A DNA stretch of 36,437 nt from Microscillaceae bacterium (GTDB taxonomy: Bacteria > Bacteroidota > Bacteroidia > Cytophagales > Microscillaceae): the NCBI GenBank assembly GCA_011390205.1, contig JAABSX010000043.1, positions 1 to 36,437 of the forward strand. The letters run 5' to 3'. Below are positions 1 to 36,437 of the stretch, piece after piece (within the stretch, counting starts at the first letter, position 1; each line of letters begins with the position of its first letter). The notes under the pieces were generated by a model. That model did not search any database and was not told where the DNA came from. It saw only the letters and a program-made list of their open reading frames with translations. The position numbers and the translations under genes were made by a program.

Positions 1-188
1 TCTGCAGGCTCTGCAGGTGCTTCTCCGTAGGTTTTGATAGAAAATTTGATGGTTTTAATCAAATGCTCCACCATGTGTTGTGGGCTCATTATCCCAAAGT
101 TGGCTTTGGCATCGGCTTCAAGTTGGTTAATTTTCTGGGTGGCCTCTTTCTTTAAAAAATTGGCGTAGTCTTGCGTTGTTTCGCTCAT
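1..188 (-). CDS. DinB/DUF1569-like protein, 5' part only
   Basis: The gene runs off the left edge; only its first ~62 codons are present. The ATG at 188-186 opens a frame with no stop to base 1. The protein begins MSETTQDYANFLKKEA and continues with NFGIMSPQHMVEHL at about residues 32-45. This resembles the first helix of DinB-like four-helix-bundle proteins of the DUF1569 kind, where an M-x-x-Q-M-x-E-H-L motif supplies a metal-ligand-type histidine. Function is unknown; the family assignment is recognition from a short stretch. An ISL3-type insertion sequence begins about 26 bp upstream of the start codon, so any native promoter has probably been displaced and expression may now depend on the element. 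Confidence 0.6.
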   Translation of the reverse strand, partial: MSETTQDYANFLKKEATQKINQLEADAKANFGIMSPQHMVEHLIKTIKFSIKTYGEAPAEPA

Positions 189-214
189 GATTAAGTTTAT
201 TTTATTTAGTTTAC

Positions 215-229
215 CTAAGATTTATACGG
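215..229. repeat. IS left inverted repeat
   Basis: CTAAGATTTATACGG, an exact inverted match to 1435-1449. It ends two bases before the stop codon of the transposase C-terminal frame. Confidence 0.85.
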
Positions 230-231
230 CT

Positions 232-1421
232 TTATCCTAATTCAATCAAAATTCGTGTTTTTAAGTTTTGAAAATTATGAAAGCCAAATGAACGTCTGAT
301 GATTCCTCTAATTGCGTTATTAAGTCCTTCGACAGTAGCATTGGTGAGTCTTTGGTGGAAAAAATTCAAGACCTTATCTTTCCAATTATGTAGTGTTTTG
401 ATAAAGGATTCCACAGATTTAACCTCTAATTTTGCAGCTTCTTTTTCCCATTCTTCTACTTTCTCTTGTGCTTCTTCTTTACTTATATCTAAATCAAAAA
501 TATGTTTCAATTTCTTTCTAAGTTCATAAATAGCTCCAAGTTGTGGGTTTAGCTCAAAGACTTGGGTAAGCTTTTCTTGTTCGTCTGTTGATAAATCTTC
601 AGGATTTTTTAGTGAAGTCCAACGAATACACTTAAAAACATCTTGATTTGGAAAGGCTTTTCTTACAGCTTTTCTACTTGCATCAAGGGCTTTGTTGAGA
701 TGAATAAAGAAATGATAACGGTCTATTACTGAAATAGCTTGTGGAAATAAACTGCCTGCTAAACCAGCATACGCATCCCACATATCACTACTTACTACCT
801 CTATTTGGTTGCAAATACCCTCTCCTTTTGCCTTAAAATAAGACTCTATCGTTTCCTTTTTGCGATTTTCAAGAAAATCTAGCACTACACCTGTTTCCAA
901 ATCAACCAATACACAAGCGTAATTTTTACGACCCTTTTTGATGGATATTTCATCAATAAATAACGGACTTGATGCCAAACAGCACGACCAGAAATTTGCC
1001 TCTCTGCATATTTACAATAGATACGTTGAACACTTGCCCAAGCGATATCTTCTTTTACGCTTACATCACTTATACAAAGGTTCTCTGACAAAAAATAAAG
1101 ATACTGTTCATAACGAATGGTCATAGTTCCATTTTTATCCAAAAATTCAAAGGATTCATTGAAATAACGACCACAATCTTGACAATAGAACTGGCGTGAT
1201 CGCAAGTGCAAAAACACCTTGCGTCCCAAAAGTGCCATATCTCGTACTGTACGTTCTTGATACATTTGAATAGAGTGGCTTTCGTTCTGACACACAGGGC
1301 AAGTACCCGAATCTTTAACAGATTCGCAATAAATATGAGCCTCTTTATCTGAAACTGAATAATCTGAAACCCACAAATGAGGCAGATTTAAAAGGTGTTC
1401 TCTATTGATTTCTATATACAA
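232..1421 (-). pseudogene. ISL3-family transposase, split by a -1 frame disruption
   Basis: The N-terminal frame (1421-885, 178 codons, opening at TTG) has the zinc-finger pairs C41-x2-C44 and C80-x2-C83 usual before the ISL3 helix-turn-helix. The C-terminal frame (978-232) has the catalytic DDE set: D9 in FIDEISIKKG, D65 in SSDMWDAY and E217 in NATVEGLNNAIR, and a normal C-terminal end. The two frames overlap by 94 bases. Homology reads through from the first frame (about WHQVRY, near 970) into the second (FIDE) by a -1 shift, as if one base were lost. No canonical X-XXY-YYZ slippery heptamer was seen in the right phase, so I favour a disabling mutation (or a sequencing error) over programmed frameshifting. 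Everything else looks intact, suggesting recent decay. Confidence 0.75.
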
Positions 1422-1434
1422 AAATAACTAATAA

Positions 1435-1449
1435 CCGTATAAATCTTAG
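1435..1449. repeat. IS right inverted repeat
   Basis: CCGTATAAATCTTAG, an exact inverted match to 215-229. It lies 14 bases upstream of the transposase N-terminal frame. Confidence 0.85.
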
Positions 1450-1490
1450 TAGAACCTTTAGAAGAAGAGATTTCAATCTAAGTATAAGGA

Positions 1491-2264
1491 TTATTTCGTA
1501 GCCGTAAAATAAAAATCTAAGCAATTATCGAGGTCATCAGTAATGTAGTAATCTGTATCCCTGATTTCGGTTACGAGCCCTTCGGCTTGGTCTTGTAATT
1601 TATTGCGGTTCATGCGGTTAAGCACATCATACGGAATCTGCAATGCCCATCTAGGGAGTCGGTGTTGTAAGTTCAGCACATCCCAGCGGGTAAACTTCTC
1701 TACGGAAGCCTTGTTGGCTGCTAGGTATTCTTCTACTTTTTCATTGCCTGCAATGCCTTTTGCCTCTACTTTGGGGAAGTATTTGCGGAGCAGACCAATC
1801 AGCTCTCCCGAAAAATACTCACGCACGTGCCAAGGGTTGCGTGTCAATGATCGCTTGCGGTTAGGAGTGGTGAAGATGACTTTTCCACCTTTTTTGAGTA
1901 CTCTGTGAATCTCGGCTACATACTTGTCATCATCTTGGATATGCTCTATCACCTGAAAATTTACTACAAAATCATAGACATTGTCTTCTAATGCTGCAAA
2001 AGGAGGGATGTGCATTGCAATAAAATTTTGGGCAGGATACTCTCCTTTGAGCCAGTCTATGAGTTTGGCGTTTTTGTCAATGCCTGTATAATTATCACAA
2101 TGTGTACGCAATATTTCTAAGCCTCGCCCTACCCCACAGCCCACTTCTAGAAGTTCACCATGCAGGCGCGGGGCTATTTCTATGTAAGGCTTTAACAATC
2201 TTTGGTGCAAAGGATTGTCAGAGGTTAGTTCGGTAGAGGTGATTTCAGTTGTTCGAAACATCAT
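1491..2264 (-). CDS. Class I SAM-dependent methyltransferase
   Basis: A 257-residue soluble protein of the UbiE/Methyltransf_11 type. Motif I is LLEVGCGVGRG at residues 38-48. It is followed by an acidic ribose-binding residue in YTGID, the VIEHIQDDD post-motif and the RVLKKGGKVIFTTPN strand. The later NPWHVREY is typical of small-molecule or glycan-linked methyltransferases, but the substrate cannot be told. The longest open frame begins at TTG 2288; I prefer the tandem ATGs at 2264/2261, because a TAnnTTTG -7 element lies at 2293-2286 just upstream. The gene is followed on the same strand by the IS, which separates it from the DinB-like gene. Confidence 0.8.
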   Translation of the reverse strand: MMFRTTEITSTELTSDNPLHQRLLKPYIEIAPRLHGELLEVGCGVGRGLEILRTHCDNYTGIDKNAKLIDWLKGEYPAQNFIAMHIPPFAALEDNVYDFVVNFQVIEHIQDDDKYVAEIHRVLKKGGKVIFTTPNRKRSLTRNPWHVREYFSGELIGLLRKYFPKVEAKGIAGNEKVEEYLAANKASVEKFTRWDVLNLQHRLPRWALQIPYDVLNRMNRNKLQDQAEGLVTEIRDTDYYITDDLDNCLDFYFTATK

Positions 2265-2285
2265 AGTATTATTGCTTTTAAGCTG

Positions 2286-2293
2286 CAAAAATA
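2286..2293 (-). promoter_or_regulatory. Candidate -7 promoter element
   Basis: The minus strand reads TATTTTTG followed by CA, matching the Bacteroidota consensus TAnnTTTG. Transcription would start about 15-17 bases before the ATG of the methyltransferase. No clear TTTG -33 box is present at 19-21 bases, so support is partial. Confidence 0.4.
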
Positions 2294-2340
2294 CGTATTT
2301 TTTTTGAGAATAGTACAGGTTCGGGTTTTCTAAAAGAATC

Positions 2341-3117
2341 TTATCCTGGCACAGTTTCCTTAGGCTGCATTTTTTGTTTGAACGGCTTCCATTGCCCTTC
2401 AGGCTGTGCCAGCCTCTCAGCTATATGATTGATTACTAGGGGGTTATGACCTAGCCCACAGTGGCTTCCCCACACTTCTATATTTTCAATCAAAGGGCTT
2501 TCTTGTTTTTCTATACAAGTTTTCCAAGAGACAATGCCATCGGAGCGGCTGTAGATACAGGTCATAGGCACGGGCGGCGGCATCATAATACGCTCTACAA
2601 GGGCTTTGTCCACAGTCTTTTTCTTTTTGCTGCCAGTAAGTAGTTGGTAAGGCAAATCGGCATTACTTTCTTCGCCTATGCCCGCAAAGGGTGAGCCTAA
2701 GGTAATAATCTGGCGTACATTCTCGGGCTGATATTTGGCTATTTCACGGGCATAAATCCCACCCAAGCTCCAGCCAATGATACTTACTTTGCGTCCATAC
2801 TCTTCGCTGAGCCATTTGACACGCTGATTCATCATCACTTCTAGTTCATCAAAATTGGCAAGGTTTCGCCCAAGACTCCATGGGTAGGCGTGGTAGCCTA
2901 ATTCATTGAGAAAGGAGCGAATAATTCTGGTAGATAAATCACTTGCCGTAAAGCCTGGCAGCACGAGCACAGGATGCCCGTCTCCTCTGGGGTAAGACTC
3001 TAGGTTTTTGAGAATAGGGATAGTCAAAAAATAAGCACCCATTTCTAGCAAAGCCCTTGTTTCTAAAAGTAATAAAAGAGAAGAAGGACGTGTTATTTTT
3101 TCTTGGTTTGTTTTCAT
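2341..3117 (-). CDS. Alpha/beta hydrolase (lipase/esterase-like)
   Basis: A 258-residue alpha/beta hydrolase. The nucleophile elbow is GWSLGG with Ser117. The oxyanion region is VLVLPGFTASD at about 50-60. The acid is probably Asp193 in SRSDGIVSW and the histidine His219 or His224 in GSHCGLGHNP. The pattern resembles PGAP1/LipA-like lipases and cutinase-like esterases, hydrolysing lipid or ester bonds; the substrate is unknown. No signal peptide is evident, so it is probably cytoplasmic or membrane-associated through the hydrophobic stretch near residues 13-37. The open frame extends to TTG 3132, but the ATG at 3117 is the likelier start. It ends 76 bases before the methyltransferase start, so the two may be cotranscribed. 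Confidence 0.8.
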   Translation of the reverse strand: MKTNQEKITRPSSLLLLLETRALLEMGAYFLTIPILKNLESYPRGDGHPVLVLPGFTASDLSTRIIRSFLNELGYHAYPWSLGRNLANFDELEVMMNQRVKWLSEEYGRKVSIIGWSLGGIYAREIAKYQPENVRQIITLGSPFAGIGEESNADLPYQLLTGSKKKKTVDKALVERIMMPPPVPMTCIYSRSDGIVSWKTCIEKQESPLIENIEVWGSHCGLGHNPLVINHIAERLAQPEGQWKPFKQKMQPKETVPG

Positions 3118-3576
3118 AAGATTATTTGACAATGTCTTATATTGATTATTTTGAGTCTTTTAAATTTATAAACAATGCTTTTGCATGCTTCATTCATTAT
3201 AGACGTAAAACACTTTTTCTTGTTAGAATATTCATAATTAATACTTGCAAGGTACAATTTATATTCAATTAATTCAAAAAAAGTATTCTCCACGAGTATT
3301 TTTGATGGCAAGAAAAGATGTGATGGCAGCCAAGGCAGAGAGTTATCTAGAAAATCTAGCAAGTATTTTGTAGTTCAGCATGAAAAAACAAATAAAAATT
3401 ATTTTTTTGCTTAAAATATTACTTAGCTTGGTCTAAGTGTCCAAATTTTGTTAGATTTAAAATATGACTCATTGCAGATATTTTTTACTGTTTTAAAATT
3501 TGATGTATTTTTAACTTTTGCTTGCTTTCATGGGTCATCAGTGAGTGTATTATAGAGGCTACGGTCAAAATATTGA
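3118..3576. other. A/T-rich intergenic region, no gene recognised
   Basis: 459 bases separate two divergent genes. The stretch is rich in A/T runs and should hold both promoters. An 82-codon minus-strand frame (3362-3114) opens with TTG, has a low-complexity hydrophobic/lysine composition and no recognisable motif, and is not called. No tRNA or hairpin terminator was seen. Confidence 0.6.
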
Positions 3577-5772
3577 ATGTATAATTATAAAACGTATGTG
3601 CTTGTAGGGCTTTTGATAAGCTTTTTTGCTTTTTCTCTTAGGGGGCAGAGTGTCAATACAGATACGCTCAATCTATTGCTCAATCAGGGAAGCGACAACA
3701 ATGTCAAAAAAGTAGATAACCTCAACTTGATGGCAAAGATTCTCTTGTCTAGCAATTCAGAAAGTGCCCTTGTGTATGCACAGCAGGCTTTGCTGCGCTC
3801 TGAACGTACTAACTATCAACAGGGAATTGGAGACGCTTTGTTTTATATCGCAAGTGCTTACTATGAGCTCAATGATTATTCCAAATCTTTACAGTATCAC
3901 TTAAGGGCGGTCAAGTTTTATAAAAGCTCCTCCAACCATAAGGGGCAGGCACAATCTTTACAAGCTGTTGGCAATATTTATAGAGAATTGGGAGACTTTC
4001 AGCAGTCGCTTAATTATATGATTAAAGCACTTGAAAGCTATGAAAAAATCAGAAGTAAAGAAGGAATAGCCCAAAGTTTTAGTGAAATAGGCTCTGTACA
4101 GATTGCTTTAGGTGATTTTGTGCTGGCACGCCAAAGCCTAGAAAAAGCACTTGACAACGCCAACCAACAAAAAAATCCTGCCATCTTGGGCAATGTCTAT
4201 CAAAACCGAGCAGTATATTATAGCAAAACCAATACACTCAGCGAAGTGCTCAAAAATTACCAAACCGCCGCAGCTTATTTTAGAGAGGCAAAAGATAAAA
4301 AAGCAGAGGCAAGGGTCTATAACGGATTAGGCAATGCCTACCTTGCACGCAGAGAAACAAACCTCGCCTTAGAAAACTATCTCAAGGCCATCAGGATTCA
4401 AAAAAATATCAAAGACAGCTACGGGCTGAGTGTTTCTTATAAAGGTATTGGAGAACTGTATCTCAAGATTCAGACCTTTGATAGAGCCATAGACTATTTT
4501 GAACAAAGCTTACAGATAGCCAAAAAATTGAGTTATAAAGAACTCATCAGTGACAACTATCAATGGCTTGCAAAAGCCTATGAAGCGACTCAAAAACCCA
4601 ATGAAGCCCTAAACTATTTCCGATTGCATAAATCTTACACTGATTCTGTCTATAGCCAATCCAAGCTGACACTCATCGCCGAGATGCAAGTACGCTACGG
4701 ATTAGACCAGCAAGAGAAGGAAACCATCGTGCAGAGAAGACGAATACAAGCACTTAACCAACAGGGTATAGAGCAAAGTATCGAGATTATCAACCAAAAG
4801 AAAAATCTACAGCAGCGCAACCTTGTCATTGCTGCCTTTGCTGCCATTATTTTACTGACCATTATCTTGCTGGTGCTACTCTTTGTGAGCCGCAAAAGAA
4901 TCAGACAAGTCAATGAAAGACTTAACCAACAAAATAAGGAGATTATGACCCAAAAACAACAGCTAGAAACCAAAAGTGAAGAACTGGTTCGGTCTTATCT
5001 TAAAATCACGGACAGCATCAAGTATGCAGAGTCTATTCAGACCTCCCTACTCCCTGATGCGGATACCTTGCAAGAGCTTCTGGGGGAGTATTTTGTCATC
5101 TCTAAGCCCAAAGAAATCGTGTCTGGTGATTTTTATTGGGTCAGCAAGCAAGCCCATAAGACATTCGTGGCAGTGGTAGATTGCACAGGGCATGGGGTCT
5201 CAGGGGGCTTTACTTCTATCATAGGGCAAACCCTGCTCAACGAAATAGTCAATCAAAATCAAATTACAGAGCCAGAAAAAATCTTGTATTGGCTCAATCA
5301 GAAAGTAAAACAAATTATTGATTTTAAAGTCCAAGAGTTTCCCATAGGGATGGAAGTCGGGCTTGTCTCCATAGAAGATGCACCCGACGATGCCGATAAA
5401 GTGCTCCTACACTTTTCAGGGGCTAAAAGACCACTTTACTTCACAAAAATAGAAGACCACACTGCCCATTTACAAGAAATTAGAGGCACAAGGCAGCCTG
5501 TCGGATTCTTTCAAAACCAAGAACACCAATACGAGCAACACCAAATGACGGTAGATAAAGGGACGCTCCTCTACCTTAGCTCCGATGGATATACTGACCA
5601 AGGCAACTATCACAACAAAAGACTAGGAACGCCCCTTCTTAAAAAAGTCCTCCAAGAAAATGCCCAAAAAGACCTCACACAGCAAAAAAAGGCTCTCGAG
5701 GAGTTTCTTAAACAGTATCAACACAAAGCCAGTCAAAGGGATGACATTACACTGCTTGGATTTAGGGTCTGA
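3577..5772 (+). CDS. TPR-repeat membrane protein with SpoIIE/PP2C-type phosphatase domain
   Basis: 731 residues. A signal peptide (about 1-24, ending FSLRGQ) leads into an array of tetratricopeptide repeats (about 45-350). A basic, glutamine-rich coiled segment follows, then one membrane helix (about 415-437), a second coiled coil (438-475) and a C-terminal PP2C-like SpoIIE domain (480-731). Metal-binding aspartates are visible in SGDFYW (D518), VVDCTGHGVSG (D535) and the terminal RDDITLL. The sensor part would face the periplasm and the Ser/Thr phosphatase the cytoplasm, a layout common in this phylum and usually linked to partner-switching (anti-anti-sigma factor) control. No anti-sigma or STAS partner is adjacent. 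The SUMF1-fold gene starts 41 bases downstream, probably in the same transcript. Confidence 0.88.
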   Translation: MYNYKTYVLVGLLISFFAFSLRGQSVNTDTLNLLLNQGSDNNVKKVDNLNLMAKILLSSNSESALVYAQQALLRSERTNYQQGIGDALFYIASAYYELNDYSKSLQYHLRAVKFYKSSSNHKGQAQSLQAVGNIYRELGDFQQSLNYMIKALESYEKIRSKEGIAQSFSEIGSVQIALGDFVLARQSLEKALDNANQQKNPAILGNVYQNRAVYYSKTNTLSEVLKNYQTAAAYFREAKDKKAEARVYNGLGNAYLARRETNLALENYLKAIRIQKNIKDSYGLSVSYKGIGELYLKIQTFDRAIDYFEQSLQIAKKLSYKELISDNYQWLAKAYEATQKPNEALNYFRLHKSYTDSVYSQSKLTLIAEMQVRYGLDQQEKETIVQRRRIQALNQQGIEQSIEIINQKKNLQQRNLVIAAFAAIILLTIILLVLLFVSRKRIRQVNERLNQQNKEIMTQKQQLETKSEELVRSYLKITDSIKYAESIQTSLLPDADTLQELLGEYFVISKPKEIVSGDFYWVSKQAHKTFVAVVDCTGHGVSGGFTSIIGQTLLNEIVNQNQITEPEKILYWLNQKVKQIIDFKVQEFPIGMEVGLVSIEDAPDDADKVLLHFSGAKRPLYFTKIEDHTAHLQEIRGTRQPVGFFQNQEHQYEQHQMTVDKGTLLYLSSDGYTDQGNYHNKRLGTPLLKKVLQENAQKDLTQQKKALEEFLKQYQHKASQRDDITLLGFRV

Positions 5773-5813
5773 GCTGACTTTGTCTAATTTTATACTGTAA
5801 ATCTTTCTAAATT

Positions 5814-6509
5814 ATGCTACACAAAAAACACTTGATTTTTACCTTACTTTTACCACTGTTTTTAATCACACAGATAGCAGCCCAAGAGATGCAGCACCTC
5901 ACAGGAGGGCAAGTAAGAATAGGAGATGATACTGGGCTAGATAACGAAAAACCAGCCTTTCAGACGATTCTTAAATCTTTTCTAATAGATGAAAATCTGG
6001 TAACTGTAGGGCAGTTTAGGTTATTTGCCAAAATCAATGGATACATCAGCGATGCCGAAAAAAATGGGCAAGGACATACGATTGACTCCATATCCTATGA
6101 TTTGGTGGGCATCAAAGGAGCTTACTGGGCCTACCCCCTAGGCCCTGAGCAGCCAAAAGCCAAAAGCTATGAACCTGTCAGGCAGATTAGCTATCATGAT
6201 GCCGCCGCCTACGCCAACTGGGTGGGTAAAAGACTCCCAAGCGAATACGAGCTCGAGTACGCTGCCCAAAATGCTGCCCAGCTAGGCATACAGCACCTTG
6301 ATGGCTTCCTATGGCAATGGTCTGATACTTGGTATCAAGCCTATGATGCCTCTGAATACTTCCAAAATACACTCAACAGAAAAAAAACACTCAAAGGAGG
6401 AGTCCCCCCCAAAGAAAAAGAATTCAGAGCAAGTATGCGCCAAGAGGCTTTGCCCAATCAAGCCCGGTATGAGGTAGGCTTTAGATGTGCCAAGGATATT
6501 AAACCTTAG
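5814..6509 (+). CDS. Secreted SUMF1/FGE-sulfatase-fold protein
   Basis: 231 residues. The signal peptide is about 1-23 (ending QIAAQ). The formylglycine-generating-enzyme fold is recognisable from VTVGQFRLFAK, the SYHDAAAYANWVGKRLPSEYELEYAA block at about 125-150, the LWQWSDTWYQ turn and the terminal GFRCAKD. True formylglycine-generating enzymes need a cysteine pair near the C-terminus; only one cysteine is seen here, so it is unlikely to activate sulfatases. Non-catalytic members of this fold include gliding/T9SS lipoproteins such as GldJ and GldK, but this protein is shorter and lacks a lipobox, so I do not assign it to them. It lies 41 bases behind the TPR-phosphatase gene, suggesting an extracytoplasmic partner. 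Confidence 0.8.
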   Translation: MLHKKHLIFTLLLPLFLITQIAAQEMQHLTGGQVRIGDDTGLDNEKPAFQTILKSFLIDENLVTVGQFRLFAKINGYISDAEKNGQGHTIDSISYDLVGIKGAYWAYPLGPEQPKAKSYEPVRQISYHDAAAYANWVGKRLPSEYELEYAAQNAAQLGIQHLDGFLWQWSDTWYQAYDASEYFQNTLNRKKTLKGGVPPKEKEFRASMRQEALPNQARYEVGFRCAKDIKP

Positions 6510-6836
6510 CTGCTCAGTTTTCTACCAAAAATTCATCTATGTCCATGCCTTCACTTTCTATGGAATGACTATAGATATATCCTGACAAAACTTTTCTTAC
6601 AATATATCTTGTGGGTTTCGTACGGTTTCTTTAGAACAATGATACAGAGACTAAAAATAATTCATCAATTTATTTTATTGGTAATTATCTGACAATCAGT
6701 TATTTACAGTATATCATTAGTGAGTAATAAAAATTTACTACACTCTGGGATTAAACCTAACCTACAGAGTAAAGTCTATGAATTTAGATAATGGAGAAAT
6801 GTGTACTTATTTTATTTACCAACAAAAGAAATTACT
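6510..6836. other. Intergenic region, nothing firm
   Basis: 327 A/T-rich bases. A minus-strand open stretch from about 6627 to 6514 encodes 37 codons ending in DIDEFLVEN with protein-like composition, but its only ATG is near its end. It may be a gene remnant or chance. No terminator or clear promoter was seen. Confidence 0.5.
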
Positions 6837-7718
6837 ATGAATTTATCACATCAATTTCGTAACCTTGCTTTCATTGCTGTATCTTTGATTGCATTCACGG
6901 CTTGCCAAAATAACGATGAGCCAGGAAGTTTTGACCAGACAGACAGCCAGTTTTTGGAGGACAATGCCACTGCAGAATTTTTGTTTGAAGATGCCTTGGC
7001 ACTGGGAGTAGCCGCTGGCAATGCCCGTGCTGCTCAGATAGATGGATTTGGTGGCAGTGGCTTTGACGAGAATGAAGACGAAGATGGAGGCGTATTTGGC
7101 AACTGTGCCATAGTTACTTTTCAAAATATTGAAAATGTAAAGACTGTTACAATTGATTTTGGTACGGAAGGCTGCACAGGTTTTGATGAAAAAGTCAGAA
7201 AAGGAAAAGTTATTTTTACATTTACAGCACGTCATTTTGTATCTGGAAGCGTCGTAACTACTACTTTTGATGGCTACAGCGTTGATGGTGTGGGCTTAGA
7301 AGGCACTAAAACTGTAACTAACATCACAGTGGAGGGTGGAAATCATACACATCGGATTGTGGTAGATGCCGCAAAACTCACTTTTCCTGATACCAAAACG
7401 ATTGAATGGGAAAGCAACCGAACACGTGAATGGGTGCAAGGGGCTAATACACCACTCAATATTTCAGATGATGTATTTCATATTGGTGGGACCTACAGTG
7501 GCAAAAACCGCCAAGACCGTAACTACAGCATGACTAGCACCACTGACCTAGAATACAAAGCGTCTTGCCGCAGAGATGGCTTTCGCAAGCCTTCGGCAGG
7601 TGTGGTAGAGGTAGAATCTTCTAATTTTCCTGATTATACGGTTGATTTTGGTAGCGGCACTTGTGATGATACTTATACAGTAACTATCAATGGTCAGGTC
7701 ATCGTTATCAATGGCTAA
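6837..7718 (+). CDS. Predicted outer-membrane or periplasmic lipoprotein, function unknown
   Basis: 293 residues. The chosen ATG gives a compact lipoprotein signal peptide (MNLSHQFRNLAFIAVSLI) with the lipobox AFTAC; the longer frame to GTG 6801 would put extra residues ahead of it. The mature protein starts CQNNDEPGS and has a Ser/Asp-rich linker, an acidic FDENEDEDGG patch that could bind calcium, and then beta-rich sequence with repeated T-V-T-I and cysteine-containing strands (GNCAIVTF, TEGCTGFD, ASCRRDG, SGTCDD). The four paired-looking cysteines suggest disulfides in an exported protein. I do not recognise the family. It is followed by a strong terminator, so it is the last or only gene of its transcript. 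Confidence 0.75.
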   Translation: MNLSHQFRNLAFIAVSLIAFTACQNNDEPGSFDQTDSQFLEDNATAEFLFEDALALGVAAGNARAAQIDGFGGSGFDENEDEDGGVFGNCAIVTFQNIENVKTVTIDFGTEGCTGFDEKVRKGKVIFTFTARHFVSGSVVTTTFDGYSVDGVGLEGTKTVTNITVEGGNHTHRIVVDAAKLTFPDTKTIEWESNRTREWVQGANTPLNISDDVFHIGGTYSGKNRQDRNYSMTSTTDLEYKASCRRDGFRKPSAGVVEVESSNFPDYTVDFGSGTCDDTYTVTINGQVIVING

Positions 7719-7740
7719 TCACCCACAGGCACATTACACA

Positions 7741-7776
7741 AAAAACCTCTCTACCAAAACGGCAAAGAGGTTTTTT
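7741..7776 (+). terminator. Rho-independent terminator after the lipoprotein gene
   Basis: AAAAACCTCT (7741-7750) pairs with AGAGGTTTTT (7766-7775) across a 15-base loop, with a T run on the plus side and an A run in front, so it can work in both directions. It lies 22 bases past the lipoprotein stop and faces the small membrane-protein gene. Confidence 0.85.
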
Positions 7777-7853
7777 ATGCCTACATTGAGGCTTGCGGAG
7801 CTGTCACTGCCCAAGCTTGTGTATGAGATTACCTTCACGAAGGGAACATAAGG

Positions 7854-8027
7854 CTATTCGGAGGCTTTTACTTTCTTAGTCCTGTACTGTAAAAGAATGA
7901 TTATCGCATTAAAAACAATGAGGTAAATAAACGCTAGGTCAGCATTGACGAACAAAAGACCAAAGCCTATCGACACAAATAGGAGATACTGCAAAATGGG
8001 TAGTTTCAGTTTTCTTTTTGTACTCAT
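7854..8027 (-). CDS. Small two-helix membrane protein, 57 residues
   Basis: A short frame from ATG 8027 to TAG 7854. It starts MSTKRKLKLPILQYLLF, has two hydrophobic segments (about 10-27 and 31-46) joined by a short VNAD turn, and ends in a basic QYRTKKVKASE tail. The even hydrophobic pattern, the positive charge at both ends and the position between the bidirectional terminator (7741-7776) and the peroxidase gene support a real gene. With both ends basic, the N- and C-termini should be cytoplasmic. Function is unknown. The upstream 200 bases carry no obvious TAnnTTTG promoter. Confidence 0.6.
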   Translation of the reverse strand: MSTKRKLKLPILQYLLFVSIGFGLLFVNADLAFIYLIVFNAIIILLQYRTKKVKASE

Positions 8028-8234
8028 GGTTTTACTAATTTAAGGATTATTTCTTAACTTGATGCCTGCGCAAAGTTAGCATGTCCAAATTTACATTTTT
8101 AGAGGTGTAGTACAAAATATTTGGGTTTTTAAAGTGTCTTTTTTGTTTTTGTAGGGGTTTCAGACCCCGTGTTTCGTATCATCACAAAGCATAGAAAAAG
8201 AAGTCTGTAAGACAATCAAGAAGCCTCTGCTTAT
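8028..8234. other. Gap between small membrane-protein gene and peroxidase gene
   Basis: About 200 A/T-rich bases. The only structure is a 5-bp palindromic stem GGGGT/ACCCC at 8154-8168 without a T tract directly after it. No gene is seen. Confidence 0.5.
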
Positions 8235-9332
8235 TTATCTTCTAAAAGGATTCTGAAATCGCTCATCAGTAATGAAAGTAGAGTCTGTGAGCATATGCAT
8301 AAACAATAGAATATCTTCTTTTTCTTGCTCGGTAAGCAAGAGAGATTCCCCGTGCATTTCGTTGGTAGCTTCCATGATGAGTGGATCTAGCTGAGGGCTA
8401 GGCTGTATGTGTTCGTTGTAGTGCTCAAGCACTTCTCGGAGTGTACCGAACCTGCCATCGTGCATGTAGGGTGCAGTAAGGGCTATATTTCGGAGAGAAG
8501 GTGCACGCATTTTCCCCTCATCATAGCTACGTCCTGTGATGGCGCCTCGCCCTTTGTCAGTAGGGTTTTTATCGAGTCCATTGTCGTGGAAGGTATTAAG
8601 AGTAGTGAGGTGGCTTCCGTGGCAATCTCCGCAGTTAGCCCCTCTGAGCCCTGCCTCTGGCACAGGGTGTGTCATAAAAAGTTGTATAGCTCTCTGCTCT
8701 CTTTCCGTAGGCTGTACTTCTCCCAAGATGATTTTATCATAACGTGAGTTGGCAGAGATGAGCGTCCGTTCAAATTGTGCAATGGCTTTGGCTATATTTT
8801 GTGCAGTGATTTTTTTTGAGCCGAAGGCCTTTTTAAATAATCGGGGATAATTTTTTGTATTTCGTAGTCTTTGCACAGCTTCCTCTAGGCTTAGGTTCAT
8901 CTCTAAGCTGTCTTGTATCGGAATCAATGCCTGTTCTTCTAGGCTTGTGGCTCTGCCATCCCAAAAAAACTCTTTGGTCCAGAGTAGATTGACTAAAGAC
9001 ATGGCGCTGCGTCTGCTATGGTGTCCCTTGATGCCTGTGCTGAAAGCTTTCCCATCTGTAAATGCTTTTTGGGGCTGATGACAAGTGCCACAAGACATGC
9101 TAGAATCCCTAGAGAGAATCGGGTCAAAAAACAACATTCTGCCTAGCGTAACCGCTTCTTCACTCATAGGGTTATCTTCGGGTATTTGGTAGAGTTTGCC
9201 AAAGTGTGGAGGTGTTTGGAGGATGTACTGGCTTATGTCAGTATCTTTCAGGCTAAAAGCCCCAATGGTAAATGCCCAAATGAGCAGGCTTGGAAGTAAA
9301 TATCGTTTGCTATGGGTTGGTTTGTAAGGCAT
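8235..9332 (-). CDS. Di-heme cytochrome c peroxidase (CcpA/MauG family)
   Basis: 365 residues, the usual family length. The N-terminal export signal (about 9-28) is followed by two c-type heme sites: CGTCH (C81, C84, H85) and CGDCH (C234, C237, H238). The high-potential heme is probably ligated by Met290 in APYMHDGRFGTLREVLEHY, the family's conserved block; a methionine rather than tyrosine there favours a peroxidase over a MauG-type oxygenase. It should reduce hydrogen peroxide to water in the periplasm with electrons from small cytochromes. It is a single-gene unit with long gaps on both sides; no electron-donor gene is adjacent. Confidence 0.92.
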   Translation of the reverse strand: MPYKPTHSKRYLLPSLLIWAFTIGAFSLKDTDISQYILQTPPHFGKLYQIPEDNPMSEEAVTLGRMLFFDPILSRDSSMSCGTCHQPQKAFTDGKAFSTGIKGHHSRRSAMSLVNLLWTKEFFWDGRATSLEEQALIPIQDSLEMNLSLEEAVQRLRNTKNYPRLFKKAFGSKKITAQNIAKAIAQFERTLISANSRYDKIILGEVQPTEREQRAIQLFMTHPVPEAGLRGANCGDCHGSHLTTLNTFHDNGLDKNPTDKGRGAITGRSYDEGKMRAPSLRNIALTAPYMHDGRFGTLREVLEHYNEHIQPSPQLDPLIMEATNEMHGESLLLTEQEKEDILLFMHMLTDSTFITDERFQNPFRR

Positions 9333-9675
9333 CGTGTTTATTTTTTGCTGTACTGCTGTAAAGGTGAGTAAAACCCAAACTTTGCCAGAGCTGAGTGAAG
9401 GAAATAATCAATATTAAAACCCTACCAACTAAACTGCTCACTGAAAATAAATTTTAGGAATCACATACAGGCAAATATCAGGTCTTGAGAAATAAGCATG
9501 CAGAAAACGCAAAGTTGTTAGCATCTCTTTCATGCCCTGATGAAGTACCAATTTTTACTTTTCATCTTCACGGCATCCACCAGAACAATAAGAGGGCAGG
9601 TACACTTTAGAAAATACACTTTTTAATAAAATGATACTTAATAACTTGTAGTTTGTTTTTTTGTTTGCTGAAGGC
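9333..9675. other. Intergenic region, no gene recognised
   Basis: 343 bases between two genes on the minus strand. It should contain the peroxidase promoter. No open frame with a convincing start, no hairpin terminator and no RNA gene were recognised. Confidence 0.5.
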
Positions 9676-11961
9676 TCATAGATTGCCTTCATCATCTGCC
9701 AGTATAATATCTTTGTATTTTTGGTACAGAAAAGCAGTGATAAGAAGCAAGGCTCCTACAGTGATGAGTGCCAGAATGACATTCAGGGGGGAGTTATAGC
9801 TTACATCATGCAAGAATAACTTGAAAATGGTCAGCCCAAATAAACCAAAGCCTGTCAGCCGCAGGTATTTTCGCTTTTTAGCAATGCCATAAGCCACCAA
9901 GCACAGTGAATACAAAGCCCAAAACAGTGTAAGCCCTAATTTTTGTATCAAGGCACGCTGTTCGGCCATATCTGCAGCCATAGATAACAAAAAGCCATCT
10001 ACCAGCTCAAAACTTAGCCAAGTAATCACCAAGCTATGTGCATGCACTATCAGCAAGCGCTGCAAGGGTTTTTCTAAGTGGTTTACAGAAGCATTGTAAG
10101 CCGAAACAGCCCCAAAAATCAGGGAAACATAAAACCAAACACGCAAAGGCATAAATATCACTTCTGGTAAATAACCCCTTCCTAGCACGTGTAATGTCAG
10201 TAGAAAAACAGCAAATGCCCACATACCCGTAAGGTACATTATGAATCTTTTATCTTTCAGCCACTTAGAGGCCAACCAAAGCCAACTTGCTACATAAAAA
10301 CCACTAAAAATATAGGCTGCTGTCTGTCTATATAAAAAAATATCCTCACTCAAAACGCTGACAATGAAAGGGGCATAGTTTGAAAACTCACGATACAGAC
10401 CCACATAAAAAAGTAAAAATACCAAGAACAACATCCAAAACCCCAATCTATCCAGTGCCAAATCTAGCAAAGAAGGGGGCTTCACATACTCTTTCTGAGA
10501 AGGATATAGTTTATCTACATAAAGCCACACCGAGCAAATCAAAGCCGTGAGACTCAGTACCAAAAAATCCATATTCCATAAAAAAATACCTGAATGCTCT
10601 GGAAAATAAAACCAAGCATCTGGCGCTGACCAGTAGGAAAGCAAAGTGAACACACCCAAAGCCAACAATGCCAAACTCAAATACTCCAATAGCCGAAACT
10701 GCCTGATGCGACCCAAAGAGAAAATCAACAAAGCCTCTGCAAGCCAGCCAACTATCAGCACAATACCAGTAAAACGAATGGGCAGGGCTATCACAAAACC
10801 TATCACACTCAGCACTGCATGGACATCTACCAAATCAGGCTTCGAGCTGGTATGCTGGGCATGCCAAAGAGAGGAAAGTGCATGGAATACACTCAAGCCT
10901 ATGGTAAACAAAAATAAAAAGGTATTGGTATTTTGGTTTAATTGGAGAATCTCCTGAAAACCCAAAGTATAATACATCAAGGTATTGCACACTAAAAGAA
11001 ACAAGGCAGTCGAGTCAGTAGGTTTTTGAAGAAGAATCCGAGTGAGTGCCAACTGAAAGGCAATAAAAAACAAAGAATCAAAGCCCAGCATCCCCCACTC
11101 AAAAATACTTCGTGCAGATCCCCAGCTTCCTGCCACAGCCAGCCAAGTCAGCACAAAGGAAACATACACCGTCCGTGCCCACTCCTGACGGAAGGCAAGC
11201 CAAAGAATAGACAAGTTAATCAGTGTAAGATAGGTATAAAAAACAAAGACATTGCCACCCTCACTACTGAGCAAAATAGGCACAGCATAAGCCCCTACCA
11301 GACCAATCATCCCGATGACCTCCTCACGGTAGCGAGTGGCTTCATAGACCGTGAAAACAGTACAGAGCAGCATCCCTGCGAATGCCACAGGCATCGGGAG
11401 AAGCTCCAAAATAGCATAGGAGATGTACGTAGTGAAGTAAAAAGTGGCCACAGACCCACTAAACAGTACTGCACTGTAGGCCTTGTAGCTGCCACGAAGA
11501 TAATAAGACAAGCCCAGCAAGACTACACCTCCCATATAAGCCAGTATGGCGCGCCCCAAAGGATTAATCAGGTTCTCATCTATGGCATATTTTACCAAAA
11601 CCCCCAAGCCGACAATCAGGATAAAAATACCGAGCTTACTGAGTAGGTTTCCTCCAATGAAATTTTCCCAGTTAGTAGCATCATTTGGCTTGGCTGATTT
11701 GTAAGCCATTTCTTCGTGGATGGGCTCATGACGAAAAGCCCCGAAATCTTCACGAGGAATTTCTTTTTCAAAAGTGTAGGAATACACATGTGCGGCTGGC
11801 TGTTTTTTTTCTTTTATATCAAAATCAGCAGAAGAAGCTTGCTCTTGGATAGCCCTCACCTCAGCACGCAAAAGGTCTATTTCATTTTGTATCGATACAG
11901 TGCTATGCTCTAGGCTTTTTAATCTCTGGATAAGTCTTGAAAGCTTGTCTGTTTGATTCAT
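9676..11961 (-). CDS. DUF2339 polytopic membrane protein
   Basis: 761 residues. An N-terminal coiled coil (about 5-45, with KLSRLIQRLKSLEHS) and a charged linker lead into WENFIGGNLLSKLGIFILI at about 105, the hallmark opening of DUF2339 proteins. About 20 hydrophobic helices follow to the C-terminus. The biochemical role is unknown; the family is common in Bacteroidota and has been suggested to be transport- or envelope-related without proof. ATG 11961 is preferred over the upstream in-frame TTG 11970. It is probably monocistronic or cotranscribed with the receiver gene 98 bases upstream on the same strand. Confidence 0.85.
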   Translation of the reverse strand: MNQTDKLSRLIQRLKSLEHSTVSIQNEIDLLRAEVRAIQEQASSADFDIKEKKQPAAHVYSYTFEKEIPREDFGAFRHEPIHEEMAYKSAKPNDATNWENFIGGNLLSKLGIFILIVGLGVLVKYAIDENLINPLGRAILAYMGGVVLLGLSYYLRGSYKAYSAVLFSGSVATFYFTTYISYAILELLPMPVAFAGMLLCTVFTVYEATRYREEVIGMIGLVGAYAVPILLSSEGGNVFVFYTYLTLINLSILWLAFRQEWARTVYVSFVLTWLAVAGSWGSARSIFEWGMLGFDSLFFIAFQLALTRILLQKPTDSTALFLLVCNTLMYYTLGFQEILQLNQNTNTFLFLFTIGLSVFHALSSLWHAQHTSSKPDLVDVHAVLSVIGFVIALPIRFTGIVLIVGWLAEALLIFSLGRIRQFRLLEYLSLALLALGVFTLLSYWSAPDAWFYFPEHSGIFLWNMDFLVLSLTALICSVWLYVDKLYPSQKEYVKPPSLLDLALDRLGFWMLFLVFLLFYVGLYREFSNYAPFIVSVLSEDIFLYRQTAAYIFSGFYVASWLWLASKWLKDKRFIMYLTGMWAFAVFLLTLHVLGRGYLPEVIFMPLRVWFYVSLIFGAVSAYNASVNHLEKPLQRLLIVHAHSLVITWLSFELVDGFLLSMAADMAEQRALIQKLGLTLFWALYSLCLVAYGIAKKRKYLRLTGFGLFGLTIFKLFLHDVSYNSPLNVILALITVGALLLITAFLYQKYKDIILADDEGNL

Positions 11962-12058
11962 ATTATTCAATGATTTGCCTGAATATAATTACGAAGAAAT
12001 GTGAGATTACAGCTAAAACACATCTTTATCTCTTAAAAAACTGAGGCAGACCAGAGGT

Positions 12059-12469
12059 CTATGCACTCAGGACATGCCTACCGATGTCGTGCATTTTTTC
12101 TTGGCTTAGTGGCTTACATATAAATTCTTCCACATCTTCGTAAGAGAGTATTTTTTTGATTTCTTTGTCATAAATAGAGCAAGAAAGAGCCAAAATTCTA
12201 ATTTTCTTGTGCTGGTTAATCTTTAATTTTTTATACTCATTCACAAATGAAAAACCATCCATAATGGGCATATACAAGTCCAAAAATATAATGTCTGGAA
12301 GTGCCGCAGGGTTAGATTTTGAGGTGTTGGTGAGGTACTGTAGTGCATCTTTAGCAGATTGAAATACTTGTACATTTACAGCATTTTTTAACTCCCTAAT
12401 CAAACGAAGATGGATGATATTATCTATCTCGTTATCATCTATGAGAAGTATTTTTGTATCCTTATTCAT
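12059..12469 (-). CDS. Single-domain response regulator (CheY-like receiver)
   Basis: 136 residues, one receiver domain and no output domain. Visible residues are the acidic pair D11-D12 in LLIDDNEID, the phospho-acceptor D64 in FLDLYMPIMDG, S96 in the switch position (LALSCS) and K119 in CKPL. The IDDNEID start is typical of the Rcp1-like class that often works with hybrid or phytochrome kinases. No histidine kinase is adjacent, so its partner lies elsewhere. It is far from the che operon and closer in type to phosphorelay receivers than to the operon's CheY. The short hairpin overlapping its stop (12048-12060) is too far from the T run to call a terminator. Confidence 0.9.
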   Translation of the reverse strand: MNKDTKILLIDDNEIDNIIHLRLIRELKNAVNVQVFQSAKDALQYLTNTSKSNPAALPDIIFLDLYMPIMDGFSFVNEYKKLKINQHKKIRILALSCSIYDKEIKKILSYEDVEEFICKPLSQEKMHDIGRHVLSA

Positions 12470-12739
12470 TATAATAAATGGTCATTTTGATTACCTTGAC
12501 GTATAGTTCAAAAATCAGACTACAAATTTTTAATGCCTTAGAAATAAAAATTCAGTCAAAAGCCCCACTTATCACAAACCGACACAAAAAAAACGCACGC
12601 AATTAAACCTAGTGAAGCCTTGCAGTTTATAAGAGCAAGGTATGCAAAAAAAATCAAGTATTAAAATTTTTTGTTATTTTGCATCAAAATATCGCACAAA
12701 GTTTTAGCACATTTTCTAACCTACAAGATTGATATACAA

Positions 12740-13795
12740 ATGAAGCAGCTAAGCCAAGATGAATTGTATATGCAGAGATGCCTCGAGATAGCAACACGGG
12801 GGCAGGGCAAAGTAAGTCCTAACCCCATGGTGGGCTGTGTCATCGTGCACCAAGGCAAAATCATAGGTGAGGGCTGGCATCAGGAGTATGGGCAAGCCCA
12901 TGCAGAGGTCAATGCTATACAAAGTGTAGAAAATAAGGCACTGCTGCCCCAATCTACAGTGTATGTAAACCTAGAGCCTTGTGCCCACTTTGGCAATACG
13001 CCTCCTTGTGCGGATTTACTTATCAAGCATCAAGTAAAAAAAGTAGTCATCAGCAACACAGACCCCCACCCCCAAGTAGCGGGAAAGGGCATAGACAAGC
13101 TCAAAGCACAAAACATATCCGTAGAAATAGGGGTTCTGGCAAAAGAAGGGCTCAAGCTAAACCGAAGGTTCTTTACTTTTTTTACAAAAAAAAGACCCTA
13201 CATCATCTTAAAATGGGCGGAAACCGCAGACGGCTACATCGCCCGTGAAAATTTTGACTCTAAATGGATTAGCAAGCCCCTCAGCAGAATGAAAGTGCAT
13301 CAGTGGAGAAGCCAAGAAGATGCCATCTTGGTAGGGAAAAACACCGCCCTCTATGATGACCCGCAGCTCAATGTCAGAGATTGGATAGGCAGAAACCCTA
13401 CACGAATCGTGATAGACCATTACCAAAAATTAAGCAATGAATTAAAATTATTTGACCAGAAAACCCTTACGATATGTTATAATTTTTTAGAGAATAAATC
13501 TTTACCCAAGCTCGAAATGGTCAAAATCTCAGAATCCAATCCATACATTGCCCTTTTGCAAGATTTGCAACAGCGAAAAATACAATCACTCATCGTAGAG
13601 GGAGGTGCACAGACCCTCAAGGCTTTTATCAAAGAAAACCTCTGGGATGAAGCACGCATATTCAAAAGTAAAAATACCTTTGGCAAAGGGCTGGCAGCAC
13701 CACACATACACGGAAAACTCACAAAACAGGAGCAAATCATGGAAGATGATTACTTTGAATACCAAAACCACCAAGCATTTGAAGGGCTTGCATAG
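12740..13795 (+). CDS. ribD: Riboflavin biosynthesis bifunctional deaminase/reductase
   Basis: 351 residues. The N-terminal deaminase domain (about 5-145) has the zinc site HAE (H54, E56) and PCAHFGNTPPC (C81, C90), which removes the amino group from the diaminopyrimidine intermediate. The C-terminal reductase domain (about 150-350) has the RPYIILKWAETADGYIA opening and LIVEGGAQTL near 285-300, and uses NADPH to reduce the ribosyl group. Both are steps 2 and 3 of riboflavin synthesis. ATG 12740 gives the expected start MKQLSQDELYMQRCLEIA; the frame open to TTG 12671 is too long. It is not next to other rib genes, as is common in this phylum. Confidence 0.93.
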   Translation: MKQLSQDELYMQRCLEIATRGQGKVSPNPMVGCVIVHQGKIIGEGWHQEYGQAHAEVNAIQSVENKALLPQSTVYVNLEPCAHFGNTPPCADLLIKHQVKKVVISNTDPHPQVAGKGIDKLKAQNISVEIGVLAKEGLKLNRRFFTFFTKKRPYIILKWAETADGYIARENFDSKWISKPLSRMKVHQWRSQEDAILVGKNTALYDDPQLNVRDWIGRNPTRIVIDHYQKLSNELKLFDQKTLTICYNFLENKSLPKLEMVKISESNPYIALLQDLQQRKIQSLIVEGGAQTLKAFIKENLWDEARIFKSKNTFGKGLAAPHIHGKLTKQEQIMEDDYFEYQNHQAFEGLA

Positions 13796-13804
13796 TTTTA
13801 TTTT

Positions 13805-13837
13805 TTTGCTAAAAAAGCAGATACTTACCTAACTTTG
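13805..13837 (+). promoter_or_regulatory. Bacteroidota-type promoter for the pentapeptide gene
   Basis: TTTG at 13805-13808 and TAACTTTG at 13830-13837 are separated by 21 bases, matching the TTTG/TAnnTTTG consensus. The expected start of transcription (about 13842) lies almost on the ATG at 13844, so the mRNA would have a leader of only a few bases. Confidence 0.6.
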
Positions 13838-13843
13838 TCTAAT

Positions 13844-14869
13844 ATGAGAGAAATACAAGAAATTTGGCAACAATTTAAAGATGATTTTTTAGAAAAAGAC
13901 GGGCAAGAAAACTATCTTATCAATCACTCAGCCGCTGCCCTCGTGCATTTAGGGCATTTATTTGCCGAAGCATCACTAGATGCCGCGCAAAGCCAAAGAC
14001 TCATTGAGCTAGTGCAAGAAGAAAATACCGAAATCCGTCAAGAAATCATAGATCGGCTTGCCTTTTTCTTGCCAGGAATGTTAGACGAGAATTTTCATTA
14101 CAGTGCTGCCTCAGTAGATTTGCGCTCCCCCTCGGCGGTCAGAAATGATATTTTCTCTGCCTTCTGGACCATCTTATCCTACAGCAACGAAAGCCAAAAC
14201 CTCATCCCTGAATCTCAGCAGCTCAAAAACAAACTCACATTGTTTATCAAACAAAGCAAACCCTATCAGCTCAACCTCAGATATCAGAATCTAGAGAATA
14301 CAGATTTTAGCTATGCACAGCTCATAGAAGTAGATTTTAGCTATGCCAACCTTGCTCATGCCAATTTTATCCATGCCAAGTGTGCGAAAAGTAATTTTTA
14401 CAATGCCTCACTCAGAGAAGCAAATCTCTATTTTACAGAAATGCAGTCTTCATTTTTTAGTTTTACTGATTTTTACAAGGCGAATCTTGCACAGGCCATA
14501 CTCAGCCATAGTGTCTTGCACGGAGCTAATTTTGAGCAGGCAGATTTATCAGAAGCCAGCCTAGAAAACTGTAAAGCAGACCATGCCAATTTTGTGGCTA
14601 CCGATATGATGCTCACAAAAATGATGGAGGGAGATTTTAAGCACTGTGATTTTGGAGAAGCCAACCTCACAAGGGCAGACCTGAGCAAGGCAGACCTTAC
14701 AGAAGTTTCTTTTCAAGATGCCAACCTTTATCAGGCTACCTTCCATGATGCCTGTATCGAGGAGGTAAACTGGGAGGTGAAATCACTCAAAAAAGCCACA
14801 TTCAAAAAAAACTCCTTAGACGAAAGCAAGTATTTGTTTTTCCAAAGACAAGGAGCCTTACTCGAATAA
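13844..14869 (+). CDS. Pentapeptide-repeat protein with helical N-terminal domain
   Basis: 341 residues. The first ~140 are helical and unassigned (IWQQFKDDFLEKDG, RQEIIDRLAFFLPG). From about 144 to 320 the sequence follows A(N/D)LXX repeats: NLENTDFSYAQL, ANLAHANFIHAK, ANLTRADLSKADL and so on, which fold as a right-handed square beta helix. Some family members mimic DNA and protect gyrase, but most have no known function, and no gyrase evidence exists here. The frame opens at TTG 13835; ATG 13844 is preferred because a good promoter abuts it. No signal peptide is present, so it is cytoplasmic. It ends 64 bases before yjjX and may be read together with it. Confidence 0.85.
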   Translation: MREIQEIWQQFKDDFLEKDGQENYLINHSAAALVHLGHLFAEASLDAAQSQRLIELVQEENTEIRQEIIDRLAFFLPGMLDENFHYSAASVDLRSPSAVRNDIFSAFWTILSYSNESQNLIPESQQLKNKLTLFIKQSKPYQLNLRYQNLENTDFSYAQLIEVDFSYANLAHANFIHAKCAKSNFYNASLREANLYFTEMQSSFFSFTDFYKANLAQAILSHSVLHGANFEQADLSEASLENCKADHANFVATDMMLTKMMEGDFKHCDFGEANLTRADLSKADLTEVSFQDANLYQATFHDACIEEVNWEVKSLKKATFKKNSLDESKYLFFQRQGALLE

Positions 14870-14933
14870 TTAGAGTGCCAGAACGGTGTTAAGAGCTTGA
14901 CAATCAATAATTTAATTACCCAATCATTTATTT

Positions 14934-15470
14934 ATGAAAAAGATAATCATTGCATCTAAGAATCCCACCAAAATACAAGCCACCCGAGCAGGCTTTGGGC
15001 AGGCATTCGGAGAACAGCAATTTATTTTTGAGGGGGTAGATGTGCCCTCAGGGGTCAGTGCACAGCCTATGAGTGATGAAGAAACCTATCAAGGGGCATT
15101 GCAGCGTGCCAAAGCTGCTCAAGAGGCACAGCCCGAAGCTGATTTTTGGGTGGGGATAGAAGGCGGGTGTATGCCCAGATACGCACAACTAGAGGCCTTT
15201 GCTTGGGTGCTCATCCTCACAAAAACAAATCAGGGTTTTGCCCGAACGGCTTCTTTTTTGTTGCCTCCTCCCATTGCTGATTTAGTGGCACAGGGCCTCG
15301 AGCTAGGGCATGCCGATGACCAGTTTTTTGGGCGAACAGATTCTAAGAAGAAAAATGGCGCTGTGGGTATTCTGACACAAAATCAACTCAGCAGAGCCGA
15401 TTATTATGCCCCTGCCGTATTGCTTGCCTTGGTGCCTTTTATACATTCGGAGATTTATTTTAAGGCATAG
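14934..15470 (+). CDS. yjjX: Inosine/xanthosine triphosphatase
   Basis: 178 residues, the normal length. The start KKIIIASKNPTKIQATRAGF is the nucleotide-binding motif of the YjjX branch of the Maf/HAM1-fold NTPases. Further conserved parts are the SDEETYQGALQRA helix, DFWVGIEGG near residues 71-79 and a C-terminal NGAVGILT and YYAPAVLLALVPF. The enzyme removes non-canonical ITP and XTP from the nucleotide pool, with Mg2+ or Mn2+. The start is clear (ATG 14934). Confidence 0.92.
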   Translation: MKKIIIASKNPTKIQATRAGFGQAFGEQQFIFEGVDVPSGVSAQPMSDEETYQGALQRAKAAQEAQPEADFWVGIEGGCMPRYAQLEAFAWVLILTKTNQGFARTASFLLPPPIADLVAQGLELGHADDQFFGRTDSKKKNGAVGILTQNQLSRADYYAPAVLLALVPFIHSEIYFKA

Positions 15471-15586
15471 AATCTTTGGTATCAGAGTCTTGTTGTGCTG
15501 TAAATCAATCGCTAACAGTCTATTCTTAGCAATTTCTTCATAGTAGCCAGCGTTAAATGAGCGCATCTTTATCTAAATATAAAGAT

Positions 15587-15617
15587 TTTGTGAAATAAGT
15601 AGCTGATCCTATTTTAT
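15587..15617 (+). promoter_or_regulatory. Weak promoter candidate for the 53-residue gene
   Basis: TTTG (15587-15590) and TATTTTAT (15610-15617) are 19 bases apart. The -7 box matches TAnnTTTG at only four of six fixed positions, so this is suggestive only. It would give a leader of about 45 bases. Confidence 0.25.
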
Positions 15618-15665
15618 CTCACAGGCAATGTATAGCTTTATGGAATAAATCAAATCAGTAAACAT

Positions 15666-15827
15666 ATGCAAGAATCATATTTTTCACTGAGCCAAGCCTA
15701 TGACAGGCTCGAGCAGCTGAGAAGCAAACAAGAGTATGAAGGACTTGAAGAAGGAGAGTCAGAAGAAATGGACACTATCCGAGAAATGCTCCGAGAAAAT
15801 GCCAATCAGGATTATTTAGATGATTAA
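15666..15827 (+). CDS. Small acidic protein, 53 residues
   Basis: ATG 15666 to TAA 15827. It starts MQESYFSLSQAYDRLEQL and ends MLRENANQDYLDD. It is strongly charged (many E and D), probably helical, with no signal peptide or membrane segment. It is followed just 6 bases later by a good terminator and is flanked by its own intergenic spaces, which together with the clean amphipathic pattern supports a real gene. No family is recognised. Small acidic helical proteins can be regulators, chaperone-like binders or antitoxins, but nothing here decides between them; no toxin-like gene is adjacent. Confidence 0.6.
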   Translation: MQESYFSLSQAYDRLEQLRSKQEYEGLEEGESEEMDTIREMLRENANQDYLDD

Positions 15828-15833
15828 CCACCT

Positions 15834-15871
15834 TGCCTCATACAATTATTTGTGTGAGGCATTACTTTTTT
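15834..15871 (+). terminator. Rho-independent terminator after the 53-residue gene
   Basis: TGCCTCATACAA (15834-15845) pairs with TTGTGTGAGGCA (15850-15861), with one G-T wobble and a 4-base loop, followed by a T run at 15866-15871. Confidence 0.85.
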
Positions 15872-15913
15872 GAGCAAAAGGCTGCACAGCCCTTTATCTC
15901 TATCAGAAAGTTA

Positions 15914-15944
15914 TTTCTGGAATCCTCAAAAAAACTTATCTTTG
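15914..15944 (+). promoter_or_regulatory. Promoter candidate for mtnD
   Basis: TTTC at 15914-15917 and a perfect -7 element TATCTTTG at 15937-15944, spaced 19 bases. The leader would be about 85 bases. Confidence 0.55.
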
Positions 15945-16034
15945 TAATAGACTGTTTAAGTGGTGGATAATCACTGTGATTGCCCCAAAAAACAATATAA
16001 TCTCTATTTTTAACAACACATAAAATCAAGAAGT

Positions 16035-16568
16035 ATGGCAGTATTAAATATCCCTGACCAAGGCAAAAGTATTTCAGACGTAGCCGAAATTAAGTCTTTC
16101 TTAAATCAAAGAGGCGTTTTGTTTGACCAATGGGAGGCAAAAATAGCCTTTGATGAAACAGCAGACCAAGAAACGGTCTTGAAGGCTTATGCACATGCCT
16201 TGAAACCTTACATGGAATCAAATGGCTACAAAACGGCTGATGTCATCAATATCAATTCTCAAACGCCTAATTATGAGGCAGTACGCAACAAATTTTTGAG
16301 CGAGCACATTCACACAGAAGATGAGGTGCGTTTTTTTGTGGATGGAAAAGGCTTTTTCTGGTTTAACTTAGACAACGACAAAGACCCTATTTTCAATGTA
16401 ATGTGCGAAGCAGGTGATTTAATCTCTGTGCCTGCCAATACCAAGCACTGGTTTGATGCAGGCAAAGAAAACCCAAGTGTCAAAGCCATTAGGGTATTCA
16501 TAGACCAATCTGGCTGGGTGCCTCATTATACCGAATCTGGAGTAGATGCAACTTATAACCCTGCTTAG
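16035..16568 (+). CDS. mtnD: Acireductone dioxygenase
   Basis: 177 residues, normal length. The cupin metal site is HIHTEDEVRFFVDGKG with ligands H91, H93 and E97, and the fourth ligand H138 in NTKHWFDAG. It oxidises the acireductone intermediate of the methionine salvage (MTA) cycle to the keto acid precursor of methionine plus formate when Fe is bound. No other salvage gene (mtnA, B, C, K) is adjacent, so it is transcribed alone between its own promoter and a convergent terminator. Confidence 0.95.
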   Translation: MAVLNIPDQGKSISDVAEIKSFLNQRGVLFDQWEAKIAFDETADQETVLKAYAHALKPYMESNGYKTADVININSQTPNYEAVRNKFLSEHIHTEDEVRFFVDGKGFFWFNLDNDKDPIFNVMCEAGDLISVPANTKHWFDAGKENPSVKAIRVFIDQSGWVPHYTESGVDATYNPA

Positions 16569-16578
16569 TGTCCCCATT

Positions 16579-16628
16579 AAAAAAAATGAGTAATTGGAAA
16601 ATTAAAAAATCAATCTTCCAATTACTCA
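16579..16628 (-). terminator. Strong terminator for the ctp protease gene
   Basis: TGAGTAATTGGAA (16587-16599) is perfectly complementary to TTCCAATTACTCA (16616-16628), a 13-bp stem. On the minus strand it is followed by eight T (plus-strand A run at 16579-16586), so it ends minus-strand transcription. The plus side lacks a T run. Confidence 0.88.
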
Positions 16629-16651
16629 CCTTCTTCGGGTTATTTTTCTAC

Positions 16652-18310
16652 TTATTTGTTTCCCTTCAAGATTTTATAGTAGCGTTCCATATCATTAAAC
16701 AAAGCCAAGGCGGCTTTTAAATCCTCATCATGTCTGAAAAAAGCCTCTGTCTGCCCTTTTTCTAAATAATAGCGTGCCACGATTTCTACCTCGAGCATTG
16801 CTTTGATTTCATTTTTATACAGGCCAAGGTCTTGTATTTTACTGCTGGCTATTTTTGACCTCAGAGATTGTATCTGGGCTTGGATACCTTCATAATATTT
16901 TTCTTTTTTGGCTTTGGCTTCTAGTTCTTCTAGGCTTTTTTCTACATCTGTGGTGTAGTCATAATCTTTGCCTTTTAGCCAGTTTACAAAAGCCTGATAC
17001 TCTGCTTCTGACAGTTCAAACTCTTTGGCTGTGGAGATGCTTGGGTGCTTTGAGGCATATTCACTGGCATATTCGAAGATATAGTTTTTATTGTTTAATG
17101 CAGCAGCGATGGGAGATTGTGTCTGTGCATTTACTGAAATATCTGGATAAATGCCTGCACCATCATAGACAACACGCCCGTTTTTGGTTTTGAAGGCTGT
17201 GCGGAGTGAGTCCGCAAATTTATCTACAGATCCATCTTCTTTGCGGTGCGTATAGTCAAGGGCTTGGATACACCTTCCGCTTGGAGTGTAGTATTTGGCA
17301 GTGGTTACTTTGAGCTGCGAGTTATAAGAAAGTGGTCGAGTAGTCTGCACCAGTCCCTTCCCAAAAGATGTCTGCCCCACGAGCACCCCTCTGTCATAAT
17401 CTTGTATGACTCCTGAGACAATCTCCGAGGCGGATGCACTGCGCCCGTTGATAAGCACGATGATTGGAATCTCTGTATCTAGGGGTTCGTTGAGTGAACG
17501 GTAAGTCTTATTCCATTCTTCTATCTTGCTTTTGGTGCTTACCACCTCGAGGTCTCTAGGGATGAAGAGATTACAAATATTGATAGATTCATTGAGTAGC
17601 CCTCCGGGGTTTCCTCTGAGGTCTATGACAAGCTTTTTAGCGCCTTGTTTTTTGAGTTCTTCTACGGCGGTTTTTACTTCTTGTGAGGCATTGTTTGTAA
17701 ATTCACTCAGTTTAAAATAGCCTATTTCGCTGCTGACCATTCCTTGATAAGGCACATTGGGGATTTTGATATTTTCACGGCTGATGCTCACTTCACGGCT
17801 TTCTTTGCCACCATATGATTTGACTTCTAGCTTTACTTTGCTTCCTGCTTGCCCTTTGATAAGTTTGCTTACTTCGTCAGAGTCTTTGCCCTCTAGTGAG
17901 ATACCATCTATTTTGAGTACTTCATCTCCTATTCTGAGTCCGCTTTGGTAGGCAGGGAGGTCTAAGTAAGGCATGATGATGATGGTTTTGCCATTGCGGT
18001 TACCTACTAGAGCCCCTATGCCACCATACTGACCTGTGGTCATGGTGCGGTAGTTTTCTATTTGGTCTTCGGCGATATAGTTGGTGTAGGGGTCTAATGA
18101 ATTAAGCATGGCATCTATGCCTGTTTTCATGAGTGTGTTGGGGTTTACCTCATCTACATAAGAGCGGTTTACTTCACGGTAAAGCGTGGTGAAGATGTCT
18201 ATATTTTTTTGGATTTCGAAGAGACGGTCTTTGTAGCTAAACGCAAACACACTGCTAAACACAGCGAGTGTAAGCACAAAAGCGATTAATCTATTTTTTT
18301 TAGTCATCAT
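16652..18310 (-). CDS. S41 family C-terminal processing protease (CtpA/Prc-like)
   Basis: 552 residues. A signal anchor (about 6-24) directs it to the periplasm. The N-terminal helices carry EVNRSYVDEVN and MLNSLDPYTNYI. The PDZ domain (about 85-175) has QYGGIGALV and GLRIGDEVLKIDG. The S41 core has LVIDLRGNPGGLL and the Ser-Lys-Gln triad: S293 in GRSASASEIVSG, K318 in FGKGLVQ and Q322. A C-terminal helical extension (about 395-552) is longer than in the shortest homologues but usual in this phylum. It trims the C-termini of envelope proteins. Starts at 18310 and 18307 (tandem ATG) are equivalent. Confidence 0.93.
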   Translation of the reverse strand: MMTKKNRLIAFVLTLAVFSSVFAFSYKDRLFEIQKNIDIFTTLYREVNRSYVDEVNPNTLMKTGIDAMLNSLDPYTNYIAEDQIENYRTMTTGQYGGIGALVGNRNGKTIIIMPYLDLPAYQSGLRIGDEVLKIDGISLEGKDSDEVSKLIKGQAGSKVKLEVKSYGGKESREVSISRENIKIPNVPYQGMVSSEIGYFKLSEFTNNASQEVKTAVEELKKQGAKKLVIDLRGNPGGLLNESINICNLFIPRDLEVVSTKSKIEEWNKTYRSLNEPLDTEIPIIVLINGRSASASEIVSGVIQDYDRGVLVGQTSFGKGLVQTTRPLSYNSQLKVTTAKYYTPSGRCIQALDYTHRKEDGSVDKFADSLRTAFKTKNGRVVYDGAGIYPDISVNAQTQSPIAAALNNKNYIFEYASEYASKHPSISTAKEFELSEAEYQAFVNWLKGKDYDYTTDVEKSLEELEAKAKKEKYYEGIQAQIQSLRSKIASSKIQDLGLYKNEIKAMLEVEIVARYYLEKGQTEAFFRHDEDLKAALALFNDMERYYKILKGNK

Positions 18311-18713
18311 GGGTTTTATGGATTTTTGTAAAGGTTAAGAAACATTGATTTTAGAAACGAATTAAATATATAAAATATTCCTTTGAATGTATCATTGTAT
18401 TTTACGTTTTTCTTTTGGCAGGGATGTCATTCAGTTTTTTATTTGGTAATATTTACAATACTACGATAATTTACGAAGTAAACCAATGCCATTTCTCAGA
18501 AATTACATCTTCTAGCAACAAGCATTGAAAGCTTTTTTACTTTTTATGGATGGATAACTGCTTTGCTTAGAGTAGCTTTGGAGATGAGTATCAAGGATTT
18601 ACAAAAAATCAATACATTTGCATTGCCAAGTTACTCAAGGCATAAATCCAAACAAGCCATCCTACTTTTATGTTATTGGATTTATTTGGGTGCGGGTTTA
18701 TAACAACAATTTT
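18311..18713. other. Divergent promoter region between ctp protease and nuoA
   Basis: 403 A/T-rich bases with no gene. A -7-like element TACATTTG lies at 18613-18620, 93 bases before the nuoA ATG, but no -33 box is at the right distance. No RNA structure was recognised. Confidence 0.45.
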
Positions 18714-19235
18714 ATGGAAAACACACAGGTTTCGGAGTTTGGTTTTGTACTGCTTTTTTTGATAGGAGGGATAGTGTTTGTGGTGTTGGGTTTGTTTACC
18801 TCCTCTTTGCTGCGGCCTTCTCGGCCAAACTACGAAAAGCTCACTCCTTATGAATGTGGAGAAGATGCCATAGGCAATCCTTGGGGGCAGTTTAATGTAC
18901 AGTATTACATTGTTGCTCTAATTTTTATATTGTTTGAAGTAGAGATTGTTTTTTTATTTCCTTGGGCTACAGTTTTTGGGCAAAAATCACTGATAGAAGC
19001 TACTTCGGGGCAGTGGGGTTGGCTTGCACTGACGGAGGTGTTTATATTTGTGGGTGTGCTTGTGCTAGGGCTGGCCTATGTATGGGCAAAAGGTCTTTTA
19101 GATTGGGTAAGCCCTCAGCCCGTCAAGCCTGATTTTGTGTCTAAAGTCCCTCAGCACCTTTATGAGAAGCTAAACGAAAAGCATTATACAGTCAAGAGGG
19201 TGCTACAGAGTGAAGACCTCAGCCCTAAAAACTAA
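18714..19235 (+). CDS. nuoA: NADH-quinone oxidoreductase subunit A, isolated
   Basis: 173 residues with three membrane helices (about 8-30, 63-85 and 100-125 region). The conserved NuoA features are [36 protein letters not shown] split across two loops (key C in YECG) and [12 protein letters not shown]. It is one of the membrane-arm subunits of respiratory complex I next to the quinone site. The longer frame back to TTG 18618 is not supported; ATG 18714 begins [14 protein letters not shown]. Usually nuoA is followed by nuoB; here the next gene is convergent and overlaps the nuoA end by 11 bases, so the nuo genes are dispersed. The C-terminal tail beyond the last helix is longer than in E. coli. 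Confidence 0.92.
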
Positions 19236-21699
19236 AATTACTTGTAATCCTAAAAAAGGCATTGTCAGTAAATCTGTCTTTTTGGTAAGCCCCATACCTA
19301 AAATAAACACCCGCCCCTATGCCCAGATACGCCAAATCTACATACTTAAATTTGACAATATTGTTGATAAGTACAGCACTTTCAAAATAGCCTTTTTCAA
19401 AGCCACTAAATTCAATGCCTGGATGAGACAAGGCAGAAGAAGCCAAAGCGCCCCAGCCCATACTGTGTGCAATGACCAGCTCTGGCTGAAACACAGGGTG
19501 ATGAGATTTATAAAGCAACTGCCCAAAATTATGGGTCCAAAAGAAATTTACAAACCTGTCAGAGGCAAATTCATAAATATCCATCGTCTGAAAATACTCA
19601 GGCGTAGCAACCGGCACATTTCGCCCCATTCCTCTGCCATTAAACAAAATAGGGTAAGGCACATTGCCATTGGTGAGTAGCCCCCCGAGCAGAGTCAAGT
19701 TGGTTTCACCCAGACCCCTCAGCCTGAATCTGTGGCTAAATTTTGCCTCGTATTTTTGGTATTCAAAGTCTCCTCCCAAGATTTGCATTCCTCTGATAAA
19801 ATTAAAATACAGTGCAGGTTTTTGGGCATCTATCAATAGTTTGCGTTTGCCTATTTTGGCGTAGTTTTCTTTGAATACAAACCTTGCCTTGAGTGAAAAT
19901 TCTGAAAAATTAAAATTGGCATAAAGCAGGTCTTTTTCTGTATCCAAGAAAGCATATTCATAGCCTGGCCTGCTATGAAAAGCATTCAGCCCTGCCCTTA
20001 GCTGTAAAAATCTGTAGGGTTGCCCTTGCAGGTAAATCTCTCCCCGCTGTGTTTTGTCCATGCGTTCGGTTACAAAATACCGCAAAGAACTGCCCGAAAG
20101 GAGTGATTTTTCTTCCCAAAATTGAAGAGTACCTGGCTCAAAAACATCATCTTGGTATTGTAGTCCTGCTTGCAGATTCCATTTATCCCAGATTTGGTAG
20201 CTGGCAGATGTGCCAAATTTAAAGCGATTATCTCTAAAACCATAGGCAAGGTAAGCCCCTAGAGAGAGTCTTTCATCAAACTCAGGATTGGTATAAAAGC
20301 CCGCACCAAGCCGCAGCCCTTCATATCGATTAATCCTTAATAATTGCCCTAGGTCTAGGTCAAGCCATTTGATGGGCAGGCGGCTCAGGCTCAGGGCTGT
20401 GCTGGCAGACATAAAGAGGTCTATCCTATTTTTTTCGCCAAGGCTATCAAGGTATTGGTAGGTATTGAGGTCTTGAATATCTAAGCTTTCTAGGCGTTGT
20501 GCTTGCCAAAATGCATCTGATTTTTGGTGGGCATCAGGCTGGATAAGCACAGAGGCAAGGTCAAAATCTCGGCTACGCAGCTCAGGTGCTATCTGAATAT
20601 CTTGGGCATAGCTCCGAAAAACGCCCACAGTGGGCTTGTCCATGATTTTGAGACCATTGAAGGTAAATGTAGCATGGGTTTGTGTCGGAAACCACTGCCT
20701 TCCGTCTATCCAGTCATACTTTTGCTCTGCCTTGATGCTCACCATCTCGTTGGGGTCTAGGCTGCTAATTTGTATGCTTTGCAGTGCATAACCCTTGCTG
20801 TGTATGGAGAGGTAGCCCTGCAAGCCCAAGAAATTTTTATCAGGATAAGGCACAAAAGAAATCACAAAGATGGTATCTGGCCTCACGAAGACAGTATCTT
20901 CTATGTTAAAGAAATAACGCTCTGTACTGCCCGCACTGATGGGGTTAAGGTAGGGTTTCTCTAGGATTTCTATATAATCTTTATAAAAATCAAAAGGCTC
21001 AATACCTGCCGCAAGAGCTAAAAAGCTAGGATTTTTTAGCCCTGAGACACGCTGTGCGACTACATTCTTTTGGTCTAGCCAAGGGCTTTTGTGCTGATAA
21101 TCTGTGATAGACTCAGACAAAAACAAGTGATGTGTCTCTAGGTGTGTCTGCACACTTAGCTCAGTACTATCTACAGATCTGCCCACGATAGAGTCTGTGG
21201 AGCTTTGGCTGCCGTCTATATTAAGGTAAAACTTTTGGTAAGTTCTGTAAGCATAGCTTTTGAGCTGGCTTATTTGGTGCTTTCTTTTGTTTTTGACGGC
21301 TGCCCTGATGATTCGGTGTGCGGGGTTTTCGCCTGCATTGATGGTGACTTCATTGAGCTTGGTATTGTTTTCAAATAACTGAATGGTAAGTTTTTGAGAG
21401 AGGGGTTTGAGGTCTTCAGGGGTTTTGACCTCATACACAAAAGCATTATAACCTACACAGCTAAACACGATTTTTTGAATAGGAACATCTACCACAAGTT
21501 TAAACCGACCATCTATATCGCTCAGTGTGCCTAGTGTGCCTTGATTGATGGTAATATGCACAAACGGAACAGGATTTCCTGTCTTAAAATCATTTACAGT
21601 ACCTTGTAATATAAGGGATTGACTTTTGGCAGGCAATATGCTAATAAGCAAAATACCAATACTGATGAAAAAGATATAAAGAAGATTTCTTAAAGACAT
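19225..21699 (-). CDS. DUF5686 outer-membrane protein with carboxypeptidase-regulatory-like domain
   Basis: 824 residues. The signal peptide is about 1-27 (ending PAKSQS). A CarboxypepD_reg-like beta sandwich (about 30-110) has [19 protein letters not shown] and FSCVGY, as in SusC/TonB-receptor N-terminal extensions. The DUF5686 region follows ([17 protein letters not shown] at about 122-138, [13 protein letters not shown]). The C-terminal part is rich in alternating-strand segments and ends with aromatic Phe (SNFSF), consistent with an outer-membrane beta barrel. Function is unknown; the family is abundant in Bacteroidota. A -7 promoter element lies just upstream. It converges on nuoA with an 11-base overlap. 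Confidence 0.85.
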
Positions 21700-21723
21700 A
21701 ATCTGACTTGATGGCTACGACTG

Positions 21724-21731
21724 CAAAATTA
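21724..21731 (-). promoter_or_regulatory. Candidate -7 element for the DUF5686 gene
   Basis: The minus strand reads TAATTTTG followed by CA, an exact TAnnTTTG match 24 bases before the ATG. At 19 bases spacing the -33 position reads GCTT, a poor match. Confidence 0.4.
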
Positions 21732-21883
21732 CAAGAATTTAGCTTATCTTAAGCTTTATTTTAGAAATTACAAATTTTGGTATATTTTGCCTTTTCGTAG
21801 AAAAGGTTTTGATGTTCTTTTTAATTTATAGGCTGTTTTAATTTTTCATAAACATATTTCTTATTACTAAATACACACCTGAA

Positions 21884-22933
21884 ATGTCAAAAAAGATACG
21901 GAATAAAAAATATACATCTTTCCCGAAAGATGAGCAAATCCTGAGCCAAGTAAAGGTTACGGTCATAGACTACAGCCCTGAGCATATCATCGAGAAAGAA
22001 CTGAAAGACATCCGTGAAAGCTATGAATACCGCCATAAAAATGACGTGAGCTGGATTAATATAGACGGTGTCCATGATGAGCAAGTTATCAAAACCATCG
22101 GGCTGTATTATAATCTGCACCCACTTCTACAAGAAGACATCACCGATACAGAGCAAAGGCCCAAGGTGGATTTTTATGAAGACAATATCTTCCTGATTTT
22201 ACAGATGCTCAGCTATGATGGTGCCCGGCAAGCCGTAGAGAATGAGCAGGTAAGCCTTGTGCTTGGTGAAGGTTACGTGCTTTCTTTTCAAGGAGATGTA
22301 GAGGGAGATGTGTTTGGAGGAATTAGACAGCAGCTCCGAGCCAAAGGAAAGGGAAAAGTCAGAAATTCAGGGGCAGCATACTTGTTTTATTTGCTGGTAG
22401 ATACCATCGTGGATAACTACTTTATCGTGCTGGAGCGGGTAGCCGAAAACCTCGAGAACCTAGAAGAAAGCATCATAGAGAATACTGCCAATGAAGACCC
22501 TACCCGAGATTTATATGACCTCAAAAGGCAGCTCAACATCGTGCGAAAATCCGTAAGACCACTGCGTGAGATTGTATCACAGCTTATCCGAGAGGAAGCA
22601 AAGTTTTTAGAATCTGATAATCTATACCTGAGAGATTTGTATGACCATGTGGTGCAGGTGATAGACAATACTGAATCATACATAGAGCTGACGGCCAGCC
22701 TCTTAGACCTGCACTTGAGCATCATCGGCAATAAAACCAATGATGTGATGAAAATCCTGACTATTTTTTCTACTATCTTTATGCCCCTGACCTTCATCGT
22801 GGGCGTGTATGGAATGAATTTTAAATACATGCCCGAGCTAGAATCACGGCAAGGCTATTTTGTTGTTTGGGTGGTGATGGTGGTGATTACAGTCTTCACT
22901 TACTTATTCTTCAAACGTAAAAAATGGCTCTAA
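21884..22933 (+). CDS. corA: CorA-type magnesium/cobalt channel
   Basis: 349 residues, usual length. A cytoplasmic N-terminal domain (about 1-285) with the long stalk helix (DLYDLKRQLNIVRKSVRPLREIV, key RK and P) is followed by two C-terminal membrane helices. Between them lies the selectivity motif YGMNF at about 314, then an acidic loop (MPELES), and the protein ends in a basic FFKRKKWL tail facing the cytoplasm. It forms a homopentamer that takes up Mg2+. Divergent to the DUF5686 gene; no riboswitch-like leader was recognised in the 184-base gap. Confidence 0.94.
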   Translation: MSKKIRNKKYTSFPKDEQILSQVKVTVIDYSPEHIIEKELKDIRESYEYRHKNDVSWINIDGVHDEQVIKTIGLYYNLHPLLQEDITDTEQRPKVDFYEDNIFLILQMLSYDGARQAVENEQVSLVLGEGYVLSFQGDVEGDVFGGIRQQLRAKGKGKVRNSGAAYLFYLLVDTIVDNYFIVLERVAENLENLEESIIENTANEDPTRDLYDLKRQLNIVRKSVRPLREIVSQLIREEAKFLESDNLYLRDLYDHVVQVIDNTESYIELTASLLDLHLSIIGNKTNDVMKILTIFSTIFMPLTFIVGVYGMNFKYMPELESRQGYFVVWVVMVVITVFTYLFFKRKKWL

Positions 22934-23046
22934 TCCACTTAACCAAAAATAAATGCACTAGCTTATAGGTTTTCTTGAATCTAACTTGCTGATAGTCAAT
23001 ATGTTCAATGGTTTTAATTGTTATTTTTAAATTAGCCACTTACTTT

Positions 23047-23382
23047 ATGTCTATACTTTATCATATTTGCAATGCCCAAGACTGGCAAGACGCTGAGGAA
23101 AAAGGCCCTTACAAGGCTGATTCTCTGCATACAGAAGGTTTTATTCATCTTTCTACACAAACACAGGTGCTCGATACTGCCCATCTTTTTTATAAAGGAC
23201 AAAAAGGCTTGTTGCTTCTCTATATACAGCCAGAAAAACTTGACGCAGAGGTTGTGTATGAAAATACCACAGGTGGTGAAACGCTTTTCCCGCATTTATA
23301 CGGAGCACTTAATATCTCCGCAGTAGAAAGAGTGGAAAAGTTTATACCTGATGAGCAAGGCTGTTTTAGCATGCCCACATAG
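23047..23382 (+). CDS. DUF952 family protein
   Basis: 111 residues. The pattern ILYHICNAQDWQDA near the start, LHTEGFIHLSTQTQV at about 28-42 and PHLYGALNISAVERVEKF near the end are the conserved blocks of DUF952, a small fold related to ADP-ribosyl-transferase/RNA 2'-phosphotransferase-like proteins. The H-x-S-T strand may form the active-like cleft. The reaction is unknown. ATG 23047 gives the usual family start; the frame extends to TTG 23008 with an atypical hydrophobic lead. It lies 113 bases behind corA. Confidence 0.82.
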   Translation: MSILYHICNAQDWQDAEEKGPYKADSLHTEGFIHLSTQTQVLDTAHLFYKGQKGLLLLYIQPEKLDAEVVYENTTGGETLFPHLYGALNISAVERVEKFIPDEQGCFSMPT

Positions 23383-23433
23383 AGCTGTTATCCCTGAGCC
23401 AGACTGCATTGAATTATTGGTGAATGTACTTTA

Positions 23434-23474
23434 TCTAACTTTATGTGTAGTTTGTCTAACTTTATATGTAGTTT
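23434..23474. repeat. Two-copy 21-base tandem repeat upstream of the che operon
   Basis: TCTAACTTTATGTGTAGTTT (23434-23453) and TCTAACTTTATATGTAGTTT (23455-23474) differ at one base and are spaced one base apart. They lie about 165-205 bases before the receptor gene. Direct repeats of this size can be regulator sites; this is inference. Confidence 0.7.
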
Positions 23475-23639
23475 ACGTAATATACTATAGATTGCAGATA
23501 GATAGGGACACACATTGGCAATAAGAAATAAATTATTTTTTTGTACGGCTTTTGCATATACTTTATATAAAATATGAATTTTTGAAAACCTAAGAACAAG
23601 ATTAAGTTACTAACTAACAAATTATTAAATACAAATCAC

Positions 23640-25952
23640 ATGACAAGCGAACACCTACCAAACCCCCAACAAAGCCCCGATACAGCTACTCAAAAAATAT
23701 CTGCCAACAGTGAAAATCAAGGTTTCAAACTTGCCCAAGAGCATTTTGTCCAAATCTTAGAGGGCTGTGCCGATGCCGTAGTAGTGAGTGATAGCAAAGG
23801 AGACATTCTGTTTTTTAACCAGATGGCAGAGCGGCAGTTTCAATACCACCGAAGCGAAATGTTAGGTAAAAATGTAAGATTACTCATGCCTCAGATGCAC
23901 GCCGTGCAGCATGATACCTATATGAACAACTATATAACCACACGCCAAGCCAAAGTAATCGGAATCGGGCGTGAGTTAGATGCCCTTCGCAAAGACGGCT
24001 CTAAATTTCCTATCTTGCTGACTATCAGTGAGTCAAAGCTGGATGGGATTACTTTTTTTACAGCTTTCTTAAAAGACAATGCCGAAAAGAAAAGATTAGA
24101 GGAGCAAATACGCAAACAGCTAGAAGAAGTACAGGCAAGTGAAGAAGAACTCCGACAAAACATGGAGGAGCTGCAAACTACCCAAGAAAAACAAGAAAGA
24201 CTGACACAAGAGCTGCGTGAATCAGAGTCGGAAGTGCAAGCACAAATGAGGGCAATCAATACAGCATATTCCTTTGTTACTTTTAGCCCTGATGGCTTTA
24301 TCTTAGACTGCAATGATGTTTTCCTAGAAACCATGGGCTACCACTCCTTAGAAGACGTCAGAGGCAAACACCACAGTGTTTTTGTAGAAAGTAACTATGC
24401 TGTATCCATTGAATACAAACAATTCTGGGCAGACCTACGGAATGGTAAAAGCCTCCCCGCAATCTATCGCAGAATAGATAAAAATGGAGAAGATATATGG
24501 CTAGATGCAGTCTATGCACCTGTATTTAATGAAAATAACCAAGTGTATAAAGTCATCAAACTAGCAAAGGATGTTACAGATTTTACTGTCGCACTCAAAG
24601 CTTCAGGAGCATTTTTAGAAGAAATCCGAAAAGGCAACTTTGAGGTAGAACTAAACCTAGGCCGCCGAAAAATATCTGATGACCTCTCTTCTATGGTTAA
24701 AAACAACCTCGAGCTCAGAGATACACTCAAAGATATTTTACAAGACGTAAACCGAGTCGTAAACATTGCAGGGCAAGAGGGAATATTGGCGGAAAGACTT
24801 AAAACCAGCCACCAAATGGGGGCATGGCGTGAACTCACAGAATCCATTAACCAGCTCCTAGACAACCTTTATACACCACTGATAGAGATTAACAGGCTCA
24901 TTACCAACTTATCTATGGGCAATATCACCCAAAAATTTGAACTTGATGCACGAGGGGATATCGGAGATATGGCGAATGCACTCAACATCGCTTTCAAAAA
25001 CCTCAACATGCTTTTGCTTACCATAGAAGACAGTGCACTCTCTGTCTCAGGAGCCAGCAGCCAAATGAAAAATAAATCGCTTGCTATGCAGCAAACCACC
25101 AAAGAGGCTTCCGTAGCCATCCAAGAAATGGCAGACGGCGCCCAAGAGCAAGCAAACCGAACTGATGAGGCTTCCAGACTTGTAGAAGAAACCCTCAAAT
25201 CAGCAGGAGAAGTCAGCCAAAAAGCTGAAATTATCAACAGAGCCGCCGAAAAAGGACAAATTAACTGCCAAAGCGGACTCTCTACCGTCAGTACACTGGT
25301 TCAAAATATGAGTAAACTTTCTGAATCTGCCCAGATTACAGCACATGCCATTGAGATACTCACTGACCGCTCCGATGAAATCTCAAGAACCCTCAATGTC
25401 ATCACAGACATAGCCTTTCAGACAAAGCTACTCTCTGTCAATGCCACCATAGAGGCAGCCCGAGCAGGTGAAGCAGGCAGAGGCTTTCAAGTAGTGGCAG
25501 ATGAAATCGGAAAACTTGCCGAAAGCTCTCGTACCTCTGCTACGGAGATAGACAAGGTCATCAAAGATGTTCAGAAAGATATTCAGAAAACAAACCAAGC
25601 CATCGAGCAAATGAAAAACGGAGTCAATGAAGGGCATCAAGCCACTCAAAAAGTCTCTGAAGTATTTTCTGAAATAGACATCTCTAGCCAAGAAACACTC
25701 TCCCTATCACAAGCCATCCTGAGCTCTTCCCAAAAACAAAAAGAGTCTATAGATGCCGTAGTCAAAAATATAGAAAAAATAGTCGTCGTCTCTGAGCAAA
25801 CAGCCAGCGGCACTCAAGAAGTAGCCAACTCTTCCTTAGAGATGGACAAGGCAATGTCAGAAGTAGCAGGCACCAGTGAAGAGCTTACCCAAATATCTGA
25901 AAATCTTAAATCACAAGTGGGTAAATTCAAACTTAACAGAGATGAGATATAG
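23640..25952 (+). CDS. Soluble methyl-accepting chemotaxis protein with two PAS domains, the first FixL-like
   Basis: 770 residues, no membrane segment, so a cytoplasmic receptor. PAS1 (about 33-148) contains [12 protein letters not shown] and VIGIGREL followed by LRKDGSKFP. This closely resembles FixL, with H91 at the place of the heme-ligand histidine and R111 at the place of the FG-loop arginine; two FixL propionate contacts are not kept. A coiled coil (148-205) leads to PAS2 (205-315, with [19 protein letters not shown]). A HAMP-like helical segment follows (about 320-460). The MCP signalling domain (about 465-765) has its tip at [24 protein letters not shown] split across 593-616, the site that binds CheA and CheW. 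No C-terminal CheR-tethering pentapeptide is present. It is the first gene of the che operon and probably its dedicated receptor. Confidence 0.93.
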
Positions 25953-25984
25953 ACCCAATGAAGTAATCCTTTAAAATCGCTACG

Positions 25985-26458
25985 ATGAATACAGAACAAC
26001 AGAATCATACAGAGATACGGGTCATCACATTTTTATTAGGCACACAGACGTATGCCCTGCCCATAGATGCCATCAAGGAGGTAATCCCTACGCCTGCACT
26101 TACACCCATCCCCCTAGCACCCTCTCACATGCTAGGGCTTGCCAATATCAGAGGGGATGTCTATGCCATCGTAGATTTGGCAGATAAATTTAAACTGAAA
26201 AACAATACTGACGAAACCTCAGGAAAATCTTTTACCCTTGTACTGAACCAAAAGCAAAGCAAAGTAGGGCTTCAGATTGATGCCTTGCCTAGCACACTGA
26301 GTGTCAAGACAAGTCAAATAGACCGACAGGCGAACATCGGGTTTGCAGAGTCAGAGGTGAATCAATACATCTATGCCATCGTGAAGCTGCCCGATAAATT
26401 ACTTATCTTGCTCAATGAGGAGCTGCTGTTTCAGCAAGACCTAAACCCTAAAAACTAG
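25985..26458 (+). CDS. cheW: Chemotaxis coupling protein CheW
   Basis: 157 residues, normal size. The CheW fold is recognisable from ITFLLGTQTYALPIDAIKEV near the start, LGLANIRGDVYAIVDLADKF at about 54-73 (the conserved N-x-R-G block) and a C-terminal KLLILLNEELLF. It links the receptor tip to CheA's CheW-like domain. It lies 32 bases behind the receptor and 43 before cheY, in one operon. Confidence 0.93.
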   Translation: MNTEQQNHTEIRVITFLLGTQTYALPIDAIKEVIPTPALTPIPLAPSHMLGLANIRGDVYAIVDLADKFKLKNNTDETSGKSFTLVLNQKQSKVGLQIDALPSTLSVKTSQIDRQANIGFAESEVNQYIYAIVKLPDKLLILLNEELLFQQDLNPKN

Positions 26459-26501
26459 CCTTGATTAAAAGATATATTCACTTGAACTGTCGTAAAAAAA
26501 T

Positions 26502-26870
26502 ATGAGCAAAAAAAGAATCCTTATCGTAGATGACTCACTATACATGCGCACCATCATCAAAGATACCCTTACCGAAAATGGATATGAAGTCATAGGGCAA
26601 GCTGCCAATGGTGAAACTGCTATTGACATGGCACTAGACCTAGAGCCCGACCTCATCACCTTAGATAATATCTTGCCTGATATGCTGGGCTTAGACATCC
26701 TGAAAACACTCCGTGATGAATCCCTTACATCCAAAATACTCATCATCAGTGCCGTAGGGCAGCAGTCGGTAGTCCAAGAGGGCTTAAAACTCGGTGCAGA
26801 AGATTATATCGTCAAACCATTTACCTCAGAGCAGCTGCTCGATGCGGTCAAAAGAGCCTTTATGATTTGA
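26502..26870 (+). CDS. cheY: Chemotaxis response regulator CheY
   Basis: 122 residues, a lone receiver domain. D10-D11 form the metal pocket (ILIVDDSLYMR), D55 in ITLDNILPD is the phospho-acceptor, S83 replaces the usual Thr and K105 is in VKPF. LDNILPDMLGLD deviates slightly from the common LDxxMPxMxG. It should carry the signal from CheA to an unknown output. Its stop codon overlaps the TTG start of cheB, implying translational coupling. Confidence 0.92.
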   Translation: MSKKRILIVDDSLYMRTIIKDTLTENGYEVIGQAANGETAIDMALDLEPDLITLDNILPDMLGLDILKTLRDESLTSKILIISAVGQQSVVQEGLKLGAEDYIVKPFTSEQLLDAVKRAFMI

Positions 26871-27925
26871 AAAAAGAAACAATACAAATATTGATTGCGG
26901 ATGACTCTGGATTTATGAGGCTGATGGTAAAACAAATGCTTCAAGAAAATGAGGAGATTCAGGTCATAGACACAGCCGCCAATGGAAAAGAGGCTTTTGA
27001 GAAAACACAAGCCCTCCGCCCTGATGTACTCGTGCTTGATATGCTCATGGCTGATTATGATGGCTTGTATGCCATCCAAAACATCATGCAGCATTGCCCT
27101 ACACCCATCATACTGCTGACCTCCCTAGACACAAAGCAGTCTAATCAGGTATTTGAAGCACTGCAAATGGGTGCAATAGATTTTGTGAACAAACCCTCTG
27201 GAGCTTTTAGTTCTAAAATCAGAAATGTACAAAGTGAATTGCTCGAAAAAATCTATCAGGCTAAAGGTGTGGATGTAACCAAAATCAAAATCAAAAACAT
27301 CCATACACTACAAAAAAGCAATCACTTACCACATTCTTTTGGGCAAAATCTTGCGTATCAAGTAATACTCGTGGGAGGCTCTACGGGTGCACCCTCAGGG
27401 GTCGAGTATATTGTCAATAATTTGCCTGCCAACTTACCCATACCTGTAATAGTGGCACAGCATATGCCTCCACAGTTTATTAGCTCTTTTGCACAGAGGC
27501 TGTCCAAAAAATGCCCCATGCCCATCACCACGAGTCAGGAGCATAAAGCACTCAAAGCAGGACACATTTATCTGCTAGACTCAGAAAGTAACTGGGTACT
27601 GAGCAGGGTGGCTTCTGATGAAGTAGTGTTTCAGAAGACAACACAGCAGTTTAAAGCTTATAATTTTCCTTCAATAGATGCATTATTTAGCTCGGCAGCA
27701 GCCATTTACCAACAAAAAACACTGGGGGTCATCCTGAGCGGAATGGGCAAAGATGGCACTTTAGGAATGGGCAAAATACACCAAGCTCAAGGCATGACCC
27801 TTGCACAAGACCAAGCAAGCTCCATTATATTTGGAATGCCTCGTGCAGCAGAGGAGGAGGGATTTGTGCAGCATCTACTCCCCATCAAGGAGATTCCTAT
27901 GTTTATGATGAGCTGCTTGGCTTAG
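26867..27925 (+). CDS. cheB: Chemotaxis protein-glutamate methylesterase CheB
   Basis: 352 residues. The receiver domain (about 5-122) has D12-D13 and phospho-acceptor D58 in LVLDMLMADYDG. After a linker, the methylesterase domain (about 160-352) has S172 in GGSTGAPSG, H199 in AQHMP and D296 in SGMGKDGTLG, the full catalytic triad. It removes methyl groups from receptors when phosphorylated. The only start that keeps the receiver intact is TTG 26867, which shares bases with the cheY stop (TTGA); the next in-frame ATG is residue 17, inside the receiver. Confidence 0.92.
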   Translation: MKKETIQILIADDSGFMRLMVKQMLQENEEIQVIDTAANGKEAFEKTQALRPDVLVLDMLMADYDGLYAIQNIMQHCPTPIILLTSLDTKQSNQVFEALQMGAIDFVNKPSGAFSSKIRNVQSELLEKIYQAKGVDVTKIKIKNIHTLQKSNHLPHSFGQNLAYQVILVGGSTGAPSGVEYIVNNLPANLPIPVIVAQHMPPQFISSFAQRLSKKCPMPITTSQEHKALKAGHIYLLDSESNWVLSRVASDEVVFQKTTQQFKAYNFPSIDALFSSAAAIYQQKTLGVILSGMGKDGTLGMGKIHQAQGMTLAQDQASSIIFGMPRAAEEEGFVQHLLPIKEIPMFMMSCLA

Positions 27926-27976
27926 TGCCCTTAGGCCAATACAAGGTACGTATCAACTCGTTTTTTTTATCTTTTA

Positions 27977-29725
27977 ATGTGTGATTTTCAGATGGAACAA
28001 GAAGCGCTTTTAGACTTATTTTTACAAGAAGCCCAAGCCCAACAAGGGGAGATAGAACAACTCCTGACTGAGCTAGAGCAAGACCCACAACAACATGCCC
28101 CACTAGAGGCTATATTTAGATACATGCATACCATTAAGGCAAATGCTTTTGCTCTTGACCTAAAGCCCATTGGTGAGCTGACACACTTGCTCGAGGATAT
28201 CTTTAATGAAATCCGAAAAAATGCCATCGTCTTAGATGCCTCATGGTTTAGTGAGCTGCTAAGCGCCAATGATAAGCTGGGGGAGCTGCTCAATGCCGTG
28301 CGAACACAAGAAAAAATAAATTACAAAGGGTTGCTTACCAAAATCAAAGTAAAATACAACAAAGCCCAACAACAACACCCTATACTATCAAGCCCGAAAA
28401 ATACCGAAGAAGCTAAGCCCAAAGAGCAAGAAAGAACTAAAGATGATACAGCCACCTCTCAAAAAACAGAGGCACCTGCCAGAGAAAGCCTGCAAACTAC
28501 GGAAGACATCGAAAACGCAGCACCTACAAACAATATCCAGTTTCATGACACCGTCCAGATTCCAGTACAGAAGCTAGATGCCCTGCTCAATCTTGCAGGA
28601 GAAATAGGCATTGAAAGAGATAGGATTCTGACCATCGCACCCCAAAAAGAACGATTAGACAAAAAAGACTTTCACCAACTCCACCGCCTCACCAGTGAGC
28701 TGCAGCATTCTGTTATCCAAGCAAGGCTGGTCAAAGTAGGGATTCTCTTCCAAAAATTTCACAGGGTAGTCCGTGAAGTAGCACTTGCCGAAAACAAAAA
28801 GGTGAAACTTATCTTAGAAGGCACAGACATAGAAATAGACCGCAATATCTTGCAGGTCATCAGTGATTCTATGGTGCACCTCGTCCGAAATGCAGTGAGC
28901 CATGGCCTTGAAGATGCCCCCGAACGAAGTGCCAAAGGAAAACGCCCCGAGGGCATCATCACACTCAGTGCTTATAATGAAAAAGAGAAGGTCATCATAG
29001 CTGTAAAAGACGATGGAAGAGGAATCAATGAAGCCAAGATAAGAGAAAAACTCATAGACAGAAAATGGTTTAGCCAGACCGAAGTAAGCAATATGCCCCG
29101 CCACGAGATTTTTCAGCAACTCTTTGAGCCAGGGTTCTCCAGTGCTGATACCATCACCGAAATCTCGGGCAGAGGGGTAGGGCTTGATGTGGTCAAAAAC
29201 GCCGTAGATGTTGTGGGAGGCAAAGTAAGCATCCTGACCGAAGAGGATAAGGGGACTACCTTTCAGATGCACTTGCCTGTGTCTATGATGCTCAAACCCG
29301 TACTTTTCTTTGGCATAGACGCACAAACATATGGCATCCCGCTGATGTATGTAGAGGGTGTATGTGCACTCGCCAAGCAAGAAATATTCACTGTAGGCAC
29401 AGGAGAAATCATCCATTACCAAAATCAAAATATACCACTGCTTGATTTAAAGAAATATTTTGAGCTTGATACAGATGCCCAAGCACTCCCTGATATAGAC
29501 CTGCGAGAAGAAGTGGGGCTCATCATTGCAGACACAAGCCGAAAAGTCTGCCTGAAAATACATCGATTGCTGAATCAAAAAGAAATCATAGAAAAACAGC
29601 TTCCGCCCGTCATCCATGCTATCCCACTATTTAGTGGCGCCACCATTCTGGGTACTGGGCAGGTTTGTCTAATTCTGGATGTCATTAACTTACTCAGAAA
29701 CCATAAAAATAAATCCATCACCTAA
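27977..29725 (+). CDS. cheA: Chemotaxis sensor kinase CheA, short form
   Basis: 582 residues. The Hpt domain (about 6-105) has the phosphorylated H51 in FRYMHTIKANAFAL. A charged, flexible linker (about 106-190, rich in K, E, T) follows where a P2 CheY-binding domain often lies; no P2 fold is seen. Then come the dimerisation helices (about 193-265), the ATPase with N box HLVRNAVSHGLE, G1 DDGRGIN, F box FEPGFSS and G2 GRGVGLDVVK, and the C-terminal CheW-like domain (about 436-575). ATG 27977 or the in-frame ATG 15 bases later are both possible. Lack of P2 makes phosphotransfer to CheY and CheB less selective than in E. coli. Confidence 0.93.
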   Translation: MCDFQMEQEALLDLFLQEAQAQQGEIEQLLTELEQDPQQHAPLEAIFRYMHTIKANAFALDLKPIGELTHLLEDIFNEIRKNAIVLDASWFSELLSANDKLGELLNAVRTQEKINYKGLLTKIKVKYNKAQQQHPILSSPKNTEEAKPKEQERTKDDTATSQKTEAPARESLQTTEDIENAAPTNNIQFHDTVQIPVQKLDALLNLAGEIGIERDRILTIAPQKERLDKKDFHQLHRLTSELQHSVIQARLVKVGILFQKFHRVVREVALAENKKVKLILEGTDIEIDRNILQVISDSMVHLVRNAVSHGLEDAPERSAKGKRPEGIITLSAYNEKEKVIIAVKDDGRGINEAKIREKLIDRKWFSQTEVSNMPRHEIFQQLFEPGFSSADTITEISGRGVGLDVVKNAVDVVGGKVSILTEEDKGTTFQMHLPVSMMLKPVLFFGIDAQTYGIPLMYVEGVCALAKQEIFTVGTGEIIHYQNQNIPLLDLKKYFELDTDAQALPDIDLREEVGLIIADTSRKVCLKIHRLLNQKEIIEKQLPPVIHAIPLFSGATILGTGQVCLILDVINLLRNHKNKSIT

Positions 29726-29770
29726 AGAAATACAAGCGTTTATATTTTTATTCACTTGATAAATACAGAT

Positions 29771-30394
29771 ATGCCCCAAGAAGAAAATCAAAACCCCATT
29801 GTATTCCAAGAGGAGTTATTCAGCCAAGCGACTCAAGCAGCACTAGAAGCCCTCAGTCAGATACTTAACCAAAAGGTAAGCTTAGGCGCTTATGCTTTAG
29901 GAAAAATACATCAGTGGCCTACCCGATGGAGGGAAATCTACATGCAGCCCCAAGAGGGCTTTTGGCTACAGACCAACCTGCAAGGCGAGCTGCTAGGGCA
30001 TAGCTTTTTATGGATAGGCAAAGAAGAAGCCGAACAGCTAGGGAAGCATATTTTTAAGCCTAAGCCCCCAAAAGAAGACCTAAGCAGTGAAAAAAATGAT
30101 GAAAAACACACAGAAGGGGCTTTTGATGAGGATTTACTTCAATCTTTTTTGCTAGAGTTAGACAATATATTGAGTGCTCATTTTATTAAATTTTGGGCAA
30201 ATCAAAATCAATTAAGGGTCTATGGAGATATCCCACATCTCTACAAAGATATTCCAAAAGTACTCCAAGATTCTCTCACAAGCGATGCAAAACTTCCTCA
30301 CCAGTGGTTTTACCTTGAATTTGTTTGTGTATCTTTGAATATAAATCTAGAGTTTACTTGGCTCATTCATACAGAAAGCGATGATTTAGTATGA
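29771..30394 (+). CDS. Divergent CheC-like CheY-phosphatase candidate
   Basis: 207 residues, cytoplasmic, and not an obvious family at first sight. Two half-repeats are visible. In the second, S125-x3-E129-x2-N132-x22-P155 (SFLLELDNILSAHF) matches the CheC signature (D/S)-x3-E-x2-N-x22-P exactly. In the first, E15-L-F-S18 sits where E-x2-N would be, followed by ALEALSQILNQKV, like the ALSxLLxxxV of CheC; the asparagine is missing. The segment GELLGHSFLWIGKEEAEQL between them resembles the CheC beta strand and helix. CheC, CheX and FliY proteins remove phosphate from CheY-P, and the gene lies between cheA and a sensor in the che operon. The frame extends to TTG 29756; ATG 29771 is preferred. 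No cheD is present in the window. Confidence 0.65.
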   Translation: MPQEENQNPIVFQEELFSQATQAALEALSQILNQKVSLGAYALGKIHQWPTRWREIYMQPQEGFWLQTNLQGELLGHSFLWIGKEEAEQLGKHIFKPKPPKEDLSSEKNDEKHTEGAFDEDLLQSFLLELDNILSAHFIKFWANQNQLRVYGDIPHLYKDIPKVLQDSLTSDAKLPHQWFYLEFVCVSLNINLEFTWLIHTESDDLV

Positions 30395-30413
30395 ATTTTG
30401 GTAATTAATAAAT

Positions 30414-33146
30414 ATGAGAAATATTTTTACATCCATATATTTTACTTTACTTGTATGGTTTCTGTTATTTATGCTGGGGGTTTACCTCTTTGAGGATGTA
30501 TTGAATACTCCCCAAAAACTTCTATACACAGCACTTTTAGGGCTGGGTGTATGCTTTACCCTCTTTTATTTTAACCAAAAAAATATATCCCTTCCAAAGG
30601 CTTGGCTAGAAATTAGAATCAAAGAATTGTACACAGGCATCCCCTCCAAAAAGGCAAGATTTCAACTACCTCAGCACTATCAGTCTATCCAGACACAATT
30701 TGAAAAGCTAGAAGATGCCATCAATACCAGCAACGAATCACTCAAAAAAATGGCTCGAGGAGAGGAGATGATTCACGAAATTTCGCACGCATCCAAAGTA
30801 GCCTTGCACCAGCATATCATCGCACTGCAGCAAAGCCTTAATGAGCAAAATAAAGCAAGCTACCAGACTCAATGGTACAGACAAGGCTACGCTCTACTCA
30901 GTGATGTGCTTAGGCAATCTACCACACAAAGCCCCCAAGCCCTTGCCCAAGATTTTTTAGAGACACTTGCCAAATATTTTCAAATACGACAAGCTGCCAT
31001 CTACTGGCTAGAAGAAACAGAAAATGACAAACAGATACTAGCCCTCGCAGCAGCCCATGCATACCCCATAGAAAAACTTGAAAGAAAATACTTTGAGACA
31101 CAAGAAGGACTTATTGGGGCTTGCTTCACCAAAAAAAAAATCATCATCCTCGAACAAATTCCAGAAAACTATGCCACACTACACACTGCAATAGGCAAAA
31201 TAAATGCAAATGCACTCATTATTCACCCCATCCAAAAAGAGGGGCAAATCATAGGGGTCTTAGAGCTGATAGCCAACCAAACCCTTCCTAAATACCAACT
31301 AGAGCTCCTAGAAGTTATGTGTGATAACTACGCCATCACACTCCAATCTCAGCAGATGTATATCCATACCGAACAGCTTCTGAGAGAATCTCAACACGCC
31401 AATAAACAGCTTCAACTGAGGGAGGCACAGATGTCTAAAAATGCAGCACAGCTAGAGCAAATGCAGTCTATGTTGAGTGAAAGAATACAAACCATCGAAG
31501 AAGAAACTAACCTGCTCCAGAATATCATAGAAGCAATAGATAAAACCAATGCTACCATTGAGTTTGATATGGAGGGAAATATCTTAGAAGTCAATAAAAT
31601 GTACCTTAGTGTAGTGGGTTATAAACACGAAGAACTTGTAGGAAAAAATGAAATGATACTAGTGCCCAAAGATGACATCACCTCTGGCAGGTATGATATG
31701 ATTTGGGATAGTCTAAAGCAAGGTGCTTACCTATCAGGTGAATACCGTAGAATCACTCAAGCAGGCAAAGAAGTATGGCTCGAAAGTACGTATAACCCTA
31801 TATTTGATACTGATGGTGTGCCTTTTAAAGTGATACAACTTGCCCAATTTACCACAGAAGACAAAGAGCGTAGTTTTGAGCAAAATGCCAAACTCAATGC
31901 CTTAGGGATGGCGCTTCCTATCATAGAGCTCAATGAAGAATCTCAAATTGTGCGAATAAATGCCAAATTTACAGAAACATTGGGTTATGAAAGAAAAGAT
32001 ATCCGAAAAAAAGTAATGCAGGATATTATCTTAGACGAAAAAACGCAAGACGGACAGTCTGTCCTTCAGAATATATGGACTCAAGTCTGGAAAGGCAATA
32101 CACAATCTCATATCATGAGTCTCAAAAGCAAGACAGATGCTATACAGCAATATATCATTTACTTTAACCCTATTATGAAGTTAGATGGCAAAATAGACAA
32201 AATACTCACCATACTGATAGATGTAACAGAGATAGAAGGAATGCGCCAAAAACTGATTCACAACGAAAAAGAACTCTCACAGACCATCCAAGAGCTACAC
32301 AATACTACAGCCAACTTACACCAGCAAAATCAGGAGTTTGATACTGTAGTCAGTATGTTTCACCAAGCCTGCAAAGCCTTCGAGCTTGATAGTAGTTTTA
32401 AAATCTTGACCATCAATGAAAATTTACAAAATAAACTCAGCCTAGAGCCCCAAACTTCTCCTACATACTTTGAGCAGCTCATAGATACACACTTTCCTAC
32501 TCAATACTGGGAGGAGTGCAAAGAAAAACTGCAATCTAATAGTTTTCATAGCTTTACGATGAAGTACCGCTCACCTGCCAGCGGAAAATCATTCTGGGGC
32601 AATACCAGCATAGCAGTCTATCGGGATTTTGAAAAAAACCAAACAAGGTATCTCGGGATTATCATAGATGTAACCGATGATGTAGTACAGGCAGTCTATC
32701 TCAGGGGCGAAATCGTGGAGCTTAAAATGAAAAATGCCATCCTTAAATATAGAAATACCAATAAAAATATCGTCATTAGTGAAGATAAACTCATCAAGAA
32801 TGCACTAGAAGTAGATAAAAGCACACTTCACGAGATGATTAGCCACGAACTTTTCCCTAGCATCAGGGCAGATAAGAATGAGAATATCCTAGTGGCCAAC
32901 TCACTGGTCTATGACCTACTTGGCTTCCCCAAAGAGACACTCACAGGCACAAAGCTAAGCCACATCCTTAGTTTTAAAAATCAAGAAGAGCAGCAAAGCT
33001 ACCAAGAATGGATACTGCGAGGAGAAAAAGAAGAAAAACGCTCAGGTATTCAGATTATCAATAATAAAAAAGGAAATGGGCTCTACGCCAATACTGCATT
33101 CATCCATGATGAAAATGGCTTTTGGCTCTTATTTATCATTCTCTAA
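30414..33146 (+). CDS. Membrane GAF and multi-PAS sensor protein without output domain
   Basis: 910 residues. Two N-terminal membrane helices (about 7-27 and 36-53) form a hairpin with no large periplasmic loop. Then come coiled coil (90-150), a GAF domain (about 160-315), coiled coil (315-370), PAS (370-485, with YRRITQAGKEVWLESTYNP like PAS2 of the receptor), PAS (490-610), coiled coil (605-645), a PAS-like region (645-757) and a final PAS-like region (805-910) ending in WLLFIIL. No kinase, GGDEF, MCP or receiver domain follows. It starts 19 bases after the CheC-like gene and abuts cheR, so it is part of the operon and may relay membrane signals to the Che proteins. An A10 run at 31131-31140 could slip. 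Confidence 0.85.
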   Translation: MRNIFTSIYFTLLVWFLLFMLGVYLFEDVLNTPQKLLYTALLGLGVCFTLFYFNQKNISLPKAWLEIRIKELYTGIPSKKARFQLPQHYQSIQTQFEKLEDAINTSNESLKKMARGEEMIHEISHASKVALHQHIIALQQSLNEQNKASYQTQWYRQGYALLSDVLRQSTTQSPQALAQDFLETLAKYFQIRQAAIYWLEETENDKQILALAAAHAYPIEKLERKYFETQEGLIGACFTKKKIIILEQIPENYATLHTAIGKINANALIIHPIQKEGQIIGVLELIANQTLPKYQLELLEVMCDNYAITLQSQQMYIHTEQLLRESQHANKQLQLREAQMSKNAAQLEQMQSMLSERIQTIEEETNLLQNIIEAIDKTNATIEFDMEGNILEVNKMYLSVVGYKHEELVGKNEMILVPKDDITSGRYDMIWDSLKQGAYLSGEYRRITQAGKEVWLESTYNPIFDTDGVPFKVIQLAQFTTEDKERSFEQNAKLNALGMALPIIELNEESQIVRINAKFTETLGYERKDIRKKVMQDIILDEKTQDGQSVLQNIWTQVWKGNTQSHIMSLKSKTDAIQQYIIYFNPIMKLDGKIDKILTILIDVTEIEGMRQKLIHNEKELSQTIQELHNTTANLHQQNQEFDTVVSMFHQACKAFELDSSFKILTINENLQNKLSLEPQTSPTYFEQLIDTHFPTQYWEECKEKLQSNSFHSFTMKYRSPASGKSFWGNTSIAVYRDFEKNQTRYLGIIIDVTDDVVQAVYLRGEIVELKMKNAILKYRNTNKNIVISEDKLIKNALEVDKSTLHEMISHELFPSIRADKNENILVANSLVYDLLGFPKETLTGTKLSHILSFKNQEEQQSYQEWILRGEKEEKRSGIQIINNKKGNGLYANTAFIHDENGFWLLFIIL

Positions 33147-33157
33147 ACCCATACCCA

Positions 33158-33970
33158 TTGATTACCCAAGAAGAATTAAAAGGAATTACAGAAGCCATCC
33201 ATAACCGCTATGGGATAGATTTTCGCTCTTACGAAACGGTATCTCTTCAGCGCCGAATCACTCGGCTTATGCACAGACACCGCCTAGAATCTGTCTATCA
33301 CCTCTGGCAAAAAGTGCTTTATGACAAAGATTTCGTGCAAATATTTATCAATGAAGTAACCATTGGATTTACGGAATTATTCAGAAATATTAGCCTCTGG
33401 CAGACCCTCAAGAATGACATCATGGAGCAGTTTCCGAATACCAAACCCCTCAAAATATGGCATGCTGGCTGTGCCACTGGTGAGGAGGTTTATTCTATGC
33501 TTATTTTACTTCAAGAGCTCAGACGGATTGAGACTACTGAGATATTGGCCACAGACATCAATACCGAGTTTATGGCACAAGTAAGGCAGGGTAAGTATGA
33601 TAGTAGCCTCTGGAAAAAATTCAATAAAAGTTACCAGTCTTTTGTTCAATCTTCCCAAAAAGATTTATCACAATATGCCGAGCTGGGCGAAGAGTGGTTT
33701 GTGTTTCATAAAAACCTCCGAAAAAACCTTCAGGTAAGGTTTCATAACCTTACCCAGTTTCCACAGAAAGAGCATTTTCAGCTTATCTTTTGCCGAAATG
33801 TGCTGATTTACTTTGATGAAGCCCTCAAACAGCAAGTGCTCAAGTTGTTGTGTGAAAGTTTGAGGCCAGGAGGCTACCTCATCTTAGGATTTTATGATGC
33901 CCTCCCTACCAATACTGAACTTCCCCTAAAACTGACCAACCCAGGGCTAAAGATTTTTAGCAAAGTCTAA
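33158..33970 (+). CDS. cheR: Chemotaxis protein-glutamate methyltransferase CheR
   Basis: About 270 residues. The N-terminal helical domain has ITEAIHNRYGIDFRSYE and LQRRITRLMHRHRL. The SAM-binding core has IWHAGCATGEEVYSMLILL at about 99-117 and FCRNVLIYFDE near 218. It transfers methyl groups from SAM to receptor glutamates, opposing CheB. No ATG precedes the conserved domain: TTG 33158 starts 12 bases after the previous stop; TTG 33122 would overlap the sensor gene by 25 bases. I use 33158, but both are possible. It ends 12 bases from the convergent mscS-type gene. Confidence 0.9.
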   Translation: MITQEELKGITEAIHNRYGIDFRSYETVSLQRRITRLMHRHRLESVYHLWQKVLYDKDFVQIFINEVTIGFTELFRNISLWQTLKNDIMEQFPNTKPLKIWHAGCATGEEVYSMLILLQELRRIETTEILATDINTEFMAQVRQGKYDSSLWKKFNKSYQSFVQSSQKDLSQYAELGEEWFVFHKNLRKNLQVRFHNLTQFPQKEHFQLIFCRNVLIYFDEALKQQVLKLLCESLRPGGYLILGFYDALPTNTELPLKLTNPGLKIFSKV

Positions 33971-33982
33971 CAAAGCACACCT

Positions 33983-35656
33983 TTATTTATCTATGTTCTT
34001 TTCGGTCTTTTTTTGCTCAAAAAACTCCTGAACCTTCTCCGAAAGTGCTTCTTCGCTCAGATGTCTATAATCAGGAGAGAGCCCTGCCTGCCCTGGCATC
34101 TGCTCGATGTGCACTGTCTGTGTAGGAAAAGCAAAGCGAACCCCAAGCCTATCGGCAAGCTCAAGAATGTCAAGATTGAGAGACTCCCTGCTTTTCCACT
34201 CGGCCAAAAAATCAGGCACTACAAAAAATACATTCATAAGAATGCCCAAAGAAGAACCCTGAAAATCTAAAAAATTTACTGCAAAAAAATCTTTGCGTGT
34301 ATCAGGGTGATTTCTGATAATCTCTCTAATCCCCTCCAAAAATACACGTATCAAAGCTGGAGGTGTATCATAGGTTATCGCCAAAGTAGTCCTGTATCTG
34401 CGATAAACCCGCATGCCTAGGTTATCTACGGTCATATCGGCTAGTTTGCCATTAGGCACATGAAGCACAGAGTTATAAAATGTCCTGACCCGTGTAGAGC
34501 GGACACCTATCTCTTCTACCTCGCCGTCTATGCCCTCCGCCGTTACCCAATCTCCTACCCTAAAAGGTTGATCTACGAAAATCATCACTGAGCCAAACAA
34601 ATTCTTAATCGTATCTTGGGCGGCAAGGGCAAAAGCCAAACCACCAATAGAAAGACCTGCCAAGATTGCGGTAATATTAAGGTCTAAATTCTCTAAAATC
34701 ACCACCAAGCTAATCGCCATTGCGATAATCTTAAGCATTGTGTGCAAAAAAGGCAGAATCTGTGAGTACCAGCCCCGTTCTTCTCTGCTGATATTCTTTT
34801 CTAAATAGATGAAAAGCAAATCTATCAAGCCTAGCACCATTAGCAGTATAAACACAGGCAAAACAACATCTAACATAAACAGCATGTAGTATGACCACAA
34901 GGCTGGAAACAAAAATACGGGAATGCCTTTTCTTAGTAAAAAGAAAGTGATAAACAAACTCACTGGACGAGCCAAGCGTCTTATCCTTTTTTTGCGTACT
35001 TCCTCTTCTGTCAGCTTCCCGATAAGCACCCTCAAAACAAAGGCAATCAATCTATTGAGCAGCTTAAAAAAGATATAAGATGCCAACACCACAAAAACCA
35101 ATGAAAGCATGCGTATATAATCAAGCCCCAGTGCTATCTCAGGGTGCTTCTTCTGAAAAAACTCATTCAGAGGGCGTGAGATAGAAGGGAAAGTCCTTTG
35201 ATAAAGTGCGGGAATAGCCGCCACAGTTTCAGGAGAATACACCCAAATAGGCTGCCCCTTGTAATTGTAGCTTTTGATTAGAAAAATCTCAGGAAAATCA
35301 TTGAAAGGAACATACAGACTCTTCTGTGTAGTAGAGTCTTTGTAATCTGCTTCAAGAGGCACTTTGTTTTCATCAAAATATAGCCCATTGCCCTTTAAGA
35401 CTTGATAGAGTTGGATAGTCCGCTCGAGGCGCTGCTCAGCGCTGAGTGTAGCCACCCATGCCAGGGAAGAGGAAGCCAAGAGTGGGTTATAATTTTCATT
35501 CTGTAGATAGTGAAAGTGATTATATACCGCCTTAAAAGGTGTATTAATCAGGTTGGCAGTCTGTTTTTGCTGCTCTATCTCTAGGCTCTGCATCTGTGCA
35601 TTCGCCTGCCCAAGCCCGCACAAAACCATGCCCAATAATATCCAGATGTATTTCAT
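33983..35656 (-). CDS. MscS-family mechanosensitive ion channel
   Basis: 557 residues, longer than E. coli MscS. A signal peptide (about 1-20, ending GQANA) is followed by a ~160-residue periplasmic part, then five or so membrane helices. The pore helix region ITAILAGLSIGGLAFALAAQ at about 331-350 has the glycine/alanine packing of MscS TM3. It is followed by FVDQPFRVGDWV and GEVEEIGVRSTRVRT of the MscS beta domain. It releases solutes on hypo-osmotic shock. The C-terminal ~100 residues are the usual cytosolic cage and a charged tail. It is convergent with cheR and unrelated to chemotaxis as far as the sequence shows. Confidence 0.93.
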   Translation of the reverse strand: MKYIWILLGMVLCGLGQANAQMQSLEIEQQKQTANLINTPFKAVYNHFHYLQNENYNPLLASSSLAWVATLSAEQRLERTIQLYQVLKGNGLYFDENKVPLEADYKDSTTQKSLYVPFNDFPEIFLIKSYNYKGQPIWVYSPETVAAIPALYQRTFPSISRPLNEFFQKKHPEIALGLDYIRMLSLVFVVLASYIFFKLLNRLIAFVLRVLIGKLTEEEVRKKRIRRLARPVSLFITFFLLRKGIPVFLFPALWSYYMLFMLDVVLPVFILLMVLGLIDLLFIYLEKNISREERGWYSQILPFLHTMLKIIAMAISLVVILENLDLNITAILAGLSIGGLAFALAAQDTIKNLFGSVMIFVDQPFRVGDWVTAEGIDGEVEEIGVRSTRVRTFYNSVLHVPNGKLADMTVDNLGMRVYRRYRTTLAITYDTPPALIRVFLEGIREIIRNHPDTRKDFFAVNFLDFQGSSLGILMNVFFVVPDFLAEWKSRESLNLDILELADRLGVRFAFPTQTVHIEQMPGQAGLSPDYRHLSEEALSEKVQEFFEQKKTEKNIDK

Positions 35657-35782
35657 AGAATGTTTCTAAGTAAATGTACTAATTTATCAATGTGTGAATG
35701 TGCCAATTATCAATACATTATACAAAAAATAATGCAAACTAAACAAGTGCAAGTACTTAATTAATTCGTTTTGGATGCACCG

Positions 35783-35832
35783 AAAAAAGAAACCTTCACA
35801 CTGCTCTTCTGTGCTTGTGGGTGAAGGCTTTC
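35783..35832 (-). terminator. Terminator after homoserine dehydrogenase gene
   Basis: On the minus strand GAAAGCCTTCAC (35832-35821) pairs with GTGAAGGTTTC (35799-35789), with further pairing inside, and is followed by a T run (plus-strand A run at 35783-35788). It separates this gene from the mscS-type gene. Confidence 0.82.
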
Positions 35833-35841
35833 TTTTTGTGC

Positions 35842-36437
35842 TTACAATACTGCTTTGCTGAGCTGCCGCCCAGTATTGACTACAAAGATGGAGTGGGTCT
35901 TAAGCACTTCTTGCTTATCAAAAAGCTGAGAAAGACGCATTACTCCGATGACATAATTATAATGCTTGCCTGTATATTTGATGCTGATGTCTTCAAAATC
36001 AAATTTTTCAAGGTCTTCTTGTTGATAATAACGAAAATAAACTTCTATCTTGACCTCTCGGGTGTATTGTAGGCTTTCACCAGAGGCAGCTTTGCGGTAT
36101 TCATATTTATAATCATAGCGAAGTGCCGAAATATCCGAAAGCACCGCTGAGCCCGTAGGGTGTCCTCCTGCTCCTTTGCCCACAAATACCTGCTTATCAG
36201 AGAAGGCCGCCTCTACAATGACACCATTGTATTCGTTTTCTACATGGTAAAGGTAATGCCCTTCGGGGATAAAGCAAGGCATCACAAACATTGTAATGGT
36301 GGCATCATCTAGTTTGGCTACTTGTGCCAAGAGTTTGAGTTTATAGCCTTTTTCAGTCGCAAACTCTATATCATGGGCACTCAGTGCTTCTATCCCGTAG
36401 TTAAAGACTTTTTCGGGCGGGATGACTGCCCCATAGG
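35842..36437 (-). CDS. hom: Homoserine dehydrogenase, C-terminal part only
   Basis: The gene enters from the right edge; about 197 codons are present and the start is outside. The conserved core is clear: GIEALSAHDIEFATEKGYKL (split), KLLAQVAK, a V-x-P-x-x-IPEGHYLYHVENEYNGVIVEA block and GKGAGGHPTGSAVLSDI, the family's signature after the catalytic region. A ~100-residue C-terminal piece (VKIEVYFRYYQQEDLEKF, YVIGVMRLSQLF) resembles a degenerate ACT-type regulatory domain. The enzyme reduces aspartate semialdehyde to homoserine on the way to threonine and methionine. It could be monofunctional or the end of an aspartokinase fusion (thrA type); that cannot be told here. Confidence 0.88.
   Translation of the reverse strand, partial: YGAVIPPEKVFNYGIEALSAHDIEFATEKGYKLKLLAQVAKLDDATITMFVMPCFIPEGHYLYHVENEYNGVIVEAAFSDKQVFVGKGAGGHPTGSAVLSDISALRYDYKYEYRKAASGESLQYTREVKIEVYFRYYQQEDLEKFDFEDISIKYTGKHYNYVIGVMRLSQLFDKQEVLKTHSIFVVNTGRQLSKAVL

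Follow-up and report, generated by a model that had tools for sequence, protein, structure and literature searches.

A predicted FixL-class heme PAS and a candidate FAD PAS on the sole chemoreceptor of a Microscillaceae bacterium

The only chemoreceptor found in the genome of a Microscillaceae bacterium (Bacteroidota; Cytophagales) is a soluble protein with two dissimilar PAS domains ahead of its signaling hairpin. The explanation that best accounts for it as a whole, and which we consider probable, is that its first domain (PAS1) is a FixL-class heme PAS that senses O2, that its second (PAS2) likely carries FAD, and that this sole receptor addresses gliding as its most likely output. The gene lies in a 36,437-nucleotide stretch of DNA, hereafter the window, which comprises positions 1 to 36,437 of contig JAABSX010000043.1 (assembly GCA_011390205.1). 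Its open reading frame (23640–25952, forward strand, as are all window features below) encodes 770 residues arranged as PAS1, coiled coil, PAS2, HAMP, and kinase-control hairpin. Pfam recognizes PAS_9 at residues 45–146, PAS folds at about 213–315, HAMP_2 at 393–455 (24816–25004), and MCPsignal at 535–715 (25242–25784), the last scoring 119.5 bits against a cut-off of 34.6, which identifies the protein as an MCP. PAS1, the predicted FixL-class heme domain, spans residues 33–148 (23736–24083) and is preceded by just 32 residues. A helical linker, inferred to be a coiled coil (residues 148–209; 24081–24266), leads to PAS2 (residues 199–318; 24234–24593), a candidate FAD PAS of the Aer/AerC type. 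The original prediction, a FixL-like heme PAS on a soluble chemotaxis receptor, was correct as to reading frame, domain span, and solubility: No 19-residue segment of the receptor attains transmembrane-level hydropathy (highest Kyte–Doolittle mean, 1.13). A search of the receptor for the E. coli-type methylation motif found none. The full-length AlphaFold model has a pLDDT of 73.7 and a pTM of 0.30. A tri-HAMP arrangement resembling that of Aer2 was considered for residues 315–460 and dropped, because Pfam backs a single HAMP_2 at about 393–455 and the model's pLDDT falls below 50 at residues 328–358 and 366–411.

As originally predicted, the receptor gene comes first in a che operon, with the order MCP–CheW–CheY–CheB–CheA–(212 aa, CheC-like)–(910 aa, GAF/PAS)–CheR and intergenic spacings of −25 to 51 bases. 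Downstream of the receptor lie CheW (25985–26458), a CheY-like single receiver (26502–26870), the methylesterase CheB (26867–27925), CheA (27977–29725), which holds the only H-kinase_dim match in the genome, and, closing the operon, the methyltransferase CheR (33122–33970). Between CheA and CheR sit two less conventional proteins. The first, of 212 residues (29756–30394), has no Pfam or NCBIfam match as a single sequence; a profile built from 28 CheC-like sequences, namely the window member and 27 of 44 relatives, matches CheC (1xkr) at 1.2e-18. With Pfam CheC, 17 of these 28, excluding the protein of the window, score at E ≤ 0.5, and E134 and N137 are invariant in all 28. An ExxN motif marks the phosphatase helix of CheC. 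On these sequence grounds, the protein is predicted to be a CheC-like CheY-P phosphatase. Its relatives number 44 in 60 loci read, and they follow CheA in the nine loci in which their position was read. The second (30414–33146), a 910-residue GAF/PAS protein with no recognized output domain, appears by eye to begin with a membrane-spanning segment, and its relatives adjoin CheR in more than 10 che loci.

The assembly is 96.9% complete in 124 contigs, and within it there is one MCP signaling domain (the receptor's being the only PF00015 match) and one CheA dimerization domain. Such economy is widespread: Among 291 genomes of the order, 105 have an MCP match, and by hand count 79 of these have exactly one, three of the 79 being weak matches and many belonging to one family (f13); a one-receptor che system is therefore common in the order. 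No FliG_C was detected in the assembly, so the cell appears to lack flagella; its one T2SSE match falls below the cut-off, leaving no pilus ATPase above it, while the T9SS/gliding protein GldK does score above its own. Because neither a flagellar switch protein nor a pilus ATPase clears its cut-off, the T9SS-linked gliding machinery would be the most likely output. Elsewhere in the same genome, two further FixL-type PAS domains with both His and Arg (contig C36, 55146–55475 and 125132–125524) sit at the extreme C-termini of larger proteins, with nothing behind them.

The most durable competitor to a gliding output, possible if less than likely, is that the che system steers no movement and instead controls a surface polymer, development, or a second messenger, with the receptor as its O2 or redox input. 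The same absence of FliG_C, and of a T2SSE-family ATPase above the cut-off, speaks for it, as does the fact that no link from this CheY to the gliding motor was seen. Set against it are the presence of GldK and the full adaptation set of CheB, CheR, and the CheC-like protein, which suits the temporal sensing of gradients.

Turning to the sensory end of the receptor, PAS1 finds its closest relatives of known structure among heme PAS domains. In a phmmer search of the PDB, Sinorhizobium meliloti FixL comes first (2.6e-26), followed by Bradyrhizobium japonicum FixL (1.5e-22) and, at best 2.1e-13, DosP. The FixL likeness originally predicted for residues 33–148 is thus borne out, well beyond the level of chance, and heme PAS domains are the only matches at E ≤ 0.01, numbering 14 of 14 distinct sequences that represent variants of just four proteins (the two FixLs, DosP, and FG214). 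The full score of 14 follows from counting 10jx (1.3e-5), which the structure library names as the heme-binding PAS of FG214. As a control, PAS2 of the same receptor returned 47 PDB matches at E ≤ 1, with E. coli Aer first and no FixL among them. PAS1 is identical to S. meliloti FixL (1d06) at 48 of 112 positions and to B. japonicum FixL (1dp6) at 45 of 112. A profile of 40 PAS1 relatives (domains scoring above 95 bits, with a minimum length of 106 residues and thinned to at most 88% likeness, picked by similarity and not by their His or Arg) ranks the PDB in the same sense, with FixL at 141 bits, DosP at 111, FG214 at 55, and then blue-light LOV domains at 39. The PAS of Aer2 is absent, as an absence only, from the PDB matches of PAS1 and from the 60 of 82 profile matches listed.

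The predicted fold tells a similar story. The AlphaFold model of PAS1 (pLDDT 80.8, pTM 0.75) retrieves only FixL, DosP, or FG214 in Foldseek rows 1–30 and in VIA rows 1–11 (Z 17.2–19.3, rmsd 1.6–2.2 Å over 105–123 residues), and its overlays on FixL give VIA Z scores of 16.8–19.3. Row 12 is 3lyx, a PAS of unstated ligand whose Z of 17.2 ties with several FixL rows; the fold of PAS1 therefore ranks with the heme PAS domains and is also compatible with other PAS domains. The absence of the Aer2 PAS from the VIA matches listed is not evidence either way. In the full-length model, H91 falls on the helix at residues 85–101 (F-alpha) and R111 on the strand at 107–116 (G-beta), in agreement with an F-alpha proximal His and an O2-bonding Arg as described for FixL in a portion of PMC10765370. 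The model thus does not place H91 outside the ligand pocket, the outcome that would have counted against the original prediction; it sets it on the F-alpha of a FixL-overlaying domain, in a region of low confidence (pLDDT 55–68 around H91–I109; 65 for residues 91–100 and 55 for 101–110) and in a model that holds no heme.

The residues named in the original prediction are where they were said to be: H91, N97, K105, and R111 align with B. japonicum FixL H200, R206, H214, and R220. H91 (codon 23910–23912), the predicted proximal heme ligand, corresponds to H194 of S. meliloti FixL, and R111 (codon 23970–23972), the predicted O2-contacting Arg, to its R214. Both positions are invariant in all 40 rows of the relatives' alignment. 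An F-alpha His, a G-beta Arg, and nearest neighbors in FixL and DosP among PAS domains of known structure place PAS1 in the FixL/DosP class. The receptor as a whole is not a FixL kinase, since it scores 110.4 against a cut-off of 850 for the NCBIfam FixL model and its output is MCPsignal. R206, the heme-propionate Arg of FixL, is N97 here. This position is Asn in 32 of 40 rows (18 of 21 kinases and 9 of 13 chemoreceptors), and the H214 position is Lys in just as many (15 of 21 kinases and 12 of 13 chemoreceptors). As Asn and Lys are the usual residues, N97 and K105 are neither a sign of decay nor evidence against heme. A portion of PMC10765370 describes normal heme spectra for S. meliloti FixL variants at R200, the R206 equivalent, and a weakened O2 inhibition of the kinase for B. 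japonicum FixL R206A, the latter a point against the preferred reading.

Taken alone, the paired His and Arg motif was rejected as proof of heme, being too widespread. PAS1 matches at E ≤ 1e-18 occur in 47 of 296 genomes of the phylum; of 30 phylum loci read, 29 are kinase-like (a label given by a DxGxG-type pattern only), the remaining one being the window, and the motif recurs in multi-PAS proteins. Tests of fold, phylogeny, and a masked profile were therefore added. In the last, the His and Arg columns were blanked in the profile before domains were scored. Of the 36 domains that reach 40 bits, both residues are present in 27 and missing from 8, while 1 has His only and 0 Arg only; below 40 bits, 95 of 96 have neither and 1 has His only. 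We treat this outcome as no more than supporting evidence, because the entire F–G stretch is missing from several of the 8 and near-copies occur among the 27. In sum, sequence and model together make PAS1 very likely to bind heme, and O2 is its likely ligand.

The pocket lining is where the chemoreceptor domains part from FixL-type kinases. Counting FixL residue numbers from those in a portion of PMC10765370, the I215 position is Val in 10 of 13 chemoreceptor domains and Ile in 20 of 21 kinase domains, the M234 position is Ile in 12 of 13 and Met in 15 of 21, and the G251 position is Ala in 13 of 13 and Gly in 21 of 21, respectively; the I218 position is Lys, Ser, Gly, or Thr in 6 of the 13 chemoreceptor domains. 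Such class-specific changes may tune ligand affinity. This remodeling and the variable I218 position would also suit a heme-binding PAS1 whose signal is NO, CO, or the redox state of the heme, that is, a form of gas or redox sensing distinct from aerotaxis. We consider that improbable, given that the O2-bonding Arg is kept in every one of the 40 rows and that the G251 position is likewise Ala (by eye) in DosP, whose role as an O2 sensor is proven.

A 43-row tree adds a further line of evidence for the FixL-class assignment. The main chemoreceptor clade, which has 13 rows of which 11 are chemoreceptor domains (support 95/77, not starred), falls between the FixL branch (27 rows, 100/98), home to both rhizobial FixLs and Bacteroidota kinases, and the DosP branch (100/99), and hence has proven heme PAS domains on both its sides. 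The tree is midpoint-rooted for drawing only, its DosP branch is long (2.23), and its bootstrap had not settled. The DosP branch consists of E. coli DosP and two further chemoreceptor domains (L122, 9820–10155; L123, 4959–5288), which thus group with DosP rather than FixL and possibly reflect a second recruitment of a heme PAS. The starred branches require the chemoreceptor label to change two or more times, so Cytophagales chemoreceptors may have gained a PAS of the FixL/DosP class on two occasions, or the link may have been lost on one. That PAS1 might be a heme-free FixL relative serving dimerization or another small ligand is likewise improbable: The eight wider-family domains lacking both residues, several of them on the same receptors, and the portion of PMC10468136 in which His is absent from 40% of the FixL/DosP cluster (cluster 3), so that this cluster includes members predicted not to bind heme, lend it some color, whereas PAS1 itself has retained the His, the Arg, and the hydrophobic residues of the distal side, and the tree places it between FixL and DosP.

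The second predicted sensory domain, PAS2, resembles a different family. Its first PDB match is E. coli Aer (8.3e-7), and their alignment sets H245 (codon 24372–24374) on Aer H53, W263 (codon 24426–24428) on W70, and an Arg on N85. As described in a portion of PMC9668731, H53 of Aer stacks on the isoalloxazine and W70 on the FAD adenine, and N85 bonds the flavin. This FAD-bonding Asn is thus not kept in PAS2. In the available part of PMC10468136, however, the conserved pair of the AerC cluster is Trp and His, the Asn being assigned to the other two FAD clusters. PAS2 has the F-alpha Trp and the His of this PAS_FAD2/AerC type, as read through alignment to Aer and not to AerC itself. In a survey of proteins of at least 600 residues, 44 of 62 receptors (window included) have at least one PAS2-type domain, and the one nearest the HAMP keeps both His and Trp in 37 of those 44; over all PAS2-type domains, the pair is kept in 187 of 227. 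That PAS2 binds FAD is no more than a fair guess from its sequence; AerC itself is said to hold FAD weakly, according to a passage of PMC13401364. In the same order, seven chemoreceptors of about 2100 residues (L103, L106–L109, L113, and L114) carry 13 tandem Aer/AerC-type PAS domains, the flavin His and Trp being present in 11 of the 13 in each.

The receptor's relatives share its rear end and differ at the front. At E ≤ 1e-45, the receptor has matches in 92 of 291 genomes of the order, its own included, and loci were read in 57 of the 91 others, the 34 left out being 33 of family f13 and a fragment (G158). Cytophagales receptors have the C-terminal chassis in common, whereas their N-terminal PAS arrays range from none detected to as many as 13 domains of the PAS2 type. 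Of 62 receptors, 9 have a FixL-type PAS that keeps both His and Arg (that of the window, L087–L091, L105, L122, and L123), and in six of these (that of the window and L087–L091) it immediately precedes a terminal Aer/AerC-type PAS. Frame changes interrupt a tenth such receptor gene, in genome G003 (L042/L093), with 10 stops in the match. CheA is split there too, which points either to errors in the sequence or to an operon that is decaying as a whole. The operon order of the window recurs at L088 (G105), and at L087 (G008) CheR alone was found beside the receptor within the stretch read. Two large genomes of one family each have a protein with an open frame of 1362 residues (L051 and L052) in which five FixL-type PAS domains, all with the His and the Arg, stand in tandem. 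Beyond chromosomes, 359 plasmid records match PAS1; among the best 60 and 60 evenly spread (overlapping lists), none is named a chemotaxis protein, many of these rows being just “PAS domain S-box protein” or unannotated.

A more elaborate version of the preferred reading, which we offer tentatively, is a two-cofactor receptor in which a heme PAS for O2 and a flavin PAS for redox act in series on the sole receptor and set the reversal of the gliding motor, with the sensory modules swapped or multiplied in relatives.

Compared with characterized systems, the receptor recombines familiar parts. It shares with FixL (1d06 and 1dp6) the proximal His, the O2 Arg, the distal hydrophobic residues, and the fold of its PAS, and differs from it in having an MCP hairpin in place of a histidine kinase, as well as Asn, Lys, and Ala in place of R206, H214, and G251. 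PAS-A of E. coli DosP likewise has the His and Arg, has Ala at the G251 position, and is the first of a tandem PAS pair, whereas its M95 is replaced by I109 here and its output is a phosphodiesterase. Aer2 of Pseudomonas aeruginosa, Vibrio cholerae, Vibrio vulnificus, and Leptospira interrogans is a heme-PAS chemoreceptor, as this receptor is predicted to be; the L. interrogans protein is membrane-bound, to go by the title of a cited paper. However, a portion of PMC10468136 locates the heme His of Aer2 on E-alpha/E-eta and assigns its PAS to a cluster unrelated to that of FixL, and in P. aeruginosa Aer2 the PAS comes after three HAMPs (PMC13401364), in contrast to the HAMP_2 that follows the PAS domains here. 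The match of the NCBIfam model for Vibrio Aer2 covers the HAMP–MCP region (residues 367–686) and scores far under the equivalog cut-off. IcpB of Azorhizobium caulinodans, also cytoplasmic, is an aerotaxis receptor whose heme PAS stands at the N-terminus (PMC13401364); it differs in its simple domain composition. AerC of Azospirillum brasilense is also cytoplasmic with two N-terminal PAS domains, and PAS2 has the Trp and His given for its cluster in the available part of PMC10468136. A passage of PMC13401364 reports FAD in both AerC domains, while the first PAS here is FixL-class.

Heme-PAS chemoreceptors as such are therefore already known (Aer2 and IcpB); a FixL-class and an AerC-class PAS on one chemoreceptor is a new combination. 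In the survey of PMC10468136, as far as its available part goes, FixL/DosP-cluster PAS domains accompany kinases and diguanylate cyclases, and those of the AerC and Aer2 clusters accompany chemoreceptors. The heme-PAS chemoreceptors treated at length in a 2026 review of aerotaxis are of the Aer2 type, and neither FixL nor Bacteroid- nor gliding occurs as a word in its main text (PMC13401364). In the open-licence PMC literature, we found no Cytophagales precedent for such a receptor, and no title on aerotaxis in gliding Bacteroidota or on a receptor that combines heme with FAD. Judged by titles, one paper there, on Chitinophaga pinensis, brings together Cytophagales, chemotaxis, CheA, and gliding. 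The original interpretation stands in its core, the FixL-type heme-PAS assignment having good support from the sequence, the predicted fold, the conserved residues, and the tree. It was incomplete in missing the Aer/AerC-like PAS2, the sole-receptor status, the chassis shared among Cytophagales receptors, and the CheC-like protein, and cytoplasmic heme-PAS aerotaxis receptors had precedents.

In the mechanism we favor, PAS1 would bind heme b, with H91 of F-alpha ligating the iron, R111 of G-beta bonding the bound O2, and V106, I107, L127, and I129 covering the distal heme face. O2 binding would be relayed through the roughly 60-residue helix of the linker to PAS2, which probably holds FAD and may either add a redox reading or serve as a relay. 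From there, the signal would travel by way of the HAMP region and reach the kinase-control tip, changing CheA activity and CheY phosphorylation, with the CheC-like protein, CheB, and CheR providing signal removal and adaptation. The receptor thus probably informs the cell about oxygen, and perhaps about its redox state, in what may amount to aerotaxis by gliding. If this is correct, direct O2 sensing and energy sensing would be merged in one molecule, in a bacterium with a single receptor and, apparently, no flagella. The organism would then offer a clean, one-receptor system in which to ask what che controls in gliding Bacteroidota, and its order would present a natural series of sensor exchanges upon a single output.
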